64,000 nucleotides of DNA from an uncultured Prochlorococcus sp. (GTDB taxonomy: Bacteria; Cyanobacteriota; Cyanobacteriia; PCC-6307; Cyanobiaceae). A program made the translations under genes and the position numbers. This document shows, in pieces, positions 1 to 64,000 of this stretch (position 1 is its first letter; every line of letters starts with the position of its first letter). Where the stretch lies: positions 1 to 64,000 of the forward strand of contig CACGNA010000001.1 in assembly GCA_902574425.1 (NCBI GenBank). The letters are read 5' to 3'. The notes beneath the pieces are model-generated. The model was not told the origin of the DNA. It was given only the letters and a program-made list of their open reading frames with translations, and ran no database searches.

Positions 1-160
1 TGATTAGCGCATAAAGAGTTATTAGTGTCTTTATGAAACTAGATCTTAGGCGGGCGATCCCTGGGCGATCAAATGCTTAACTATGCAATACTTTGCTGCA
101 TTTAAAGCATTTCTTGAGACTCATTATGGCTATATATATTTCAAACTTAAGTTATGAGAC

Positions 161-229
161 AGGAGCGCTAAGAGAAACACTAGATTGATATAGTTTGATC
201 TAGTTTGTGCCTACTTATTTCTTTATATA
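161..229. ncRNA. Structured non-coding element, copy A
   Basis: This segment shares two blocks with a second copy at 2879-2948: a GGAGCGCTAA box and a TTTGTGCCTA box, separated in each by a short hairpin. Here the hairpin arms are CTAGAT (180-185) and ATCTAG (198-203). The hairpin sequence differs between copies but the pairing is kept, which suggests selection on RNA structure. On the minus strand a TATATA (224-229) precedes the TAGGCACAAA box. A minus-strand RNA starting there and running towards position 1 is therefore the favoured reading, but strand and ends are inferred. Confidence 0.45.
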
Positions 230-257
230 GAATTACAACGACCTCTTTATCAAGCAA

Positions 258-362
258 TTAATAATTAATTTTTTTATTTAATTTATTTACATTTAGCCCA
301 ATGAACTGCACCCATATAATTGCAGCGATGATTGGTAATAAAACGATAGCAAGTTTTAACAT
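258..362 (-). CDS. Small single-span membrane protein, PsbY-like
   Basis: This is a 34-residue ATG frame: a hydrophobic segment at residues 4-22 containing LLPIIAAIIW, then a basic Asn/Lys-rich tail. The layout of a short N-terminus, a Pro inside the helix, an Ala/Trp pair and a basic stromal tail resembles PsbY, a low-molecular-weight subunit at the photosystem II periphery. Sequence identity is too limited for a firm name. It lies upstream, on the minus strand, of structured element copy A. Confidence 0.45.
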   Translation of the reverse strand: MLKLAIVLLPIIAAIIWVQFIGLNVNKLNKKINY

Positions 363-472
363 TTTGAAAATAGTGTTATTTGCTAAACATAATAACGTTT
401 AAATAAATAGCCAAGAAATAGGTACTTTCCTAAACTCTGACGTTAGAAGTAAGTCTCAACTAGTAAAAATTA

Positions 473-508
473 CACCCAAAAAACCTAACACCCAAAATGC
501 ACCCAAAA
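473..508 (+). repeat. Three CACCCAAAA units upstream of the autotransporter-like gene
   Basis: CACCCAAAA occurs at 473-481, 489-497 and 500-508, about 80 bases before the GTG start at 588. A fourth perfect copy and one variant lie just downstream of the two-gene locus at 2673-2692. The repeats therefore bracket the locus. They could be regulator binding sites or recombination remnants. Confidence 0.6.
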
Positions 509-587
509 CTGATATTAGTTAGTGATTTCTAAAATTTTACAAAATTTCATATAAAACATGTTAGCTTGTAAAAAAATTTTTATTTAA

Positions 588-1709
588 GTGAAATCTATTA
601 AAGCATTAAGCCTAATACCAATAGCTTTTAGTTCTATTCTGTCTGTTTATGCTAACGAATACAAATTTGAAGAATTCAAATTTGATCAGGTTGAAAACAA
701 GCAGAATATATATCAACCAAAAGATAAATTAGATGAATACATTATCAAAGGAGCAACTTATTCAACCAAGTTTGTTCCCTTAATGAATGGAGGTGCAGAG
801 GGTGATGAATATACAAGCATTATGGCTAAAGACGCTAAAAGTCTTTTAGTTGATGCCGGATTTGATTTCGCAAATGCAAAAGCAAATGGTGAGATACAAA
901 AAATTCCATTTTTTGCTCAAACAACTGTAAATATCTCTGGCGGAACAGAATCAGATACAAGCTTCTCAATAAATAGTTTGATGAAGCTTGGAGAACTTGC
1001 AAAAGATGAAGAAGGCGATTTAAAAACTCTTGCATTTTCTCAGGCAAGATTTGCTACTGCCACTAATGCTGATGGTTCCACTATTAACCTTGGTTTAGGA
1101 ATTAGAAATCGTCCAAATGACATTTCTATGGTTGGAGCTAATGCTTTCTGGGATTACAGAATGACTGATTATAGTGATGCCCATAGCAGACTTGGATTGG
1201 GTGGAGAATATTTCTGGAAAGATTTTGAATTTAGAAATAACTGGTATATGTCAATAACTGATGAAAAGGATGTAACCATAAAAGGTACAACATATAAGGA
1301 GAGAGTAGTACCAGGATGGGATGTGGAAGTAGGTTACAGATTACCAAACAAACCAGAATTAGCTTTCTTTGTAAGAGGGTTTAACTGGGATTATAAAAAT
1401 ACTCAAGATAATTCAGGATTAGAAGGGTCAGTAAGTTGGCAAGCTACGCCACATGTTGGTCTTGAAGCTTGGGTTTCTAATGAAATTTCTGCTGCTTCTA
1501 CAACTTTGAATAGTTCTCTTCCAGGGACGGATGAAACTTTCTTTGGTTTAAGAATGAATATCACTGGAAGTCCTGTGAAGTTTGAGAAAGCCAACTATAA
1601 GCAAAATATGATTACCCAAATGACTCAACCAGTAAAGCGTAATTATGATGTTCTTTTAGAGAGGTCAGCTGCAGGAGCAGGATTCCAGAATCGAGCAAAA
1701 GGTACATAA
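588..1709 (+). CDS. Inverse-autotransporter beta-domain outer-membrane protein
   Basis: A 373-residue protein with an N-terminal signal peptide (about residues 1-22, cleavage near VYANE). Residues of roughly 150-285 match the inverse autotransporter beta-domain (intimin/invasin type) in order: an LGLGIRNR block, NAFWDYR, HSRLGLGGEYF, the WYMS strand, then VPGWDVEVGYRLPNKPEL. In that family the barrel sits in the outer membrane and exports a C-terminal passenger. Here little follows the barrel and no Ig-like repeats are present, so it may be a stand-alone barrel or may display another chain. The start is GTG at 588, with no better start nearby. The secreted protein starting 51 bases downstream on the same strand is a plausible partner. 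Confidence 0.75.
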   Translation: MKSIKALSLIPIAFSSILSVYANEYKFEEFKFDQVENKQNIYQPKDKLDEYIIKGATYSTKFVPLMNGGAEGDEYTSIMAKDAKSLLVDAGFDFANAKANGEIQKIPFFAQTTVNISGGTESDTSFSINSLMKLGELAKDEEGDLKTLAFSQARFATATNADGSTINLGLGIRNRPNDISMVGANAFWDYRMTDYSDAHSRLGLGGEYFWKDFEFRNNWYMSITDEKDVTIKGTTYKERVVPGWDVEVGYRLPNKPELAFFVRGFNWDYKNTQDNSGLEGSVSWQATPHVGLEAWVSNEISAASTTLNSSLPGTDETFFGLRMNITGSPVKFEKANYKQNMITQMTQPVKRNYDVLLERSAAGAGFQNRAKGT

Positions 1710-1760
1710 AAAACTTTCTAATTACATAAAAATCAAAACTTAATTTAACTTTTCCCTAAA

Positions 1761-2633
1761 ATGTCATTTAAATCTCTTTTCAAAACAATCATAAAGACCA
1801 GTTCATTGTCCCTTATTGGCATCTCAAGTTTATCAAACTTCTCTACTTCATTAAAAGCTGAAGAAACACCATCATTATGTAAAGATGTACTTGGAACTCT
1901 TAATACAAGTACAGGAGCCTATTCTAAAACTGCTGCACAAATACAAGCAGCTGGAGTAACTTTTTGTGCAGGAACACCAGATAGATTTGAACTTGATATA
2001 TACGAAATGGGATTGTGCACCTCAAATCCAATAGTTGGTTCTCCTAAAGCATTTAGCAAAGCAAATTGTATTGAATCTATGACTAGCTCAACTGCAACAA
2101 CAGCTGATTTAGCTGGGACAACGGTAGACCTTCCCTCAGCTTCATCTAGGCCTGCAAACAATACTTATAGTTATGCTTATATAGTAATTAAGAATACTTT
2201 TGGACTTAAAGGGAGTTTAAAAATCAATGATGGATCCGGTGGTGTGCATCAATATTGCTCAACATCAACAGGGGGTAGTACAAACGCTGCAGCATCTTGT
2301 ACACCAGTAAATCATACTGAAACCCTAAGCTCATTTGATGATACATTTTCTCCAGATTTTGGCCCTGCCGAAATGCCCTCAGGAGGAGAAGTTTCTGCGA
2401 TCTTAACAGATAGTTCACTAGTTAGAGCCGGCTCAGAGGGGGCAGTTGAAAGATTAGTAGCAGTTTTTGCAACAAATGCTGGTTCACCCGTAGTTATTAA
2501 TGACTCAGTATCTGGATTAGAAGTTGAATTACAAGTCACAGATGGAGGTTATGGGATTGAATTTAGTAGCAGTACTGGTCACGTTATTGATTTTGGATCA
2601 ATGCCTTTCAAACCTATTTTTACTACTTTTTAA
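1761..2633 (+). CDS. Secreted Ser/Thr-rich protein of unknown function
   Basis: A 290-residue protein with a signal peptide of about 33 residues (hydrophobic run then SLKAEE). The mature part is rich in Ser, Thr, Ala and Gly with seven Cys (LCKDV, TFCAG, GLCTS, NCIES, QYCST, SCTPV region), consistent with a secreted beta-rich fold held partly by disulfides. No catalytic motif was recognised. It lies 51 bases after the inverse-autotransporter-like gene, has the same orientation, and sits inside the same CACCCAAAA-bracketed segment, so a joint surface role is inferred. Confidence 0.6.
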   Translation: MSFKSLFKTIIKTSSLSLIGISSLSNFSTSLKAEETPSLCKDVLGTLNTSTGAYSKTAAQIQAAGVTFCAGTPDRFELDIYEMGLCTSNPIVGSPKAFSKANCIESMTSSTATTADLAGTTVDLPSASSRPANNTYSYAYIVIKNTFGLKGSLKINDGSGGVHQYCSTSTGGSTNAAASCTPVNHTETLSSFDDTFSPDFGPAEMPSGGEVSAILTDSSLVRAGSEGAVERLVAVFATNAGSPVVINDSVSGLEVELQVTDGGYGIEFSSSTGHVIDFGSMPFKPIFTTF

Positions 2634-2672
2634 TTAGTTGGATATCATTAAATAATCTTTTTTTTATAAACG

Positions 2673-2692
2673 CACCCAAAACTCACTCAAAA
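2673..2692 (+). repeat. CACCCAAAA unit plus CACTCAAAA variant downstream of the surface locus
   Basis: A perfect CACCCAAAA at 2673-2681 is followed by CACTCAAAA at 2684-2692. It matches the three units at 473-508 on the other side of the two surface genes. No hairpin is visible here, so it is not an intrinsic terminator. Confidence 0.55.
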
Positions 2693-2778
2693 TAAATCAT
2701 ATTAGTCCGAATTAAGCCACGCTTTATTTCTAAAAAGTCCTTATGTAACTATAAGCCTTAGTTATATCCTTATTGGTG

Positions 2779-2948
2779 TAAGTGCTTTAGGAGCACTAGG
2801 TCGCAGTTTCTAATCTTGTAGCCACGATCAGTATTTGCAACCCTTTATAAATATTTGAACTAGCCTCATATTGAAAATGGAGCGCTAAAAGTAGATCTAA
2901 AACGAAATAATTTAATCTACTTTGTGCCTAGTTTTCTCCTTGTATATA
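2779..2948. ncRNA. Structured non-coding element, copy B
   Basis: The left half carries TAAGTGCTTT with a strong hairpin, AGTGCT (2781-2786) and AGCACT (2792-2797), then CTAGGTCGCA and TAGCCAC. These elements recur in copy C. The right half carries GGAGCGCTAA, a GTAGAT/ATCTAC hairpin (2891-2896 and 2915-2920) and TTTGTGCCTA, as in copy A. No open frame of note covers it. On the minus strand it begins just after the stop of the small membrane gene at 2954-3070, with TATATA at 2943-2948. Confidence 0.5.
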
Positions 2949-2953
2949 ATAGA

Positions 2954-3070
2954 TTAACGATTTTCTTTTAAATTTAAATTCTTGGTATTTGCGCTATCTG
3001 AAGAAAGAAATAAAAATAATATGATACTAATTAAACCTGAGAAGGTAAGTGTTAGTTGAAGAACTTCCAT
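2954..3070 (-). CDS. Tiny membrane protein with SDxANTKNL tail (copy 1)
   Basis: A 38-residue ATG frame: a hydrophobic span (residues 6-24) then a polar tail with SDSANTKNLNLK. A paralogue at 10410-10529 has the same length, the same MxEV start and SDQANTKNLYLK. Conservation of the tail between two loci in otherwise fast-changing DNA argues that both are expressed genes. Function is unknown. The stop codon lies 6 bases from structured element copy B. Confidence 0.65.
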   Translation of the reverse strand: MEVLQLTLTFSGLISIILFLFLSSDSANTKNLNLKENR

Positions 3071-3348
3071 AATTAACCACCTTAATTATGTTTCTACTAC
3101 AAAGTTAGCAGTATTCTTAGTTTTCAAAAAGAGTAAATCTCCTTACTTATTTATGGAATAGTTACTTTAAAGAATAACCAGTATAGTGAGCTTCTTCTTA
3201 TATTTTTATCGAGTCACCATAGTAACTTTCCGCTATCTTAATCAATATCTAGTAGAAAAAATTAGCAAGTATTTTCTCCATAAGAATCTCTATAACTATT
3301 ATTATTCAAATCAGAATCTCTAACTAAAACAACGTAGAAAAAAGTTAT

Positions 3349-3534
3349 TTAGACTTCCCAATCTATGTCGTAATCGTCATCAATATTATTTTCCCAAACC
3401 CTAGCAAGTTCTCTTAGTAGAGTTTTTATTTCCATATCTGTAGCTCCAGATTCGTCTTGAAACTTGGTGCATATAACTTTAATTTCGTCATAAACTTGTT
3501 CTAGTAATATTGTTTTTTGATCTGGATTCGCCAT
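3349..3534 (-). CDS. Small acidic hypothetical protein
   Basis: A 61-residue protein, predicted helical, with an acidic C-terminus (NNIDDDYDIDWEV). Its ATG overlaps the stop of the upstream 49-residue gene by one base (TAATG), indicating translational coupling in a short minus-strand operon. No family recognised. Confidence 0.6.
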   Translation of the reverse strand: MANPDQKTILLEQVYDEIKVICTKFQDESGATDMEIKTLLRELARVWENNIDDDYDIDWEV

Positions 3535-3683
3535 TAATTTTTATCTATTACTTCTCCTCCATACTCCCTCGCTATCACATCTAAACACATAAGAATATCT
3601 TTATTTTTCAATAGATCTGTTTCACTCAAATACCTAAGAAGAGTTCTTATTTGATCAATAGTGTTTTCTTGTAATTCCTTCAT
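3534..3683 (-). CDS. Small hypothetical protein, translationally coupled
   Basis: A 49-residue ATG frame starting MKELQENTIDQIRTLLRYL, predicted helical and soluble. It follows the frameshifted gene at 3694-3944 by 10 bases and its stop overlaps the next ATG (TAATG). Spacing and coding character support a real three-gene minus-strand operon. No family recognised. Confidence 0.55.
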   Translation of the reverse strand: MKELQENTIDQIRTLLRYLSETDLLKNKDILMCLDVIAREYGGEVIDKN

Positions 3684-3693
3684 TAGTAATTAA

Positions 3694-3944
3694 TTAACAT
3701 CTTCCATAAGCATAGCAACCATAAGGGTTTTCTCTAATTAATTTTAATTTTCTAGAATTTATTTTCATAGGGAAATCGCTGCAATTATTAAGCGTTTCAA
3801 GGATTAAAGTCTCTACATTTTGACCTTTTTTTCTTAATCCTTGATATCAGCATCCCATTCGTAATTCTCCAAGATAAATATTAATTGAGTCTCTGCTCTA
3901 TAAATATCTATTTTTCTTTTAAGCATTTTCAGAAATCTAATCAT
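3694..3944 (-). pseudogene. Frameshifted small gene, first of a three-gene operon
   Basis: From ATG at 3944 the frame reads MIRFLKMLKRKIDIYRAE to NYEWDADIKD and stops near 3852. An adjacent frame continues without a gap (QGLRKKGQNVETLILETL, then PYGCYAYGRC) and stops at 3694. Joined, they give a protein of about 83 residues. The span is 251 bases, not a multiple of three, so a single indel near the run of seven A residues explains it. True pseudogene, programmed frameshift or sequence error cannot be separated by eye. Confidence 0.45.
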
Positions 3945-4118
3945 CTAAGAATAAACCAAATACAAATTCCGATAATGACTATAACTCTCTAAATTTATTA
4001 TTATCAATAAGTAAATATACTGAAGTGATTGATATGACTGAGTTCTAGTAACAAATCTAAATAAAAAAATAGACCTAAGCATGCTTAAATACTCCAAATC
4101 TTATTAACTTATAAATAA

Positions 4119-4433
4119 ATGGCTTATTCAGAAACAAAAATTGTAATAGGTGGTATAGCCCATATTCCTGTTCTTATTTTTATAGCTAATTTTATTAAAG
4201 GAAAGTTTGAAGTTAAAAAGGAAACGTTAAAAAAAACTTTAGTTAAAGAAGATCCAGTTAAAGTAATTGAGGCAAAAGAAACTTTAGTTAAAGAAGACAA
4301 AGAAAAAGCAATAAAGAAACTATCAAATAAGCTGGATAATATTGAAGAAAAGGCAGATGAGGTTTTTGAAAAAGTAAAGAAAAAAAAGAAAGATAAGAAA
4401 AAGAAAAAAAAGAAAGATATGAAAAGAGATTAA
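4119..4433 (+). CDS. Lysine-rich membrane-anchored hypothetical protein
   Basis: A 104-residue protein: one N-terminal hydrophobic segment (about residues 8-26, IVIGGIAHIPVLIFIANFI), then an extremely charged Lys/Glu region ending in a poly-Lys tract. The tail contains an internal duplication, KETLKKTLVKEDPVKVIEA followed by KETLVKEDKEKAI. No family recognised. A membrane anchor with a basic tail could bind nucleic acid or acidic partners, but that is speculation. Confidence 0.6.
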   Translation: MAYSETKIVIGGIAHIPVLIFIANFIKGKFEVKKETLKKTLVKEDPVKVIEAKETLVKEDKEKAIKKLSNKLDNIEEKADEVFEKVKKKKKDKKKKKKKDMKRD

Positions 4434-4576
4434 CTGATCGCAAGAGATATGAAACAAAAATATTCTTAAAATTAGCTTAAATAGTTGTCAAATATATCTC
4501 ATTTTGTCATTTCAAATCAAGTAATGCTTCCTAACTATTTATTCATGCTGTGTTGACATAGTGTTCCTGGATTTGT

Positions 4577-4726
4577 TAAGTGCTTTGAGAACAGACTAGG
4601 TTGCACTACAAATTCTATAGCCACTGTTATTTATAGTAGTAAGTTTCAGCTTATATTTAACTCAGGATGTTGCTTTAATACTTTTGAAGCGGTTAAATTT
4701 ACTTGCAAACCTAGTTTTTAAATTAG
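4577..4726. ncRNA. Structured non-coding element, copy C
   Basis: It shares with copy B, in order, TAAGTGCTTT, an ACTAGGT-GCA box, TAGCCAC and a terminal CCTAGTTTT. It is more diverged in the middle and lacks the GGAGCGCTAA box. AGTGC (4580-4584) can pair with GCACT (4603-4607). On the minus strand it starts right after the frame that ends at 4728, repeating the arrangement of copies A and B next to small minus-strand genes. Confidence 0.35.
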
Positions 4727-4727
4727 A

Positions 4728-4979
4728 TTATTTACATAACCAATCATTTAAACAATATAGATTACTAAGGTGAAAGTCGCATTTGTCAATAAGTCCAAAT
4801 CTTAAATAGGAAAGAAGTTTTAAGAGGTATCTGAATAACAGAAATATTATCTTTTTATCAAACTCTACTTTTGCATAATATCCATTTTCATATTTAATTG
4901 TTGGTCCTCTATCCGTATATGTTTGTACTTCAAACCGAACATCTTTGTGAGTCGATTGTTTAATCTTCTTAGTTAGAAC
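4728..4979 (-). pseudogene. Open remnant without a start codon
   Basis: An 84-codon frame with protein-like composition (FEVQTYTDRGPTIKYENGYY, then a hydrophobic stretch KIIFLLFRYLLKLLSYL) runs from just after a stop near 4980 to TAA at 4728. It has no ATG, GTG or TTG near its beginning. It most likely represents the 3' part of a gene that lost its start. No family recognised. Confidence 0.3.
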
Positions 4980-5005
4980 TTAGTAGTATTCAGTAACAAG
5001 TTTAA

Positions 5006-5182
5006 ATGTCTTCAACACTAATCAAGTCTTGTGATAAAAATTTGTTGAGTTACAAAGATTCATCAAATAATACACATCAAGTCGGCTTATATGCTTGCGA
5101 TGAATACGACTGCCTGATGCTTGCAAGAGAATTTAACTCTTACTTAAATGACCATCCAAGCTCTGTAATCAGAATCCAATAA
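5006..5182 (+). CDS. Small cysteine-containing hypothetical protein
   Basis: A 58-residue ATG frame with three Cys and a CDEYDCLMLAREFNSYL stretch predicted helical. It is followed 20 bases later by the next small gene in the same direction, after an AGGTAATTAATC leader, so it heads a run of three co-directional small genes (5006-5573). No family recognised. Confidence 0.5.
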   Translation: MSSTLIKSCDKNLLSYKDSSNNTHQVGLYACDEYDCLMLAREFNSYLNDHPSSVIRIQ

Positions 5183-5202
5183 AAATTTTGAGGTAATTAA
5201 TC

Positions 5203-5367
5203 ATGAATTTCAAAAGATCACCATTCGCAATTCAAGATAAAAACACAAGAGATCTTGATTATGCAAAAGATTATCCAACTATTGCAGATTTAATGCGAGA
5301 ACAGAAAGTCCTAAACAATAAGGAGAATACAGTTCACCATAGAAGAGATTTAGATTCTCTTGGTTAG
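5203..5367 (+). CDS. Small hypothetical protein with MNxKxSPFxI start (copy 1)
   Basis: A 54-residue ATG frame beginning MNFKRSPFAIQDKNTRDLDY. The next gene begins MNSKKSPFSILNNEIREMNY. The shared N-terminal pattern MNxKxSPFxI and same spacing indicate tandem paralogues that have diverged in their C-terminal halves. Function unknown. Confidence 0.55.
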   Translation: MNFKRSPFAIQDKNTRDLDYAKDYPTIADLMREQKVLNNKENTVHHRRDLDSLG

Positions 5368-5387
5368 TTTATTACGAATAGCTAGTT

Positions 5388-5573
5388 ATGAATTCTAAAA
5401 AATCACCATTCTCAATCCTCAATAATGAGATAAGAGAAATGAATTATATAAAGGGAGTTTACAAGAGAAGGATTCAAGCTGAAATTGAATCTTATCAAGA
5501 TTCTGAGGATGAAGATAAGAGAGATACAATTCAAGCTCAAGATATATTGATGCTTGATAAAATCTTAATTTAG
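5388..5573 (+). CDS. Small hypothetical protein with MNxKxSPFxI start (copy 2)
   Basis: A 61-residue charged, probably helical protein, and tandem paralogue of the gene ending at 5367 through the N-terminal MNxKxSPFxI motif. It sits 20 bases downstream in the same direction, so the two are probably co-transcribed. No known domain. Confidence 0.6.
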   Translation: MNSKKSPFSILNNEIREMNYIKGVYKRRIQAEIESYQDSEDEDKRDTIQAQDILMLDKILI

Positions 5574-5901
5574 TAAACATTTATTGATTGGAGAACCAAT
5601 ATTCATGATAAAAAATTTAGTAGAGATTACTTTACTGCTTCCATTGCAGTTAGTGGGTTAATATATTCTTTTTCTCAAAAAAATATATTTTCTTATCATC
5701 CTTTTTTCTATCTCGGTTAAAACAAGAAACCCCTCCAGAAATTCCAACTACTGAAAGGGTTATTAAATCGATTCGCAACTATATTGAATCAATCTATGTC
5801 TTGCAGCAAACGTAGAGTGTGCTGACGAGGTTTGGCCTCAATTAATTTATAGCAATAAAATTAAAAATTAACGAATATTGCTGATGAAATTAGCTTTTAA
5901 T
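5574..5901. other. Intergenic stretch with coding remnant
   Basis: No intact gene. A plus-strand frame without a start reads protein-like to TAG near 5817 (…RLKQETPPEIPTTERVIKS…), suggesting a decayed gene. A small hairpin GAGG-TTTGG-CCTC lies near 5827-5839 but has no T-run. Confidence 0.4.
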
Positions 5902-6087
5902 TTATAAGGTAATATTTTCATCCTCAAGTTTTTTCTTGAGTTCTATAGGCATATAATCAATATCTTTCTTAATTACATCAATTGCATCTTTATACTTTTC
6001 AGGTTCAGCTAAAAGCATTTTTATCAAATTGTATTGACTTTCTATTTCTTGAGAAGAGAATTTTCCCATAAAATAAGAGGTTGACAT
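5902..6087 (-). CDS. Small hypothetical protein
   Basis: A 61-residue ATG frame (MSTSYFMGKFSSQEIESQY…), helical and charged, with no membrane span or known motif. The coding pattern is sensible and no competing gene exists on the other strand, but no paralogue or operon partner supports it. Confidence 0.45.
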   Translation of the reverse strand: MSTSYFMGKFSSQEIESQYNLIKMLLAEPEKYKDAIDVIKKDIDYMPIELKKKLEDENITL

Positions 6088-6232
6088 CCCTCTATATTAA
6101 ATCGACTGTCAATAATTTCAAAAAAAATAATTACTATTTTTATCATAGAAAGATCTTGATTTAATAATTAAGAGAACATATAGATATTGAAAAGCTTCCT
6201 CAAAGTTAATTTAAATGTTACACAATTGGAAT

Positions 6233-6379
6233 ATGGCAGATCCAGTTCTCTATCTATCTATGGTTTTGGGATTTGGAGGTGTTTATGTATTAATCTCTTC
6301 TTTCCATGATGATGATGATGGTGATGATGATGGAGAAAAATATATTTATAATCTTGAAATCTCCGACTTAGCTAATTAG
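6233..6379 (+). CDS. Tiny membrane protein with acidic tail
   Basis: A 48-residue frame from ATG at 6233 (MADPVLYLSMVLGFGGVYVL), one membrane span, then an Asp-rich segment with FHDDDDGDDDGEK. An in-frame ATG at 6215 adds six residues. The layout of one helix plus an acidic tail resembles the gene at 8443-8556. The acidic cluster could bind cations, but function is unknown. Confidence 0.5.
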   Translation: MADPVLYLSMVLGFGGVYVLISSFHDDDDGDDDGEKYIYNLEISDLAN

Positions 6380-6428
6380 AAGACTAGTTAGTGAGAAAAG
6401 CTAATCTTTCAAATATTAAACGTTTCAT

Positions 6429-7067
6429 CTAGAACAAACTCATTTGATCAGTTTGTTTTTTATTAACTTGTTCTGATACCCATCCATCTGGTGACCAACC
6501 CATCATGATTGACAGTAAACCTTTTAATTCATAGGAATCTTTTACCTGTTCGGTCCAATGTTCCTCATATCCACTAGGCACCACAACAGGCATGCGGTGA
6601 TGTAACGGTTTAATTAGATCATTTGGTTCCGTTGTCAAAACACAGCAACTTTCTATTTCGGCCCCATTCGGCGAAGTCCACTTGCTCCAGATTCCTGCAA
6701 ACCAAAAAGTCTCGTAATTTTCTTTACGAATACGGTATTTTTTCTCAAAAAACCCACTTGCGGGTATTAAACACCTCTTATATCTCCAACTTCTACTAAA
6801 TAATTTGTTTTCTTCAACGGTTTCTGATCTTGCATTAAATGGTCTTGTTTTTTTTTTATCAAATGGGTTTTTAACCCAGGGCGGAATAAAACCCCAAGAC
6901 ATAAAGGTTGTTTTCATTTTGCCCTCATTCTTAATCACGAGAACTGGATCACCTGGCCTAAGTAATCTTTGAGTCTCATATTTAATATCAAGTCCACCAG
7001 GATAGTCTTGTTTCAAAACTTTAGGCAAATTATTAAATTCGGTATTAAGTTCAAATCTTCCGCACAT
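6429..7067 (-). CDS. SRAP-domain protein (HMCES/YedK family)
   Basis: A 212-residue SOS-response-associated peptidase (SRAP) protein. It begins MCGRFELN, so Cys2 becomes the N-terminal nucleophile after Met removal. The family forms a covalent thiazolidine link to abasic sites in single-stranded DNA, shielding them from error-prone processing. Other conserved elements present are the PFNARSET block with its Asn/Arg/Glu, the LIPASGFFE segment with its Glu, and HHRMPVVV with the catalytic His. Length is close to the usual 200-230 residues. It stands alone on the minus strand, and the ATG is unambiguous because Cys2 must be exposed. Confidence 0.92.
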   Translation of the reverse strand: MCGRFELNTEFNNLPKVLKQDYPGGLDIKYETQRLLRPGDPVLVIKNEGKMKTTFMSWGFIPPWVKNPFDKKKTRPFNARSETVEENKLFSRSWRYKRCLIPASGFFEKKYRIRKENYETFWFAGIWSKWTSPNGAEIESCCVLTTEPNDLIKPLHHRMPVVVPSGYEEHWTEQVKDSYELKGLLSIMMGWSPDGWVSEQVNKKQTDQMSLF

Positions 7068-7161
7068 TTTTTTCCAAAAACCTTATTAAAAACTCACTTT
7101 TAAAAAAAGAGCTAATTTCTTCTTATTTTAAATCTACTGTCAATTAAGACTTTTGATATTT

Positions 7162-7275
7162 TTACTTATTACTAGTTTTAGGTAGTTGGTAAGAATATGC
7201 CTCAAATCCATAAAGAACTACAGGTTCATTTCCTATATTTTCAACTAAATGCTTATAGTTATTATGACTTTCCAC
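7162..7275 (-). CDS. Short remnant or mini-protein
   Basis: A 37-residue frame with GTG start (ESHNNYKHLVENIGNEPVVL…QLPKTSNK) following an in-frame stop. The sequence looks like the tail of a cupin-type protein, so it may be a gene remnant rather than a functional gene. Confidence 0.25.
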   Translation of the reverse strand: MESHNNYKHLVENIGNEPVVLYGFEAYSYQLPKTSNK

Positions 7276-7306
7276 AAATGATTAAATCTAAAATTAAATA
7301 CTAATT

Positions 7307-7612
7307 CTAGGCTGTTTCAATTTCTTTATGAACAGAAAGAAATTCCTGGTCTGTTAAAACAGGTGTAACTTCAATTTCTACGCCAAAATTATCAACCCAG
7401 ATACTACTCCATTTCCAAATGTTCTGATGGTTTGAAGATTCAATAATCGCCCAACCATTAGCTCCCTCAGGGTTTACTACACGATTAACAACTTTAAAAC
7501 CATCAAACTCATCACCTTCGCATCCTCCTTCCACAAAGCCAGCAAAAGCCTCTGCACCTTGCAAATGACTCTCTTGATCTGGGAATTGCCAGTGAACAAT
7601 GTAAGTTTGCAT
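7307..7612 (-). CDS. DUF3303-like protein
   Basis: A 101-residue soluble protein starting MQTYIVHWQFPDQESH with a C-terminal half GWAIIESSNHQNIWKWSSIW. This matches the pattern of the DUF3303 family of small cyanobacterial ferredoxin-like-fold proteins (His-Trp near the N-terminus and a hydrophobic Trp-rich strand). No function is established for the family. It is monocistronic, with a clear ATG and AT-rich flanks. Confidence 0.7.
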   Translation of the reverse strand: MQTYIVHWQFPDQESHLQGAEAFAGFVEGGCEGDEFDGFKVVNRVVNPEGANGWAIIESSNHQNIWKWSSIWVDNFGVEIEVTPVLTDQEFLSVHKEIETA

Positions 7613-7735
7613 AACTAAAATAATTTTTTTTAATTATTAATTATCGAATTTAAAAATTAAATAAAAAATCTTTAAACACTAATTTAAAAAAGATATAAGC
7701 TTAAATAGTCAAAAAAAAAGACTCTTGCGAGCCTA

Positions 7736-7861
7736 GGTGATGGGGATTTCTATCATGACAAATTAAACTGAAACTAACAACCCCATCAATAGGTAATTTT
7801 TATTACTTACAAACACCATATGTAGTGCTAGTATTTTACAAAGGGCTGGGTGATGGGGATT
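7736..7861 (+). promoter_or_regulatory. Leader with two TGATGGGG copies and one complementary CCCCATCA
   Basis: TGATGGGG occurs at 7738-7745 and 7851-7858 inside longer matches (GGTGATGGGGATT). Between them, CCCCATCA at 7781-7788 is an exact 8-base complement of either copy. In a transcript spanning the region the central segment could pair with the 5' or the 3' copy, an arrangement that resembles a switch ahead of the terminator at 7879-7902. A possible extended -10 (TGCTAGTAT, 7826-7834) between them would instead start a short RNA containing only the second copy. Confidence 0.4.
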
Positions 7862-7902
7862 ATCCCGCTTTTTGATTAGGGCGAAGCTTCCGCCCTTTTT
7901 TT
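7842..7902 (+). ncRNA. Candidate small RNA of about 60 nt
   Basis: An extended -10-like TGCTAGTAT ends 7 bases before the proposed start. The segment holds a GGGGATTATCCC mini-hairpin and ends in a strong intrinsic terminator. No open frame longer than eight codons lies inside. Start and identity are inferred. Confidence 0.4.
7879..7902 (+). terminator. Intrinsic terminator abutting a start codon
   Basis: GGGCG (7879-7883), a 7-base loop and CGCCC (7891-7895), followed by seven T. The ATG of the broken DUF1651-like gene follows at 7903 with no spacer, so it has no room for an independent ribosome binding site outside the hairpin. Confidence 0.8.
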
Positions 7903-8152
7903 ATGGAAAAATTTACTTTAATCAATAAAAATAGATCGAGAATAAAAGTATTTGAACCTTTTGAAGATAGTTCAAATACTTCACCTATCATTAAATGCAA
8001 TTATGATTTCTTATGGTTGTGTTTATAAACGATCAAGTAAGCCAGTTATGAAAGGTTCAAGGGTTGAATCTATCGAAGAAGCTAGAAAAGAATATAAAGA
8101 ACTATTAGTGGCGGGATGGGGGAAAACTTATAGATACAATATTTTTTTTTAA
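7903..8152 (+). pseudogene. Frameshifted DUF1651-like gene
   Basis: From ATG at 7903 the frame reads MEKFTLINKNRSRIKVFEPF… and stops at 8028. The adjacent frame takes over near 8010 and reads VYKRSSKPVMKGSRVES…ARKEYKELLVAGWGKTY to TAA at 8152. Together they show the DUF1651 layout: an N-terminal (W/F)LxNxxxxRxxxFEP block and a C-terminal EEA…LLxxGW block. A small indel near 8010-8028 breaks the gene. The ATG at 7952 in the second frame would give a hybrid N-terminus and is probably not a real start. Confidence 0.5.
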
Positions 8153-8442
8153 AATGGTTAATAGGTTTACTTTACTTTAAATTTGAAATTATTAAAAAGT
8201 AATTGCTCTATAAGCTCCAAAGTGGTGGATTAATTATGAAAAAAGACATTTATTCAAACATTAAAGTTTCAGATGCATTGGGATTTTTTTTTGAATGAAT
8301 AACTTCTTTGAGTATCTATAGTGAGGGAGTGGATTGCACAACAGCAATCTTATGTAAGACATTTAGAACCAAACAATATTGATTACCCTTTAAGTTTTGT
8401 TTTTTATAATCAAAGCTGATTGATAATTGTTAGATTTAATTG
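8153..8442 (+). other. Gap with short decayed frames
   Basis: No intact gene. A 20-codon frame (MKKDIYSNIKVSDALGFFFE) ends at a poly-T tract and further protein-like fragments follow out of frame, suggesting a small gene broken by indels. Nothing else seen. Confidence 0.35.
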
Positions 8443-8556
8443 ATGGTATTTCCACCCTCACATGTTGTTTTTGGTCTATTGCTTTTATCCATAGCAGTAG
8501 TTCTAATTTGGGATATTAGATATAATCCTTTTGGAGAAGACGAAGACGGAATTTAA
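8443..8556 (+). CDS. Tiny membrane protein with acidic tail
   Basis: A 37-residue ATG frame: a hydrophobic span VVFGLLLLSIAVVLIW (residues 8-23), then DIRYNPFGEDEDGI. The one-helix plus acidic-tail layout recalls the gene at 6233-6379. It is followed 10 bases later by an intrinsic terminator, which supports transcription in this direction. Function unknown. Confidence 0.6.
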   Translation: MVFPPSHVVFGLLLLSIAVVLIWDIRYNPFGEDEDGI

Positions 8557-8566
8557 TTTTCAACTA

Positions 8567-8612
8567 GGAAGTTGGTTTGTAGGAGGTGAATGAAACTTCC
8601 TTTTCTTTCTTT
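8567..8612 (+). terminator. Intrinsic terminator after the 37-residue membrane gene
   Basis: GGAAGTT (8567-8573) pairs with AACTTCC (8594-8600), followed by a T-rich tract TTTTCTTTCTTT. The loop is 20 bases, so it is moderately strong. Confidence 0.55.
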
Positions 8613-8836
8613 TGAGTCTTGTTAAGCAACTAAAGAGCCCAGTTCCAAAAATGTAATAGCAATAGAGTTAATCATATTAAATGCTTTTATATATAGAAAC
8701 AAATTTGTTCAAAATATAAATGATTAAAATTTAATTTCTAAAAATATAGCTATTTTTTCAAATTCTTTATCTTTGGCTTTGAAGTTAGAATTGCGAAACC
8801 GCAAAAGGAAAATGCTTATCGCACCATAAGTAATTG

Positions 8837-8986
8837 CTATTTCATAAGAATGAATAACTTTTTCTTATTTCTCATTTGATATTGCATAGTAGCTTTTAGG
8901 TGTTGCACTTCTTTTTCTAAAGTCTCAATTCTTTTTTCTAAAACTTCATTACTAGCAATATTTTTGGGAGATATATTCCTTGAAAT
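8837..8986 (-). pseudogene. Coiled-coil frame without a recognisable start
   Basis: An open frame with clear heptad character (NEVLEKRIETLEKEVQHLKA) ends at TAG 8837. Going upstream it meets a stop before any ATG, GTG or TTG that would include the coiled coil. It is probably a gene with a lost start or an unusual initiation codon. The rest of 8613-9104 shows nothing further. Confidence 0.3.
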
Positions 8987-9104
8987 TTATATTATTGAAA
9001 AGCAAACTTATTAGCAATAGTAAATTACAAATAAGTATTAGCGCCTATTGATGAGGATAATTTATCTAGATAAATTAGGCAGAATATAAATTTAGGGGGA
9101 ATTT

Positions 9105-9248
9105 ATGAGTGGAGATTATGAGACACTAGAAATTAATCAACCAAAAATCTCATATTTTCAGAAAAGATCCGAAAATAATACAGAATGGTTAGATGAATTA
9201 ATCAATAAAATTGAAGATATGAAAAATAACATATCCAAAGCTGCTTAA
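9105..9248 (+). CDS. Small hypothetical protein
   Basis: A 47-residue ATG frame (MSGDYETLEINQPKISYFQK…) preceded by the ribosome binding site TTAGGGGGA at a good distance, unusually strong for this genome. The C-terminal half (EWLDELINKIEDMKNNISKA) is an amphipathic helix. No known family. Confidence 0.6.
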   Translation: MSGDYETLEINQPKISYFQKRSENNTEWLDELINKIEDMKNNISKAA

Positions 9249-9359
9249 TAAAAGACAAAGAGCTAAGGGAATTAGAGAAATTTTTAAAAGAAAATTGCTA
9301 CAATGAAGTACTAAAGATTTATATTTGAGGGTAGTTTTAGACCAAAACAAAGAATACGA

Positions 9360-9590
9360 ATGAGATCAAATTTTCGACCAAACATTCGACTAGCTACAAA
9401 CATCCTTTTAGTTATTGGTACTTTTGCTATTGCTTCAAAGATTGCTCCAATAGCAGAGTTATATCAGGAAAAAAAACTATGTATTAAATATTTAAAACAT
9501 CAAATAGATCGAGACAAACTTATCAAAAGACTAAAAATTGTTAAACAAGCAAATCCATCTAGTATTTGTGAATCTATCCTTAAAATGTAA
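9360..9590 (+). CDS. Small membrane-anchored hypothetical protein
   Basis: A 76-residue protein with one N-terminal hydrophobic segment (about residues 13-33) and a basic helical C-terminal part with two Cys. It is first of three tightly packed genes (2-base gap to the next), so it is likely co-transcribed with the DUF3721-like and PepSY-like genes. No family recognised. Confidence 0.6.
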   Translation: MRSNFRPNIRLATNILLVIGTFAIASKIAPIAELYQEKKLCIKYLKHQIDRDKLIKRLKIVKQANPSSICESILKM

Positions 9591-9592
9591 AA

Positions 9593-9814
9593 ATGCATAT
9601 TATTCCTAGAAATCTTAAGTTTTTTATTTTTTTATTTTTCTTATGTCTAAATTTCAATATTTATTCTCATGCACATATGAGGGGTACATTTCTTTCTGAA
9701 GAGGAAGCTGAAAAAAGATCTTTAGAACTTGGTTGCCAAGGAATACATAAGAATCAAGATAAATGGATGCCATGCAAAAACGAAAAAGAATTGCATATTT
9801 ATTTGAGGGAATAG
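9593..9814 (+). CDS. Secreted DUF3721-like protein
   Basis: A 73-residue protein with a signal peptide (about residues 1-26, HAH near cleavage) and a mature domain EEEAEKRSLELGCQGIHKNQ…WMPCKNE. The pattern EAE…LGCxGxHxxxxxWMPC is that of DUF3721, a short periplasmic or secreted cyanobacterial domain of unknown function with two conserved Cys. Gaps of 2 and 0 bases place it in an operon with its neighbours, suggesting a shared envelope role. Confidence 0.75.
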   Translation: MHIIPRNLKFFIFLFFLCLNFNIYSHAHMRGTFLSEEEAEKRSLELGCQGIHKNQDKWMPCKNEKELHIYLRE

Positions 9815-10075
9815 ATGGAAAGATTAAAAACCAATAAAAGAAAAATTCACAGAAAAATAACCGTAATTTCAGCAATCCCTTTACTAATTACTATTGTATC
9901 TGGCACTATTTATAGTATTCTTCAACCATTAGGAGTAGATTCTTTTTGGTTAATCAAATGGCATACAGGTAATTTTGGCATTATTAATTTGCAACCTTTT
10001 TACTCGGTATTTCTTGGTTTAGCATCAATAATCTCTATAATGTCTGGCCTAAGGCTATTAAAAAAAGAAACTTAG
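9815..10075 (+). CDS. PepSY-associated-TM-like small membrane protein
   Basis: An 86-residue protein with two or three membrane segments: HRKITVISAIPLLITIVSGT, then WHTGNFGIINLQPFYSVFLG and a final hydrophobic stretch. The N-terminal HRK…P…TG pattern resembles the first helix of PepSY-associated membrane proteins and the WHTG segment resembles its second helix, but no full PepSY domain is present. Its ATG directly abuts the stop of the DUF3721-like gene. A membrane partner of that secreted protein is a reasonable inference. Confidence 0.55.
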   Translation: MERLKTNKRKIHRKITVISAIPLLITIVSGTIYSILQPLGVDSFWLIKWHTGNFGIINLQPFYSVFLGLASIISIMSGLRLLKKET

Positions 10076-10103
10076 ATATATTCTAAACTAGGGCAAAATC
10101 TAA

Positions 10104-10304
10104 TTAATTAATACTATTTGCTCCACCACTAACTAAGAAGATTATCGCGCCTAGTGCCATTGTTGCTACACCCATGTAAGGGTATTTCTTAATTCTTGAT
10201 TTGGTAATTGGAAGCCATGAAAAATATCTATCAGAATTATTTAATTCAAATTTTTTTTGTCTAGGTGGCAATCCTAATTCCTCTCTTCTTTTAGCTTCGC
10301 CCAT
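10104..10304 (-). CDS. DUF2839 family membrane protein (copy 1)
   Basis: A 66-residue protein starting MGEAKRREELGLPPRQKK, the signature start of DUF2839, a short cyanobacterial family with one C-terminal membrane helix (here YMGVATMALGAIIFLVSGG). WLPITKSRIKKYP precedes the helix. Function is unknown. It converges with the 9360-10075 operon. A paralogue lies at 12113-12328. Confidence 0.8.
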   Translation of the reverse strand: MGEAKRREELGLPPRQKKFELNNSDRYFSWLPITKSRIKKYPYMGVATMALGAIIFLVSGGANSIN

Positions 10305-10409
10305 AATCTTAAATTTATTTATATACCAATATTAAAATTTATGTTTTACACCTGCGATTTAATTTTAATTAAAAAATAGACCTTTTAATAAGGATAAATT
10401 ATTTAAAGT

Positions 10410-10529
10410 TTATTTAGCCTTCTTTAAATATAGATTCTTTGTATTTGCCTGATCTGATGTAAATAACAAAATTAATATAGTTCCAACTAGAAATGAAAAA
10501 ATCATTGTTAAACCAACAACTTCAACCAT
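10410..10529 (-). CDS. Tiny membrane protein with SDxANTKNL tail (copy 2)
   Basis: A 39-residue ATG frame (MVEVVGLTMIFSFLVGTILI…), one hydrophobic span then SDQANTKNLYLKKAK. Paralogue of 2954-3070, with which it shares length, helix position and the SDxANTKNL tail. Unlike that copy it has no structured element next to it. Function unknown. Confidence 0.65.
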   Translation of the reverse strand: MVEVVGLTMIFSFLVGTILILLFTSDQANTKNLYLKKAK

Positions 10530-10711
10530 CTCATTAGGCAGGTAATTTAAAAACATAATAAATAGATCTCTTTATTTTAAACTTAGCAATTGTATTTTTT
10601 ATGTAAAGTAAGTATTCCTTCTTAAATTTCGAAAAGAACTCAGTGAGAATTTATAACCTTTACTTATTTCTATTTTAAGGATAAATCTTGTCTGAATCCA
10701 TCACAATTTTC

Positions 10712-11002
10712 TTACTTAGATACGCCTATTTTCTTAAGCAATTTCAGGTAAGGCAAGGCCCAATTACCAAAGGTAAAAGAGATTGTCGTATTTTTTGTAG
10801 TTGGTAATAAAGTTTTAGAACGTATAGAGATTAATTTAGAGAATTTCTTAATAGTCTCTGCTTCTAGATTATCCATATACAATTTTTTTTGAACACCTCG
10901 ATCTTTCTTCTGAGGCAAATAATTTTCTATAAACCATAAGACTTGATCTAATTTTGATTTGTTGGGTGAGTTATTAAATTGTTTATATTTATTTTTAAAC
11001 AT
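10712..11002 (-). CDS. Hypothetical basic protein
   Basis: A 96-residue Lys-rich protein, soluble and mostly helical (SKLDQVLWFIENYLPQKK…), with no known motif. It is the third gene of a minus-strand run (11405 to 10712) with a 21-base gap from the upstream 44-residue gene. Function unknown. Confidence 0.55.
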   Translation of the reverse strand: MFKNKYKQFNNSPNKSKLDQVLWFIENYLPQKKDRGVQKKLYMDNLEAETIKKFSKLISIRSKTLLPTTKNTTISFTFGNWALPYLKLLKKIGVSK

Positions 11003-11023
11003 CTTTATTAACCTCTTAATAAC

Positions 11024-11158
11024 TTAATTAAATTTGCCATTTATATATTTGAACGCAATAGTGTAAGCATCAAAATTATGTTCTTTTAATAATCGAGAAT
11101 CGGAAAAATAATATTTTTTGTTGAGTGGGCTAGGATAACGTAATCGTCTGCGACCCAT
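11024..11158 (-). CDS. 44-residue basic protein overlapping its upstream gene
   Basis: An ATG frame beginning MGRRRLRYPSPLNKKYYFSD and ending AFKYINGKFN. It overlaps the last 29 bases of the gene at 11130-11405 in another frame, so translation is probably coupled. Tyr/Phe/Lys-rich composition looks protein-like across the whole length. No family recognised. Confidence 0.5.
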   Translation of the reverse strand: MGRRRLRYPSPLNKKYYFSDSRLLKEHNFDAYTIAFKYINGKFN

Positions 11159-11405
11159 CTTTATTATCAGAAATCAATATTTTTTTATTTGGGAAAAAAT
11201 CTGATAATACTCTTCTCAAATTTGAATTATCTGAAGGAATTTTATTATCCATAATTTTTGAATTAATTTTCCAATTTTCATCTACGAATAGTTCTTTATC
11301 ATCCCTTTTTTTAGTTTCTAGTGAGGTCTTATTTAGAATCTTAAGTAAAAATGCGGAATCATAATCTCTAAATTCTTTATGGCTCTCTTTGAAATTTTCA
11401 ATCAT
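11130..11405 (-). CDS. Hypothetical protein
   Basis: A 91-residue charged soluble protein (MIENFKESHKEFRDYDSAFL…, ending KDGSQTITLS). It is first gene of a three-gene minus-strand run and overlaps the following gene by 29 bases. No motif or family recognised. Confidence 0.5.
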   Translation of the reverse strand: MIENFKESHKEFRDYDSAFLLKILNKTSLETKKRDDKELFVDENWKINSKIMDNKIPSDNSNLRRVLSDFFPNKKILISDNKDGSQTITLS

Positions 11406-11630
11406 TATTTAGAAATCTTATGTTTCTAAATCTTGCTTGAAAAATTTTAAGAATACAAGGTATTAATTACCTAAAAATTTCTTTCAAAATAAAAAATTCG
11501 GATGAAATTAAAATATTTTTCTTTAGAAAATTTAATTTCAAAATAACTAAAGAATAATATTTAAAAAGATGAATTAATCATTTACACCATTTATTTGCTT
11601 GTTAAGTTGCAAATAAGAGGTTCAGGAAAA

Positions 11631-11762
11631 ATGCCAAGAGTAATTAACAAACAAATTAGACTTTTACGATGGTTAAACTCAGGAATGATAGTACCATTTA
11701 TTTTTATGGCTGCATCCTCATCTATTATTCTTTATGGTATTTTATTTATTCTAATAAAGTAG
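11631..11762 (+). CDS. Small membrane protein
   Basis: A 43-residue ATG frame with AAGAGG…AGG upstream as ribosome binding site. A basic N-terminus (MPRVINKQIRLLRW) is followed by one long hydrophobic helix. It converges with 11772-11906, the stops being only 9 bases apart. Function unknown. Confidence 0.6.
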   Translation: MPRVINKQIRLLRWLNSGMIVPFIFMAASSSIILYGILFILIK

Positions 11763-11771
11763 TTATCTAAT

Positions 11772-11906
11772 TTAAGCAGCCAAGTTTTCCTCAGATTTAG
11801 AAATAATCATTGCTGCTTTTTTTAATAAACTAACTACTTCTTTTCTTCCTACTGCATTATCAGCTTGATGCATAATTTCGACATATTTTTTATTTATTTT
11901 TTTCAT
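11772..11906 (-). CDS. Small helical protein
   Basis: A 44-residue ATG frame (MKKINKKYVEIMHQADNAVG…KSEENLAA), predicted two soluble helices. Codon use is like neighbouring small genes. It converges with the 43-residue membrane gene. No family recognised. Confidence 0.55.
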   Translation of the reverse strand: MKKINKKYVEIMHQADNAVGRKEVVSLLKKAAMIISKSEENLAA

Positions 11907-12112
11907 AAAAAATTTTAATATAATCCAAAATTACAACACTATTAGATTGTGTCAATCTTAAATAAGTCCCTTATGTTATTTGTTTGATAATTTATTTAAA
12001 AACTAAAATTATTCATTTTATAATCCTTAAATTTCTTTAATTGGGTGATGTAAAAAATCTTAAATCTCAAAAACCATAAAGAAATTATTATCAAAATAAA
12101 TAATCCTCATAA

Positions 12113-12328
12113 TCAGGCAAGATAAAAGGATTTATAAACAAAAAATAATCCTCCGATTAGGATCAATATTGCAGCTCCATAAAAAAGAAAAGGTATTATT
12201 GGGTATTTATATAATGTGGACCTAACTTTTTGTTGTATAGCTTTTTTATCAAGTTTGGGCAACTTTATATCTTCAGTTTTTTCTCTAGGCGAAATACCTA
12301 ATTTTTTTCTTCTCTTTGCTTCTCCCAT
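12113..12328 (-). CDS. DUF2839 family membrane protein (copy 2)
   Basis: A 71-residue protein starting MGEAKRRKKLGISPREK with a C-terminal membrane helix (PFLFYGAAILILIGGLFFVY). The signature MGEAKRR fixes the start at 12328; an upstream in-frame ATG at 12355 would add nine unrelated residues that run into the preceding gene. It follows the 12337-12561 gene by 8 bases. Paralogue of 10104-10304. Confidence 0.75.
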   Translation of the reverse strand: MGEAKRRKKLGISPREKTEDIKLPKLDKKAIQQKVRSTLYKYPIIPFLFYGAAILILIGGLFFVYKSFYLA

Positions 12329-12336
12329 AATTAATA

Positions 12337-12561
12337 TTAAGGTATTCCCATACATTTTAAATAATTATTATCAGCTAAATCTAAAATCTGATCCCATTCT
12401 TCACGAGATGTTTCCAAAGGGTTTTTAAAATCTTTTTCAAATTTAAGTGTACATCTTTTCTCTATATTTTCTGGAGAATTATAATTTCTTAAAAAAGTAA
12501 TACTCAAATATGATAATGATGAAAAAACTATTATTAATTTAGCGATTCTAAAACTATTCAT
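12337..12561 (-). CDS. Small envelope protein
   Basis: A 74-residue protein with an N-terminal hydrophobic segment (about residues 7-24, signal anchor) and a charged C-terminal region with two Cys (KRCTLKFEKDF…NNYLKCMGIP), possibly forming a disulfide outside the cytoplasm. Eight bases separate it from the DUF2839 gene downstream, so the two are probably one operon. No family recognised. Confidence 0.55.
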   Translation of the reverse strand: MNSFRIAKLIIVFSSLSYLSITFLRNYNSPENIEKRCTLKFEKDFKNPLETSREEWDQILDLADNNYLKCMGIP

Positions 12562-12697
12562 ACCTTAGATAATATTTCCACATAAATAAAAAATTTAATC
12601 TTTGATTTTTATAATTAATTTAATTTATTAAAAACAATTATCAAATAATAAATTCTGTAAATTTTAAACATTTGCTGTACAGGATTTGGTTGTTTAA

Positions 12698-12862
12698 GGG
12701 TTAATAATCATTATAATATCGACGATAATTGTCAATATTTATGACCCAGTATTAAGAATAACTTATGCATTTGGGAATATACTTAGTCTTACATTTTTGA
12801 GTTAGCTATACAGAGAGACTGGGAGTGATCCAAAGAAAGAAATCAAATTCAGAAAAAGATAA
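12698..12862 (+). pseudogene. Small decayed gene with one internal stop
   Basis: A 55-codon stretch reads protein-like (IYDPVLRITYAFGNILSLTF, then a stop codon, then LYRETGSDPKKEIKFRKR) before TAA at 12860. No start codon is obvious. A single internal TAG in an otherwise sensible membrane-plus-tail sequence suggests recent inactivation. The rest of 12562-12871 shows nothing else. Confidence 0.3.
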
Positions 12863-12871
12863 ATAAAAAAA

Positions 12872-12985
12872 CTACTTCTGTATTTTTAACTTTGAAGAAT
12901 ACTTTAAATTAACAATGTAAGTCGCAACAAGAGATAGTATCAAAAAAAATAATAAGCTTTCCAAGGTAGATTGGGGCATAACCAT
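12872..12985 (-). CDS. Tiny membrane protein
   Basis: A 37-residue ATG frame (MVMPQSTLESLLFFLILSLV…) with one hydrophobic helix and a Lys-rich tail. A second ATG two codons in is an alternative start. Layout resembles other one-helix mini-proteins in this window. Function unknown. Confidence 0.55.
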   Translation of the reverse strand: MVMPQSTLESLLFFLILSLVATYIVNLKYSSKLKIQK

Positions 12986-13066
12986 GAGTAGTACCAAAAA
13001 TGATATATCTTTAGAGAAACGAATTCTGAAGAAAAATCAACCCTTTAATTATTTTTTATTTTCAAA

Positions 13067-14383
13067 TTAATAAATCCCAATCCCAAAAAATGAATTTGCA
13101 ATAAATAATAAGCTAAATAACGTTAAGAAAATTAATCCTATCCAACTTACTGTTTTTAGAAAAAATCCATATCTATTTTTAATTGGTACTAATTTGCTAT
13201 TTATAGTATCCATAGCCATCCATGCAAATAAAGGGGCGGTTAGAAAACTTCCAGTCATTGCAGCAAATACAAAATCTTTTACTCCTATACCTCCAGACCT
13301 TGCAATCAGCAAAGCTATTAATGATGCAAAGATATGTATAATCATCCAAAGTTGGAATCTATTTCGCTCTGATTTGGAATCCATGTGTCCAAAATCAGTA
13401 CCTCTCAATAAACCTTGAATAGCAGAAATACTTCTAGGATATGCATCTAGACAAGTAATTGTAGTACTAAACATTGCGGCAAATGCTGCAGGTATTATGA
13501 TCCATTTAGCCCAATTGCCAATGGATTTAGTGTAAAGGAGTATTAACTTTTGAGCGAAGGAGACTCCACTTCCGGAAAGCATTCCATCGCCAGTACCATA
13601 CATTGTTATTGCTCCAAGAGTAAGGAAGAAAATAGCCGTAACAACAGTTATTAAGTAACCGAGATTAAAATCGAATTCTGCTTCACTAATATTTGGTTTA
13701 TAGTTTGAATCTTTTGCTCGAGAAAACATCCATAAAGAAGGCCAAACACATAACTCTACTGGGCAAGGCATCCATCCCATTAAAGGGATCAAAAAAGCTA
13801 AATTTGTTAACTTCCATGGGCTGATTTCTGGTTCAAAAAAACTCATTTTTAGAGACTCATTTATTGAACCTTTAAGCAAAAGCGATAAAACTGCGAATAA
13901 TGTTAAAAAAGTTAAGAGAGATACTAAAAATTTTGAAATTCTATCAAGGGCTTTATATTTACCAAGAATTAATATCATTCCAGAAACAATCAGAATTCCT
14001 ATAGACAAATCCATCGCTGGAAAAGCTGAGAAAAAGGGGATATTAGTTAATAGAACACCAGAAACAAAACTTACAGCCGCTATTGTGAAAGTACCGGTAA
14101 TTAAACTAACTATTAGAAATAAAGGAAGATATAAAGAATTCCGCTCTTTGAAACCTTCTAATAATGATTTACCAGTACATGCTGTAAATCTAGTTCCAAC
14201 CAACAAAAATGGATATTTTAAAAGATTAGTAAGAAGGATTAGACCAACTAATGAAAATCCGAACCTCGCACCAGCAGTAGTTGAAGACAATAAATGAGAA
14301 CCCCCTATTGCCGCTCCAGCTAGCAAAATTCCTGGACCTAAACTTTTTTGTATTCCTTTTGTTAAATTAATGTTTTTCATCAA
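13067..14383 (-). CDS. NRAMP-related divalent metal transporter
   Basis: A 438-residue integral membrane protein with about 11 helices. Helix 1 reads GPGILLAGAAIGGSHLLSST, aligning with the NRAMP/SLC11 helix 1, and the following GARFGFSLVGLILLTNLLKY, ARxTACTGKSLLEG region fits the same family. The canonical metal-binding DPGN of helix 1 is replaced by AIGG, and the helix 6 MPH motif reads MPCPVEL, so substrate may differ from classic Mn/Fe transporters, as in NRAMP-related subgroups. A 38-residue gene ends 5 bases upstream and may be co-transcribed. Confidence 0.75.
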   Translation of the reverse strand: MMKNINLTKGIQKSLGPGILLAGAAIGGSHLLSSTTAGARFGFSLVGLILLTNLLKYPFLLVGTRFTACTGKSLLEGFKERNSLYLPLFLIVSLITGTFTIAAVSFVSGVLLTNIPFFSAFPAMDLSIGILIVSGMILILGKYKALDRISKFLVSLLTFLTLFAVLSLLLKGSINESLKMSFFEPEISPWKLTNLAFLIPLMGWMPCPVELCVWPSLWMFSRAKDSNYKPNISEAEFDFNLGYLITVVTAIFFLTLGAITMYGTGDGMLSGSGVSFAQKLILLYTKSIGNWAKWIIIPAAFAAMFSTTITCLDAYPRSISAIQGLLRGTDFGHMDSKSERNRFQLWMIIHIFASLIALLIARSGGIGVKDFVFAAMTGSFLTAPLFAWMAMDTINSKLVPIKNRYGFFLKTVSWIGLIFLTLFSLLFIANSFFGIGIY

Positions 14384-14388
14384 ATGAT

Positions 14389-14505
14389 TTAATTTACTTT
14401 TTGAGCCCTTCTAAAGTTATTTTTTAATACTCTTTTTTTAAAAGCAACATCAGATAATGTGTGAAAAATAAAAAGTATAATTAGGAATCCTATTCGAACT
14501 TTCAT
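14389..14505 (-). CDS. Tiny membrane protein upstream of the NRAMP-related gene
   Basis: A 38-residue ATG frame (MKVRIGFLIILFIFHTLSDV…), preceded by the near-consensus ribosome binding site AAGGAGATATCTT. One hydrophobic segment with a basic tail. It ends 5 bases before the transporter start, so co-expression is likely. Possibly an accessory peptide; function unknown. Confidence 0.6.
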   Translation of the reverse strand: MKVRIGFLIILFIFHTLSDVAFKKRVLKNNFRRAQKVN

Positions 14506-14532
14506 AAGATATCTCCTTCAAATATGCTTTTA

Positions 14533-14649
14533 TCAGATATTTATTTTGTATTCAACCTCTTTTCTCCATAAAATCCTCAAAAACCTATCTAAAACATCTA
14601 CATCCTTTTTATCAAAACTTTTTTTTTTCTTTTTATTTTGTTTTTGCAT
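14533..14649 (-). CDS. Small basic hypothetical protein
   Basis: A 38-residue ATG frame beginning MQKQNKKKKKSFDKKDVDVL and ending VEYKINI. Lys-rich N-terminus followed by an amphipathic helix LDRFLRILWRKE. It lies 27 bases upstream of the 14389-14505 gene in the same direction. No family recognised. Confidence 0.45.
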   Translation of the reverse strand: MQKQNKKKKKSFDKKDVDVLDRFLRILWRKEVEYKINI

Positions 14650-14739
14650 AAATTATTACTTAAGTATTTCAACTTTAAACTGAGCCAAAAAAAACACAAT
14701 AAGCAAAACTTCTTAAAACTCAACATATTTGGATTGTTT

Positions 14740-15096
14740 TTAATTTGAGATATATTTTTCTGCCCTTCTTAATGCTTTTATTGCACCTCTATAATCAAGA
14801 TTTTTTAATTTTTCCTCACTTTTACGTTCCAACATTTTCACTATTTCATTTATCTTTATTTCATTAATTTTCAGTTTATGATCGAATATAAGATCAAATT
14901 TTGAGGAATATAAACTAGATAATTCTTTTCTATATTTTTGAATCATTTTTTCATCAAAAGATTTAGATTTCAATATTGCATTAGCCTTAATTTTGTCGTC
15001 TAAAGCGCCTTTAAAATTTCCTCGTTTAAATTTATTTTCACTTGATCTAGTTAGCTTAATAAGATTTTCCAAGATCAATCGCCCAGAATCTTCCAT
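14740..15096 (-). CDS. Helical, TPR-like hypothetical protein
   Basis: A 118-residue all-helical protein. Segments NKFKRGNFKGALDDKIKA near residue 22 and KLKNLDYRGAIKALRRAE near residue 96 both look like single TPR-type helix pairs (a Gly-Ala positioned as in a TPR). It may be a small protein-protein adaptor. No operon partner is within 80 bases. Confidence 0.55.
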   Translation of the reverse strand: MEDSGRLILENLIKLTRSSENKFKRGNFKGALDDKIKANAILKSKSFDEKMIQKYRKELSSLYSSKFDLIFDHKLKINEIKINEIVKMLERKSEEKLKNLDYRGAIKALRRAEKYISN

Positions 15097-15175
15097 GTTT
15101 TTATCTGACCTAAAATCAATCCTATCAGCTTAAAGAAAAAAGGAATTTATTTTTAAAAATTAAATAAATAATTAA

Positions 15176-15475
15176 TTAGCCAATAACAAGTCCTTTTTCA
15201 AGAAGTAAATCGAAAACCTCCACACTTTTCGTTTTCCCGAATTGGGGGGGCTTATGTAAATCTAATATTTGAGCAAGGCACATTATCCAATAAGTATCTT
15301 TTTTTAAATTTAGACCTTCGCAAATATGAGAGGGAGCCGATTTAAAACAGCCAAATTCTTTTGATATATTAATGTTCATGATTTGAGTTTCAAGTTCAAG
15401 ACTTAAAAAGTCTATTTCTTGCTCAGAAAGTGATGTCCCAAAAGAATAAGATTCAATTAAAAGTTGATAATTCAT
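15176..15475 (-). CDS. Hypothetical soluble protein
   Basis: A 99-residue protein (MNYQLLIESYSFGTSLSEQE…LLLEKGLVIG), predicted helical, with no membrane segment and no recognised motif. It lies 15 bases downstream of the DUF3764-like gene in the same direction, so the two probably share a transcript. Confidence 0.6.
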   Translation of the reverse strand: MNYQLLIESYSFGTSLSEQEIDFLSLELETQIMNINISKEFGCFKSAPSHICEGLNLKKDTYWIMCLAQILDLHKPPQFGKTKSVEVFDLLLEKGLVIG

Positions 15476-15490
15476 GAAAAGTTTATTTTT

Positions 15491-15772
15491 TCAAGAAATC
15501 CAGCGTGTTATTTTTGTGCCCTCATAAATATGTCCTGATGCCTCAACTATAGGTTTTGTTTCAGGATTCATAAAAATATCATATAGAACATTTTCTGGTC
15601 CTTGAAAAATTACAATTGCTCTTTGAGGATCATCTAATGATTTGCCAATATAAAATATTTTAACTCCCATTTCTTTAAACATCGTCTGCTGTTCTTTTGC
15701 ATTCATATGTGATGCATAATCCTCGAAGGTATTACTTAGTTTAAAATCTAGAATAGTTGTTTCAATATTCAT
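15491..15772 (-). CDS. DUF3764-like protein
   Basis: A 93-residue protein: METT-type start (MNIETTILDFKLSNTFEDYA), central DDPQRAIVIFQGPEN and a C-terminal ASGHIYEGTKITRWIS. This is the layout of DUF3764, a small ferredoxin-like cyanobacterial family often described as dimeric alpha-beta barrel-like. Biochemical role unknown. Co-oriented with the 99-residue gene 15 bases downstream. Confidence 0.75.
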   Translation of the reverse strand: MNIETTILDFKLSNTFEDYASHMNAKEQQTMFKEMGVKIFYIGKSLDDPQRAIVIFQGPENVLYDIFMNPETKPIVEASGHIYEGTKITRWIS

Positions 15773-15901
15773 AAGAGTAATGAGATATTTTTAATTCTAA
15801 ATGTAAAAAATAAATTTAATAAAGATTAGATTTTATTAAGCAAAGTATTAACTAATTTTTATTTATGAGTTATAAATCAACTATAAAAATCGATTTTAAT
15901 T

Positions 15902-17245
15902 TTGGACTCAAACATTTCTCAAAGAGAACAATGGACTAGTAAGTTGGGATTCATTCTCGCAGCTGCTGGAAGCGCAGTAGGTTTAGGCAACCTTTGGGGT
16001 TTCGCCTACAGGGCCTCTCAAGGGGGAGGGGCTGCTTTTGTACTTTTATACATACTGATTGTTTTAATTGTATGCCTTCCGGTATTTGTTGCTGAAATGG
16101 CTTTAGGAAGAAATGCAATGGCCAGCACATTACTTGCACCAGTAAAGTTAGCTGGAAGAAATTGGTATCCATTAGGAATTCTTTTCTTCATAGCACCTCT
16201 TGGAATAGCATCATATTATTCAGTAATAATGGGATGGACAGCCGATACCTTGTTCCATTCATTATTTTTTGGATTACCGAAGAATTTAACTGAAGCAGAA
16301 ACCTTCTTTGGCTCGATTAGTAGTGGTAGCAGTGTTTTGTTGGGGCACCTGTTGAGTCTTGTTCTTACAGCAATAATAGTTTCATCAGGAATAAAAAAAG
16401 GTATAGAAAAGATTACTAGATATTTCATGCCAATCCTTTTCATAATTATTGTGCTTCTTGCTATTTGGGCAACTTCACTTTCGGGAGCGTGGGAAGGATA
16501 TAAAACATTTTTGTTTAAGTTTGATTTTGATGAATTAAGGAACCCTCAAACAATTAGAAATGCTTTTACACAAGCTTTCTTTTCTTTAAGTTTAGGAATT
16601 GGAGTTATGGTGACTTACGCTTCTTATCTAAATAAAAAGAGTAATCTCCCAAAACTAAGTGTTGGAGTGGCATCATTGGATACTTTGGTGGGTCTTATGG
16701 CAGGACTTATTACTTTCCCAATAGTTTTAACATTTGGTTTAAGTGACGCTATTTCTGAATCCACTGTTGGTGCATTATTTATATCAATACCTACGGGCTT
16801 AGGTTCATATGGAGCGGTTGGAAGAATTGTAGCTGTTGCATTTTTTGCACTAGCTTATATTGCAGCAATAACTTCCTCTGTTTCATTATTGGAAGTTCCA
16901 GTTTCCTCTTTAATGGATAAATTTGGTTTTAAAAGAGAAAAATCGGTTTGGCTGATAACTCTATTCCTATTCTTAGCAGGCATTCCTTCTGCATTGAACT
17001 TAAACATTCTTGGAACTATTGATTCAATTTTTGGAGGCGTATTACTTATCTTTGGTGGATTCTTAGTTACTTTCTTTATGGGATGGGTAGTACCTGGAAA
17101 GTTTAATGAAGAACTTAATGTTTCTAAAGTTGGAGCCAAAACAACACGTTATTTAAAATTCATGACAAGATGGGTTGCGCCACCAATTATTGGTTTTGGA
17201 CTATTTATTAGTGTGTTTGATTTACTTAAAGGCTGGGTAAGTTAG
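15902..17245 (+). CDS. Sodium-dependent transporter, NSS (SNF) family
   Basis: A 447-residue inner-membrane protein with about 11-12 helices. Helix 1 carries the LeuT-family signature AAAGSAVGLGNLWGFAYRA, including the unwound GLGNLW that coordinates Na+ and substrate. Later helices contain the conserved MAGLITFPIVLTFG and SxSxxE blocks. Bacterial members import amino acids or related amines using the Na+ gradient, which suits a marine cell. Substrate cannot be deduced. The start is TTG at 15902; no ATG precedes the conserved helix 1 at a suitable distance. Confidence 0.9.
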   Translation: MDSNISQREQWTSKLGFILAAAGSAVGLGNLWGFAYRASQGGGAAFVLLYILIVLIVCLPVFVAEMALGRNAMASTLLAPVKLAGRNWYPLGILFFIAPLGIASYYSVIMGWTADTLFHSLFFGLPKNLTEAETFFGSISSGSSVLLGHLLSLVLTAIIVSSGIKKGIEKITRYFMPILFIIIVLLAIWATSLSGAWEGYKTFLFKFDFDELRNPQTIRNAFTQAFFSLSLGIGVMVTYASYLNKKSNLPKLSVGVASLDTLVGLMAGLITFPIVLTFGLSDAISESTVGALFISIPTGLGSYGAVGRIVAVAFFALAYIAAITSSVSLLEVPVSSLMDKFGFKREKSVWLITLFLFLAGIPSALNLNILGTIDSIFGGVLLIFGGFLVTFFMGWVVPGKFNEELNVSKVGAKTTRYLKFMTRWVAPPIIGFGLFISVFDLLKGWVS

Positions 17246-17616
17246 AAAATTTTTACAGATAATATAGTGCGTAAATAGGGGGAGGGGTACAAGTCAAAAA
17301 AAATTAAATAGTTTAACTTTTTTTCATTATTTTTGAGCAAACTCAAAAAATACCAGTCAACAAATAACTATTTGCAATGGTTTTTAATTAAAAAATCGAT
17401 ATGCTGGCTAAGTTCGTTTTTGATTTTTAAAGTCTAAATATTTTTCTCAAGAAAATGTTTTACTGCGGAACCTTTTTTTAGTAAATATTAAATTTTAATT
17501 TCTATTTAATCTCAAAAGTATCTGCAGAAACCATCCCTAATAGAATCTATATAAAATACATTTAGGTGTTTAATTTAAAGAAATAAGAACGCCTAAAAGA
17601 ATAGATAACAAATTTG
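17246..17616. other. Intergenic stretch with coding remnant and terminator
   Basis: No intact gene. Minus-strand fragments between about 17370 and 17480 read protein-like in two frames (GSAVKHFLEKNI, then LKIKNELSQHIDFLIKN), suggesting the tail of a decayed gene. A palindromic hairpin at 17330-17349 may end the symporter transcript. Confidence 0.4.
17330..17349. terminator. Bidirectional intrinsic terminator
   Basis: TTTTTGAG (17330-17337), CAAA loop, CTCAAAAA (17342-17349). The A/T arms supply a T-run in both directions, so it could stop the symporter mRNA and any minus-strand transcript. Confidence 0.5.
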
Positions 17617-19320
17617 ATGTCCACCAAATCTGATTCATTAAGAGGAAAACTTACAGAAAATTTTTCTGAATTTTCTCAACTATCTGACTATTCTTTTATG
17701 AATTCTCTTAAAGCAGATCCTCAATCAACAAAAGATGGAAATGATCATAAGTCGCGTTCAGTATATACAGGTCATTACGTACCAGTTGTTCCAACTGCTA
17801 TTCCAGAACCAGAATATATTTCCCATAGCAACAAACTTTTTAAAGAACTAAGGCTAAGCTCAAATCTTATTAAAGACAAGAATTTTTGTCGTTTTTTCTC
17901 AGGTGATATTTCTGTTGCTAATTATCCAATGAGTCCTGTAGGTTGGGCAACAGGTTATGCATTATCAATTTACGGGACTGAATATACCCAACAATGTCCC
18001 TTTGGCACTGGTAATGGTTATGGCGATGGCAGAGCAATTTCTGTATTTGAAGGTTTATTCAATGGGAAGAGAATGGAGATGCAACTTAAAGGAGGAGGTC
18101 CAACTCCCTACTGCCGTGGAGCAGATGGTAGAGCTGTATTACGTTCTAGCGTTAGAGAATTTCTTGCACAGGAATTTATGGATGCCTTGGGAATCCCTAC
18201 TTCAAGATCTTTAACACTTTATGTCTCACGATCAGAAATAGTTAGGAGGCCATGGTATTCCAAAGGGTCCAGGTATTTTGAACCTGATATCATGATTGAT
18301 AATCAAGCGGCAATTACTACGAGAGTCGCTCCATCTTTTTTACGAGTTGGACAGCTTGAACTTTTTGCAAGACGAGTTCGTAATAATAGACATGATGAGG
18401 CCCTCAATGAACTAAAGATGATAGTTCAGCATCTTATTGATAGAAATTATAAAGATGAAATTGAATATGAGACTTCAATTGAAAGTAAGGCAATAAAACT
18501 GGCTTCTTTATACAGATCAAGACTAATATCACTTATAGCCAACTGGATGCGAGTTGGTTATTGCCAGGGGAACTTCAATAGCGATAATTGTGCTGCTGGA
18601 GGTTATACCTTGGATTATGGCCCCTTTGGATTCTGTGAATTATTTGATCCAAGATTTCAACCATGGACAGGTGGAGGTGAACATTTCTCATTTTTTAACC
18701 AACCTTCTGCTGCGGCTATAAACTTTAAAACATTCTGTTCTTCTCTTAGCCCCTTACTTTCAGAAAGCAAACAAGCTCAAGAAAAGTTAGATCAAATCGA
18801 AAAGGAATTTTCAGAATTGATGAACAAAGAGTTGAAGAAAATGTGGGCGGGCAAACTTGGTTTAGGGCATTACAACGCAACTCTTATTAATGAATTTTTT
18901 AATCTTATGGTCATTTCAAAAGCAGACTATACAATTTTGTTCCGTAAACTCTCTGACATACCTGATAACTTAGATTCTTTAAAAGACAGTTTTTATTTAC
19001 CAATTAATGATGAGCTCAAGAATAGATGGGAAGTCTGGCTTAAAAACTGGCAAGCAATCTTAAAGAATGAGATAGATTTTAAAGCAAAATCAGCTTCAAT
19101 GAAATCTCTTAACCCAGTTTATACATGGCGAGAATGGATGATTGTTCCTGCATATGAAGATGCCGAAAAAGGAAATTACACGAAAATAAAGGAGTTACAG
19201 GATGTTTTTAGCAATCCATATATAGAACAATCCTCAGAAATAGATCAAAAATATAATCTTTTAAGGCCAAGCCAATATTTCAACTACGGAGGCATCTCTC
19301 ACTACAGCTGTTCTTCATAA
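17617..19320 (+). CDS. SelO-family protein adenylyltransferase (YdiU)
   Basis: A 567-residue pseudokinase-fold protein of the SelO/YdiU family, which transfers AMP from ATP to Ser, Thr or Tyr of target proteins and is linked to redox homeostasis. Characteristic blocks: QLKGGGPTPYCRGADGRAVL (nucleotide-binding Gly-rich and Arg-rich segment), SVREFLAQEFMDALGIPTSR, and GNFNSDNCAAGG followed by TLDYGPFG, containing the Asn and Asp metal ligands. Length is slightly above the usual 480-520. ATG at 17617 is preferred over the TTG one codon earlier. The bacterial C-terminus lacks selenocysteine, ending HYSCSS. Confidence 0.93.
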   Translation: MSTKSDSLRGKLTENFSEFSQLSDYSFMNSLKADPQSTKDGNDHKSRSVYTGHYVPVVPTAIPEPEYISHSNKLFKELRLSSNLIKDKNFCRFFSGDISVANYPMSPVGWATGYALSIYGTEYTQQCPFGTGNGYGDGRAISVFEGLFNGKRMEMQLKGGGPTPYCRGADGRAVLRSSVREFLAQEFMDALGIPTSRSLTLYVSRSEIVRRPWYSKGSRYFEPDIMIDNQAAITTRVAPSFLRVGQLELFARRVRNNRHDEALNELKMIVQHLIDRNYKDEIEYETSIESKAIKLASLYRSRLISLIANWMRVGYCQGNFNSDNCAAGGYTLDYGPFGFCELFDPRFQPWTGGGEHFSFFNQPSAAAINFKTFCSSLSPLLSESKQAQEKLDQIEKEFSELMNKELKKMWAGKLGLGHYNATLINEFFNLMVISKADYTILFRKLSDIPDNLDSLKDSFYLPINDELKNRWEVWLKNWQAILKNEIDFKAKSASMKSLNPVYTWREWMIVPAYEDAEKGNYTKIKELQDVFSNPYIEQSSEIDQKYNLLRPSQYFNYGGISHYSCSS

Positions 19321-19365
19321 ATGTCGAATCCTCAAAATGCAGATTGAATAACTTAGAAAAAAATC

Positions 19366-19789
19366 TTATTTATTTATGGCTGTAGGCATTCCAACTACTG
19401 ATACAACTCCCACATGAAGTATAGCTGGCTTATTTCCTACACTTTTGACATAGTGGGCGCCACCTTTATTACTCTCTATAAATGCATCACCTGCTTTAAA
19501 GAAATTAATTTCTTCACCCCTCACATGCTTTAATCTTCCTCTGGTGACATGAATCAACATTGGGGAAGGATGTTTATGAATTGGAGTTTTCAAGCAAACC
19601 GGAATTTTTACTTTTAAAAGTCTTAATTCAGGCTTACCCTCGAGATAATTAAAATTTTGGCCACTTAGTCCTTTTTGAACTTTAAATAATAGGTATAACT
19701 TCAATCTTTTCTTCTGCGGTAGAAGGTTGAGGCAGACCTAAAGTTCCAACAAGAAGTAAGCAGATTTGGACAATATTTTTTAATTTCAT
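19366..19789 (-). pseudogene. Secreted cupin protein, frameshifted after the signal peptide
   Basis: From ATG at 19789 the frame encodes a good signal peptide (MKLKNIVQICLLLVGTLGLP, then STAEEKIEVIPII) and stops at about 19685. The neighbouring frame continues as FKVQKGLSGQNFNYLEGKPE… and carries a cupin fold: PIHKHPSPMLIHVTRGRLK (His pair), then the FKAGDAFIESNKGGAHYV block. The span is 424 bases, one over a multiple of three, so one indel near ATTATTTAAA separates the halves. An in-frame ATG at 19704 would give a cytoplasmic cupin without signal, which is less likely. Confidence 0.6.
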
Positions 19790-19839
19790 TAGATATTTGT
19801 TTTCATTTATAGTAACTAGTTTAAAAATAATAAACTTAT

Positions 19840-20001
19840 TTATTTTTTATATAACTTTTCTAATTGATTAATTTCCTCTCTTAAATCCTTACCTCTCTTA
19901 TTAAATTTATTATTTTTATTTATTATTGGGATAATCCACCAAGCTTGAAGACCTAAAAAGATAAATACTAGAATCAATAATTCAAAAATACCAGTCTGCA
20001 T
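19840..20001 (-). CDS. Small membrane protein with charged tail
   Basis: A 53-residue ATG frame: hydrophobic segment FELLILVFIFLGLQAWWIIP (residues 6-25), then a basic linker and a helical tail LREEINQLEKLYKK. A membrane anchor with a short coiled coil. Function unknown. Confidence 0.6.
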   Translation of the reverse strand: MQTGIFELLILVFIFLGLQAWWIIPIINKNNKFNKRGKDLREEINQLEKLYKK

Positions 20002-20074
20002 TTGATAAATAAACCATCTTTGTTAATAACATTATTCTAAAAGTTATTAAACATTCATGAGATATTCAATATTT

Positions 20075-20257
20075 CTAGGCTGCCTCTAATTCAATATTAA
20101 GTTCAATACCCTTTGAAATGATTGCTTCTTTAAATTCAATAAGTTTGGAAATTATTCTTTGTTTTTCATGATCAGTTTTATAGATATCGTCTACAACTTC
20201 CTGCATTGCAAGTGTTACTTTTTGTAGTTTAATTTCTAAATCTTCCCTGTAATTCAT
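20075..20257 (-). CDS. Small helical hypothetical protein
   Basis: A 60-residue protein from ATG at 20257 (MNYREDLEIKLQKVTLAMQE…ELNIELEAA), charged and helical. An upstream TTG at 20341 would add a 28-residue hydrophobic extension; the ATG is preferred because the extension is poor in charged residues and starts with a weak codon. No family recognised. Confidence 0.55.
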   Translation of the reverse strand: MNYREDLEIKLQKVTLAMQEVVDDIYKTDHEKQRIISKLIEFKEAIISKGIELNIELEAA

Positions 20258-20405
20258 AAGCTTAAAGAAATTATCTTTTTTATTAAAAAACAAAACAATT
20301 ATTAGTAAATAAGTACTTAACCTTAAAAGGATTGACAGCAAAACGAAAAGAATATAATTTACAGTACAAATGTATTAATAATAAACCAGCCTTTTAGGTA
20401 AAAGC

Positions 20406-20675
20406 ATGGAGCCTAAGTATTCATTTGGATGTAGCACTAGCAAACCAAACGGATACCTACTAAATCCAGAAGGCAGCAGAATGATCTTTTTCGAAGAATG
20501 CAAAAATCCCACTAAACATAATTTAAAAATTCATACTCATCTTTCTTATACAAATCACCTTGAAGAACCTGAAGGGTACAAATCCTCAGAAAAACTAAAC
20601 ATATATTCAGCTTGGGGAAAGTGGCACGAACTTCGCCAAAAAGGCTGGATAGAAGCCTATTACCATTACGGATAA
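20406..20675 (+). CDS. DUF1651-like protein
   Basis: An 89-residue soluble protein. GYLLNPEGSRMIFFEE near residue 16 and SAWGKWHELRQKGWIEAY near the end match the N-terminal and C-terminal conserved blocks of DUF1651, a family common in marine picocyanobacteria. It is the intact counterpart of the broken gene at 7903-8152. It precedes the hli cluster by about 160 bases. Function unknown. Confidence 0.55.
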   Translation: MEPKYSFGCSTSKPNGYLLNPEGSRMIFFEECKNPTKHNLKIHTHLSYTNHLEEPEGYKSSEKLNIYSAWGKWHELRQKGWIEAYYHYG

Positions 20676-20836
20676 GGATACCCCCAAGAAAATGCTCAAA
20701 AAATCAACTATTTAACTTACATGTACCAATCTAGATACAAATACGCTACATATATCTTGAATATCACTTATTTTCAGCCAATTACTTTACATTCGTTAAT
20801 AGTAGTGTTACATTATTTAACAATTACATTATTTCG

Positions 20837-21043
20837 ATGGCTAATTCAAACGTTACTACTGAATCAGGCGGCAGGCAGAACATGTTTCCTACTGAGACAC
20901 GTCCTTACATAGATGATTCTGTTTCATATGGCAGTTACCCACAAAATGCAGAAAAAGTTAATGGTCGTTGGGCAATGATCGGGATTGTTGCACTAGTAGG
21001 TGCTTATGTTTCAACTGGACAAATTATTCCTGGCATTTTTTAA
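20837..21043 (+). CDS. High-light-inducible protein
   Basis: A 68-residue single-helix chlorophyll a/b-binding-like protein. The helix carries EKVNGRWAMIGIVALVGAYV with the ExxNGRxAM signature, in which Glu and Asn/Arg ligate chlorophyll, and it ends STGQIIPGIF. Hli proteins dissipate excess excitation and protect photosystems during light or nutrient stress. The stop overlaps the next hli ATG (TAATG). The TGQIIPG tail is typical of the short multicopy type also found in cyanophages. Confidence 0.93.
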   Translation: MANSNVTTESGGRQNMFPTETRPYIDDSVSYGSYPQNAEKVNGRWAMIGIVALVGAYVSTGQIIPGIF

Positions 21044-21303
21044 TGAGTCCTCTTTTAATTTTTTTAGCTGTAATGGTATTCTTTACAGCCGTACTCGTCG
21101 CTTATCTAACAAAGCAATTTCAAAACGAAAATTCAAACTATTTATCTAACAATCCAATGAAAAACTCAAACACAAAAGTTAAAACAATCGAAAAAGAAAA
21201 AATTGTTGCAGAAACTCTCAACGGCAGATTCGCAATGCTTGGATTAATTGCTGCTGTTGGAGCATATTTAACAACAGGTCAAATAATTCCTGGTTTCGTT
21301 TAA
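21043..21303 (+). CDS. High-light-inducible protein with N-terminal membrane extension
   Basis: An 86-residue protein: an N-terminal hydrophobic helix (LLIFLAVMVFFTAVLVAYL), a polar linker, and an Hli helix with ETLNGRFAMLGLIAAVGAYL ending TTGQIIPGFV. The extra helix makes it a two-span variant. ATG at 21043 overlaps the previous stop; a longer frame opening at 20968 only traverses the first hli gene and is not the real start. Confidence 0.88.
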   Translation: MSPLLIFLAVMVFFTAVLVAYLTKQFQNENSNYLSNNPMKNSNTKVKTIEKEKIVAETLNGRFAMLGLIAAVGAYLTTGQIIPGFV

Positions 21304-21339
21304 AAACTTACTACTCAACAAACCTATAACTCAGAAAAA

Positions 21340-21468
21340 ATGGAAAATTCAAAACCAACTTATTGGCAAAACGCTGAGAGAACCAATGGAAGAATGGCAA
21401 TGATGGGCTTATTTGCATTAGTTGTAAATTATGGCTTATTCGGCTGGATAATACCTGGAATTTTTTAA
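21340..21468 (+). CDS. High-light-inducible protein, minimal form
   Basis: A 42-residue protein (MENSKPTYWQNAERTNGRMA…) with ERTNGRMAMMGLFALVVNYG and a GWIIPGIF end. This is close to the shortest functional Hli architecture: just the chlorophyll-binding helix and tail. Third member of the cluster; one base separates its stop from the next ATG. Confidence 0.9.
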   Translation: MENSKPTYWQNAERTNGRMAMMGLFALVVNYGLFGWIIPGIF

Positions 21469-21469
21469 A

Positions 21470-21649
21470 ATGAATTTAGGCTTACTTTTTCTTAAATCGA
21501 ATACTTTAGGAGTAATAACTCTTTCTGAACTTGATTGGATAACTAATCATCAATCTGAATTCTCGAGGTTAGATATGTCTTTAGTCATCAAAATTGGACG
21601 TCTTATGGATTCTGGAATGGTTGAAATTGAAAATATATTGCCTTTTTAA
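21470..21649 (+). CDS. Small protein at the end of the hli cluster
   Basis: A 59-residue ATG frame (MNLGLLFLKSNTLGVITLSE…IENILPF), soluble and helical; it lacks the ExxNGRxAM signature so it is not an Hli protein. TLSELDWITNHQSEFSRLD suggests a small helix-turn-helix-like or adaptor fold, without clear assignment. It is followed by a strong terminator, so the cluster is a four-gene transcript. Confidence 0.65.
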   Translation: MNLGLLFLKSNTLGVITLSELDWITNHQSEFSRLDMSLVIKIGRLMDSGMVEIENILPF

Positions 21650-21672
21650 CTTATAAAAAATATATCGTCATG

Positions 21673-21710
21673 AGTGTTTGTCAATAGGGATGCTGACAAG
21701 CACTTTTTTT
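21673..21710 (+). terminator. Strong intrinsic terminator of the hli cluster
   Basis: GTGTTTGTCA (21674-21683) pairs with TGACAAGCAC (21694-21703) over ten pairs including one G-T, and is followed by seven T. Confidence 0.85.
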
Positions 21711-21730
21711 ATGAGTAAAAACTATATATC

Positions 21731-21766
21731 AAAAAAAGAGATTGTTTCTTAGCTAAAAACAATCTC
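21731..21766 (-). terminator. Intrinsic terminator for minus-strand genes
   Basis: GAGATTGTTT (21738-21747) and AAACAATCTC (21757-21766) form a perfect ten-base stem. Read on the minus strand it is followed by seven T, so it ends the transcript of the small membrane genes at 21860-22738. Confidence 0.8.
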
Positions 21767-21859
21767 TCGATTACCTAATTCTTACATGAAAATTTCAAGT
21801 AAGTTCATAAATTCTAACTGATTTTTTCTTATAGTAAATACGTAAAAATGCTTTTTTAT

Positions 21860-22075
21860 TTATCTTTTTAAACCACCTCTTTTTATCCATAGGAACCATG
21901 TAATCCAAATAGGAGGGAGAAATCTTATTAGAAAATAAATTTTATAAATAAAAAATGGCGCATTTTCACTTTGAAATAAATTTGTCAAAAAAGTAGATAT
22001 AGTGACCCAGAGTAAAATTATTAATATATTGGCTCCTAACAAAGCGAACTTATTTTGTTTGAATATTTTTGGCAT
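21860..22075 (-). CDS. Small two-span membrane protein
   Basis: A 71-residue protein with two hydrophobic segments (LLGANILIILLWVTISTFL and FLIRFLPPIWITWFLW) and a basic C-terminus. It is last gene before a strong minus-strand terminator. No family recognised. Confidence 0.6.
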   Translation of the reverse strand: MPKIFKQNKFALLGANILIILLWVTISTFLTNLFQSENAPFFIYKIYFLIRFLPPIWITWFLWIKRGGLKR

Positions 22076-22133
22076 AAGGTAAATTTTTTATATTCTCAAT
22101 TTTAAATAATCTCGAGAAATTAATTATACATTT

Positions 22134-22385
22134 TCAAAAAAACTTTAAATTTAAAATCCATATCCAAATAAAAAAAATACTAAATTTTAATCCCTCTCCA
22201 AACAACATCCCAAAAATAATAGGAGGCGAAAATATTAAAAAAAGAATAGAGAATAAACTAAATAAAGCAAATGATCCTCTTAGAAAAAAATTTTTTCTTT
22301 TTGTTCTTCTTAAATTTTTTAAGGTATTCCACTCCCATTCGATAAACCTGTAGAATTTTTCTGAAAATAAAAATAAATACTTCAT
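22134..22385 (-). CDS. Small membrane protein
   Basis: An 83-residue protein: an amphipathic basic N-terminal half (EWNTLKNLRRTKRKNFFLR) and two hydrophobic segments in the second half. Same orientation as its neighbours and ends 59 bases before the next. No family recognised. Confidence 0.55.
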   Translation of the reverse strand: MKYLFLFSEKFYRFIEWEWNTLKNLRRTKRKNFFLRGSFALFSLFSILFLIFSPPIIFGMLFGEGLKFSIFFIWIWILNLKFF

Positions 22386-22438
22386 TAATATTATTAATTT
22401 CTATCTGCTTTTCCTATTTATAAAATTAATTCCTGCTG

Positions 22439-22738
22439 TTAGCAATAAACTTTATCTCCTTCTTCAGAAAGATAGTAAATTCTATTTTCTGAACTTATAA
22501 AGAAAGTTAATCCCTTATATTGTGATCTTCTGAATTTATCTAATCTAAGTTTGTGTAATTCCCAATTATCTGTACTTATATCAGGATTAAATTCTTCTTC
22601 TTTTAAGAAAGGTTCATAAGTTGAACTAATTGTTGTTTTTTTGGCTAACCTTTTGTTTCGTTTTGAATAAAAAAATAATAGAAATAAAAGTACCAAAAAA
22701 ACAATCAGCAAAAAAAGAATTAATAATATACTTGCCAT
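22439..22738 (-). CDS. Membrane-anchored hypothetical protein
   Basis: A 99-residue protein from ATG at 22738: a strong N-terminal membrane helix (ILLILFLLIVFLVLLFLLFF), a basic stop-transfer, and a soluble domain ending KGLTFFISSENRIYYLSEEG and a terminal Cys. A GTG two codons upstream is an alternative start. No family recognised. Confidence 0.6.
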   Translation of the reverse strand: MASILLILFLLIVFLVLLFLLFFYSKRNKRLAKKTTISSTYEPFLKEEEFNPDISTDNWELHKLRLDKFRRSQYKGLTFFISSENRIYYLSEEGDKVYC

Positions 22739-22900
22739 TGTCACTTTTTCTAATTTGGAAAAACTTTATTTTGGAGAATCAAGAACTTTTCTCAATAAAT
22801 TTTTTAGTAAGTAAAAAATCCTATTTTTATATTCTTGTATTTTTGAATACTTATCAAGGGTGTACTTGAATCAGATTATAAAGTGAGTCGTATTTTCAAC

Positions 22901-23044
22901 ATGATTCAAAATTCCATGAATACTCCTTATGCAAAAAGAGTAGCTGAAAAATTTAGAGAGGCTCAAAACTATTTAAAAACTAACGGTTTTGGTAGATCTA
23001 CTAAACATTTACTGGAAGATATTGAAAATTCTGTTGAAAAATAA
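22901..23044 (+). CDS. Small hypothetical protein
   Basis: A 47-residue ATG frame (MIQNSMNTPYAKRVAEKFRE…) with a basic helical N-terminal half and an acidic end. ATG at 22916 is an alternative start. The next gene starts 2 bases after its stop, so the two form an operon. Confidence 0.55.
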   Translation: MIQNSMNTPYAKRVAEKFREAQNYLKTNGFGRSTKHLLEDIENSVEK

Positions 23045-23046
23045 TA

Positions 23047-23205
23047 ATGCCAATACCCCCTCAATTACCACAATTACAATACGGCTACGATGATGGCTTT
23101 ACAACCATTGTTTTTGGGTTAATAGGGAGTTGCTTAGGATGTATCTTAATTTTATTAATTTCATTTTTTGAATTTAATTTCAAAAAGCAAAATAGTAAGC
23201 ATTAA
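23047..23205 (+). CDS. Small membrane protein
   Basis: A 52-residue ATG frame: a Pro/Gln-rich N-terminus (MPIPPQLPQLQYGYDDG), one membrane helix (TIVFGLIGSCLGCILILLI) and a basic tail. It starts 2 bases after the preceding stop and converges with ychF. Function unknown. Confidence 0.6.
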   Translation: MPIPPQLPQLQYGYDDGFTTIVFGLIGSCLGCILILLISFFEFNFKKQNSKH

Positions 23206-23213
23206 AAGACTAA

Positions 23214-24305
23214 CTAAACATTAAATAAGAACTCCATTACATCTCCTTCGTTTACAACATATTCCTTACCTTCACTTCTTAATAAACCTTTAGTCTTTGC
23301 ATTTGCAATTGAACCAGAATCAATTAAATTTTGATACGAAATGGTTTGAGCTCTAATAAATCCTTTTTCAAAATCAGTATGAATGACTCCTGCTGCTTGT
23401 GGCGCAGTCATCCCATCTTTTATAGTCCAAGCTTTTGTCTCCTTTTCTCCGGTAGTGAAATAAGTTTTTAATCCCAGTAATTTATATGTTGATTTAATTA
23501 AAGAACTTAATCCCCCTTCCTCTACTCCTAAACCAATAAGGTAGTCTTTTTTATCTTCTGGTTCTAACTCTATTAATTCAGATTCCACTTGAGCTGATAT
23601 TTTTATGCATTCTGTATTTTCACTACTTGCAAAACTCTGAACTTTTGATGAGAAATCATTACCTTCAGCTAAATCATTTTCATTCAAATTTGTTGCGTAA
23701 ATAATTGGTTTTGCGGTGAGGAAGCCTAATTGCTTAATTATTAAATTTTCTTCTTCGCTGAGAGATATTGATCTAACTGAAAGTCCTTTCTGTAGCTCTT
23801 CTTCAATATTTTCTAGTAAGTTATCTTCTTTTGCTGCATCTTTACTAGTTCTAACCTGTTTTTTAATTCTTTCTCTTCTTTTTTGGAGTTGGGATAAATC
23901 AGCTAAATTCAATTCCAGATTAATTATCTCAATGTCATCCAAGGGATCTACCTTTCCAGAAACATGAATTACATCACTATCTTCAAAGCACCTTACGACA
24001 TGAACTATTGCATCAACCTCCCTAATATTTGATAAAAATTTATTTCCCAGACCTTCACCTTTACTGGCTCCTTTTACTAGTCCTGCGATATCTACAAATT
24101 CAATTTTTGTTGGGATAATATTTTGGCTAGAACTTAAATTACCTAGCTCTTGTAACCTTTGATCTGGGACTGAAACTATACCTTTATTAGGTTCTATAGT
24201 ACAAAAGGGAAAATTAGCCGCTTGAGCTTTAGCATTTTCTACAAGTGCATTAAATAAAGTTGATTTTCCAACATTTGGTAATCCAATAATACCGGCTTTT
24301 AACAT
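23214..24305 (-). CDS. ychF: YchF/OLA1-type ATPase
   Basis: A 363-residue Obg-family P-loop protein. The G1 loop is GLPNVGKST, G3 is DIAGL, and the G4 position reads NLNE instead of NKxD, the change that makes YchF prefer ATP to GTP. A coiled-coil insertion lies around residues 130-180 and a TGS domain at the C-terminus (TYFTTGEKETKAWTI…GDVMEFLF). It associates with ribosomes and with stress responses. Length matches bacterial YchF. Convergent with the small membrane gene ending at 23205. Confidence 0.96.
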   Translation of the reverse strand: MLKAGIIGLPNVGKSTLFNALVENAKAQAANFPFCTIEPNKGIVSVPDQRLQELGNLSSSQNIIPTKIEFVDIAGLVKGASKGEGLGNKFLSNIREVDAIVHVVRCFEDSDVIHVSGKVDPLDDIEIINLELNLADLSQLQKRRERIKKQVRTSKDAAKEDNLLENIEEELQKGLSVRSISLSEEENLIIKQLGFLTAKPIIYATNLNENDLAEGNDFSSKVQSFASSENTECIKISAQVESELIELEPEDKKDYLIGLGVEEGGLSSLIKSTYKLLGLKTYFTTGEKETKAWTIKDGMTAPQAAGVIHTDFEKGFIRAQTISYQNLIDSGSIANAKTKGLLRSEGKEYVVNEGDVMEFLFNV

Positions 24306-24450
24306 TTGAAAAAATTTATAGAAAAAATTATCAAGAAAACATCTTCTAGTAATATAGTATTTACTTAACCAATCTTGGATAAGTTAATTATAATCGACTT
24401 GATTATTTATTTAGTTTCTAAATATTCTCTAATGCTGCTTTTAAAAAGAA

Positions 24451-25512
24451 ATGTTTGATTTAATAAAAAAAAATATAAATCTAAGAAGTGGAATTATATT
24501 TCTTTCTCTGGCTATATTTTTAGTTTTTATAACCAATTCCTTCAAGAAAAATAAGTCAAAAGATATTTCTGATTTTGTAGTTCAAGTTAAAAAAGGAATA
24601 CTCTCAGATTCAATTAATACTAGTGGTGAAGTAAAAGCAATAAGGACAAGCAATATTGGACCTCGGAAGCAAGGTGTAATAAAAGAAATCAAAGTAGATG
24701 AGGGCGATCTTGTAAAAAAAGATCAGGTTTTAGCTTCTCTTGATGATGAAGACTTTATCTATAAAATTGAAGAACTTGAATTAAATGTAGAAAAACAAAA
24801 ATCTGATTTTTTAAGAAGGGAATATTTATTTCAAGAAGGTGCGGTAAGTAAAGAAGATTATGAAAGTTATAAAAATAACTACAACATAAGTAGCGCTAAA
24901 CTTAATGATGCAAAAGCTGAAAAAAGTTTCTATCTAATTAAAGCTCCTTATGGAGGAAAGATAACAGCAAAATATGCGGAGATAGGATCTTATGTCTCAC
25001 CAAGTACAAACTTAAGTTCAGACCCTAAAACTAAAAACTTTATTTTTGAACTATCAGAGGGTCTAGAAATTGTTGCGAAAGTTCCTGAGAGTGACATTGG
25101 CAGAATAAAAATAGGTCAAGAAGCCTCAGTACGAATTGAGGCTTATCCATCAAAAAAATATAGTGCCATAGTAAAAAAAATAGCTACAAGAGCTGTAAAA
25201 GATAATAATGTAACCTCATTCGAAGTAACTTTAAATTTTAAAGATATTTCTGAAGAAATTAAGATTGGAATGACTGCAGATCTTGAATTTAGAGTCGAAG
25301 GTAATGAAGAAAAAATCCTAGTGCCAACAGTTTCTATTGTCACAGAAAAAGGTGAAAAGGGAATTTTGAAAGTTGATAAAAACAATTCTCCCAAATTTGA
25401 AAAAATTGAAATTGGCATTAGTAGTGGAAATAAAACTTCAGTAATTGATGGATTAGAACCTGGAGAGCAAATCTTTATTGATATTCCACCTTGGGCTAAG
25501 AAGAGAAAATGA
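24451..25512 (+). CDS. HlyD/RND-type membrane-fusion (periplasmic adaptor) protein
   Basis: A 353-residue adaptor: an N-terminal membrane anchor (about residues 13-28), the biotinyl-lipoyl half-motif GVIKEIKVDEGDLVKKDQVL, a short coiled-coil hairpin, the return lipoyl half IKAPYGGKITAKYAEIGSYV, then beta-barrel and membrane-proximal domains. Such adaptors connect an ABC or RND pump to an outer-membrane channel; DevB-type ABC exporters are the closest cyanobacterial example. No pump gene is adjacent: the next gene is polA, whose ATG overlaps this stop (ATGA), so the pump must be elsewhere. Confidence 0.85.
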   Translation: MFDLIKKNINLRSGIIFLSLAIFLVFITNSFKKNKSKDISDFVVQVKKGILSDSINTSGEVKAIRTSNIGPRKQGVIKEIKVDEGDLVKKDQVLASLDDEDFIYKIEELELNVEKQKSDFLRREYLFQEGAVSKEDYESYKNNYNISSAKLNDAKAEKSFYLIKAPYGGKITAKYAEIGSYVSPSTNLSSDPKTKNFIFELSEGLEIVAKVPESDIGRIKIGQEASVRIEAYPSKKYSAIVKKIATRAVKDNNVTSFEVTLNFKDISEEIKIGMTADLEFRVEGNEEKILVPTVSIVTEKGEKGILKVDKNNSPKFEKIEIGISSGNKTSVIDGLEPGEQIFIDIPPWAKKRK

Positions 25513-28439
25513 GTTTAAAATCTGAAAACTCTAAAAAACCAATTTTACTTTTAGTCGATGGGCACTCACTTGCTTTTAGAAGCTTCTATGCATTTAGCAA
25601 AGGGATTGATGGAGGTTTAACCACCAAAGAGGGATTTCCAACAAGTGTCACTTATGGATTTCTAAAAAGCCTTCTGGATAATTGCAAAAATATTAGTCCT
25701 GAGGGTGTTTGTATTACGTTTGATACCGAAAAACCTACTTTCAGACATGAATTAGATCCAAATTATAAGGCCAATAGAGATGTAGCACCAGATGTTTTTT
25801 TTCAGGATATTGAACAACTAGAAATCATTTTAGAAGAAAGCCTTAATTTACCAATTTTTAAATCTCCAGGATACGAAGCAGATGATCTCCTAGGCACAAT
25901 TGCCAATGATGCTTCTTCTAAAGGATGGTGCGTTAATATTCTTTCTGGGGATCGGGACTTATTTCAATTAGTAGATGATCAAAAAAATATTTATGTACTT
26001 TATATGGGTGGTGGTCCATATGCGAAAAGTGGTAATCCAACTCTTATTAATGAAAATGGAGTAAAAGAAAAATTAGGTGTTGCGCCAGAAAGAGTAGTTG
26101 ATCTTAAAGCTCTAACTGGTGATAGTTCTGATAATATTCCTGGTATTAAAGGGGTAGGTCCAAAAACTGCAATTAATCTACTAAAAGAGAACGACACGCT
26201 TGATGGAATCTATCAAGCTTTGGACAAGATTCTACAGAATAATGATAAAAAATATAAAGGATTCATCAAAGGTTCAGTTATAGAAAAGCTCAAAAATGAT
26301 AAACATAATGCTTTTCTTTCCAGGGATTTAGCAAAAATAAATACTGAAGTGCCTTTAATTTTGAGTAATGGTTATGAATTAAAAAATATAAATCAAGAAC
26401 TACTTTCAGAGTCACTGCAAAAACTAGAACTATCAACACTTATTAGACAAATTGATGTTTTCAATTCAACTTTCAGCAAAGGAGGGTTTGAAAAAAATAA
26501 TTTGGCTAAAGAGGATGAGAAGGAACCAAAAGTCTCAAGTTCTAATGAATTAGAAAATAGTGAAAATAAAATCCCTAAAATCAACGTAACTGTTGTAAAT
26601 GATTTCGAATTACTTGATAAATTAACTCAAAGATTAGACAAGACCAATCAAATAGTTTCTTTAGATACAGAGACCAATAGTTTAAATCCAATCGATGCGG
26701 AACTTGTTGGGATAGGGTTTTGTCTTGGGGAAGAAAATGATGATTTATTTTATATACCTCTTGGTCATCAAACAAAAAAAGAGACGCCCAATCAATTATC
26801 AATTGAAGACGTTTTCTCAAAGCTAAGAACTTGGATAGAAGATCCAAAAAAAGAAAAGGCACTCCAAAATTCTAAATTTGATAGGCAAATATTTTTTAAT
26901 CATGGACTTGATCTTAAAGGCGTAACCTTTGACACCTTATTAGCAGACTACCTTCTTAATAATCAGGAGAAGCATGGGTTAAGTGAAATTACTTTTAGAT
27001 TATTTGGATTTAAGCCCCCTTCATTTAAGGAAACAGTTGGAAAAAATAAAGACTTTTCATTTGTTGATATTGATGAAGCAAGTATTTACTGCGGTTATGA
27101 TGTATTTCTAACTTTTAAGATTGTCAATATTTTCAAAGAAAGATTTTCAAAGGAAAAAGATGAATTAATCAAATTGTTCGAAGAAATCGAGCTGCCTTTA
27201 GAGCCGGTATTGTCCCAAATGGAAATGAATGGTATAACCATCGACATCCCTTATTTGGATAAACTCTCGAAAGAACTAAAAAGTACCTTAGAAGATATTG
27301 AAATTAAAGTTTATGAATTGGCTGATGAGAATTTTAATCTATCTTCACCAAAACAACTTGGTGAGATCTTGTTTGAAAAATTAAATTTGGATAAAAAGAA
27401 ATCACGGAAAACAAAAACAGGATGGAGTACAGATGCAGTAGTTCTTGAGAGATTAGTCGACGAACATGAAATAATCCAACATTTAATAAAATATAGAACT
27501 CTCAGCAAATTACTTAGTACTTATATTGATGCTCTTCCAAATCTTATCAACGAAAAGACAGGAAGAGTTCATACAAACTTTAATCAAGCTGCTACAGCAA
27601 CTGGCAGACTAAGCAGTAGCAATCCTAATCTTCAAAATATTCCAGTTAGGACTGAATTTAGTAGGAGAATAAGAAAAGCATTCTTGCCTCAAAAAGATTG
27701 GAAACTTTTATCAGCTGATTATTCTCAGATCGAATTAAGAATACTTGCTCACTTAGCGGATGAAGAAATACTCATTAATGCATTTCATAAAAATGATGAC
27801 ATTCATTCTTTAACTGCAAGATTAATTTTTGAGAAAGAAGAAATATCTTCTGATGAGAGGAGGGTTGGAAAAACAATAAATTTTGGAGTTATCTATGGTA
27901 TGGGGATAAAAAAGTTTGCCCGTTCAACAGGAGTAAGTACTCCAGAAGCAAAAGAATTCCTAATAAAATACAAAGAAAGATATTCAAAAATTTTCAAATT
28001 TCTTGAACTCCAAGAAAGGCTTGCCTTATCAAAAGGTTATGTAAAAACAATTTTTGGTCGAAAAAGAGAATTTAAGTTTGATAAAAATGGACTTGGAAGA
28101 TTAATAGGGAAAGATCCTTACGAAATTGACCTGCAATCTGCAAGAAGGGCTGGCATGGAAGCACAGTCATTAAGAGCCGCAGCTAATGCACCAATTCAGG
28201 GTTCAAGTGCAGACATTATTAAAATTGCAATGGTTCAACTAAATAAGAAATTCATAGAAATGAATGTTCCCGCAAAAATGCTTTTACAAGTACATGATGA
28301 ATTATTGTTTGAAGTTGAACCTGATTCTTTGGAAATTACGACGAAATTAGTAAAGAAGACTATGGAAGATTGTGTAAAATTAAATGTGCCTCTTTTAGTT
28401 GATATTGGTATTGGAGACAATTGGATGGAGACAAAATAA
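25509..28439 (+). CDS. polA: DNA polymerase I
   Basis: A 976-residue three-domain polymerase. Residues 1-about 300 form the 5'-3' exonuclease (LVDGHSLAFRSFYAF, YEADDLLGT, LTGDSSDNIPGIKGVGPKTA). The 3'-5' exonuclease domain keeps its acidic residues (SLDTETNSL, NSKFDRQIF, YCGYDVFLT), so proofreading is probably active. The polymerase domain shows TATGRLSSSNPNLQNIP (motif 2 region), DYSQIELR (motif A), RRVGKTINFGVIYGMG (O helix) and QVHDELLFEV (motif C). It repairs gaps and replaces RNA primers. The ATG overlaps the upstream adaptor stop. Confidence 0.97.
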   Translation: MSLKSENSKKPILLLVDGHSLAFRSFYAFSKGIDGGLTTKEGFPTSVTYGFLKSLLDNCKNISPEGVCITFDTEKPTFRHELDPNYKANRDVAPDVFFQDIEQLEIILEESLNLPIFKSPGYEADDLLGTIANDASSKGWCVNILSGDRDLFQLVDDQKNIYVLYMGGGPYAKSGNPTLINENGVKEKLGVAPERVVDLKALTGDSSDNIPGIKGVGPKTAINLLKENDTLDGIYQALDKILQNNDKKYKGFIKGSVIEKLKNDKHNAFLSRDLAKINTEVPLILSNGYELKNINQELLSESLQKLELSTLIRQIDVFNSTFSKGGFEKNNLAKEDEKEPKVSSSNELENSENKIPKINVTVVNDFELLDKLTQRLDKTNQIVSLDTETNSLNPIDAELVGIGFCLGEENDDLFYIPLGHQTKKETPNQLSIEDVFSKLRTWIEDPKKEKALQNSKFDRQIFFNHGLDLKGVTFDTLLADYLLNNQEKHGLSEITFRLFGFKPPSFKETVGKNKDFSFVDIDEASIYCGYDVFLTFKIVNIFKERFSKEKDELIKLFEEIELPLEPVLSQMEMNGITIDIPYLDKLSKELKSTLEDIEIKVYELADENFNLSSPKQLGEILFEKLNLDKKKSRKTKTGWSTDAVVLERLVDEHEIIQHLIKYRTLSKLLSTYIDALPNLINEKTGRVHTNFNQAATATGRLSSSNPNLQNIPVRTEFSRRIRKAFLPQKDWKLLSADYSQIELRILAHLADEEILINAFHKNDDIHSLTARLIFEKEEISSDERRVGKTINFGVIYGMGIKKFARSTGVSTPEAKEFLIKYKERYSKIFKFLELQERLALSKGYVKTIFGRKREFKFDKNGLGRLIGKDPYEIDLQSARRAGMEAQSLRAAANAPIQGSSADIIKIAMVQLNKKFIEMNVPAKMLLQVHDELLFEVEPDSLEITTKLVKKTMEDCVKLNVPLLVDIGIGDNWMETK

Positions 28440-28463
28440 ACCTTATGAAATACTTAATTTAAT

Positions 28464-29933
28464 ATGATCAAACTTTTTAATACTTTAAGCAAAAGAGTTG
28501 AGGTTTTTAAGCCTATTGATGATGTAGTAAAAATTTATTGTTGTGGAGTAACTGTTTATGATTTATGTCATCTTGGTCATGCCAGAAGTTATATAGCTTG
28601 GGATGTATTGAGAAGATTTTTAATTTACAGTGATTTCAAAGTGAAGTATGTTCAAAATTTTACAGATATTGATGACAAGATCTTAAAAAGAGCTAAAGAA
28701 GAAAGCAGTTCAATGAAGGAAGTATCTGAAAAAAATATTATTGAATTTCATAAAGATATGGATTCTTTAGGAATAATGCGTCCGGATAGTATGCCAAGAG
28801 CAACGAATCATATATGCAATATCTGCTCCTTCATAACAATCCTTGAGGACAAAGGTTATGCATACTCTAGGGATGGAGATGTGTATTATTCTGTTTTTAA
28901 AAATAAAAATTATGGACAGCTAAGTAATCAAAATATACAAGAACAAAATATCAATCAGCAAGGAAGAATGGCTAATGATGAAAATAATAAAAAACTTAAT
29001 CCGCAAGATTTTGCACTATGGAAAAAAGCCAAAGATGATGAACCATTTTTTGATTCGCCATGGGGTAAAGGTAGGCCAGGATGGCATATTGAATGTTCGG
29101 CGATGGTTAAAGATGAATTAGGAGATACTATTGATATCCATTTAGGTGGTTCTGATTTGATTTTTCCACATCATGAAAATGAAATCGCCCAATCAGAAGC
29201 AGCCAATGGCAAAAAGCTAGCGAACTATTGGTTACACAATGGAATGGTCAATGTAAATGGACAAAAGATGAGTAAATCCCTTAAAAATTTTAAAACTATC
29301 AGAGAGCTAATTAAGTCAGGTATAAGCCCTATGACTTTGCGATATTTTGTTATGACTGTGAATTATAGAAAACCACTTGATTTTAATGAAGAAGCTTTAA
29401 GGAGTGCTTCAGAAGCTTGGAAAAACATTAATTTAGCCCTTTCTTTTATGGACCTTACAAAATGTGCTTTTAGATCTATTGATAAAAATGAATCTATCGA
29501 AAAAGAATATAAAGAGAAAATAAGCTTTGAATTATCTCAAAAAAAGCTTAATTTTTCTGAGGCTCTGGGAAATGACCTTAATACAGCAGGTGCTATTGCA
29601 ATTATTTACGATTTAGCAAAACCATTAAAAAACTTTTTAAACCAATTTCAAAGGGTCGAAGGTTTTAAAATAGACCTAAATGAAAAATTCTTTCTACTTG
29701 AGAATTTTAAAACTCTTGAGAAGTTAACTGAGGTACTTGGTCTTAAAAAAGAGGTTTTAGTAAAAGAAAGTAAAATAACAGAAGAAGAAATATCAACGCT
29801 TATTAATGAAAGGTTGAAAGCGAAAAAGGAAAAGAATTATACGAAGGCCGATGAAATTAGGAATTTGTTAAAAGAAAAAGGTATTGAACTTATTGATCAA
29901 TCAAAGGAAATAACAACATGGATAAGGATCTAA
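28464..29933 (+). CDS. cysS: Cysteinyl-tRNA synthetase
   Basis: A 489-residue class I synthetase. The HIGH-type signature is HLGHARSY, KMSKS is present as KMSKSLKN, and the zinc ligands appear as YCCGVTVYD, then WHIECSAM and FPHHENE. It charges tRNA-Cys in the cytoplasm. Length is as expected. It lies 24 bases after polA in the same direction, and may share its transcript. Confidence 0.97.
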   Translation: MIKLFNTLSKRVEVFKPIDDVVKIYCCGVTVYDLCHLGHARSYIAWDVLRRFLIYSDFKVKYVQNFTDIDDKILKRAKEESSSMKEVSEKNIIEFHKDMDSLGIMRPDSMPRATNHICNICSFITILEDKGYAYSRDGDVYYSVFKNKNYGQLSNQNIQEQNINQQGRMANDENNKKLNPQDFALWKKAKDDEPFFDSPWGKGRPGWHIECSAMVKDELGDTIDIHLGGSDLIFPHHENEIAQSEAANGKKLANYWLHNGMVNVNGQKMSKSLKNFKTIRELIKSGISPMTLRYFVMTVNYRKPLDFNEEALRSASEAWKNINLALSFMDLTKCAFRSIDKNESIEKEYKEKISFELSQKKLNFSEALGNDLNTAGAIAIIYDLAKPLKNFLNQFQRVEGFKIDLNEKFFLLENFKTLEKLTEVLGLKKEVLVKESKITEEEISTLINERLKAKKEKNYTKADEIRNLLKEKGIELIDQSKEITTWIRI

Positions 29934-30015
29934 ATTTTAAGAAAAAAACCAATTTGAAATTTTTGTTTTTTAAATACACCTTTAAATGGGAAGATATTAG
30001 AAATATCAGAGAAAA

Positions 30016-31245
30016 TTGAAATACATTACTGTGCTCGGTTCTACTGGTTCAATTGGGACTCAAACTCTCGAAATAGCTAGTGAGCAGCCTGATAAGTTTA
30101 AAGCCGTAGCTCTTTCTGCAGGAAGAAATATTAATTTATTAACTGAACAAGTTAAAACACATAAACCAGAAGTAGTTGCTATTGAGGATGAAAATCTCAT
30201 AGAAGATTTAAAAGATAATATTAATAACTTAGATTTGGATAGTGCTCCCTTGGTTTTAGGTGGAAAGGAGGGGATTAACGAAGTTTCAGCCTGGGATAAG
30301 GCAGATACTGTGGTAACCGGGATAGTAGGCTGTGCAGGTTTAATTCCAACAATGTCAGCAATTAATGCGGGGAAAAATATTGCACTTGCTAACAAAGAAA
30401 CTTTAATTGCGGCAGGGCCAATTGTTATTCCTGCATTAAAGAAAAATAATAGTAGGCTTTTACCTGCTGATTCAGAACACTCTGCTATCTTTCAATGTTT
30501 ACAAGGATTACCCAATTATGAAAATGCAGATTTTTCAACAGGAGAGATACCTAAAGGTTTAAAAGCAATACATTTAACAGCTTCTGGTGGTGCTTTCAGA
30601 GATTGGGCCGTTGAGGATTTAAAGCATGTCACAGTGGAAGATGCAACTTCACATCCTAATTGGGATATGGGAAAAAAAATAACAGTAGATTCTGCAACTC
30701 TTATGAATAAAGGATTAGAAGTTATAGAAGCCCATTATTTATTTGGGACCTCTTACGAAAATATTGAAATAGTTATCCACCCTCAAAGTATTATTCATTC
30801 AATGATTGAGATGGAAGATTCTTCAGTACTAGCTCAATTAGGTTGGCCAGATATGAAACTACCTATTTTATATGCGATGAGTTGGCCTGAAAGATTTAAA
30901 ACAAATTGGAAAAGATTAAACCTAAGTGAAATTGGAAAATTAACTTTTAAAGAGCCAGACGAGTTTAAATATCCATGCATGGGACTTGCCTATGCTGCAG
31001 GAAAATCTTCTGGGACTATGCCTGCAGTCTTAAATGCTGCTAATGAAATGGCTGTTGAACAATTCCTTAAAGAAAAAATTTCTTTTCAAGAAATTCCAAC
31101 ATTTATAAGTAAAGCTTGTGAATCACATATGGAGAATTTGAATTTAAGTCCCGAATTGGAGGATATTCTTGAAGTAGACAATTGGGCCAGACTTTTTGTT
31201 GAGCAAGAAATTAAAAAAGGGAAAAAATACGTAAGTATTGGATAA
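30016..31245 (+). CDS. dxr: 1-deoxy-D-xylulose-5-phosphate reductoisomerase
   Basis: A 409-residue NADPH-dependent enzyme of the MEP isoprenoid pathway, converting DXP to MEP; products feed carotenoid, phytyl and quinone synthesis. [12 protein letters not shown] (NADPH-binding), [23 protein letters not shown] (metal ligands Asp and Glu), [10 protein letters not shown] and [20 protein letters not shown] (active-site loop) are all present. Start is TTG at 30016, because the NADPH motif begins only eight residues in. The next gene starts 2 bases after its stop. Confidence 0.97.
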
Positions 31246-31247
31246 AA

Positions 31248-31592
31248 GTGAATATTAAAAAGCATCTTCTACTATGCGCAACACCCACAAAACAGAAATG
31301 CTTTAAAGGCAATGAAGGACAAAAAACATGGGAATGTCTGAAAAAGACTTTAAAAAAATTTGAGAATGATCCCTCTACAAAAAACGTTCATATATTAAGA
31401 TCAAAAGCTGACTGTTTAAGGATATGTAAGAACGGCCCAATTCTTCTTGTTTGGCCAGATGGTATTTGGTACGAGAAAGTTTCTCCAGAAAAAATTTCAG
31501 AAATTTTTACCTCACATATTATTAACGACAAGCCAATAGAAAAATGGATTTTTAAAAAAACACCATTTTTAAATAGTCCTAGATACTTATAA
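31248..31592 (+). CDS. Thioredoxin-like [2Fe-2S] ferredoxin-domain protein
   Basis: A 114-residue protein with the thioredoxin-like ferredoxin layout: LLLCATPTKQKC near the N-terminus (Cys10 and Cys18) and ADCLRICKNGPILLVWPDG with the second Cys pair. Four Cys in this arrangement bind a [2Fe-2S] cluster. Start is GTG, 2 bases after dxr. The tail overlaps by 14 bases with the convergent hydrolase. Redox partner unknown; the position after dxr suggests co-transcription only. Confidence 0.8.
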   Translation: MNIKKHLLLCATPTKQKCFKGNEGQKTWECLKKTLKKFENDPSTKNVHILRSKADCLRICKNGPILLVWPDGIWYEKVSPEKISEIFTSHIINDKPIEKWIFKKTPFLNSPRYL

Positions 31593-32664
31593 ACCAGTTC
31601 TTTACGACTTCGTCTGACCAGCAGCCATTAATCGAGTGAAAACCATTATGACCTCCTTTTTCAGTTATAAGAATAGTAAATTTATCAATAAGTTCTTTTC
31701 TTAAATTCAAAGTATCCTTATATGGAACCCAAGGATCATCCTTGGCATGAATAAAAAGCATTTTAGGTAATTTTTTTATTGAGTTTTGGACTCTAAATAT
31801 TGGAGAAGCTTTAATATAATAATCCTCTAAAGAATTAAATCCCCAACTAGGAGCTGTAAATTTCTGATCAAATTCCCTTATACTTTTTAAACTTCTAATT
31901 TTTTTTCTTAATTTCTCGTTATTAAGAAGTTTTCCTTCATCATTAAATCCGTCCCATAACTGATTTTTTAAGCGGTGAAGTAACCATTTTTGGTAGATAT
32001 AATTTCTAGATTTTTCAATACAGAGACTGCATGATGATAAATCTAAAGGGCTACTCACGCAGGCCAGGCCATCTAAAAGTTTTTCTCCTTTGTTTTCATC
32101 GTAATCAAAGCAGGCATTTAAAAGAATTGTTCCCCCTAAAGATAATCCAACTCCGTAAATTGGAAGATTATTCATCTTAATGAGATCTTTAAACTCTAAA
32201 TTAATCAATTTTTTAAAATAATTAATTGCTGAAATAACATCACTGGAGCATCTAGCACAATAATTTCCTTTAGCCAAATATCTTGCAGACCCAGATCCTC
32301 TTAGATTTAATTTAAGAACTCCAAAACCATTATTTGCTAATTTCCTAGAGATTCTTCTTAAACCAAACCGTTTAGTTGATCCCCCTAACCCATGGGTAAC
32401 TATAACAAAACCCCTAAGAGAGCTTAATTTTTCAGGTAATTCTAAAAATCCTAGAAGATAATCATATTCAAATTTTTCAGAAATAATTTTATTAATCGGA
32501 AAGAATATTTTTTTATTTTTTTTTGATTTACCAAAATCAATAACAAAAGTATCTCTCAAAGTTTGTAAGTCGCCACCGATCCAAGGAAATACTTCTCGAA
32601 ATGGCTTATGTTTTAAGTAATCTGAAAAACTTGAAGATTTACTATTATTTCTCTCCAACTCCAA
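31579..32664 (-). CDS. Alpha/beta hydrolase, YheT family
   Basis: A 361-residue protein with oxyanion-loop segment VTHGLGGSTKRF, nucleophile elbow GVGLSLGGTILLN (Ser), acid HAKDDPWVP (Asp) and base GGHNGF (His), giving a complete catalytic triad. YheT-type hydrolases are predicted esterases or lipases; substrate unknown. Its ATG lies inside the last 20 bases of the pntB gene, so it is translationally close to the transhydrogenase operon. Confidence 0.85.
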   Translation of the reverse strand: MELERNNSKSSSFSDYLKHKPFREVFPWIGGDLQTLRDTFVIDFGKSKKNKKIFFPINKIISEKFEYDYLLGFLELPEKLSSLRGFVIVTHGLGGSTKRFGLRRISRKLANNGFGVLKLNLRGSGSARYLAKGNYCARCSSDVISAINYFKKLINLEFKDLIKMNNLPIYGVGLSLGGTILLNACFDYDENKGEKLLDGLACVSSPLDLSSCSLCIEKSRNYIYQKWLLHRLKNQLWDGFNDEGKLLNNEKLRKKIRSLKSIREFDQKFTAPSWGFNSLEDYYIKASPIFRVQNSIKKLPKMLFIHAKDDPWVPYKDTLNLRKELIDKFTILITEKGGHNGFHSINGCWSDEVVKNWFISI

Positions 32665-34075
32665 GATCCTTTAATTCTCCAATTAGATCATTTAATACCT
32701 TCTTTGCATCGCCAAAGACCATAGAAGTATTAGGCAGATCAAATAAATCATTTTTTATTCCGGAGTAACCTGCACTCATACCTCTTTTAATTACAAACAC
32801 CGTTCTTGCTTCCTGCACATCAAGAACAGGCATCCCATATAGAGGAGAAGAGCTGTCATTTTTAGCTTGAGGATTAACCACATCATTTGCTCCTAAAACT
32901 AAAACAACATCCGTTGCTGGAAAATCAGGATTTACAACGTCCATCTCTTTAAGTTGTTCGTAAGGAACATCTGCTTCTGCTAAAAGTACATTCATATGTC
33001 CAGGCATCCTCCCTGCTACAGGATGTATTGCATAAACAACTTCAATACCATTTTGTTCTAGTTTTTTTGTCACTTCCCGTAAAGTATGTTGAGCTTGAGC
33101 TACCGCGAGACCATAACCAGGAACAATTATTACCTTGTTTGCTGATTCTAAAGTCAAGGCACATTCTTCAACACTGCAAGAAGTTATATTTGTGTATTCT
33201 CCTGATCCAGAAGAAGCTGTACTTTGTGCAGATAAAGATCCTCCAAAAAGTACTGAAACCAAAGATCGATTCATACCCTTGCACATTACTTGAGTAAGTA
33301 TTAGACCTGCAGCTCCAACCATTGCGCCTGCAACAATTAAAAGCTGGCTTCCTACAACAAAACCTGCTGATGCAGCTGCGATTCCTGAATAGCTATTTAA
33401 TAAAGATATAACTACTGGCATATCTGCTCCACCAATTGGCAATGTCACCCCAATACCTAGAAGAGTAGAGGAAGTAATCAAAAGCCAAATAGAGCTAGGA
33501 TTACCCTTCAAAAGGTAGATAAACGCAATTAATGAGATTACTCCAAAGATAATGTTCACAAAATGCCTTGCTTTTAATTGTGTCCAACTAGGAGTAGCTA
33601 ACCAGCCCTGTAATTTAGCCATAGCTGCAATTGAACCTGAGAAGGTTATAGCTCCAACAAATATTGAAATTGCAATTGAAATATTAGTAACTAATTTTAA
33701 ATTTCCTTCTAGATTAGAGGGATCAAATAAGCTCATGCCAACAGCTACTAGTAGAGAGGACATTCCTCCAAAACCATTAAACAATGCAACAGTCTCAGGC
33801 ATTGAAGTCATTGGAACTTTCTTTGCCAAGAGAGCACCAAAAAAACTACCAACTAATGAGCCAATAATAATCCACTTCCAAGATTGATCTGGTATGCCAG
33901 ACTCCCCTAAGTAATTTGAGAGAAGAAGTCCAACAACGGAAATTAACATCGCAAATGCAGCCAAGATATTTGCCTCTCTTGCAGATCTAACTTTTGATAA
34001 TCCTTTTATTCCAAGTGCTAATAAAAGAACCGCTAGAAGTTCTAATGAGAAATTAATGATACTAGAGAATTCCAT
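32645..34075 (-). CDS. pntB: NAD(P) transhydrogenase subunit beta
   Basis: A 476-residue protein: about eight or nine membrane helices then the NADP(H)-binding domain III, with VPGYGLAVAQAQH (nucleotide loop), AIHPVAGRMPGHMNVLLAEA and GANDVVNPQA. Proton-translocating transhydrogenase uses proton motive force to reduce NADP+ with NADH. Ends of the three pnt genes lie 9 and 12 bases apart, so pntA1-pntA2-pntB is one operon, with the hydrolase gene following. Confidence 0.97.
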   Translation of the reverse strand: MEFSSIINFSLELLAVLLLALGIKGLSKVRSAREANILAAFAMLISVVGLLLSNYLGESGIPDQSWKWIIIGSLVGSFFGALLAKKVPMTSMPETVALFNGFGGMSSLLVAVGMSLFDPSNLEGNLKLVTNISIAISIFVGAITFSGSIAAMAKLQGWLATPSWTQLKARHFVNIIFGVISLIAFIYLLKGNPSSIWLLITSSTLLGIGVTLPIGGADMPVVISLLNSYSGIAAASAGFVVGSQLLIVAGAMVGAAGLILTQVMCKGMNRSLVSVLFGGSLSAQSTASSGSGEYTNITSCSVEECALTLESANKVIIVPGYGLAVAQAQHTLREVTKKLEQNGIEVVYAIHPVAGRMPGHMNVLLAEADVPYEQLKEMDVVNPDFPATDVVLVLGANDVVNPQAKNDSSSPLYGMPVLDVQEARTVFVIKRGMSAGYSGIKNDLFDLPNTSMVFGDAKKVLNDLIGELKDLGVGEK

Positions 34076-34084
34076 GTTAATAAT

Positions 34085-34378
34085 TTATTTTTTTTTATTT
34101 GGCTTACGGCTAAACATTGCAAGCATTCGATCAGTAACTAGAAAACCTCCAACCACATTAAAAAGTGCAAATCCAAGAGATATTGATCCAATAATTAAAA
34201 GTGGGCTGCCGGGTTCAGATTTAATGATTGCGGTTAATGCCGCTAACATAGTAATACCTGAAATAGCATTAGCTCCGCTCATTAGAGGTGTGTGAAGAGT
34301 AGGAGGAACTTTTCCAATTAACTCGAGGCCCAATAAACTGCCAAGTAAAAGAACCCAAAGAAGACTTATAAAAGACAT
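34085..34378 (-). CDS. pntA2: NAD(P) transhydrogenase subunit alpha, membrane part
   Basis: A 97-residue protein with three predicted membrane helices (FISLLWVLLLGSLLGLELI, AISGITMLAALTAII, IIGSISLGFALFNVVGGFLV) and a TPLMSGANAISG motif typical of domain II of the alpha subunit. In cyanobacteria the alpha subunit is split into a soluble NAD-binding part and this membrane part. Confidence 0.95.
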   Translation of the reverse strand: MSFISLLWVLLLGSLLGLELIGKVPPTLHTPLMSGANAISGITMLAALTAIIKSEPGSPLLIIGSISLGFALFNVVGGFLVTDRMLAMFSRKPNKKK

Positions 34379-34390
34379 AATTTTAAAACC

Positions 34391-35521
34391 TCAATTTTCA
34401 AAAACTTTATTTTGAAGAACAACTCCTTCATCGCTTAATAAACATCCAGAAATGAGTTCATCCTCTTTATCTAATTTAATTACACCATCTTTTATAAAAG
34501 GTGTAATCAAAGATGTTAAGTTCTTAGCATAAAGTGAACTTGCATCATAAGGAACTGATGAGGGTAATTCTCCCGCTCCTATAAGTTTTATTCCATCTTT
34601 GATAATAGTTTCATTTGATTTTGTTCCTTCACAATTACCTCCCTGAGAAACTGCTAAATCAATCACCACTGCACCAGGCCTCATTTTTTTAATCATGGGA
34701 GAGTCTATTAAAACAGGAGCCTTTTTACCTAGAACTTGTGCAGTACATATAGCAACATCAGCTTCAGATAAATATTTAGTTAAAGTTGCCTTCTGTTTTG
34801 AAAGGAATTCAGGTGTTACAGCTTTTGCATAACCTCCTGACTCTCCTGGTTTTTCGTCCACTTCAGGAAGTTCTATAAATCTTGCTCCTAAGGACTCTAC
34901 TTGTTCTTTAACCGCAGGTCTAATATCAGATACAAATACTATTGCACCAAGTCTTTTTGCTGTCGCAACTGCCTGCAATCCTGCAACGCCTCCACCAAGA
35001 ACTACTACTTTGGCAGGTTGGACAGTGCCTGCCGCAGTCATAAGCATTGGGAAATATCTATCTAACTCACTTGCAGCTAAAAGAACTGCTTTATAGCCAG
35101 CGATATTGGCCTGTGAAGAAAGAACATCAGAAGATTGAGCTCTACTAATCCTCGGAAGCAACTCTAGTGATAAAGCTGAAATCTTATTACTATTTATAAT
35201 CTTGAGCAGCTCCTTATTACCATATGGGTTAAGGAGACCAAGAAGAACAGCTCCCTTTTTTAATTTAGTTAAATTATTCTCTGATGGAGTTTGAACACAA
35301 AATATTAAGTCCGCTTCACCCCAAATTTTTTGATCTAAGCTACTTATTATTGTTCCGCCGGATTCTTCATATAATAAGTCACTAAATCCTGATAATTTTC
35401 CTGCTGAACTTTCAATATAAACATCACATCCAAGGCTTTTTAATTTCTTTACTGCTTCTGGTGTAGCTGAAACTCTCCTTTCACCAGAGCATGTTTCGGA
35501 AGGAATAAGTATCTTTGTCAA
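34391..35521 (-). CDS. pntA1: NAD(P) transhydrogenase subunit alpha, NAD-binding part
   Basis: A 376-residue soluble domain I. ERRVSATPEAVKKLKSLGCD at the N-terminus, RAQSSDVLSSQANIAGYKAV (substrate loop), VVLGGGVAGLQAVATAKRLGA (Rossmann loop) and RPGAVVIDLAVSQGGNCEG are all typical of PntA and alanine dehydrogenase-like folds. First gene of the operon, 12 bases before pntA2. The region 35522-35648 upstream is divergent to the next gene and probably holds both promoters. Confidence 0.96.
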   Translation of the reverse strand: MTKILIPSETCSGERRVSATPEAVKKLKSLGCDVYIESSAGKLSGFSDLLYEESGGTIISSLDQKIWGEADLIFCVQTPSENNLTKLKKGAVLLGLLNPYGNKELLKIINSNKISALSLELLPRISRAQSSDVLSSQANIAGYKAVLLAASELDRYFPMLMTAAGTVQPAKVVVLGGGVAGLQAVATAKRLGAIVFVSDIRPAVKEQVESLGARFIELPEVDEKPGESGGYAKAVTPEFLSKQKATLTKYLSEADVAICTAQVLGKKAPVLIDSPMIKKMRPGAVVIDLAVSQGGNCEGTKSNETIIKDGIKLIGAGELPSSVPYDASSLYAKNLTSLITPFIKDGVIKLDKEDELISGCLLSDEGVVLQNKVFEN

Positions 35522-35648
35522 TTTATTTATTTTTTTAACATACTAAATATAAATTGAAGAAAGTCAAAAGTCTTGGATTTTTGTTAAAAATATATTTTCT
35601 TTTCTACAAAAAATAGCTATCTAGAATATATAGGTACTAAATAATCCA

Positions 35649-36227
35649 ATGAGCATAAAAGCAATCGAATGTCCTGACGGAGTATGTCACAGCCATCATG
35701 GTGGTCATGCTGTTCCAAGGCAAGCTATGCAGAAAAATCTGGAAAAGCATGGTAAAGACTGGTGCGAGAAATTAGCAGAGAGAATTTATGAAATGTCAGT
35801 TGATACTTATTCACAGACAGTTATGCCCAGTCTCCACTCGGCAGGTTGGCAAAGAAGACATTTAGATTGGGAATTTAAGCTAGCAGAAAATGATTCTGAA
35901 CCTGATGAAGCTCTTGTTGAAGGAATTATCAATGCCACAGAAAGCTTTCTAAGGAGTAGCGAGGTGCATCGATTATTTATTCAGGAATTAGTCCAGGGCA
36001 CATTTGAGGAAGCAAATGACAAAAAAATAATTTCTAAAGCAATAAAATCTATCATTGAAGAAGAAATTGTTAGTTCACTAAGGGAAAAGAAAGAAACTCT
36101 TTTAAAGAAAATATCCGCAAAATTAATTTCAGAAGAAAAAGTTAGCGAGGAACTTGCAATAAATTCAGCTAAAGAGGGTTTTGAGGAAGTTGAAAGGCTA
36201 CTTGCTAATCATAGCGAGGCAGTTTAA
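35649..36227 (+). CDS. Conserved cyanobacterial protein of unknown function
   Basis: A 192-residue protein with a His/Cys-rich N-terminus (CPDGVCHSHHGGHAVPRQAM), possibly metal-binding, then an all-helical body (ESFLRSSEVHRLFIQELVQG…) with no enzyme motif. Divergent from the pnt operon. I recognise it as a conserved hypothetical only. Confidence 0.7.
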   Translation: MSIKAIECPDGVCHSHHGGHAVPRQAMQKNLEKHGKDWCEKLAERIYEMSVDTYSQTVMPSLHSAGWQRRHLDWEFKLAENDSEPDEALVEGIINATESFLRSSEVHRLFIQELVQGTFEEANDKKIISKAIKSIIEEEIVSSLREKKETLLKKISAKLISEEKVSEELAINSAKEGFEEVERLLANHSEAV

Positions 36228-36382
36228 TCCTATTTTCTTTATACTTTCTTTATAATCTTGCCAAAAATTAGCTCAAATATAAATTAAAGATTAAATTATT
36301 GTTTGGAAGTACAAAGTTGTAACTTATTAGACATTAAATCCATTCCTTCATGTGTTTATCTATATACAACTTTTAAGTTTCA

Positions 36383-36607
36383 ATGGACAATTTCATTAGA
36401 AAAAGGATCGATATCGCAACCTGTTGGGCTACCAACAGAATTTCTGCAATGGATACTCTAGAAAGATATGAAGACAGTTATGCAATCGCTGAAGAATTTA
36501 GAGAGTGGATATTACATATTGGAGAAAAGAACGAAAATTTAAAAGATTCTGTTTTAAACTTACCAAAAGAATTAAAACAATTATTAGATCAAAAAGTAAA
36601 CGATTAA
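36383..36607 (+). CDS. Small conserved hypothetical protein
   Basis: A 74-residue helical protein (MDNFIRKRIDIATCWATNRI…), soluble, with one Cys and an amphipathic C-terminal helix. It stands between two plus-strand genes with gaps of 155 and 79 bases. No motif recognised. Confidence 0.6.
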   Translation: MDNFIRKRIDIATCWATNRISAMDTLERYEDSYAIAEEFREWILHIGEKNENLKDSVLNLPKELKQLLDQKVND

Positions 36608-36686
36608 ATAATAAATCGATCGAGTGAAATCCGACCTACATTATTGGGGTTTGTTTATTATTATTAGTAGTGAAATTAGCAAATAA

Positions 36687-38063
36687 ATGGAAAATAAAGA
36701 AAAAATTTCAAATGTAGAAAATGTTGTAATTATAGGTTCAGGCCCTGCAGGTTATACAGCTGCAATATATGCAGCAAGAGCAAATCTTCAACCTTTACTC
36801 GTAACAGGATTTAATTCTGGTGGAATTCCTGGCGGACAATTAATGACTACAACATTTGTTGAAAATTATCCAGGTTTCCCTGATGGAGTACTAGGTCCTG
36901 AATTAATGGATCTAATGAAGGCTCAAGCAGAAAGGTGGGGTACTAATTTATACGAAAGTGATGTTGTCTCAATTAATACTGATTTACATCCCTTTGAATT
37001 AAAAACTTTAGAAGGGACTATAAAAACTAACTCAATTATTATTGCTACTGGAGCAAGTGCAAATAGATTAGGAGTGATAAATGAAGATAAATTCTGGAGT
37101 AAGGGAATAAGTGCTTGTGCAATTTGTGATGGAGCTACCCCACAATTCAGAGATGAAGAATTAGCTGTGATAGGAGGAGGGGACTCTGCATGTGAAGAAG
37201 CAGCATACCTCACAAAGTATGGCAGCAAAGTACATTTGATTGTTAGATCAGAAAAGTTAAGGGCTAGCGCAGCAATGGTTGACAGAGTAAAAGCTAATCC
37301 AAAGATAGAAATCCACTGGAACACAAAAGTAGATAAAGCTAATGGTTCTGAATGGCTTGAGAAAATAGAAACTAATCACTCTCAAGAAGGTAAGGGGGAA
37401 ATCAATATAAAGGGTCTTTTTTACGCGATAGGGCACACGCCAAATACAAAGTTCTTAGGCAACAAAATTGATTTAGATAATAAAGGATATATTGCTTGCA
37501 AGTCAGGACGACCAGAGACATCTATTGAAGGCATTTTCGCAGCAGGTGACGTTGTTGATTCAGAGTGGAGACAAGGAGTTACCGCTGCAGGAACAGGATG
37601 CATGGCAGCATTAGCTACTGAAAGGTGGCTAGCCGAAAAAAACTTAGCAAAAACTATAGTCAGAGAAACACCTGAACCAGAAAAAAAACTAAATTCATCA
37701 GATTTTAATGAAGAGGAAGTTAATCAAGCGACCTTCGATTCAAATTCAGAATGGCAAAAAGGTAGTTATGCATTAAGAAAACTTTATCACGAGAGTAAAA
37801 AACCTATCTTAGTTATTTTTAGTTCCCCAAGCTGCGGGCCATGTCATGTTTTAAAACCTCAGTTAAAAAGAATAATCAAAGAACTAGATGGTGCTGTGCT
37901 CGGCGTAGAAATAGATATTGATAAAGATCAAGATATTGCAAAACAAGCTGGTATTAACGGAACACCAACAGTTCAACTTTTTAAAGAAAAATTATTAAAA
38001 AAACAATGGCAAGGTGTTAAACAAAGAAGTGAGTTTAAAGAAGCGATAAAAAATCTTATCTAA
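36687..38063 (+). CDS. trxB: Thioredoxin reductase fused to a thioredoxin domain (NTRC-like)
   Basis: A 458-residue fusion. Residues 1-about 330 are NADPH-thioredoxin reductase: FAD loop IGSGPAGYTAAIYAARA, redox pair CAIC (Cys144, Cys147), NADPH loop IGGGDSACEEAAYL and the C-terminal FAD motif EGIFAAGDVVD. Residues of about 350-458 are a thioredoxin domain whose active site is SCGPC (Cys383, Cys386) rather than WCGPC, with the cis-Pro segment GTPTVQLF. In chloroplasts and cyanobacteria NTRC reduces 2-Cys peroxiredoxin with NADPH. It converges with infA, 9 bases apart. Confidence 0.95.
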   Translation: MENKEKISNVENVVIIGSGPAGYTAAIYAARANLQPLLVTGFNSGGIPGGQLMTTTFVENYPGFPDGVLGPELMDLMKAQAERWGTNLYESDVVSINTDLHPFELKTLEGTIKTNSIIIATGASANRLGVINEDKFWSKGISACAICDGATPQFRDEELAVIGGGDSACEEAAYLTKYGSKVHLIVRSEKLRASAAMVDRVKANPKIEIHWNTKVDKANGSEWLEKIETNHSQEGKGEINIKGLFYAIGHTPNTKFLGNKIDLDNKGYIACKSGRPETSIEGIFAAGDVVDSEWRQGVTAAGTGCMAALATERWLAEKNLAKTIVRETPEPEKKLNSSDFNEEEVNQATFDSNSEWQKGSYALRKLYHESKKPILVIFSSPSCGPCHVLKPQLKRIIKELDGAVLGVEIDIDKDQDIAKQAGINGTPTVQLFKEKLLKKQWQGVKQRSEFKEAIKNLI

Positions 38064-38072
38064 AATAAATTT

Positions 38073-38342
38073 TTACTTATTATTCCTCTTAGGATTATTT
38101 TTATTAGTTGTAGGTCTTGCACCACCTCCTGCATTCCTTTCTCGATAAGTTATCCTCCCTCTTGAAAGATCATAAGGACTTATCTCAACTAAAACTTTGT
38201 CTCCAGCTAATAATTTAATTCTAAATTTAGTTAATTTACCTGCAGCTCTGCACAAACATTGATGACCTTCAGGTTGCTCTAAAGTAACCAAATAAAAACC
38301 ATTTCCCTGTTCTTTTTCTATTACACCTGAAGTTTCAATCAT
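38073..38342 (-). CDS. infA: Translation initiation factor IF-1
   Basis: An 89-residue OB-fold protein with SGVIEKEQGNGFYLVTLE, HQCLCRAAGKLTKFRIKLL and GDKVLVEISPYDLSRGRITY, all IF-1 landmarks. It occupies the ribosomal A site during initiation. The C-terminus has an extension rich in Gly, Asn and Lys compared with the usual 72 residues, as in other picocyanobacteria. Confidence 0.95.
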   Translation of the reverse strand: MIETSGVIEKEQGNGFYLVTLEQPEGHQCLCRAAGKLTKFRIKLLAGDKVLVEISPYDLSRGRITYRERNAGGGARPTTNKNNPKRNNK

Positions 38343-38435
38343 TAAATAATTATTTTCTTAATTTATTTTATCAGAAAAAGATTAGCCAAAATTGATTCAA
38401 TAAAAATTACTCAATTAAAAAAAAAGGAATTTAAA

Positions 38436-38648
38436 TTAAATTGAAAATTTTATTTCATTAATTATTTGAAGTTGACCATAGTAAAAATTAGCTTTAGCAA
38501 TTTTCTCAGAATCTTTTAATTGATCAAAAAACACAAAGCCAAGGGTTTCCCATAAAGAAGAACCACAGACGTTATCCAATTCATTTTTTGCTTCTTTTGC
38601 AAAATTATCTAGTTTTCGTTCAAGATTTTTAGATTTAGAAACTGACAT
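38436..38648 (-). CDS. Small conserved hypothetical protein
   Basis: A 70-residue helical protein (MSVSKSKNLERKLDNFAKEA…ANFYYGQLQIINEIKFSI) with one Cys and no known motif. It lies between infA and ycf39 on the minus strand; a palindromic AT-rich stretch (TATAGT…ACTATA) sits immediately upstream of its start. Confidence 0.6.
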   Translation of the reverse strand: MSVSKSKNLERKLDNFAKEAKNELDNVCGSSLWETLGFVFFDQLKDSEKIAKANFYYGQLQIINEIKFSI

Positions 38649-38701
38649 AATAGCTTATAATTTATAGTACAAATATACTATATAAATCTATAAGTGCAAT
38701 A

Positions 38702-39664
38702 TTAAAAGGGTAATCTCTTTTTTTCCTCAATATTTAGATCTGCTTCCATTTCTCTTAATCTTTTAAGTATTTGTTGGTAGTAATCCTGGATATAACTCTC
38801 TAGTGATGTCATATCTTCTTTTTTAAGATCCAATATTTCGTAGGTTTTACTCATATCAGCATCTAATGATTCTCCACTACTGGTTACTTCAGCAAATGCC
38901 AATCTTTCAGCAACATTCAAAGAATCCTGGAAAAAAGATACAACTTTTTGCGTGATGGTGATAAGAAAAGGTGAAACCCTAAATATCTTTGCTTTTTTTT
39001 CACTAAATTTCTCACACAAGGATATGACTTCATCAGAGTCCCAAGCGGAGGGGCCAACTAATGGTAATGAAGTTCTATACGTTTTTGGATTATTTACTGA
39101 CGCAACAATAACTTTTGCCATATCTTGCGTATTCATATAAGCAATTTTTGTTGGATTCCCACTAATCCATACTGCTTGACTATCTAATATTGGGATAGCA
39201 AATTGACCTATAACTCCTTGCATAAAAGCTGCACATTTGAAAATTGTATATTCTAGATCAGATTTCTCAAGAAGTTTTTCCGTGCAAAACTTAATATCCA
39301 TTAAGGGAACATTCCTAAATTTCTCTGTTAGTAGTATTGAGAGGAATATTACCCTTTTTACATTTAAAGATTCACAAGCATTGAATAAGTTAAGTTTTCC
39401 ATCCCAATCTATTGCATAAATACTTTTAGGATCATCAGGTCTACTAGTTGCTGCATCAATAACTACTTCAATATCTTGCAATGCATACTCAATATCGGAA
39501 GAATTTAATAAATTACCTTTTGTTAGTTCACAACCCCACTCTTGAAGAAAAGAAGCTTTTTTTGGGCTTCTAACAAGGCATCTCACTTCATTTCCTTCTT
39601 CTATAGCTTGCTTTGCTATTTGCCTTCCAAGAGTTCCTGTTGCTCCTACTAAAAGAATCTTCAT
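38702..39664 (-). CDS. ycf39: Ycf39-like NmrA-type protein, PSII assembly factor
   Basis: A 320-residue atypical short-chain dehydrogenase fold with LLVGATGTLGRQIAKQAIEE as the dinucleotide-binding loop, VRCLVRSPKKASFLQEWGCE and VIDAATSRPDDPKSIYAIDW. Ycf39 works with Hlip proteins in delivering chlorophyll to newly made D1, so it links functionally to the hli cluster and to psbD in this window. Co-oriented with petM, whose stop is 57 bases upstream. Confidence 0.9.
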   Translation of the reverse strand: MKILLVGATGTLGRQIAKQAIEEGNEVRCLVRSPKKASFLQEWGCELTKGNLLNSSDIEYALQDIEVVIDAATSRPDDPKSIYAIDWDGKLNLFNACESLNVKRVIFLSILLTEKFRNVPLMDIKFCTEKLLEKSDLEYTIFKCAAFMQGVIGQFAIPILDSQAVWISGNPTKIAYMNTQDMAKVIVASVNNPKTYRTSLPLVGPSAWDSDEVISLCEKFSEKKAKIFRVSPFLITITQKVVSFFQDSLNVAERLAFAEVTSSGESLDADMSKTYEILDLKKEDMTSLESYIQDYYQQILKRLREMEADLNIEEKKRLPF

Positions 39665-39721
39665 ATTTAAGATTTACTTAACCTGTAGACCTTAACTCAC
39701 TTTGTTATGTATTCGTGAGAA

Positions 39722-39820
39722 TTAATCTCCCTGAAACTTTAATAATAAAGCACCACCAACCAATCCTATTGGTATCAATATCCAAAAAACTGCCGCAATA
39801 CTAAAAATCTCTTGAGCCAT
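39722..39820 (-). CDS. petM: Cytochrome b6-f complex subunit PetM
   Basis: A 32-residue single-helix protein: [20 protein letters not shown] then [12 protein letters not shown]. This matches PetM closely in length, the helix sequence and the KxQGD end. It stabilises the b6-f complex periphery. Too short for default gene callers. Lies 57 bases upstream of ycf39 in the same direction. Confidence 0.93.
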
Positions 39821-39912
39821 AGTAAAATTTAATGATTACTATAATTTACATTCAATATACATTTATTTGTTAAAAAAGTAGATAATGCAAATAACTTGAA
39901 AATTTTGAATAT

Positions 39913-40857
39913 ATGAATACCGATTTTAAAGAAGAAAATATTAACAAACCTTATTACTGGAATTGGAATGGTTTTAAGATTTGTTGGAGTGTTACAGGCG
40001 AAGACAATAAAATTCCAATTATCTTCCTCCATGGATTTGGTGCTAGTCGAAAACATTGGAGAAATAATTTAGAGTATTTTGCAAGAAGGAATTGTGCCTC
40101 CTATTCTTTGGATTTAATAGGATTTGGAGATTCAGATCAACCTGGGATAAAAGAAATTGGAAGATTAAATAATGAGATTTGGGGTAATCAAGTTAAAGAC
40201 TTTATTGCACAGGTTATAAGACCAAAGAATTCTGGGAAAGTCATTCTTATTGGCAATTCCCTTGGAGCATTAGTAGCTTTAACCTGCGCTGTTTCATTAG
40301 AAGACCAAATTGCAACAGTTATTGCATCACCTCTTCCAGATCAATTTCAGGAAAACAAAAAGGAAATAACAATTAACCCATTATTTAAAAAATTTAAAGA
40401 TCTATTCATAGCAATATTTTTTATATTGCTTCCTTTAGAGATTATTTTATTTTTTATAACCAAATTAGGGGTTATTAAACTAGCTCTTAATTCTGCCTAT
40501 TTTAAAAAAGATAATATTGATCGCGAACTAATAGATATAGTAAAAAGGCCAGTTCTAAGGAAAACTTCAGCTAGATCACTAAGAGCAATGTGTATTGGAA
40601 TGTCTTCAAGAGATCAAAAGTTACAAGCCTCTTACCTTTTAACAAAACTTAGAGCTTCAAAAAAAGTTCCTTTTTTATTAATTTGGGGAGATAAAGATAA
40701 TTTCATACCTTTGTTTCTTGGTAAAAAGATTGCAAATTTACATAGATGGGTAGAATTAAAAATAGTACCCAATTTAGGCCATTGTATACATGATGAAGAT
40801 CCTTCAGTATTCAATAGAATCTCTTATGAATGGATTAAAGATTTAAAAACCTTTTAA
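39913..40857 (+). CDS. Alpha/beta hydrolase
   Basis: A 314-residue protein with oxyanion motif FLHGFGASRKHWRNN, nucleophile elbow GNSLGALVAL (Ser), acid WGDKDNFIP (Asp) and base LGHCIHDEDP (His). A hydrophobic cap insertion (residues about 155-185) suggests membrane association or a lipophilic substrate. It is followed by ilvH after 3 bases, so they share a transcript, without an obvious pathway link. Confidence 0.85.
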   Translation: MNTDFKEENINKPYYWNWNGFKICWSVTGEDNKIPIIFLHGFGASRKHWRNNLEYFARRNCASYSLDLIGFGDSDQPGIKEIGRLNNEIWGNQVKDFIAQVIRPKNSGKVILIGNSLGALVALTCAVSLEDQIATVIASPLPDQFQENKKEITINPLFKKFKDLFIAIFFILLPLEIILFFITKLGVIKLALNSAYFKKDNIDRELIDIVKRPVLRKTSARSLRAMCIGMSSRDQKLQASYLLTKLRASKKVPFLLIWGDKDNFIPLFLGKKIANLHRWVELKIVPNLGHCIHDEDPSVFNRISYEWIKDLKTF

Positions 40858-40860
40858 AAT

Positions 40861-41385
40861 ATGAAACATACATTATCAGTTCTTGTAGAAGACGAATCTG
40901 GAGCATTGAGTAGAATCTCAGGTCTCTTTGCTAGAAGGGGATTCAACATATATAGCCTCGCAGTAGGTCCTGCAGAATCCAAAGGGATTTCAAGGTTAAC
41001 AATGGTAGTAGAAGGAGATGATGAAACTCTTCAACAAATGACGAAACAACTTAATAAGTTATTTAATGTTTTAGGAGTTGTTGATTTTACTAATCTCGCA
41101 GCTGTTGAGAGGGAATTAATGTTACTAAAAGTTTCCTCTAAAGAAGATACCAGAAGCAACATTTTAGATTTAGTTCAGATTTTCCGTGCAAAAGTTGTTG
41201 ACGTCTCAGATATGGCCTTAACTCTCGAAGTGGTTGGAGATCCTGGGAAGTTAGTTGCTTTAGAGAAATTACTAGAACCTTACGGCATTCTTGAAATAGC
41301 AAGAACTGGCAAGGTAGCTCTAAAACGCTCTTCAGGAGTTAATACAGAAATGTTAAAAATCAACAAATATTCTCTAGAAATTTAA
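40861..41385 (+). CDS. ilvH: Acetolactate synthase small subunit
   Basis: A 174-residue regulatory subunit: N-terminal ACT domain ([37 protein letters not shown]) and the C-terminal domain with LMLLKVSS and [13 protein letters not shown]. It binds the catalytic subunit in branched-chain amino-acid synthesis and confers valine feedback inhibition. Its last 4 bases overlap the convergent cyclophilin gene. Confidence 0.96.
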
Positions 41386-41987
41386 TTAGATATCTGGACT
41401 CCCTTGATAAAGTCTTCTTTCTTAATTCTTTCAAGTACATCTATTCCTTTTATGATTTTTCCAAAAATTGCATATCTTCCGTCTAGTTCTGGAATCTTAT
41501 TAGTTACAAAAAAAAATTCAGTAGAGGAAGACTTATTCTTACCGCTCTTAACCATAGCGATTGAACCATTCTCAAAAGTATTAATTAAATTTTTAGTTTC
41601 ATACGGGTTTTTTATTTGATAGTTATATCTTGGCTTAATTTCTCCTTTAAATTTTATTTCTAAAGGTATTGAAAGACTTGTCTTATTTAAGATTTGATTT
41701 CTTTCAGCATAAAATTGATTTCCTGGATTAATACCACCGTGAATAAACTTTATTTGGGGATAATTTATTATTTTATAAAATTTTTGATTTCTATAAATAT
41801 TATTATCTATATTTTCTAGAAAGTTAGATACAGTAACTGGGTTATCTTTACCAAATAATTTAACCTCAATATCACCTTTTGAAGTTTTAAAGTGAATTAT
41901 TTTATTATCTTGTGTACAACTAAATTTGAGTTTTTGACAATAATAATTTGAATCGATTTCATTATTAAAATTACAAGCTGTCGCCAA
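41382..41987 (-). CDS. Cyclophilin-type peptidyl-prolyl cis-trans isomerase
   Basis: A 201-residue protein with an N-terminal part that looks like a lipoprotein or signal region ([12 protein letters not shown]; a longer hydrophobic leader is encoded upstream but interrupted for lack of a good start). The cyclophilin core includes [49 protein letters not shown] and [19 protein letters not shown]. The catalytic Arg normally in the F-R-x-I segment reads [10 protein letters not shown], so activity may be weak. Confidence 0.85.
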
Positions 41988-42034
41988 AAATAAAACCTTA
42001 ATTAAAGATATTGCTTTTAAAAAATTATTTTTTT

Positions 42035-42592
42035 TTATTTTAAACCCTCCAAATTAACATTTAAAAATTTGGCTAGCCTAGCGCCTTCTTCTTCAACTTG
42101 AAGAAGTGGTTTAAGTTCACCTGCTCCGCTAAGAGGAAGAGGTTTTTTTCTACCTTTGAGTACCAAAGCAATCCTTCTTCTAGGATTGAATCCCTCACTA
42201 ATATCCAACTTAACTGATTTAATTTCATCGAAATTCAATTTAACTTCAATATCTTTAAATAAGCCTTTTCTTTTTATTTCTACAGATTTTGATGATTTAT
42301 CAAAAGAATTAATGCCTGAACCAAAGTTAATATAAACCAAATACCATAAATAAAAATTTAATAGATTAGCTATCACGCCATAGGCTCCCATTATTATTCC
42401 TTGAGGTATAAACAATAAAGTTGAAGGGCTTCCTAAGGGTAATAAATCCCTTCCTATGTAGCTAGATATTGAGGCCAAAAGGAAACCAATACCGCCAATC
42501 GTAAGCATTCCACCGATAATGTAATTCGAAATTTTTCTTGATCCGCCAATTTTTTGTTCGATTTTATCGAAAGATGTGAGTTCTGAATTCAT
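42035..42592 (-). CDS. ycf4: Photosystem I assembly protein Ycf4
   Basis: A 185-residue thylakoid protein with two membrane helices in the first 100 residues (NYIIGGMLTIGGIGFLLASI and the PQGIIMGAYGVIANLLNFYL segment) and a soluble C-terminal domain. SYIGRDLLPLGSPSTLLFIP is a Ycf4 hallmark. It is a scaffold for photosystem I assembly. Divergent from psbD. Confidence 0.93.
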   Translation of the reverse strand: MNSELTSFDKIEQKIGGSRKISNYIIGGMLTIGGIGFLLASISSYIGRDLLPLGSPSTLLFIPQGIIMGAYGVIANLLNFYLWYLVYINFGSGINSFDKSSKSVEIKRKGLFKDIEVKLNFDEIKSVKLDISEGFNPRRRIALVLKGRKKPLPLSGAGELKPLLQVEEEGARLAKFLNVNLEGLK

Positions 42593-42773
42593 TTTTATCT
42601 TTTTTTAGAGCGTAATTCAGATAATTTAACAAACTAAGGGAGTATTCTTACCTAATTTTTAATAAAAAAGTCAGGAAAGCTTTACAAGGCATTTCAGATA
42701 TACATATATTTCCCCACATTACTCTCAATCTTTGTTAAAGTCACTCCGTATCCCGAAGCTAAAAACGATTCTC

Positions 42774-43850
42774 ATGACGATCGCAGTTGGTAGCGCCCCA
42801 CAAAGAGGATGGTTTGATGTCCTCGATGATTGGTTGAAGCGCGACCGCTTTGTATTTATTGGTTGGTCCGGACTACTTCTACTTCCTTGCGCATATCTTG
42901 CAATAGGAGGGTGGTTCGTCGGAACAACATTTGTTACCTCTTGGTACACACACGGAGTTGCAAGTTCATACCTTGAAGGTTGTAACTTCCTAACAGCAGC
43001 TGTAAGTACCCCTGGAGATGCCATGGGTCACAGTCTTCTATTATTATGGGGTCCAGAAGCCCAAGGTAGTTTTGTTAGATGGCTACAACTTGGTGGTCTT
43101 TGGAACTTCGTAGCATTACATGGAGTATTTGGCCTTATTGGTTTTATGCTTCGTCAGTTTGAAATTGCTGGCCTTGTTGGAATTAGACCATACAACGCTT
43201 TAGCTTTCTCAGCAGTAATTGCAGTATTCACAAGTATTTTCCTTATTTACCCTTTAGGACAGCATAGTTGGTTCTTCGCACCTTCATTCGGTGTTGCAGC
43301 AATCTTCCGTTATATCCTGTTCATTCAAGGTTTTCATAATATCACTCTTAATCCTTTCCATATGATGGGAGTAGCTGGGATTCTTGGAGGTGCTCTACTT
43401 TGCGCTATTCATGGAGCTACAGTACAAAACACATTGTATGAAGATACAAGTATCTACACAGATGGCAAGGTTCAAAGTTCAACATTTAGAGCTTTTGACC
43501 CAACACAAGAAGAAGAAACCTATTCAATGATTACAGCGAATAGATTCTGGAGTCAAATCTTTGGTATTGCTTTCTCTAACAAGCGTTTCTTACACTTCTT
43601 GATGCTATTTGTACCTGTTATGGGTATGTGGACATCTTCAATTGGTATTGTCGGCTTAGCACTAAACTTGAGAGCTTATGATTTTGTAAGCCAAGAGATC
43701 CGTGCAGCAGAAGATCCAGAATTTGAAACTTTCTATACAAAAAATATACTTTTGAACGAAGGTATGCGAGCATGGATGTCTTCTGTGGATCAACCACACG
43801 AAAATTTTGTATTCCCTGAGGAGGTTCTTCCACGTGGAAACGCCCTTTAA
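42774..43850 (+). CDS. psbD: Photosystem II D2 reaction-centre protein
   Basis: A 358-residue D2 protein beginning [20 protein letters not shown], with five membrane helices. Conserved ligands are visible: [20 protein letters not shown], the [13 protein letters not shown] loop, and [12 protein letters not shown] near the iron-quinone site. The first ATG of the family, at 42774, fixes the start; an upstream TTG-initiated extension is not real. psbC starts within its last 17 bases. GC content is higher than its neighbours, as usual for highly expressed photosynthesis genes. Confidence 0.98.
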
Positions 43851-45216
43851 TAATTTATTAAGAGCTCCAAACCAAAGTATTGAAGAGACTGGTTATGCCT
43901 GGTATGTAGGCAACGCTAGACTAATCAATTTATCTGGACGTTTATTAGGAGCTCATATCGCTCACGCTGGACTTATAGTCTTTTGGGCAGGAGCAATGAT
44001 GCTCTTTGAGGTTAATCATTTTACTTTTGATAAACCAATGTGGGAGCAAGGACTAATTTGTATGCCACACGTAGCAATGTTTGGTTATGGAATAGGCCCC
44101 GGTGGTGAAGTTACTGATATCATGCCTTTCTTTCAGGCTGGCGTGGTTCATTTAATAGCTTCTGCAGTGCTTGGCTTTGGAGGAATTTACCATTCATTAG
44201 CCGGTCCTGAGAAGCTTGAAGAAGCTTTCCCATTTTTCTCTACTGACTGGAGAGATAAAAATCAAATGACCAATATTCTTGGTTATCATTTGTGTGTTCT
44301 TGGTGTAGGTGCATTAGCATGGTCTGTGAACTGGAGTTTCATTGGTGGTGCATATGATACTTGGGCACCTGGTGGTGGTGAAGTCAGATTAGTCAATCCA
44401 ACATTAGATCCAAGAGTTATTCTTGGTTATCTATTTAGATCTCCGTGGGGAGGCGCTGGTTCTATAATCGGTGTTAACTCAATTGAAGATATTGTTGGTG
44501 GACATGTCTATGTGGGTGTAACTGCAATTATTGGAGGAATATTCCACATCTTTACCAAACCTTTTGGATGGGCAAGGAGAGCATTCATCTGGAATGGTGA
44601 AGGACTATTAAGTTATGCTCTTGGTGGAATTTGTGTAGCAAGTTTTATTGCATCAACTTTCATTTGGTTTAACAATACTGCTTACCCATCAGAATTTTAC
44701 GGTCCTACAAATGCTGAAGCTTCGCAGGCCCAAAGCTTTACTTTCCTTGTGAGAGATCAAAGAATTGGAGCTAACGTAGGAACAACAATGGGACCAACTG
44801 GTTTAGGTAAGTATCTCATGAGATCTCCTACAGGTGAAATTATATTTGGTGGTGAAACAATGAGATTTTGGGATTTCAGAGGACCATGGTTAGAGCCTCT
44901 TAGAGGACCTAATGGATTGAGCCTTGAGAAAATTCAAAATGATATTCAGCCTTGGCAAGTTAGAAGAGCTGCTGAATATATGACTCATGCTCCTAACGCT
45001 TCTATCAACTCAGTTGGTGGAATCATTACTGAGCCTAATGCTGTTAACTTCGTTAACCTAAGACAATGGTTAGCTGCAGCACAATTCTTCCTAGGATGGT
45101 TTACATTCATTGGTCACCTTTGGCATGCTGGACGTGCTAGAGCAGCCGCTGCTGGTTTCGAAAAAGGAATCGACAGAAAGAGTGAACCGGCTTTAGAAAT
45201 GCCTGATTTAGATTAA
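43834..45216 (+). CDS. psbC: Photosystem II CP43 chlorophyll-binding protein
   Basis: A 460-residue CP43 antenna protein, starting at GTG ([20 protein letters not shown]) preceded by GAGGAGG. Six membrane helices, chlorophyll-binding His pairs, and the lumenal loop with [20 protein letters not shown], which holds Glu and Arg residues that contact the oxygen-evolving cluster. The gene overlaps psbD by 17 bases, giving tight co-translation. An upstream in-frame ATG at 43807 in the psbD body is not used. A strong terminator follows. Confidence 0.98.
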
Positions 45217-45230
45217 TCTCTAACTCATAT

Positions 45231-45263
45231 AAAAAACCCTATCCTTTGATAGGGTTTTTTTTT
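45231..45263. terminator. Strong terminator between psbC and maf
   Basis: AACCCTATC (45235-45243), CTTT loop, GATAGGGTT (45248-45256) followed by a T-run, and preceded by an A-run. It works in both directions: after psbC on plus and after maf on minus. Confidence 0.9.
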
Positions 45264-45264
45264 G

Positions 45265-45885
45265 TTAAATTTTTTGTTTGGGTAAATTTTTTCTGAGCCA
45301 TGGCAGACTTAAACCCATTACATTACTGAAACAACCCTCAATTTTTTCTATATATTTACCTCCTATACCTTCCAAAGCAAATCCTCCGGCGCAATATAAA
45401 GGTTCATTTGTATCTACATAACTCTTAATTTCCCAATCTTCCAACTTAGAAAAATAAACTCTTGAACTTACTGTTTTTTTTATTATTTCAGTGATTTTAA
45501 AAATTTTGGAAGTTGAATCAAAATTTCCAACTATTAGAGTATGACCAGTATGTAAAAATCCAAATTCTCCAGACATTTTTTTCCATCTAATAAATGCCTC
45601 CTCTTTATTAGATGGTTTACCATAAGCTTCTCCTTTAAATTCAAAAATCGAATCGCAACCAAGTATTTCCAAAGGACCATAATTAAATTCTTCCGAAAAT
45701 GATATTTTTTGAATATTTTCAGATAAACTATTTGCCTTTTGAAAAGATAATTCCAAAGCTAATTTGAATATATTTTTTTCTTTTATTGAAGTTTCATCAA
45801 AGTCACTTGATATTTGGATAAATTCAATTTGACAATTTTCAAGTAATTTCTTTCTAGATTGGGAAGCAGAGGCTAGAATTAACAC
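45265..45885 (-). CDS. maf: Maf-family nucleotide pyrophosphatase
   Basis: A 206-residue protein with [20 protein letters not shown] at the N-terminus (the Maf signature S-x-S-x-R-x-x-L-L), then [20 protein letters not shown] and HTGHTLIVG. The family hydrolyses non-canonical or modified nucleoside triphosphates (m7GTP, dTTP, UTP) to monophosphates. Converges with psbC. Confidence 0.92.
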
Positions 45886-45950
45886 AAATTTTTTTCATAT
45901 TATAATTCAATTTACAAATTAATAAATTTCAAAATTAATATAAATTACTA

Positions 45951-47480
45951 ATGGAATCAGAAGAAAAACTTAAACCTATTAAAACGCCTTTAATGGTTTT
46001 AGGTACTTCTAGTGGTGCAGGAAAATCATTAACAGTTACAGCGATTTGCAGGATTTTAAAAAATATAGGGGAAGAACCAATACCATTTAAAGGACAAAAT
46101 ATGAGTAATAACGCTTGGGTTGATTGGGAAGGGGGAGAGATGGCATATTCACAAGCTCTTCAAGCTTTCGCCTGTGGTATTAATCCTTCTTCAGAAATGA
46201 ATCCCATATTATTAAAACCACAAGGGAATTCAACAAGTGAGGTTATTCATCTTGGTAAAAGTGTAGGAATCACAACTGCCAAAAATTACTACAAAGATTG
46301 GTTTATTCCGGGGTGGGAAGTAATTAAAAAAAGTTTAAATTCTATTTATAAAAGCGATCCAAATTGTCGTTTAATTATTGAAGGGGCTGGCAGTCCAGTA
46401 GAAATGAATTTAATTCATAGAGACCTTACTAATTTAAAAATTGCAAAGTATTTAAAGGCAAATTGCATTTTAGTTACTGATATTGAAAGGGGAGGTGTTT
46501 TTGCTCAAATAATCGGAACCCTTGAATTAATGAAACCTGAAGAGAAGAAACTTATTAAAGGAATTATTATAAATAGATTCAGAGGAGACCTTTCATTATT
46601 TGAAGAAGGGAAAAAATGGATAGAAAGTAAAACTAAAATACCTGTTATTGGGATTATTCCATGGTTAAATGATTCATTCCCTCCTGAAGATTCTTTAGAT
46701 TTAATAGAAAAAAAATCACGTTCATCGAATCCTGAGATCAAAGTTGGAATTATAAAATTGCCATCTATTAGCAATTTTTCAGATTTTGATCCATTGGAAA
46801 ATGAAGAATCAATTTTTATTGAATGGATTAAAGAATCGCAAAACTTAAAGAATTATGACTTTATTATTATTCCGGGGAGTAAACAAACTTTTAAAGATCA
46901 GATTTTTCTTGAAAATACTGGTTTATCTCATAATTTAAGAGCATATTCAGAAAATAAGGGTAATATTATTGGGATTTGTGGAGGTTTACAAATGTTAGGA
47001 ACAACGCTTGAAGATCCATTTTTTAAGGAGGGTTCCAAAAATTATTTGGAACAAAAAATTAAAGGGATTGGATTACTTCCATTAAAAACCACTTTCTTTA
47101 AAAAAAAATTAACCCGTCAAATTATTTCAGAATCTTTATGGCCATGCCAATCAAAAGTTAATGGTTTTGAAATTCATAATGGCCAAACCGAATTAGTTAA
47201 TACTCAAAACTCATTTAAGATTAAACCTATCTTCAAAGACTTGAATCTAGGTTGGTACAAAGAAAATAAAGAAGGTGGGACTATCGCAGGTACATACATT
47301 CATGGGATATTTGAAAATGATGTTTGGAGAGATCAATATATAAATTTAATAAGAGAGAGAAAAAAATTGCCAGCATTAAAGAAAAAAACAAGATCGTATA
47401 AAGTTAAGAGAGAATCAATAATTGAAAATCTCGCAAATGAATTTGATAAGCATTTAAATCTCTCATCTTTAATTAATTGA
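45951..47480 (+). CDS. cobQ: Cobyric acid synthase
   Basis: A 509-residue enzyme amidating four side chains of adenosylcobyrinic acid a,c-diamide in B12 synthesis. An N-terminal ATP-binding domain (GTSSGAGKSLTVTAICRIL, NMSNNAWV) is followed by a class I glutamine amidotransferase domain with GICGGLQMLG (nucleophile Cys) and the catalytic His in YIHGIFEND. ERGGVFAQIIGTLEL is the family signature. Its stop overlaps the TTG start of the ferredoxin gene. Confidence 0.96.
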   Translation: MESEEKLKPIKTPLMVLGTSSGAGKSLTVTAICRILKNIGEEPIPFKGQNMSNNAWVDWEGGEMAYSQALQAFACGINPSSEMNPILLKPQGNSTSEVIHLGKSVGITTAKNYYKDWFIPGWEVIKKSLNSIYKSDPNCRLIIEGAGSPVEMNLIHRDLTNLKIAKYLKANCILVTDIERGGVFAQIIGTLELMKPEEKKLIKGIIINRFRGDLSLFEEGKKWIESKTKIPVIGIIPWLNDSFPPEDSLDLIEKKSRSSNPEIKVGIIKLPSISNFSDFDPLENEESIFIEWIKESQNLKNYDFIIIPGSKQTFKDQIFLENTGLSHNLRAYSENKGNIIGICGGLQMLGTTLEDPFFKEGSKNYLEQKIKGIGLLPLKTTFFKKKLTRQIISESLWPCQSKVNGFEIHNGQTELVNTQNSFKIKPIFKDLNLGWYKENKEGGTIAGTYIHGIFENDVWRDQYINLIRERKKLPALKKKTRSYKVKRESIIENLANEFDKHLNLSSLIN

Positions 47481-47728
47481 AAAACTCAAGAATTAAAATT
47501 ATTTGGCAAAATAATATTGAAACATGCGTTTCTGAAGGAGAAGATTGGTTTTCTGCTGCAGAAAAAGCAGGTTTAGAAATTCCAACTGGCTGTTTAACAG
47601 GAAGTTGTGGAGCCTGTGAAATTGATGTAAATGGTGAAACGGTAAGGGCATGTATAAGTACAATTGAAAGTAAAAGAAAATCTCCATTAAAAGTTTCTCT
47701 TACTACAGATCCTTTCTGGGGAGACTAA
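47477..47728 (+). CDS. Small plant-type [2Fe-2S] ferredoxin-like protein
   Basis: An 83-residue protein with Cys39, Cys44, Cys47 and Cys59 in GCLTGSCGACEIDV and VRACIS. The spacing C-x4-C-x2-C is plant-type ferredoxin, but the last Cys is only 11 residues away instead of about 29, a compact variant. It starts at TTG inside the cobQ stop codon, so it is translationally coupled. Possible electron donor for cobalt reduction is speculative. Confidence 0.82.
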   Translation: MKNSRIKIIWQNNIETCVSEGEDWFSAAEKAGLEIPTGCLTGSCGACEIDVNGETVRACISTIESKRKSPLKVSLTTDPFWGD

Positions 47729-47741
47729 ATAATATTTTGCT

Positions 47742-49577
47742 TTAATATAAAAAATTTAATTTAATTCCAAATCTATAGTCCTTATCTTCAAGAAGTTGCC
47801 CAATATCCTGAATACCTGCAGCATTAGAATAATATAGATCAACTGATGCTGCAGGCGAATAGCGATATCTCAAAGCGAGTGCAGAATTAAAATCTGAACC
47901 TTTTGTAAACGAAGTATTTATTTCTGGAATAAGCTGCAAATTATCTAATAAATTTATGTAACTCGAAACACCAATCCCCCCAATACTTTCTATCCCACTA
48001 AAGAAGTATCTTGGACTTATGTTAAAGGCTAACCAATTATTTATCTTAAAAGTATTTATCAATTCAGAAAACAAGTATCCTTGATGATTTGAACCTTCAT
48101 TCCTACCAAAAGATGTTCTAAATGTCATCCAAAAAGGATCATTTTTTTGAGGGCTAAAAATTAATAATTTACCACCAAATCTATAACTAAATGTATTTTC
48201 GTTCAAATATATGCTTTGCAATGAAGAATTTTCTTTATTGATTAAATTAGCATCATTAAAAGACCCAGTATTTAATTCTAATTGAAATATATTAGACAAA
48301 GAATATCCATAAAAAGCAAATAAATTTCCTTTTTCGTCATAATTTAAATTTATCTGACTAACACCTCTTTTGGGGAATAATGCATTATTAACCGTCAATC
48401 CTCCAAATAATAAGAGCTCATTTTCTTCCTTTAGGGGAACAAATTGAGTATCAAGCGAGAAAGGATTATATTTGCCGCCAAGGTAATATAGTGGTTTATT
48501 ATCTGAGGGAATTGTAAACAAGGATGTTGATGGAGTGGTTCCATATCCATTAGTAATTTTGCCTTCAATTCCAATGATAGGATTTACATCCCAATTAAAA
48601 CCGTAGCTATAAATCGGATGTCTATGGAACTTCAAATTCTCATCGAAGCTATTATGACCTGGACCAAATAGATATGTATATGAACCGATTAATTGAACAT
48701 TAGTTGTAATATCAAAATTTATGCCTGATGCTAAAAAATAATTATTCCCGTAAAAGTTTTTCCCGATATTTTTATCACCCAATACCTCTGGAATAAAAGT
48801 CATTCCTGGAACAATGGAAAATTTTGTTTGATTAGTTAATTGACTAGTGAATGGGAAAGAAAATGAATAAATAAATTTCTCGTATCTATCCAAGCCAACA
48901 GAATTATCGATCTCGTTATAAATACTTTTTGTATCATCACCACCACTACTAACTACCCAATACTCTAAAGAACTTGAGAAAGATAATGAATTTTTTAAAT
49001 CTTCAGACTCTAAAATTTGATTCTTATACGCTATGGCAATACTTGCCCAATTATTTGGAATCAATTCTCCTCCAATTAAATTGTAGAGTGGATCATCAGT
49101 CTCAGATAAATAAATTGAAAATAAAGAGTAATCACTTAAACCATAATGAAATTTGAGACCATAGTTTTGATGTCCAGTACCACCTCCTGCACCTCCACTA
49201 AAAGCTGAGACAAAATTACTTGAAAAAATGAAATCGCCAGAATTCAGAAAATTATTTAAAGGAATATGTGGTTGTATTTCTAATACTTCTTGTTTATTTA
49301 CTTGTTTATTTACAAAATTAGTTTTTTCTCTTTTCTCATTAAAAAAAAATTTATCTGATTTTTTCTCTTGGTTATTTAAATTTTTGTTATCAAAATAACT
49401 TTCATCATTACTATAAGATTTCCAAATAATCTTTTGCAAGGGTTTAGATTTATTTCCCTTTACCTTTTCCCACTTAACCGAATTCAATTCAGAAGAATCT
49501 TCTTTTGCTTTACCTGCAAAGACACCCACAAAATTTAATAATTGACTAATTAAAAATATAAAAAAAACCAACCTCAT
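47742..49577 (-). CDS. Predicted outer-membrane beta-barrel protein, YjbH-like
   Basis: A 611-residue secreted protein with a signal peptide (about residues 1-22) and a low-complexity Lys/Asn linker, then many amphipathic strands. GGAGGGTGHQNYGLKFHYGL followed by ETDDPLYNLIGGELIPNNWA is similar in layout to YjbH-type exopolysaccharide-associated outer-membrane barrels, and the chain ends with aromatic strand residues (…FGIKLNFLY). Role in polysaccharide or surface export is inferred. It converges with the ferredoxin gene. Confidence 0.6.
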   Translation of the reverse strand: MRLVFFIFLISQLLNFVGVFAGKAKEDSSELNSVKWEKVKGNKSKPLQKIIWKSYSNDESYFDNKNLNNQEKKSDKFFFNEKREKTNFVNKQVNKQEVLEIQPHIPLNNFLNSGDFIFSSNFVSAFSGGAGGGTGHQNYGLKFHYGLSDYSLFSIYLSETDDPLYNLIGGELIPNNWASIAIAYKNQILESEDLKNSLSFSSSLEYWVVSSGGDDTKSIYNEIDNSVGLDRYEKFIYSFSFPFTSQLTNQTKFSIVPGMTFIPEVLGDKNIGKNFYGNNYFLASGINFDITTNVQLIGSYTYLFGPGHNSFDENLKFHRHPIYSYGFNWDVNPIIGIEGKITNGYGTTPSTSLFTIPSDNKPLYYLGGKYNPFSLDTQFVPLKEENELLLFGGLTVNNALFPKRGVSQINLNYDEKGNLFAFYGYSLSNIFQLELNTGSFNDANLINKENSSLQSIYLNENTFSYRFGGKLLIFSPQKNDPFWMTFRTSFGRNEGSNHQGYLFSELINTFKINNWLAFNISPRYFFSGIESIGGIGVSSYINLLDNLQLIPEINTSFTKGSDFNSALALRYRYSPAASVDLYYSNAAGIQDIGQLLEDKDYRFGIKLNFLY

Positions 49578-49792
49578 ATTAAAAACTTTTAAAATTCACT
49601 TTTTTTAATTCCCAATTATACGCAAAAAAAAGTAAATTTATCAATCTGAAGTTTACCAAGATAATAATTAACTAGGATAAACTAATATTGTAAATAGTTC
49701 TAAATTTTGGTCTAAATTTATCTCCCCATAAGGTGGAACAAACTCTAGTTGGCAATTATATCAAGTCAATAATGCTTAAAGAATAAATTTCA

Positions 49793-50326
49793 CTAAACAT
49801 TCCCGATTATTAAATAAAGAAAAATATAATATAAAAATGAACCTAAAAATGTGTTTATTAGGATAACTTTTTTTTTGGTTTTTGAATAGGCAATAATATA
49901 GCTTCCCAAGACGTGAGGTATTATCGGGAAAGATCTTATAATTAAGATATAAAAAGATCTAAAAGTGACATTTTCAAAAAATTTATAAAGATAATTTTTC
50001 TTTGGGTTTATCAAAAGCAATATATTTCCAGAAAATCTGAATTTAATTTTTCTCAAAATAAGAACTTGAATTACACTTAAAATGGTTAAAACTGGAGAAA
50101 AAAATAAAACATAATATAACCCAAAAAGTTTTACTAATATAAAGTCAAAAATAATCGATAAAGGAAGACCGAAAAATATAGAAAGCATATTCAAAGCTAT
50201 CAAATATTTGTATTGAATATTATTAACTAATAATTCAATATCATAGGTATATTTAAATATTAAAGCCAGAAAATAAACCAATAAATAGGTAAAAAATACT
50301 TTAAAAATTAATGATTTTAAATTCAT
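49793..50326 (-). CDS. Membrane protein, possible VTT/DedA-type
   Basis: A 177-residue protein with about five hydrophobic segments. SIFFGLPLSIIFDFILVKLFG and FRSFYILIIRSFPIIPHVLG recall the VTT (TVP38/TMEM64, DedA) pattern G-x-P…F-x-x-x-x-x-x-R-x-x-P-x-x-P. Very AT-rich and Ile/Phe/Tyr-heavy, unlike core genes. Assignment is tentative. Confidence 0.5.
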   Translation of the reverse strand: MNLKSLIFKVFFTYLLVYFLALIFKYTYDIELLVNNIQYKYLIALNMLSIFFGLPLSIIFDFILVKLFGLYYVLFFSPVLTILSVIQVLILRKIKFRFSGNILLLINPKKNYLYKFFENVTFRSFYILIIRSFPIIPHVLGSYIIAYSKTKKKVILINTFLGSFLYYIFLYLIIGNV

Positions 50327-50967
50327 ATCTTTTTATACATATAAGATCAAATATTCCAAATAATTATCAAAAATAAGTAATTCAAAAAAAATCCCCTTTT
50401 TGAAGGTAACTCTAATTAAAATATAATGGTTAAAGTAACATCTTTTTTGTTTTCCTTTAACAAAATATATCTAGCAAATCTTGAATTAGTTTTCTATCTC
50501 TGAACAAGCACTATTTGAATTCATAAACTGAGAGGGTTAAATCACATTGGGATTCCATCAAGGAATATGTAGAACTACATACAACTAAATTTTTAAATTT
50601 TAATTAATTCCCCTTAACTACATTAGGCATAGAAATTAACACTTGGGAAGAAATAGGAAAGTCAATAAAATTATTAATTTTGCAAAAAAAAAGACCCCTA
50701 TTTCTAGAGGTCTTTCTTGGTATTACTAAATCAAGTGTTTCCTTGTTTCCACTGTTTTAGTAAAACCACTCCTTCACACATATACAAACTATGACATTTA
50801 TTTCTTTTACGTGGAAGGTGCGAATGGAATTTTACTTAAATGTCACATGCACTAATTGTCTATAGCAGTATATTTGTCATTATTTATTTAAAAGTAAAGA
50901 GTAAAAGAAAAAAGTTGGTTTTGGGTAAATAACTATATTAATTTGATCAAATAATATTTAATCTTAA
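50327..50967. other. Non-coding stretch with two hairpins
   Basis: No gene of convincing length is visible on either strand. It contains a minus-strand terminator at 50682-50715 and a long hairpin with arms TGACATTTA (50792-50800) and TAAATGTCA (50837-50845). The stretch is a candidate for a non-coding RNA or a long 3' untranslated region of the rhomboid gene. Confidence 0.5.
50682..50715 (-). terminator. Intrinsic terminator on the minus strand
   Basis: AAAGACC (50690-50696) pairs with GGTCTTT (50709-50715). Read on the minus strand, the stem is followed by nine T. It would end a transcript coming from the rhomboid gene or from a small RNA in 50716-50967. Confidence 0.7.
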
Positions 50968-51570
50968 TTAGATTAAGAATAAAAAACATCCTGCAATAAA
51001 TCCACTTAAATGCCCTAATAAACTTACCCCTGGCAATAAAGAGAAAATCAAACCTATAAGGCATATTGTCTTTGACATTTTTTGAACTTCATAATTGGAT
51101 TTAAGACCAATTCCTTTACCTAAAAAATAACTCTTTCCATAAAAAGAAGTTAATAGCAAGAATCCAAATAAAGCATAAATTATTCCACTGAATCCTAAAG
51201 CTGCATAATTCGGATAGATATTAAAATAAGATAAGATCTTTTCGTAAACCCAGATAATAAAAAAATTAAAAAAAGAACAAATTAAAATAAATTTAAAATA
51301 AAAAAATCTGCTTTCTATTCCAAGTCTCATCAAAAAATATCTAGTGATAATTATTCCACCAAGATTACTTAATAAATGATTTAAATCTGAATGGATTAGA
51401 ATTGATGTAAAAATCCTATAGGGTTGGTAACTAATTAATCTTGGTACAAAGTAAAATTTTTCTTTATCAATAACTCCAATCAAATCTGTAAAAATAAAAA
51501 CTGAGATTAAAAAAAGTCCAGTTAAAAGGTACTGCCAATCATATTTAGATATTGAATTATAAAAAGGCAT
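50968..51570 (-). CDS. Rhomboid-family intramembrane serine protease
   Basis: A 200-residue membrane protein with six helices. The active-site Ser lies in LGFSGIIYALFGFLL (GxSG) and the catalytic His in LGHLSGFIAG. The HSDLNHLLSNLGGI segment is the conserved His-Asn motif of helix 2. Rhomboids cleave membrane protein substrates within the bilayer. The dyad is complete, so activity is likely. Confidence 0.85.
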   Translation of the reverse strand: MPFYNSISKYDWQYLLTGLFLISVFIFTDLIGVIDKEKFYFVPRLISYQPYRIFTSILIHSDLNHLLSNLGGIIITRYFLMRLGIESRFFYFKFILICSFFNFFIIWVYEKILSYFNIYPNYAALGFSGIIYALFGFLLLTSFYGKSYFLGKGIGLKSNYEVQKMSKTICLIGLIFSLLPGVSLLGHLSGFIAGCFLFLI

Positions 51571-51612
51571 TTTTTAGTTTTATATTAAAAAATATATTCT
51601 AAAATAGAAGAA

Positions 51613-51634
51613 AAAGACCCTGAAAAGGGTCTTT
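51613..51634. terminator. Intrinsic terminator
   Basis: AAAGACCCT (51613-51621), GAAA tetraloop, AGGGTCTTT (51626-51634). A perfect nine-base stem; the minus-strand side has five T, so it most likely ends the small gene at 51661-51819. Confidence 0.8.
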
Positions 51635-51660
51635 ATTAATACCTTAAATTTACATTACCT

Positions 51661-51819
51661 TTAGTAGATTTTGCAATGAGAACTTGTTGGGTGGTCTATG
51701 CATTCTTTTTCCCAATAATCTTGTCTTTGATCTTTAGGTAGTTGATAATTAAAATCATGCATTCTCCAAATATCTGAAGTTGCATTTCTAAGGGCAGTGA
51801 ATGGAGTCGTTAGTCTCAT
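51661..51819 (-). CDS. Small protein with CP12-like C-terminus
   Basis: A 52-residue ATG frame with an excellent ribosome binding site (AGGAGGTTTT). It starts MRLTTPFTALRNATSDIWRM and ends YWEKECIDHPTSSHCKIY. The end has two Cys separated by eight residues followed by [KR]-I-Y, the same spacing as the C-terminal Cys loop of CP12, which binds GAPDH under oxidising conditions. The N-terminal CP12 part is missing. A terminator follows directly. Confidence 0.65.
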   Translation of the reverse strand: MRLTTPFTALRNATSDIWRMHDFNYQLPKDQRQDYWEKECIDHPTSSHCKIY

Positions 51820-52176
51820 AAAACCTCCTATATCTCTACTTCTTAATTATCCTCCCATTCAATTGAAATTAATAGAGTATTAATACCCGAGTATTAGTGC
51901 TTTGTGGTTGTTACAACTTTTTTCCAATTAAGAACTTTCTTTTCCCATTAAGTAGGATTAGAAATAATTCACTATTCAAACGCACTTCATCGAATTTGTG
52001 GACAGAGGGGTTTATAAGACTAGAAGAGGGTATTTGTTTGCCCTCTTATTTTTTTTCAATTTTATTCGTGTATTTTGTTAATGGATTAAACTTATAAAGT
52101 AAATCATAAAATTTCTTATTCAAAAGATAATGATTAAAATCTCTTTGGATGCGTTCAAAAAGTATGTAGGGAAAGT
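51820..52176 (+). other. Non-coding stretch, candidate small RNA ending in a terminator
   Basis: A 66-codon frame at 51897-52097 runs through the terminator hairpin and is not convincing. GAGTATTA is repeated at about 51872 and 51890, just before the candidate RNA start. A transcript ending at the 52025-52056 terminator would be about 150 nt. Confidence 0.4.
52025..52056 (+). terminator. Intrinsic terminator
   Basis: AGAGGG (52025-52030) pairs with CCCTCT (52041-52046), followed by TATTTTTTTT. No upstream plus-strand gene ends here, so it suggests a separate small RNA. Confidence 0.7.
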
Positions 52177-52362
52177 ATGAGCACTAAATGGGATGACAAA
52201 TCTTGGCAGAAAGATTTCTTAAACATGAAGTCGCATTCTCCCTCAGATGCAAAACTCTTAATTGGAGGTGTAAAAGGATTAAAAGATGCATGGCGTCTAG
52301 GTGTAATGCATTTGGAATACGAAAGACTGAAGAAAATACAGGAGGAACAGCAACAGCAATGA
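52177..52362 (+). CDS. Small conserved protein, duplicated pair 1, first gene
   Basis: A 61-residue protein (MSTKWDDKSWQKDFLNMKSH…) with DAKLLIGGVKGLKDAWRLGV and a Gln-rich end. A near-identical paralogue is at 55644-55835. Its stop overlaps the next ATG (ATGA), so it is coupled to the 76-residue gene. Function unknown; it may be a small two-component module carried by mobile DNA. Confidence 0.75.
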   Translation: MSTKWDDKSWQKDFLNMKSHSPSDAKLLIGGVKGLKDAWRLGVMHLEYERLKKIQEEQQQQ

Positions 52363-52589
52363 CAGAAAAAATAAACTGGCAGAAAGAATTATTAGAAAGT
52401 GGAAAGTTTAATGATAAATTTTCAAAAAATCTTCTAAAACATGGAGCAAAAAACTTTATGCAAGGAATCTATCTTGGATATATGTATTCTAGATGGAGAA
52501 AAATAAGAGGTTTAGCGAAAGATGATCCAGTAGAAAATAAAGGTCAAATGCAATCATCATTCAAAGATTTTGAGGAGAAAATCAAATAA
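52359..52589 (+). CDS. Small conserved protein, duplicated pair 1, second gene
   Basis: A 76-residue protein (MTEKINWQKELLESGKFNDK…) with YLGYMYSRWRKIRGLAKDDP. The start at 52359 overlaps the previous stop. A longer frame opening at 52203 only shadows the first gene. The paralogue at 55832-56062 is about 87% identical by eye. The two genes always appear together here, and each pair is followed by a TCCACCAACAC repeat. Confidence 0.75.
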   Translation: MTEKINWQKELLESGKFNDKFSKNLLKHGAKNFMQGIYLGYMYSRWRKIRGLAKDDPVENKGQMQSSFKDFEEKIK

Positions 52590-52649
52590 AAACGATAAGT
52601 ACTTCCCCTTTAGAAGAATCAGAATCTCCTAATTATTTACAAACGATAT

Positions 52650-52739
52650 TGAGGAATCCACCAACACCATATTTCGTCAATCAAATATCCACCAACACAT
52701 CCACCAACACCAAAAACTTGCCGATATTGGACGACACTG
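52650..52739 (+). repeat. Island repeat R1 (TCCACCAACAC units)
   Basis: TGAGGAATCCACCAACAC, then ATATCCACCAACACATCCACCA and CCAAAAACTTG, then GATATTGGACGA. The same order recurs in R2 (56121-56211) and, partly rearranged, in R3 (58815-58922). R1 and R2 match over about 90 bases with few differences. Confidence 0.85.
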
Positions 52740-52758
52740 TACTCAAAATAATAAAAGA

Positions 52759-55164
52759 TTAACCTTTACTCTTAAAGTGATTGCTTATGTAGTTAATTAG
52801 TTTTTCTCCTTCAAGTTTATCGGTGGCAGGATTTGTTCGAACATAAAAATCTTTAGCATCGATAAAACATGCTGATTTTGATTGTTTACATTCAATCATA
52901 AGGACTTCTTTATTATCAATATTCACAATCTCAGAGTTAATAAAAGGATAAAATTGTTCGCCAATTTTATTTCTAATTTGATTCTTAAAATACAATAAAA
53001 ATTTATCTTTTTTATTTTGTTTTAATTTCAAATCTTTCTCTAGACCAATAATATTGCCTTCATCACTGACTCCAATTAAAAGATGTCCTCCATTACTATT
53101 TAAAAAGGCAGCAATAGTTTTTAAACACGCAAGTTCAATAATCTTTTTATCAACCTCTCCTTTCATGCAGACACTAAAAGTAGACTTAAACTCCAACGTT
53201 CCAGATTCGCCCTTTTGAATAAGATTTATTATTTTTTCTGCATTTGTTAGACCTCCAACTGCTTCAAGCATTCCATCAATTTGTTCAAGAACATTACTTG
53301 TACTAATTGGACTTACAGCATAGTTATTTTCTAATTCTTCTATTTTTACCTTCAAATTATTTAAGCGTTCACTAGTCTTAATTATCTTTTTTTGATCTGA
53401 AATAAATGGTACAGGAATGACCATTTCATCTAAAAAACCTTCCCATCTTATTTCCCTAACAACATTGTAATTACATAGATTTGCAAGCATCAATTTACCA
53501 AGTTTAGATCTAAGGAATACTGATAGATACTTGTTGATAATCTTTTCTGGTTTTAAGACAAGTTGAAATGCGAATTGATGAGATACTTCTAAGTCTTTTA
53601 AGTGAACAACAGAATTTTTTGTGGGAATTCTTGGCACATATATTGCATTATCCTTATCTTCGAAATGTCCTCCGCGCATACAAAAATTCCTTTCAAGAAT
53701 CAATTCATTCAATGCAATACTCTTGTAGTTTTCGTATTGCCCAAGTAAACGTTTAATTTGTTTAGTTTCTGGAGATGCGTTTACATATCTTTTAACGCTT
53801 AGGTTGAAATTATTTTTTTCTAAAGAATCGATTGTGATAATCGATGAATAAAATTCTTTTTCTTCAAAGTTTTCAAAACTATTTAAGATTAATGTTATGT
53901 CCTCTTCTCTTAGGTGGTTTTTATATTTACCTTTTTCATATCCCTGACTTCCATCAATAAAAAGCACTTTGCCTTTCCTTTCATTACTTTTTTTCTTATT
54001 AATAATCAAAATTGATGCAGGAATTCCTGTCCAATCAAATAAACCTTGCGGTAATGCAATTACTGCTTCAATTAAATCTCTCTTTAGAATTCCTTTTCTA
54101 ATTTCCCCTTCAGAAGCACCTCTAAAAAGAATTCCATTTGGAACAAGCACTCCCATGATTCCTGTTTCATTTAAAGATGCAATCATGTGTTGGACAAACG
54201 CAAAGTCGCCAGAACCTTTAGGTGGTATACCAAATTTGTATCTTCCAAAAATATCGTTTTGGGCAATATCGCGACCCCAATTCCCCAAGGAAAAAGGTGG
54301 ATTAGCAATTACTCTATCAAATTGTTTAATTAGACCATTTTCTAGATGTTGAGGATTTATTAATGTATCCCCTTTTTTGATATTTGCTTCATTAACACCA
54401 TGAAATAACATGTTTAATTTGCACATTGTCCATGTACTTTGATTAAGTTCCTGCCCGGCAATCAAAAGTTTATCTGGATCTTCCCCATTTATTTTTAAAT
54501 AATTTCTTGCTGCAGTAAACATTCCACCTGATCCGCATACCGGGTCATATATTTCCATTCCCTCTTTTGGTTTTATTAATTTTATGAGTAATTCAACTAT
54601 CTTTTTAGGAGTATAAAATTCTCCTCCTCTTTTACCTGCAGATTTAACAAACATTTGAATAAGGTATTCGTATGCAGTTCCTAATAAATCAGATTTATCA
54701 AAATCTGATTTCCTTAATCTCAAAATAGAGAAATGAGAAATTAGTTCCCTTAGTTTGAAATCATTTAGTTTATCTTTGATATTAAAATCAATGGATGTAA
54801 GAACCTCATCAAGATTTGGATTATATTGTTCGATTGATTCGTTTGCTTTGTTTAATTTAATCCCAATATCTTGCTTCAAATCTTTTAAATTATTCCATTG
54901 TGCATTTTCAGGAATATAAAAATTATTTTTATAATGATCTGGGTTATTTGCTAATTTTTTTGCTTCGGTTAAGGTTTTATTATTTTCAGTAAAAGACTGA
55001 ATAATTTTTTCCTTTTCTTCATCAAAAGAATCAGAAAGGTGTTTTAAGAAAAAGATGCCAAATATATAATCCTTAAATTCAGAGGCATCTAAAGTACCTC
55101 TGAGAATTTCAGCACTTTCCCAGAGAAATGTTTGAAGTTGTGATAAAGAATGTTTTTTTTCTAT
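52759..55164 (-). CDS. HsdM-HsdS-AlbA_2 fusion, adenine-N6 methylase with damaged start
   Basis: The best-supported reading frame is 801 codons. The N-terminal HsdM_N domain (FLWESAEILRGTLDASEFKD, IFFLKHLSDSFDEE) lies in frame upstream of position 54879 but has no ATG, GTG or TTG; the natural start position (codon at 55164) is ATA followed by GAAAAAAAACAT, so a single G-to-A change of ATG is the simplest explanation. Without it, TTG at 54879 would give a 706-residue protein lacking HsdM_N. Numbered from that TTG, the methylase motifs are DPVCGSGG (112-119) and NPPF (193-196), a single specificity (TRD)-like region spans about 375-530, and an AlbA_2 (Schlafen-like) domain starting GESGTLEFKSTF spans about 557-700. 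No hsdR is present in the window. Confidence 0.8.
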   Translation of the reverse strand: MEKKHSLSQLQTFLWESAEILRGTLDASEFKDYIFGIFFLKHLSDSFDEEKEKIIQSFTENNKTLTEAKKLANNPDHYKNNFYIPENAQWNNLKDLKQDIGIKLNKANESIEQYNPNLDEVLTSIDFNIKDKLNDFKLRELISHFSILRLRKSDFDKSDLLGTAYEYLIQMFVKSAGKRGGEFYTPKKIVELLIKLIKPKEGMEIYDPVCGSGGMFTAARNYLKINGEDPDKLLIAGQELNQSTWTMCKLNMLFHGVNEANIKKGDTLINPQHLENGLIKQFDRVIANPPFSLGNWGRDIAQNDIFGRYKFGIPPKGSGDFAFVQHMIASLNETGIMGVLVPNGILFRGASEGEIRKGILKRDLIEAVIALPQGLFDWTGIPASILIINKKKSNERKGKVLFIDGSQGYEKGKYKNHLREEDITLILNSFENFEEKEFYSSIITIDSLEKNNFNLSVKRYVNASPETKQIKRLLGQYENYKSIALNELILERNFCMRGGHFEDKDNAIYVPRIPTKNSVVHLKDLEVSHQFAFQLVLKPEKIINKYLSVFLRSKLGKLMLANLCNYNVVREIRWEGFLDEMVIPVPFISDQKKIIKTSERLNNLKVKIEELENNYAVSPISTSNVLEQIDGMLEAVGGLTNAEKIINLIQKGESGTLEFKSTFSVCMKGEVDKKIIELACLKTIAAFLNSNGGHLLIGVSDEGNIIGLEKDLKLKQNKKDKFLLYFKNQIRNKIGEQFYPFINSEIVNIDNKEVLMIECKQSKSACFIDAKDFYVRTNPATDKLEGEKLINYISNHFKSKG

Positions 55165-55307
55165 AATTTTTGGGAATTTCTAAGATTAATTTAGACAAAT
55201 ATTTTTTGATTTACATTTCACATTATTTTTTCGTGATATTCTTTACATTCCTTTGGCAGAAGTTTTGATTAGATATGAACAAATACTGGGTATAATTATG
55301 GAAAATA

Positions 55308-55613
55308 ATGACGAAAAATTCTCCTCCTAAAATTGATGACACCTGGTACTTTCGTGGAAAGTTAATGGAGGATTGCTATCCCTTATTTGATGGAGAATAT
55401 AGATGGCATAAAATTCAAAACTGTCCAAAATGCAAAGCAAAAAATTCTATCAAACCTTGTATTTGGGGCATGCCTAGTGCAGAAGATGGGCGCTCTGGGA
55501 AATATGCAATTATGGGATGCTCTTTAGAAATACCTTCAGCAAAATGGGCATGTGTGAAATGTGACTATAGAATTTATTACCCACCTGATTGCTTGGAAAG
55601 AGATCCAGATTAA
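55308..55613 (+). CDS. Zinc-ribbon protein
   Basis: A 101-residue protein with two knuckles: CPKCKAKN near residue 40 and CVKCDYR near residue 82, plus a middle segment PCIWGMPSAEDGRSGKYAIM GCSLE. The order CPxC, IxxGxPS, GC, W-x-C-x-x-C resembles a widespread family of small zinc-ribbon proteins of unknown role. Stands between the methylase fusion and the second copy of the duplicated gene pair. Confidence 0.7.
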   Translation: MTKNSPPKIDDTWYFRGKLMEDCYPLFDGEYRWHKIQNCPKCKAKNSIKPCIWGMPSAEDGRSGKYAIMGCSLEIPSAKWACVKCDYRIYYPPDCLERDPD

Positions 55614-55643
55614 AATTATATCTAAAGTAAACGCATTAAAAAA

Positions 55644-55835
55644 ATGAAGAATGGTAATAAATGGGATGACAAATCTTGGCAGAAAGAGTTCTTGAACATG
55701 AAGTCACATTCTCCTTCAGACGCAAAACTCCTAATGGGAGGTGTAAAAGGATTGAAAGATGCTTGGCGTTTAGGTGTTCTGCATGTTGACTACGAAAGAC
55801 TGAAGAAAAGACAAGAGGAGCAGCAGCAGCAATGA
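55644..55835 (+). CDS. Small conserved protein, duplicated pair 2, first gene
   Basis: A 63-residue paralogue of 52177-52362 (KWDDKSWQKEFLNMKSHSPS shared almost exactly). It begins two codons differently (MKNGNKWDD). Stop and next start overlap as in pair 1. Nucleotide similarity extends beyond the stop codon into the following repeat, so a whole segment was duplicated. Confidence 0.75.
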   Translation: MKNGNKWDDKSWQKEFLNMKSHSPSDAKLLMGGVKGLKDAWRLGVLHVDYERLKKRQEEQQQQ

Positions 55836-56062
55836 AAGAAAAAATAAACTGGCAAAAAGAATTAATAGAGAGCGGAAAATTCAACGATAAATTTTCAAAG
55901 AATTTATTAGAAAATGGAGCAAGGAATTTCATGCAAGGAATATATCTTGGATATATGTATTCAAGGTGGAGAAAAATTAGAGGATTGGATAAAGATAACC
56001 CCATAGAAAACAAAGGTCAAATGCAATCATCTTTTAAAGATTTTGAGAAGAAAATCAAATGA
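55832..56062 (+). CDS. Small conserved protein, duplicated pair 2, second gene
   Basis: A 76-residue paralogue of 52359-52589 (MKEKINWQKELIESGKFNDK…). Differences are conservative and include several synonymous changes, so both copies seem under purifying selection. It is followed by repeat R2. Confidence 0.75.
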   Translation: MKEKINWQKELIESGKFNDKFSKNLLENGARNFMQGIYLGYMYSRWRKIRGLDKDNPIENKGQMQSSFKDFEKKIK

Positions 56063-56120
56063 AGATGATATCTATTTCCCTCCAGAAGAGTCAGAACCAC
56101 CTCATTATTAACAAAGGATC

Positions 56121-56211
56121 TTGAGGAATCCACCAACACATAATTCGTGCATCAAATATCCACCAACACATCCACCAACACCAAAAACTTGCAGATATTG
56201 GACGAAATTGG
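56121..56211 (+). repeat. Island repeat R2 (TCCACCAACAC units)
   Basis: Close copy of R1: TTGAGGAATCCACCAACAC, CATCAAATATCCACCAACAC, ATCCACCAACACCAAAAACT and AGATATTGGACGA in the same order. It lies just downstream of gene pair 2 and just before the stop of the minus-strand gene at 56224. Confidence 0.85.
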
Positions 56212-56223
56212 ACTATTAAAACA

Positions 56224-57063
56224 CTAAATTTTATCAAGTGTTCTTTTACCTTTCACTATTAAACTTGTTGCAAGTCCAACTGCGGTAAAAAAGTTTATCC
56301 CTGGGATAGTCAAAGCAACGGCAATCATTGAGAACTTAACAATTTTTTTTCCTGTTATTAATGCAGATGTTTTTAAAAATTCATCTCTTTTGATTTCACC
56401 ATTCATCCATTTTTTAATTAAAAAAACCAAAGATATAGCAAGACTTATTGTTCCAATATTTCCAATTAAAGGAGTAAGAGACTCTTCATCAGCATCCTTT
56501 ACTTTATCTAAAAAATCCTCAACTTTTACCTCTAATTCATCATTACTAATTCCTACACCATCTAACCCTAATTCCTCAGCAACCTCATCAGTGACTACAA
56601 TATTATCGCCATGTTCATCCATCCAACTTTTAACATAAGATGCACTATCAGTTGCCTTAAGTTGAATTTCTTCTATATCCCCTGTTTGTTCATCAATTAA
56701 TTGAACATCATATGTTGGATAATTTGTTTGCTCAAACTGATAAGCAAATATTGAATCGCCATCATTGTTCTCTATCTCAACAAATTCAAGTTCAAATAAA
56801 ATACCTTTTACATTATTAACCAAACCTGGAATCTGATCATCATCATAGGAATTTAAAATTTCCCCTATCTCCTCTAATGAAGCATTCTCGAACTTCTTTG
56901 CAGATCTTCTTAATGCAGCAAGAACTATAGACTCATCAGAAGTAAGATTTCTCTCAGAACCTTTTGATGCAATAGAGATTAAAGAAGTAAGAATAGCAAC
57001 TTCATCAAAGTTATTCCTGACAAAATTTGTCAAACTCCTAATTTTTTCTTTAAATTTATTCAC
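56224..57063 (-). CDS. Nuclease-like membrane protein with PD-(D/Q)xK-type core
   Basis: A 279-residue protein of unknown function. The middle region has the pattern of a PD-(D/E)xK nuclease: a helix with Glu91 (GILFELEFVEIE), Asp119 in PTYDVQLID and Gln134-x-Lys136 in EEIQLKAT, the QxK variant being common in this fold. The C-terminal third has one to two predicted membrane segments (ISLAISLVFLI, GINFFTAVGLATSLIV). It lies 31 bases downstream of the DUF697-like gene, so the two are probably co-expressed. Confidence 0.55.
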   Translation of the reverse strand: MNKFKEKIRSLTNFVRNNFDEVAILTSLISIASKGSERNLTSDESIVLAALRRSAKKFENASLEEIGEILNSYDDDQIPGLVNNVKGILFELEFVEIENNDGDSIFAYQFEQTNYPTYDVQLIDEQTGDIEEIQLKATDSASYVKSWMDEHGDNIVVTDEVAEELGLDGVGISNDELEVKVEDFLDKVKDADEESLTPLIGNIGTISLAISLVFLIKKWMNGEIKRDEFLKTSALITGKKIVKFSMIAVALTIPGINFFTAVGLATSLIVKGKRTLDKI

Positions 57064-57094
57064 TTTAATAAGTTAGTAAATTAATGATTTTTAA

Positions 57095-57640
57095 TCATTT
57101 AATTTCAATCTCATCCCCTTTTTTATACTTATCTTGACCTTTTGTTTTGTATACTTTCCACATTTCTCTAATTTGATCTTTGGAAAGTTTTGATTGTCCT
57201 TTTGCACGCCTTTTATAAATTAATTCCGAAAGAACATTTCCAATAGCATAGGTGCATCCATAAACCATTGGTATAGTGGTTACTGCACCAAAATATGGCA
57301 GAAAAGTTTTATAAGATTGAGTCACAAAGAACATTGCACCTAATCCCATAAATCCAATTTTACTAATATCTTTTAATACTGAACCAACAGATGCTTCTTT
57401 GACAGGAACTCCCCAGATTGCTGCTAATCTTTCTCCCATTAATACTTGTAAAGGAGTCAATATAAAGATATCCATGAATGGGATTGGTTGTATCGCGACT
57501 CCAGCACAAACTCCCGAAAATAAATTAATTATTCTTTGTGCTTTTTCTTCCTGAGAAAGATCATCTCTTTTTTCAATTTCAACCAAATTTTCTTTCAAAA
57601 ATTTTTTTGCTTTTTCAATTCTGGAATCAGTAGAACTCAT
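57095..57640 (-). CDS. DUF697-like membrane protein
   Basis: A 181-residue protein with the DUF697 pattern: GVAIQPIPFMDIFILTPLQV then LMGERLAAIWGVPV, GFMGLGAMFF and YGCTYAIGNVL. In other bacteria DUF697 domains sit at the C-terminus of GTPase-like proteins; here no GTPase domain precedes it. It is paired with the nuclease-like gene downstream. A membrane-sensor/effector pair is an inference only. Confidence 0.7.
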   Translation of the reverse strand: MSSTDSRIEKAKKFLKENLVEIEKRDDLSQEEKAQRIINLFSGVCAGVAIQPIPFMDIFILTPLQVLMGERLAAIWGVPVKEASVGSVLKDISKIGFMGLGAMFFVTQSYKTFLPYFGAVTTIPMVYGCTYAIGNVLSELIYKRRAKGQSKLSKDQIREMWKVYKTKGQDKYKKGDEIEIK

Positions 57641-57771
57641 TTAAAAAACTTTTTTTTATAATATTTTAATTAATTTGATAAATCTTAAATTATGTAGAAT
57701 TCTTTATTTTTAAAACTAATTTCCTAAAAAATTTTTTTAATATTCGAATCAAATAATTTATATATTATTCT

Positions 57772-58716
57772 TCAATTTTCTTGATGAATTTTCGCCCAGG
57801 TTTCAAAAAATAATAATGCATATAATATTCCAAGGAATTTCTTTCTAGTCTTATTTTTATTTTTTGGATGACTTAACGCATTACGGCAATTCATCATTAT
57901 CGACAAAGATTGATATAGATCTACCGTTCCTTCACGATCATTGAAATAATATCCTTCTCTTCTAGCATCATCAACACATCTGTTATAACTTTTGCTTTTA
58001 TTATTTGCATCAATATTCTTTAATGTTCCATATACTATTTCATGATTTTCTAAAACAAAATCTGTTAACTGATTTATATTAAAACTTTCTAATAAAGATT
58101 GCATTTTGGGATTATCTTTTAGCATTGGTCCGTCAGATATTATTTGACGAAAATATTTATTCATCACATCATCAATCTTTTCATTTTGATAATTCTCATT
58201 TCCCTTTGATTTTTTCTCAAGCATCAATATATTATTTTTATTTTTGTTTTCCAATAGAGAATCCAATTTCTCAGATTGACTAGATAATGAGTTCTTAAGA
58301 AAATTAATAGACTCGCTAAATTCATCTAATTTTTCTTGAATAAGTAAGGATTTATTATCAGAAACAGAGGAAGTAGCATTTAGTTCTTGTTTTGGTTGTC
58401 TTCTAAAATCTTGCCAGAGTTCTTTTATTTGATCATCCGTAAGATTTGACTCCTTATTTGAACTATTTACATTTACCTTGGTTTCATGTTGTGGTTCAGT
58501 GATTTTGAAAATTTTTGCTTTTGGTTTCAACTTTGCTACTAATTCTTTATAAACAGATATTTTTTTCGGAAAAACCCATTTTCTTATTTCACCATTCCAT
58601 TGCCTAAATTGAATATCTTTTGCAATTTGTCTTTCTTCTGGATGAATTTTTAAATAATAGAATTTAAGGTCCTCGGTAATCTCAGGAGGGAAATAAGGAG
58701 TTCTATAGTCAGTCAA
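57772..58716 (-). CDS. HARP-like domain and HEPN-type RNase protein
   Basis: A 314-residue two-domain protein. Residues about 7-65 (YFPPEITEDLKFYYLKIHPE…RQWNGEIRKWVFPK) resemble the HARP-type domain (a DxxxxxxxK pattern then W-x-x-x-x-K-x-W-x-F-P). The C-terminal part is helical and carries RNALSH (Arg278…His283), the RxxxxH motif of HEPN ribonucleases, with the usual Asn after Arg. A Lys/Asn/Ser-rich linker joins them. HEPN RNases are frequent effectors in abortive-infection and toxin systems, so a defence role is inferred. Confidence 0.6.
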   Translation of the reverse strand: MTDYRTPYFPPEITEDLKFYYLKIHPEERQIAKDIQFRQWNGEIRKWVFPKKISVYKELVAKLKPKAKIFKITEPQHETKVNVNSSNKESNLTDDQIKELWQDFRRQPKQELNATSSVSDNKSLLIQEKLDEFSESINFLKNSLSSQSEKLDSLLENKNKNNILMLEKKSKGNENYQNEKIDDVMNKYFRQIISDGPMLKDNPKMQSLLESFNINQLTDFVLENHEIVYGTLKNIDANNKSKSYNRCVDDARREGYYFNDREGTVDLYQSLSIMMNCRNALSHPKNKNKTRKKFLGILYALLFFETWAKIHQEN

Positions 58717-58814
58717 AACGCTGAGATTTACTTATCATAAAGACTAATAAATTTTTCAATACAAAACAAATATTTTCAACTTTCAATAATTTCTTGTAAT
58801 TAAGTTTTAATGTC

Positions 58815-58922
58815 ATATCCACCAACACATACTTCGTGCATCAAATATCCACCAACACATCAAAAAATATCCACCAACACATCCACCAACACAATCAGGC
58901 ATACACTGGTAAATATTGGACT
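58815..58922 (+). repeat. Island repeat R3 (TCCACCAACAC units) next to tRNA-Ser
   Basis: Four TCCACCAACAC units with an inserted CAAAAAATA spacer, then AATATTGGACTT. Similar in content to R1 and R2 but with an extra unit. It lies about 80 bases from the 3' end of tRNA-Ser. Confidence 0.8.
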
Positions 58923-59003
58923 TTATAGGACAAGCAACTTCTTTAAAAACCTATTTTGACTACATTATTGCCCACATAGCACTTTACAGAAAGATTATTA
59001 AAC

Positions 59004-59087
59004 GGAGAGGGTGGGATTCGAACCCACGAATAGTTACCTATTAAACGATTTCGAATCGTTCGCTTTCGACCACTCAGCCACCTCTCC
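59004..59087 (-). tRNA. tRNA-Ser (anticodon CGA)
   Basis: An 84-base class II tRNA on the minus strand: acceptor GGAGAGG pairs with CCTCTCC, D-arm GTGGCTGAGTGGTCGAAAGC, anticodon loop TTCGAAA with CGA at the centre, a long variable arm and T-loop GGTTCGAATCC. It decodes UCG. Its 3' end faces the accessory block at 52-58.9 kb, a common integration geometry. Confidence 0.95.
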
Positions 59088-59151
59088 AAGTTTTATTAAT
59101 TATCTACAAAATTGGATGAAAAAGTTAAGGTCTATTTATTTATCTTAATTA

Positions 59152-60174
59152 TTAATTCCAACCTGCATCTTTCATCAATTTTATTGCAAGAGAGTTATTA
59201 ACCCCAAGATCGTATACTGTAACCTTGTCAGGAGTAAATTCTCCAAAATCTTTGACAATAGGGTTTTGATTAACCTCTTTTAATGGATGTTCAAAAGTAG
59301 GCTCAGCTAATCCTTTACTGCCTCCTGGAGATGCTAAATATTCAAGTAGCTTAATAGCTTCAGCTTTATTAGAGGCATATTTAGCAACGCCACCAGCGCT
59401 AATATTTACATGAGCAGGACTAGGTGTAAGTACTACTGTTTTTTTTGCATATAAAGCATCTCTTCTTCCATTAATCCCTGCCAACATCCTTGCTGCATAA
59501 TAATGATTAACTATCCCTATTCCGCACTTTTTCTTAGAAACTGCTCTTATTATTGAAATATCTCCTGGGAAGAAAGGTTGAGAAACATTAGATATCATCG
59601 CATTAAGCCAAGTTTTTGTTGCCTCTTGACCTTTATTAACAATTTGATTAGCTACCAATGATTGATTATATGGACTTTTTCTGTTCCTTAAGCATACTTT
59701 ACCTTTCAAGGATGGATCAGCTAGATCTGTAAAATCATTTATCTTACTCACATCTACAACTTTTGGATTAGCGACCATAACTCTTACTCTTCTAGTTAAT
59801 GCATACCATTTCTTATCCTTATCTTTCAAACCATATGGCACATCATTTTCTAAGGATGGAGATTCAATACTCTGAAGTAATCCAGCTTTTGCAGCATTCG
59901 TGATTCTTGCAGCATCAACTAGCAATATTAAATCTGCTTGGGAATTCTTTCCCTCCCTTTTCAATCTTTCAATTAAAGAAATTCCTGCAGCTTCAATTAA
60001 CCTAACTTTAATTCCCGTTTCTTCTGCAAATTTTTTGTATACAGCTCTATCAGTGTTGTAGTGTCTACCCGAATAAACTTTTACTTCTTTTTGTGTTGAA
60101 TTAGATGGTGAATTAACATTTAATAAAAATGTCAAGGTTAGTGCTGAGTAAAAAATTTTTTTTAGTTTTTGCAC
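59152..60174 (-). CDS. futA: Fe(III) ABC transporter substrate-binding protein
   Basis: A 340-residue periplasmic binding protein of the FutA/IdiA family with a signal peptide (about residues 1-24). VKVYSGRHYNTD (His-Tyr) and GIVNHYYAARM (Tyr-Tyr) supply the ligands that bind ferric iron in this family. It captures iron in the periplasm for FutBC import; the permease and ATPase are not in this window. Divergent from the 2OG dioxygenase gene, with 96 bases between, but no clear Fur box was seen. Confidence 0.93.
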   Translation of the reverse strand: MQKLKKIFYSALTLTFLLNVNSPSNSTQKEVKVYSGRHYNTDRAVYKKFAEETGIKVRLIEAAGISLIERLKREGKNSQADLILLVDAARITNAAKAGLLQSIESPSLENDVPYGLKDKDKKWYALTRRVRVMVANPKVVDVSKINDFTDLADPSLKGKVCLRNRKSPYNQSLVANQIVNKGQEATKTWLNAMISNVSQPFFPGDISIIRAVSKKKCGIGIVNHYYAARMLAGINGRRDALYAKKTVVLTPSPAHVNISAGGVAKYASNKAEAIKLLEYLASPGGSKGLAEPTFEHPLKEVNQNPIVKDFGEFTPDKVTVYDLGVNNSLAIKLMKDAGWN

Positions 60175-60270
60175 TTTTTAAAATCAGTATCTATGGTTAC
60201 TTTATACCCATCAAAAGTGTTCGAGCTTTAAAAGCGATCTTCTATACATAAAGATGTATCATTTTTTATA

Positions 60271-60942
60271 TTGAATATGAATTATTTAACTCATCAGTTA
60301 CTAAATGCTGAAGAAATAAATTTTATAAAAGAAAAATTAGGTCAAGAAATTGAAGGTTGGGAGGATGGTAAAAATACTGCAGGAAGCCATGCTTCTAAAG
60401 TAAAAAACAATTTGCAACTAAATAGAAAATCAGATATCTCTAAAGAATTATCATTGCTAATTAAAAAAAAGATCTTAGATGATAATTTAATCAAAAGTTT
60501 TACTTTACCAAAACATATTCATGGAATTATGTTCACAAAATCCTTGGAAGGGATGAGCTATGGACGTCATATCGATAATGCATATATGTCATCAGGAAGA
60601 GCTGATTTATCATTCACAATTTTTATTTCAGAAAAAAAACAATATGAAGGTGGTGAACTATTGATTGAGAATATGACTTCAGAAAGCAAATTTAAACTTA
60701 ATAGAGGTGAAATTATAATTTATCCAAGCACAAATCTTCATTCCGTTAACAGTGTTCTCAATGGAGAAAGAATAGTATGCGTTGGATGGATCGAAAGTTA
60801 TGTAAAAAGTATTGAGGAGAGAGAATATTTATTTGATTTAGACGCAGGTGCTAGGAGTTTACTGGCAAAGCATGGTAGATCTGACGAACTTGATCTTATT
60901 TTTAAATCCTATTCAAATCTCTTAAGAGTCTTGGGTGATTAA
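60271..60942 (+). CDS. Fe(II)/2-oxoglutarate dioxygenase, PKHD-type (PiuC-like)
   Basis: A 223-residue protein with the jelly-roll metal motif MSYGRHIDNAY (His, Asp) then LIIYPSTNLHSVN (distal His) and VGWIESYV with the 2OG-binding region. PiuC-type proteins are often iron-regulated and located near iron uptake genes, as here next to futA. Substrate unknown. Confidence 0.88.
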   Translation: MNMNYLTHQLLNAEEINFIKEKLGQEIEGWEDGKNTAGSHASKVKNNLQLNRKSDISKELSLLIKKKILDDNLIKSFTLPKHIHGIMFTKSLEGMSYGRHIDNAYMSSGRADLSFTIFISEKKQYEGGELLIENMTSESKFKLNRGEIIIYPSTNLHSVNSVLNGERIVCVGWIESYVKSIEEREYLFDLDAGARSLLAKHGRSDELDLIFKSYSNLLRVLGD

Positions 60943-61016
60943 ATAAGGATCATTTTATACAACAAAAAGAATATAAATTCGAAAAAGGTTAGTATATTAG
61001 AAAAGCGAATTATCTA

Positions 61017-61256
61017 ATGCCAAGAAAAAGTTCAATTGCCATTTTTATTGCAGCGACAAGCGCACTAGCTATTTCAACAGTAGACACTAACTCAGTTAAA
61101 TCAGGTGAAAATGATTTAGGAGGCTTAAAAGAATGGAATACTGATATGCCTTTAGATGGAGAATATAAACTGGATGCAGATGCCCAAAGGATCGCTGACG
61201 AGGCGGCAAAATCAAGTACTTGTATTCCTATTGGAGAAGGGGAAAATTGTTGGTAA
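61017..61256 (+). CDS. Small secreted hypothetical protein
   Basis: A 79-residue protein with an N-terminal hydrophobic signal (IAIFIAATSALAISTV), an acidic mature part (DADAQRIADEAAKSSTC) and a closing Cys pair (CIPIGEGENCW). Followed by a strong terminator. No family recognised. Confidence 0.65.
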   Translation: MPRKSSIAIFIAATSALAISTVDTNSVKSGENDLGGLKEWNTDMPLDGEYKLDADAQRIADEAAKSSTCIPIGEGENCW

Positions 61257-61308
61257 TTTTTTCAATTTAAGAAATTATTGATCAACTTAATAAACTTAAT
61301 AAGCAAAT

Positions 61309-61340
61309 AAAAACGCCCTTAATTGGGCGTTTTTATTTTT
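61309..61340. terminator. Intrinsic terminator between the small secreted gene and som
   Basis: AAAAACGCCC (61309-61318), TTAATT loop, GGGCGTTTTT (61325-61334), followed by ATTTTT. A perfect ten-base stem, usable from both sides. Confidence 0.9.
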
Positions 61341-61350
61341 TAAAATCAGA

Positions 61351-62637
61351 CTAGAATTTGAATGTTGTATTAATAACATATCCGGTCATATCTACTTCTT
61401 TACCAGCACCATCACTTGATGTGCCACCAAAGATTGCGGGAGTTACAGTAACAGAATCATTTACTTTGTAATCGTAATATACTTCATACAAGAATGGATC
61501 TACTGTATCGTCCTCATGTTTTTGAGGTTGACCAAAAGCAATACCAATTCTGTCATCAGCATTAAATATGTCTTGCCAAGTAAGACCTACAAAATAAGCA
61601 TCTGTATTGGAATTACCAGTAGCATCTGTTTCTGAAGTGTCATATCCAAAAGAAATTGAAGGAGTAGCTGTACCAGTATTTTCTGGTCTCCACCAACCTC
61701 TTAAACCAATATTGGTACTATTACCGTCACCAGGTCTAGCTGATCCATCAGTTGTCTTGAAGTAAGAATCAGTCCATCCGTTATATTTTTGGTTGATAAT
61801 AGCTGAGACTGAATATTGTGGCTTTGTAAAACCGACTTGAGTAGCCCAACTAGTCTTACCTTCATCACCAAGAATACCAGTAACAGTATTGCCCTTTTGA
61901 GTTGTGAAATTACTACTTATTGCAAAACCATTGTCAGCATTATATGCCCATCCAAGACCAGGACTTGTACTAGCACCATATGCAGCTGCATTACCTCCAA
62001 GTGTAAATGCCTTTAATACAGGCTTATAAATTGAAGGAGTAGTTCCATGCATGTAGTAGTTTTCAATCTTTGGACCAAACCAAACAGTATTGTTTTCACC
62101 TACTGGAGTTGAATACCAAATCTTATCAACTTTAAGAGCATCTCCATTTCCGTTAGCAGCACTTAAATAAGTGTTATATTCAGATTTAGTATCTGACCAA
62201 CCGTCATGGTTACCAGTTTTAATTCTTACATAAAGATTATCATCACCAGTGAAACTTGAATTCAAGTTCATTGTGTATGTGTAATTCGCCACAACTTCAC
62301 CAGTGTATCCTCCAACGACACCGTCTTTAGCGCCTTCTGTGTCTACACTACCGATAGTGAATACTGCTTTACCATCTAAAGTTGTTGTATCTGAGAAGCT
62401 ACCAGCTTCAAAATTACTTTGTCTAGCCTCAAGGCCATCAATACGACCTTTAAGGTTTGCAATGTCTTCACTAACTTCGTTAATGAATGTTGTGCTATCT
62501 AATCTTTTAGCTTTTGATCCACTACGTTCGTAGCTATTCATGCCTTCAAGATTTAAAGCTTCGGAAGCTTGCGCAGCCATCGGTGTCAAAAGACCAAAGG
62601 CAGTACCTGCAACCAAAAGTTTTTGGAAGAGTTTCAT
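61351..62637 (-). CDS. som: Som-type outer-membrane porin
   Basis: A 428-residue porin with a signal peptide (cleavage after AAQA), a short coiled-coil segment (EDIANLKGRIDGLEARQSNF), and a C-terminal 16-strand-type barrel region rich in Gly and aromatic residues ending TTFKF. It belongs to the cyanobacterial Som/OprB-like group, often annotated as iron-uptake porins. The usual N-terminal SLH domain is reduced to a short stub. Neighbouring futA makes a shared envelope and iron role plausible. Confidence 0.9.
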   Translation of the reverse strand: MKLFQKLLVAGTAFGLLTPMAAQASEALNLEGMNSYERSGSKAKRLDSTTFINEVSEDIANLKGRIDGLEARQSNFEAGSFSDTTTLDGKAVFTIGSVDTEGAKDGVVGGYTGEVVANYTYTMNLNSSFTGDDNLYVRIKTGNHDGWSDTKSEYNTYLSAANGNGDALKVDKIWYSTPVGENNTVWFGPKIENYYMHGTTPSIYKPVLKAFTLGGNAAAYGASTSPGLGWAYNADNGFAISSNFTTQKGNTVTGILGDEGKTSWATQVGFTKPQYSVSAIINQKYNGWTDSYFKTTDGSARPGDGNSTNIGLRGWWRPENTGTATPSISFGYDTSETDATGNSNTDAYFVGLTWQDIFNADDRIGIAFGQPQKHEDDTVDPFLYEVYYDYKVNDSVTVTPAIFGGTSSDGAGKEVDMTGYVINTTFKF

Positions 62638-62766
62638 TTTACCTCACACTAAAATTACCCATAAGAATGGGTATATATAATGTATCAAGTGAGACAAAAA
62701 ACAAAAGAATAATAAGTTGCCTATTGAAGTATCATTTATTACATATCTTATATCAATGGTTATTAA

Positions 62767-63636
62767 TTATTTTTTATTTAATGGATACATCAATAGTTCT
62801 CTTTCTTCAATCCAAGATGATGCAACTTCTCTGGCTAATTTTCTAATCTTTTCAATATATTGAGCACGATCTGTAACTGAAATCACTCCTCTTGCATCAA
62901 GCAAATTAAATGTATGACTACATTTTAGAACAAAATCAAGGGCAGGGTAAGTTAATTTCTTTACGATTAAAGTATTTGCCTCATCCTGATAAATTTCAAA
63001 TAATTTCCTAAGATTATCAGGATTAGATTCATTAAAATTATATGAGCATTGACTTTTTTCAAATTGAAGCCAAATATCACTATATTTTAAATTTTTGTTC
63101 CAATTTAAGTCCCAGATACTTTCCTTATCCTGCAAAAACGTTGCAATCCTCTCTAATCCATAAGTAATTTCAATTGGGATTGGATTACAATCTAATCCCC
63201 CGCATTGTTGGAAATAAGTAAATTGAGTAACTTCCATACCGTCCAACCAAACTTCCCAACCTACTCCCCAAGCCCCAAGAGTTGGTGACTCCCAATTATC
63301 TTCCACAAATCTTATGTCGTGATTTCTAGGATTAATTCCTAGAGATTCTAAAGAAGTTAAATATTTTTCTTGAATTCCCTCTGGGGAAGGTTTAATTATT
63401 ACTTGATATTGAAAGTAGTGCTGTGCCCTATTTGGATTATCTCCAAAACGTCCATCTGTGGGTCTTCTACATGGCTCTGAATATGCGACACTCCAAGGCT
63501 CTGGTCCAATAGCCCTTAAAAAAGTATGCGGATTCATTGTTCCAGCACCCTTTTCAGTATCATAAGGTTGCATTATTAAACATCCTTCTTCGGACCAAAA
63601 TTTATTTAAGTTTTGAATTATGTCCTGAAAAAACAT
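62767..63636 (-). CDS. glyQ: Glycyl-tRNA synthetase alpha subunit
   Basis: A 289-residue class II synthetase subunit. [56 protein letters not shown] and [20 protein letters not shown] are diagnostic. It pairs with a beta subunit (glyS) elsewhere. Length is as expected. The region 63637-63888 between it and the next gene shows only short decayed frames. Confidence 0.97.
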
Positions 63637-63888
63637 CTAATTAAAAAATTAAGAAACTCAAAGCAATTCCATAAGCAATAATAACAAAGCTTCACACTAA
63701 AGAAGAATAAAATAATTTATTAAAATATTAATTGCTCTCAGAAAAGACATATTTTCAACTGTCATAAATAAGAAAATTTCAAACTAATAATGACAAAAGT
63801 AATTAACAACTCTAATTTCTAAATGGTTCTATAGTTATTTAATTCTTTGAATAAAATATTTTTGATTTAAAAATAAATTAAATATTAA

Positions 63889-64000
63889 TTATTTAAAAAA
63901 ATCTAGTGGCAATGGCCCAAAAGTACTAGCTTCTTGAGATTCATGGTCATACTGACAAGTTAACAAAATCCCTTCTCCAAGACCATTTTCAGATCTAATA
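63889..64000 (-). CDS. Partial gene at window edge, C-terminal end only
   Basis: The last 36 codons of a minus-strand gene running past the window end (RSENGLGEGILLTCQYDHES… then PLPLDFFK and TAA at 63889). The fragment is too short to name a family. Confidence 0.55.
   Translation of the reverse strand, partial: IRSENGLGEGILLTCQYDHESQEASTFGPLPLDFFK

Follow-up and report, generated by a model that had tools for sequence, protein, structure and literature searches.

The 64,000-nucleotide stretch of uncultured Prochlorococcus sp. DNA analysed here (the window; contig CACGNA010000001.1) carries two overlapping small genes, A and B, twice, each time followed by an array of a short direct repeat, TCCACCAACAC, and this raises the question of which unit was moved or duplicated at the locus and what moved it. 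The sequence-only reading of this DNA had proposed that the unit was the gene pair plus the repeat and that the pair could itself be a mobile or maintenance function. Our analysis favors a different answer, to which we assign a probability of about 0.86, namely that decayed integrative elements are stacked at tRNA-Ser(CGA) in the interval from 52.08 to 59.01 kb, and that the TCCACCAACAC repeats would be the arm sites of an integrase. All close relatives of the window in the collection of named genomes are Prochlorococcus.

All 10 occurrences of TCCACCAACAC in the window (0.02 expected by chance) are on the plus strand within 52657-58892, and the repeat was not found elsewhere in the rest of the source genome assembly, which is 65% complete. 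The occurrences form three arrays, R1 to R3 (Table 1). R1 and R2 are each composed of a right-arm head (GATNTTGAGGAA, first spacing 30-31) and a left-arm tail (CAAAAACTTGC.GATATTGGACGA). The island has the same borders in relatives, with variable content between them. At its right border the window's sole exact GGAGAGGGTG lies inside the core formed by the tRNA 3' end, and an Rfam scan matched nothing but the tRNA. At its left border homology to the empty sites of related genomes stops at approximately 52083, and the left core is decayed, with TTAATGGATTAAAC present where TTAACGGAGAGGGTG is expected. The tRNA copy is the only surviving core in the window, and with two of the three arrays fused this is a caveat to any reading based on the window itself.

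Table 1. Coordinates of the island, its borders and its contents in the window.
Feature	Position	Strand	Remarks
Small conserved gene, left border of island	51661-51819		
Left chromosomal flank	51820-52083	.	common to unoccupied sites L097, L111, L114, L116 (alignment)
Protein A, copy 1	52177-52362	+	61 aa
Protein B, copy 1	52359-52589	+	76 aa; ATGA overlap with A
R1, fused arm array	52657-52710	+	right-arm head; 3 copies at +0, +31, +43
Left-arm tail fused to R1	52711-52743	+	CAAAAACTTGCCGATATTGGACGA...
Cargo: N6 DNA methylase, C-terminal Schlafen/AlbA_2 domain (type I-like)	52759-54879	-	Pfam, PADLOC
Cargo: 101-aa ORF	55308-55613	+	no family match
Protein A, copy 2	55644-55835	+	63 aa
Protein B, copy 2	55832-56062	+	76 aa; ATGA overlap with A
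R2, fused arm array	56129-56181	+	3 copies at +0, +30, +42
Left-arm tail fused to R2	56182-56214	+	array reading, DNA alignment with R1 unit
Cargo: 279-aa protein, candidate defence family PDC-M72B	56224-57063	-	PADLOC
Cargo: DUF697-like protein, 181 aa	57095-57640	-	family match
Cargo: 314-aa protein	57772-58716	-	no family
R3, intact right arm	58818-58892	+	4 copies at +0, +30, +52, +64
tRNA-Ser(CGA), integration target	59002-59088	-	Rfam
Core CGGAGAGGGTG = tRNA-Ser 3' end	59003-59013	+	starts 111 bp past R3
Iron-transport-like binding protein gene, beyond tRNA-Ser(CGA)	59152-60174		named by eye

The coordinates, the ORF lengths and the ATGA overlap of both gene pairs had been read correctly from the sequence, while the description of the proteins as near-identical was slightly strong for identities that are high but amount to 87% for A and 88% for B. 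Similarity between the two copies does continue, as had been noticed, through the spacer into the arrays, with DNA identities of 86% in the coding region, 79% in the 66-bp spacer, 94% in the array and 88% in the 33-bp tail behind it. Identity is at background just upstream of A (53%) and past the tail (56%); the homology between the units extends from the start codon of A to 33 bp past the array, and the distance from pair to array is 66-67 bp in both copies. The dN/dS between the copies, a measurement that the sequence-only reading had called for, is 0.10 for A, 0.04 for B and 0.07 combined, at a dS of approximately 0.9, indicating that the copies diverged long ago and have been under purifying selection.

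The presence of two similar units at a distance of 3.5 kb and in the same orientation might be expected from a local tandem duplication of pair and repeat within this genome by homologous recombination. However, in a tree of the pairs the copies fall into different groups, each together with pairs from other genomes, the distance of pair 1 to L040/L055 and that of pair 2 to L044 both being 0.08 compared with 0.21 between pair 1 and pair 2. In addition, both lineages are present in L039, where their order is reversed. These relationships and the high dS speak against a duplication of pair and repeat in place, and make local duplication the least probable of the explanations weighed here. Since the two copies belong to different lineages, they were acquired separately, by accretion.

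The anatomy of the TCCACCAACAC arrays was compared across 266 related genomes of the genus, in which 67 arrays were examined. Left arms contain two TCCACCAACAC copies 12 bp apart (three in one case) with the core GGAGAGGGTG upstream, and in 23 of 24 arrays the first repeat follows the core start at a distance of 80-81 bp. Right arms contain two to seven copies, most commonly four, and their last repeat is followed by the downstream core after 111-115 bp in all 31 cases. The same core and left-arm spacing were found in L251, which belongs to another genus. Among the 67 arrays, a core is missing on both sides of eight and present on both sides of four. R1 and R2 belong to the coreless class, of which another fusion is present in L039, and the tail of R1 is also seen behind left arms that adjoin a core, in L102, L105, L110, L117 and L120. 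No insert is present at this site in L097, L111, L114 and L116, and when L102, L103, L118 and L120 are compared with such empty sites, their left breakpoints coincide exactly with the core CGGAGAGGGTG. In L118 the arm motif co-varies at both ends (TCCACCACCAC), and in relatives at four tRNA genes the 3' end of the target tRNA is duplicated at the element ends as direct repeats of 11-18 bp. The anatomy, its fixed geometry, the duplicated core in relatives and the empty sites can be read from the sequences themselves, and the TCCACCAACAC array most likely constitutes the arm-type portion of an attachment site, to which the integrase would bind.

Elements at tRNA-Ser(CGA), tRNA-Asn, tRNA-Ser(GCT) and tRNA-Ser(TGA) that encode tyrosine integrases follow the same plan, but their arm motifs are different. 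One of them is a 5.0-kb element at tRNA-Ser(CGA) in L137 (6247-11273, core repeats at 6247 and 11263), whose TTTTACATGTGT arms are laid out as the TCCACCAACAC arms are, and whose P4-like integrase of 413 aa contains Arm-DNA-bind_3, Phage_int_M and Phage_integrase domains (arm-binding, central and catalytic, respectively). L138 is its sister, with integrases that are 85-86% identical. The L137 element also encodes a serine resolvase and a 226-aa protein that was guessed to be Rep-like (no family match). A short stretch of TTTTACATGTGT repeats, as in L137-type arms, was observed in L041 (8500-9060), where it separates the right arm of TCCACCAACAC repeats from the tRNA, and is probably a relic of a second element. 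When 18 elements at four tRNA genes, delimited by a tRNA-3'-end repeat and having a detectable tandem left arm, were analyzed, the left-arm motif recurred at least twice at the right end in 18 of 18 elements, compared with 44 of 306 cross-element comparisons. Elements with more similar integrases also tended, modestly, to have more similar arms (Spearman coefficient 0.32, a value reached in 214 of 5000 permutations, p ~0.04). An integrase gene with TCCACCAACAC arms was not found in the 266 genomes of the genus, and because of this we infer the protein that would bind these arms from the sister elements. The motifs shared between element ends and the integrases of the sister elements, like the purifying selection on the pair, are established by sequence comparison.

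Direct repeats at spacings of 12, 22 and 30 bp also resemble iterons, and some pair-bearing elements encode a DnaB-type helicase, the gene of which lies upstream of the pair at tRNA-Ser(CGA) in L041, L043 and L120. The arrays might accordingly be replication-origin iterons, or a transcriptional operator, that lie near the tRNA by chance. However, they are found at both element ends at a fixed distance from the tRNA-derived core, and each sister element has its own matched end arrays. The arrays show no link to a replication gene, and such a function is very unlikely.

Both terminal cores are preserved in 13 TCCACCAACAC elements (12 distinct), which have sizes of 0.8-6.1 kb and carry cargo. An integrase of the kind searched is absent from all 13 of these intact elements, and a cognate integrase of this type was not found in the genome of the window (65% complete). 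The TCCACCAACAC cassettes look non-autonomous because no integrase with TCCACCAACAC arms was found, and for want of a cognate integrase the units in the window were classed as non-autonomous or decayed relatives of such elements rather than as autonomous members. Among the cargo of the complete elements are a C5 methylase, accompanied in L103 by an ICEA/type II restriction-like gene, TPR proteins, a DedA/SNARE-like gene and, in L251 from the other genus, a lone DUF805 gene. A 177-aa SNARE/DedA-like gene (named by eye) is also resident in the window at 49793-50326, left of a rhomboid gene; as such a gene lies between two TCCACCAACAC arms in L122, L129, L130 and L136, it travels as a cassette too.

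B also occurs in other genera of the family, being found in 8 of 59. Of 88 distinct B loci, a tRNA gene lies within 10 kb of 68, in the orientation of a tRNA-integrated element (44 at tRNA-Ser(CGA), 12 at tRNA-Asn, six at tRNA-Met(CAT), four at tRNA-Cys and two at tRNA-Ser(GCT)), and 29 of them face the tRNA at less than 500 bp. At the other 20 loci, some of them at contig ends, no tRNA was seen in the retrieved flank. The expectation that the pair lies near tRNA genes and moves with mobile DNA was thus borne out by its linkage to tRNA genes in 68 of 88 cases and by its position 2-10 kb from an integrase in several full elements. A-B is a conserved gene module at the right, tRNA-proximal end of elements, and its upstream neighbor is often a gene for a serine resolvase or a DnaB-type helicase. 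A serine resolvase gene with A-B, or B alone, directly behind it was found in the integrase-bearing L177, L178, L180, L182, L183 and L184; this order is seen at several tRNAs, and lies on the tRNA side of the element wherever a tRNA is within range. In L180 and L181 (G183:C15) three B copies in two orientations, an integrase and tRNA-Asn were observed on one contig.

The constant gap between pair and array in both copies, the similarity that spans the entire unit and the presence of TCCACCAACAC behind 23 of the 44 pairs at tRNA-Ser(CGA) are features expected if pair and repeat constituted a minimal mobile or maintenance module, in which the small proteins act on the adjacent repeat. The tie of the pair to TCCACCAACAC nevertheless does not hold: TCCACCAACAC lies less than 400 bp away at only 24 of the 88 loci, of which 23 are at tRNA-Ser(CGA) and none at any other tRNA, whereas cassettes without the pair are also flanked by TCCACCAACAC arms (e.g. 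L103, L122, L127, L129, L130, L133 and L251). Pairs at tRNA-Asn, -Cys, -Met and -Ser(GCT) occur without TCCACCAACAC, some of them with other arm motifs. Moreover, the repeats are explained by integrases with an arm-binding domain, and we found no evidence that A-B itself mobilises DNA. A minimal module of this kind is therefore highly improbable, and the actual moving unit is larger than pair plus repeat, consisting of core, left arm, cargo, in some cases the pair, right arm and core.

Searches of Pfam, PADLOC and the sequences of solved structures gave no function for A or B, and matches to dynein (E 0.06) were taken as chance. The predicted structures of A and B are small and all-helical, with modest confidence (pLDDT 76 and 72). 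A fold search with the B structure found nothing significant in the PDB and no match past E 0.001 in a viral library, where the best matches (E 0.05 or weaker) were mostly uncharacterised small cyanophage proteins. By sequence, B shares 46% identity with AIR93463 of P-TIM68, and this protein as query matched 52 phage records, all named Prochlorococcus, Synechococcus, cyanophage or marine viruses. A and B both match the same two PHROGs, 16908 and 869, and these small proteins of T4-like cyanophages and A/B are of the same family by sequence. Visual inspection shows a resemblance between A and B (WQK[DE]..., G.KG...), but their profile comparison is weak (probability 20%). The C-terminus of B (GQMQSSFKxFE) was considered as a candidate clamp-binding motif. 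Scans of IMG/VR viral contigs found no match for B and none for the array. The T4-like cyanophages P-RSM4 (L238:3001-3246) and S-SSM4 (L237:2935-3222) each have a short A-like ORF immediately upstream of uvsY, in a frame that differs from that of the gene annotated there. While the gene stands amid replication and recombination genes in the T4-like cyanophages examined, in the window it is present as two overlapping genes in tandem, within an integrative element. The phage relatives suggest a role of the pair in DNA replication/recombination or in exploiting phages, and A-B probably has a satellite function linked to the DNA metabolism of a phage or of the element. The only pointers to a phage-satellite nature of the elements are indirect, namely the phage-related A/B proteins and the DnaB-type helicase.

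In the stacked-element reading favored here, an original element would have consisted of a core (tRNA 3' end), approximately 81 bp, a left arm of two direct TCCACCAACAC copies 12 bp apart, cargo, often A-B, a right arm of most often four copies, approximately 111 bp and a second core. A tyrosine integrase would cut the core while gripping the arms via its N-terminal arm-binding domain, and one tRNA would have received successive insertions. The core between two neighboring elements would then have been lost by recombination or slippage, in which the right arm of the first was joined to the left arm of the second, yielding R1 and R2. A wider and tentative possibility is a trans-mobilised system, in which integrase-less cassettes of one or a few genes with their own arm motifs are stacked at tRNA-Ser and served by integrases located elsewhere, and in which the A-B pair shared with T4-like cyanophages might link those members that are larger and encode DnaB to infection by phages.

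These results bear on the long-standing question of how Prochlorococcus genomic islands are built. The order of core, 81 bp and two-copy arm at one end, and of right arm, 111 bp and core at the other, shows where elements begin and end in incomplete single-cell genomes, also in the absence of an integrase, hints at which cassettes may still be mobile and predicts the exact circular excision product. The phage-shared A-B pair can serve as a marker for such elements.

Hackl et al. (Cell, 2023) reportedly described tycheposons and 'cryptic elements' of Prochlorococcus, and tycheposons are said to use seven tRNAs. The elements in the window resemble both as far as later publications describe them; these mention 'cryptic elements' of Prochlorococcus (PMC10187409) and methionine tRNA as one tycheposon integration site (PMC10872708). 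Shared features are the host, integration at a small number of tRNA genes, a tyrosine recombinase and cargo, and some tycheposons are thought to be phage satellites (PMC10872708, PMC10187409, PMC10803314, PMC11389934). Likewise, the scheme of core-type and arm-type sites outlined for lambda/P4-type tyrosine integrases in PMC2951348, and the tRNA-integrated genomic islands in PMC4383910, have in common with our elements a tRNA 3' end core, two clusters of short direct-repeat arms and an integrase with N-terminal arm-binding and C-terminal catalytic domains. This attachment-site anatomy is already known. In contrast to lambda/P4-type islands, the arm motifs found here differ strongly between elements using one tRNA, and many integrase-less cassettes of 0.8-6 kb are stacked, with coreless fused arms. 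The stacking of small cassettes separated by recombination sites is similar to that of integron gene cassettes, although the sites here are direct-repeat arms around a tRNA-derived core. In comparison with these systems, the features that look new are the exact arm code and its element-specific diversity, the fusion of arms, the stacks of cassettes that lack an integrase, and a gene pair that is shared with phages.
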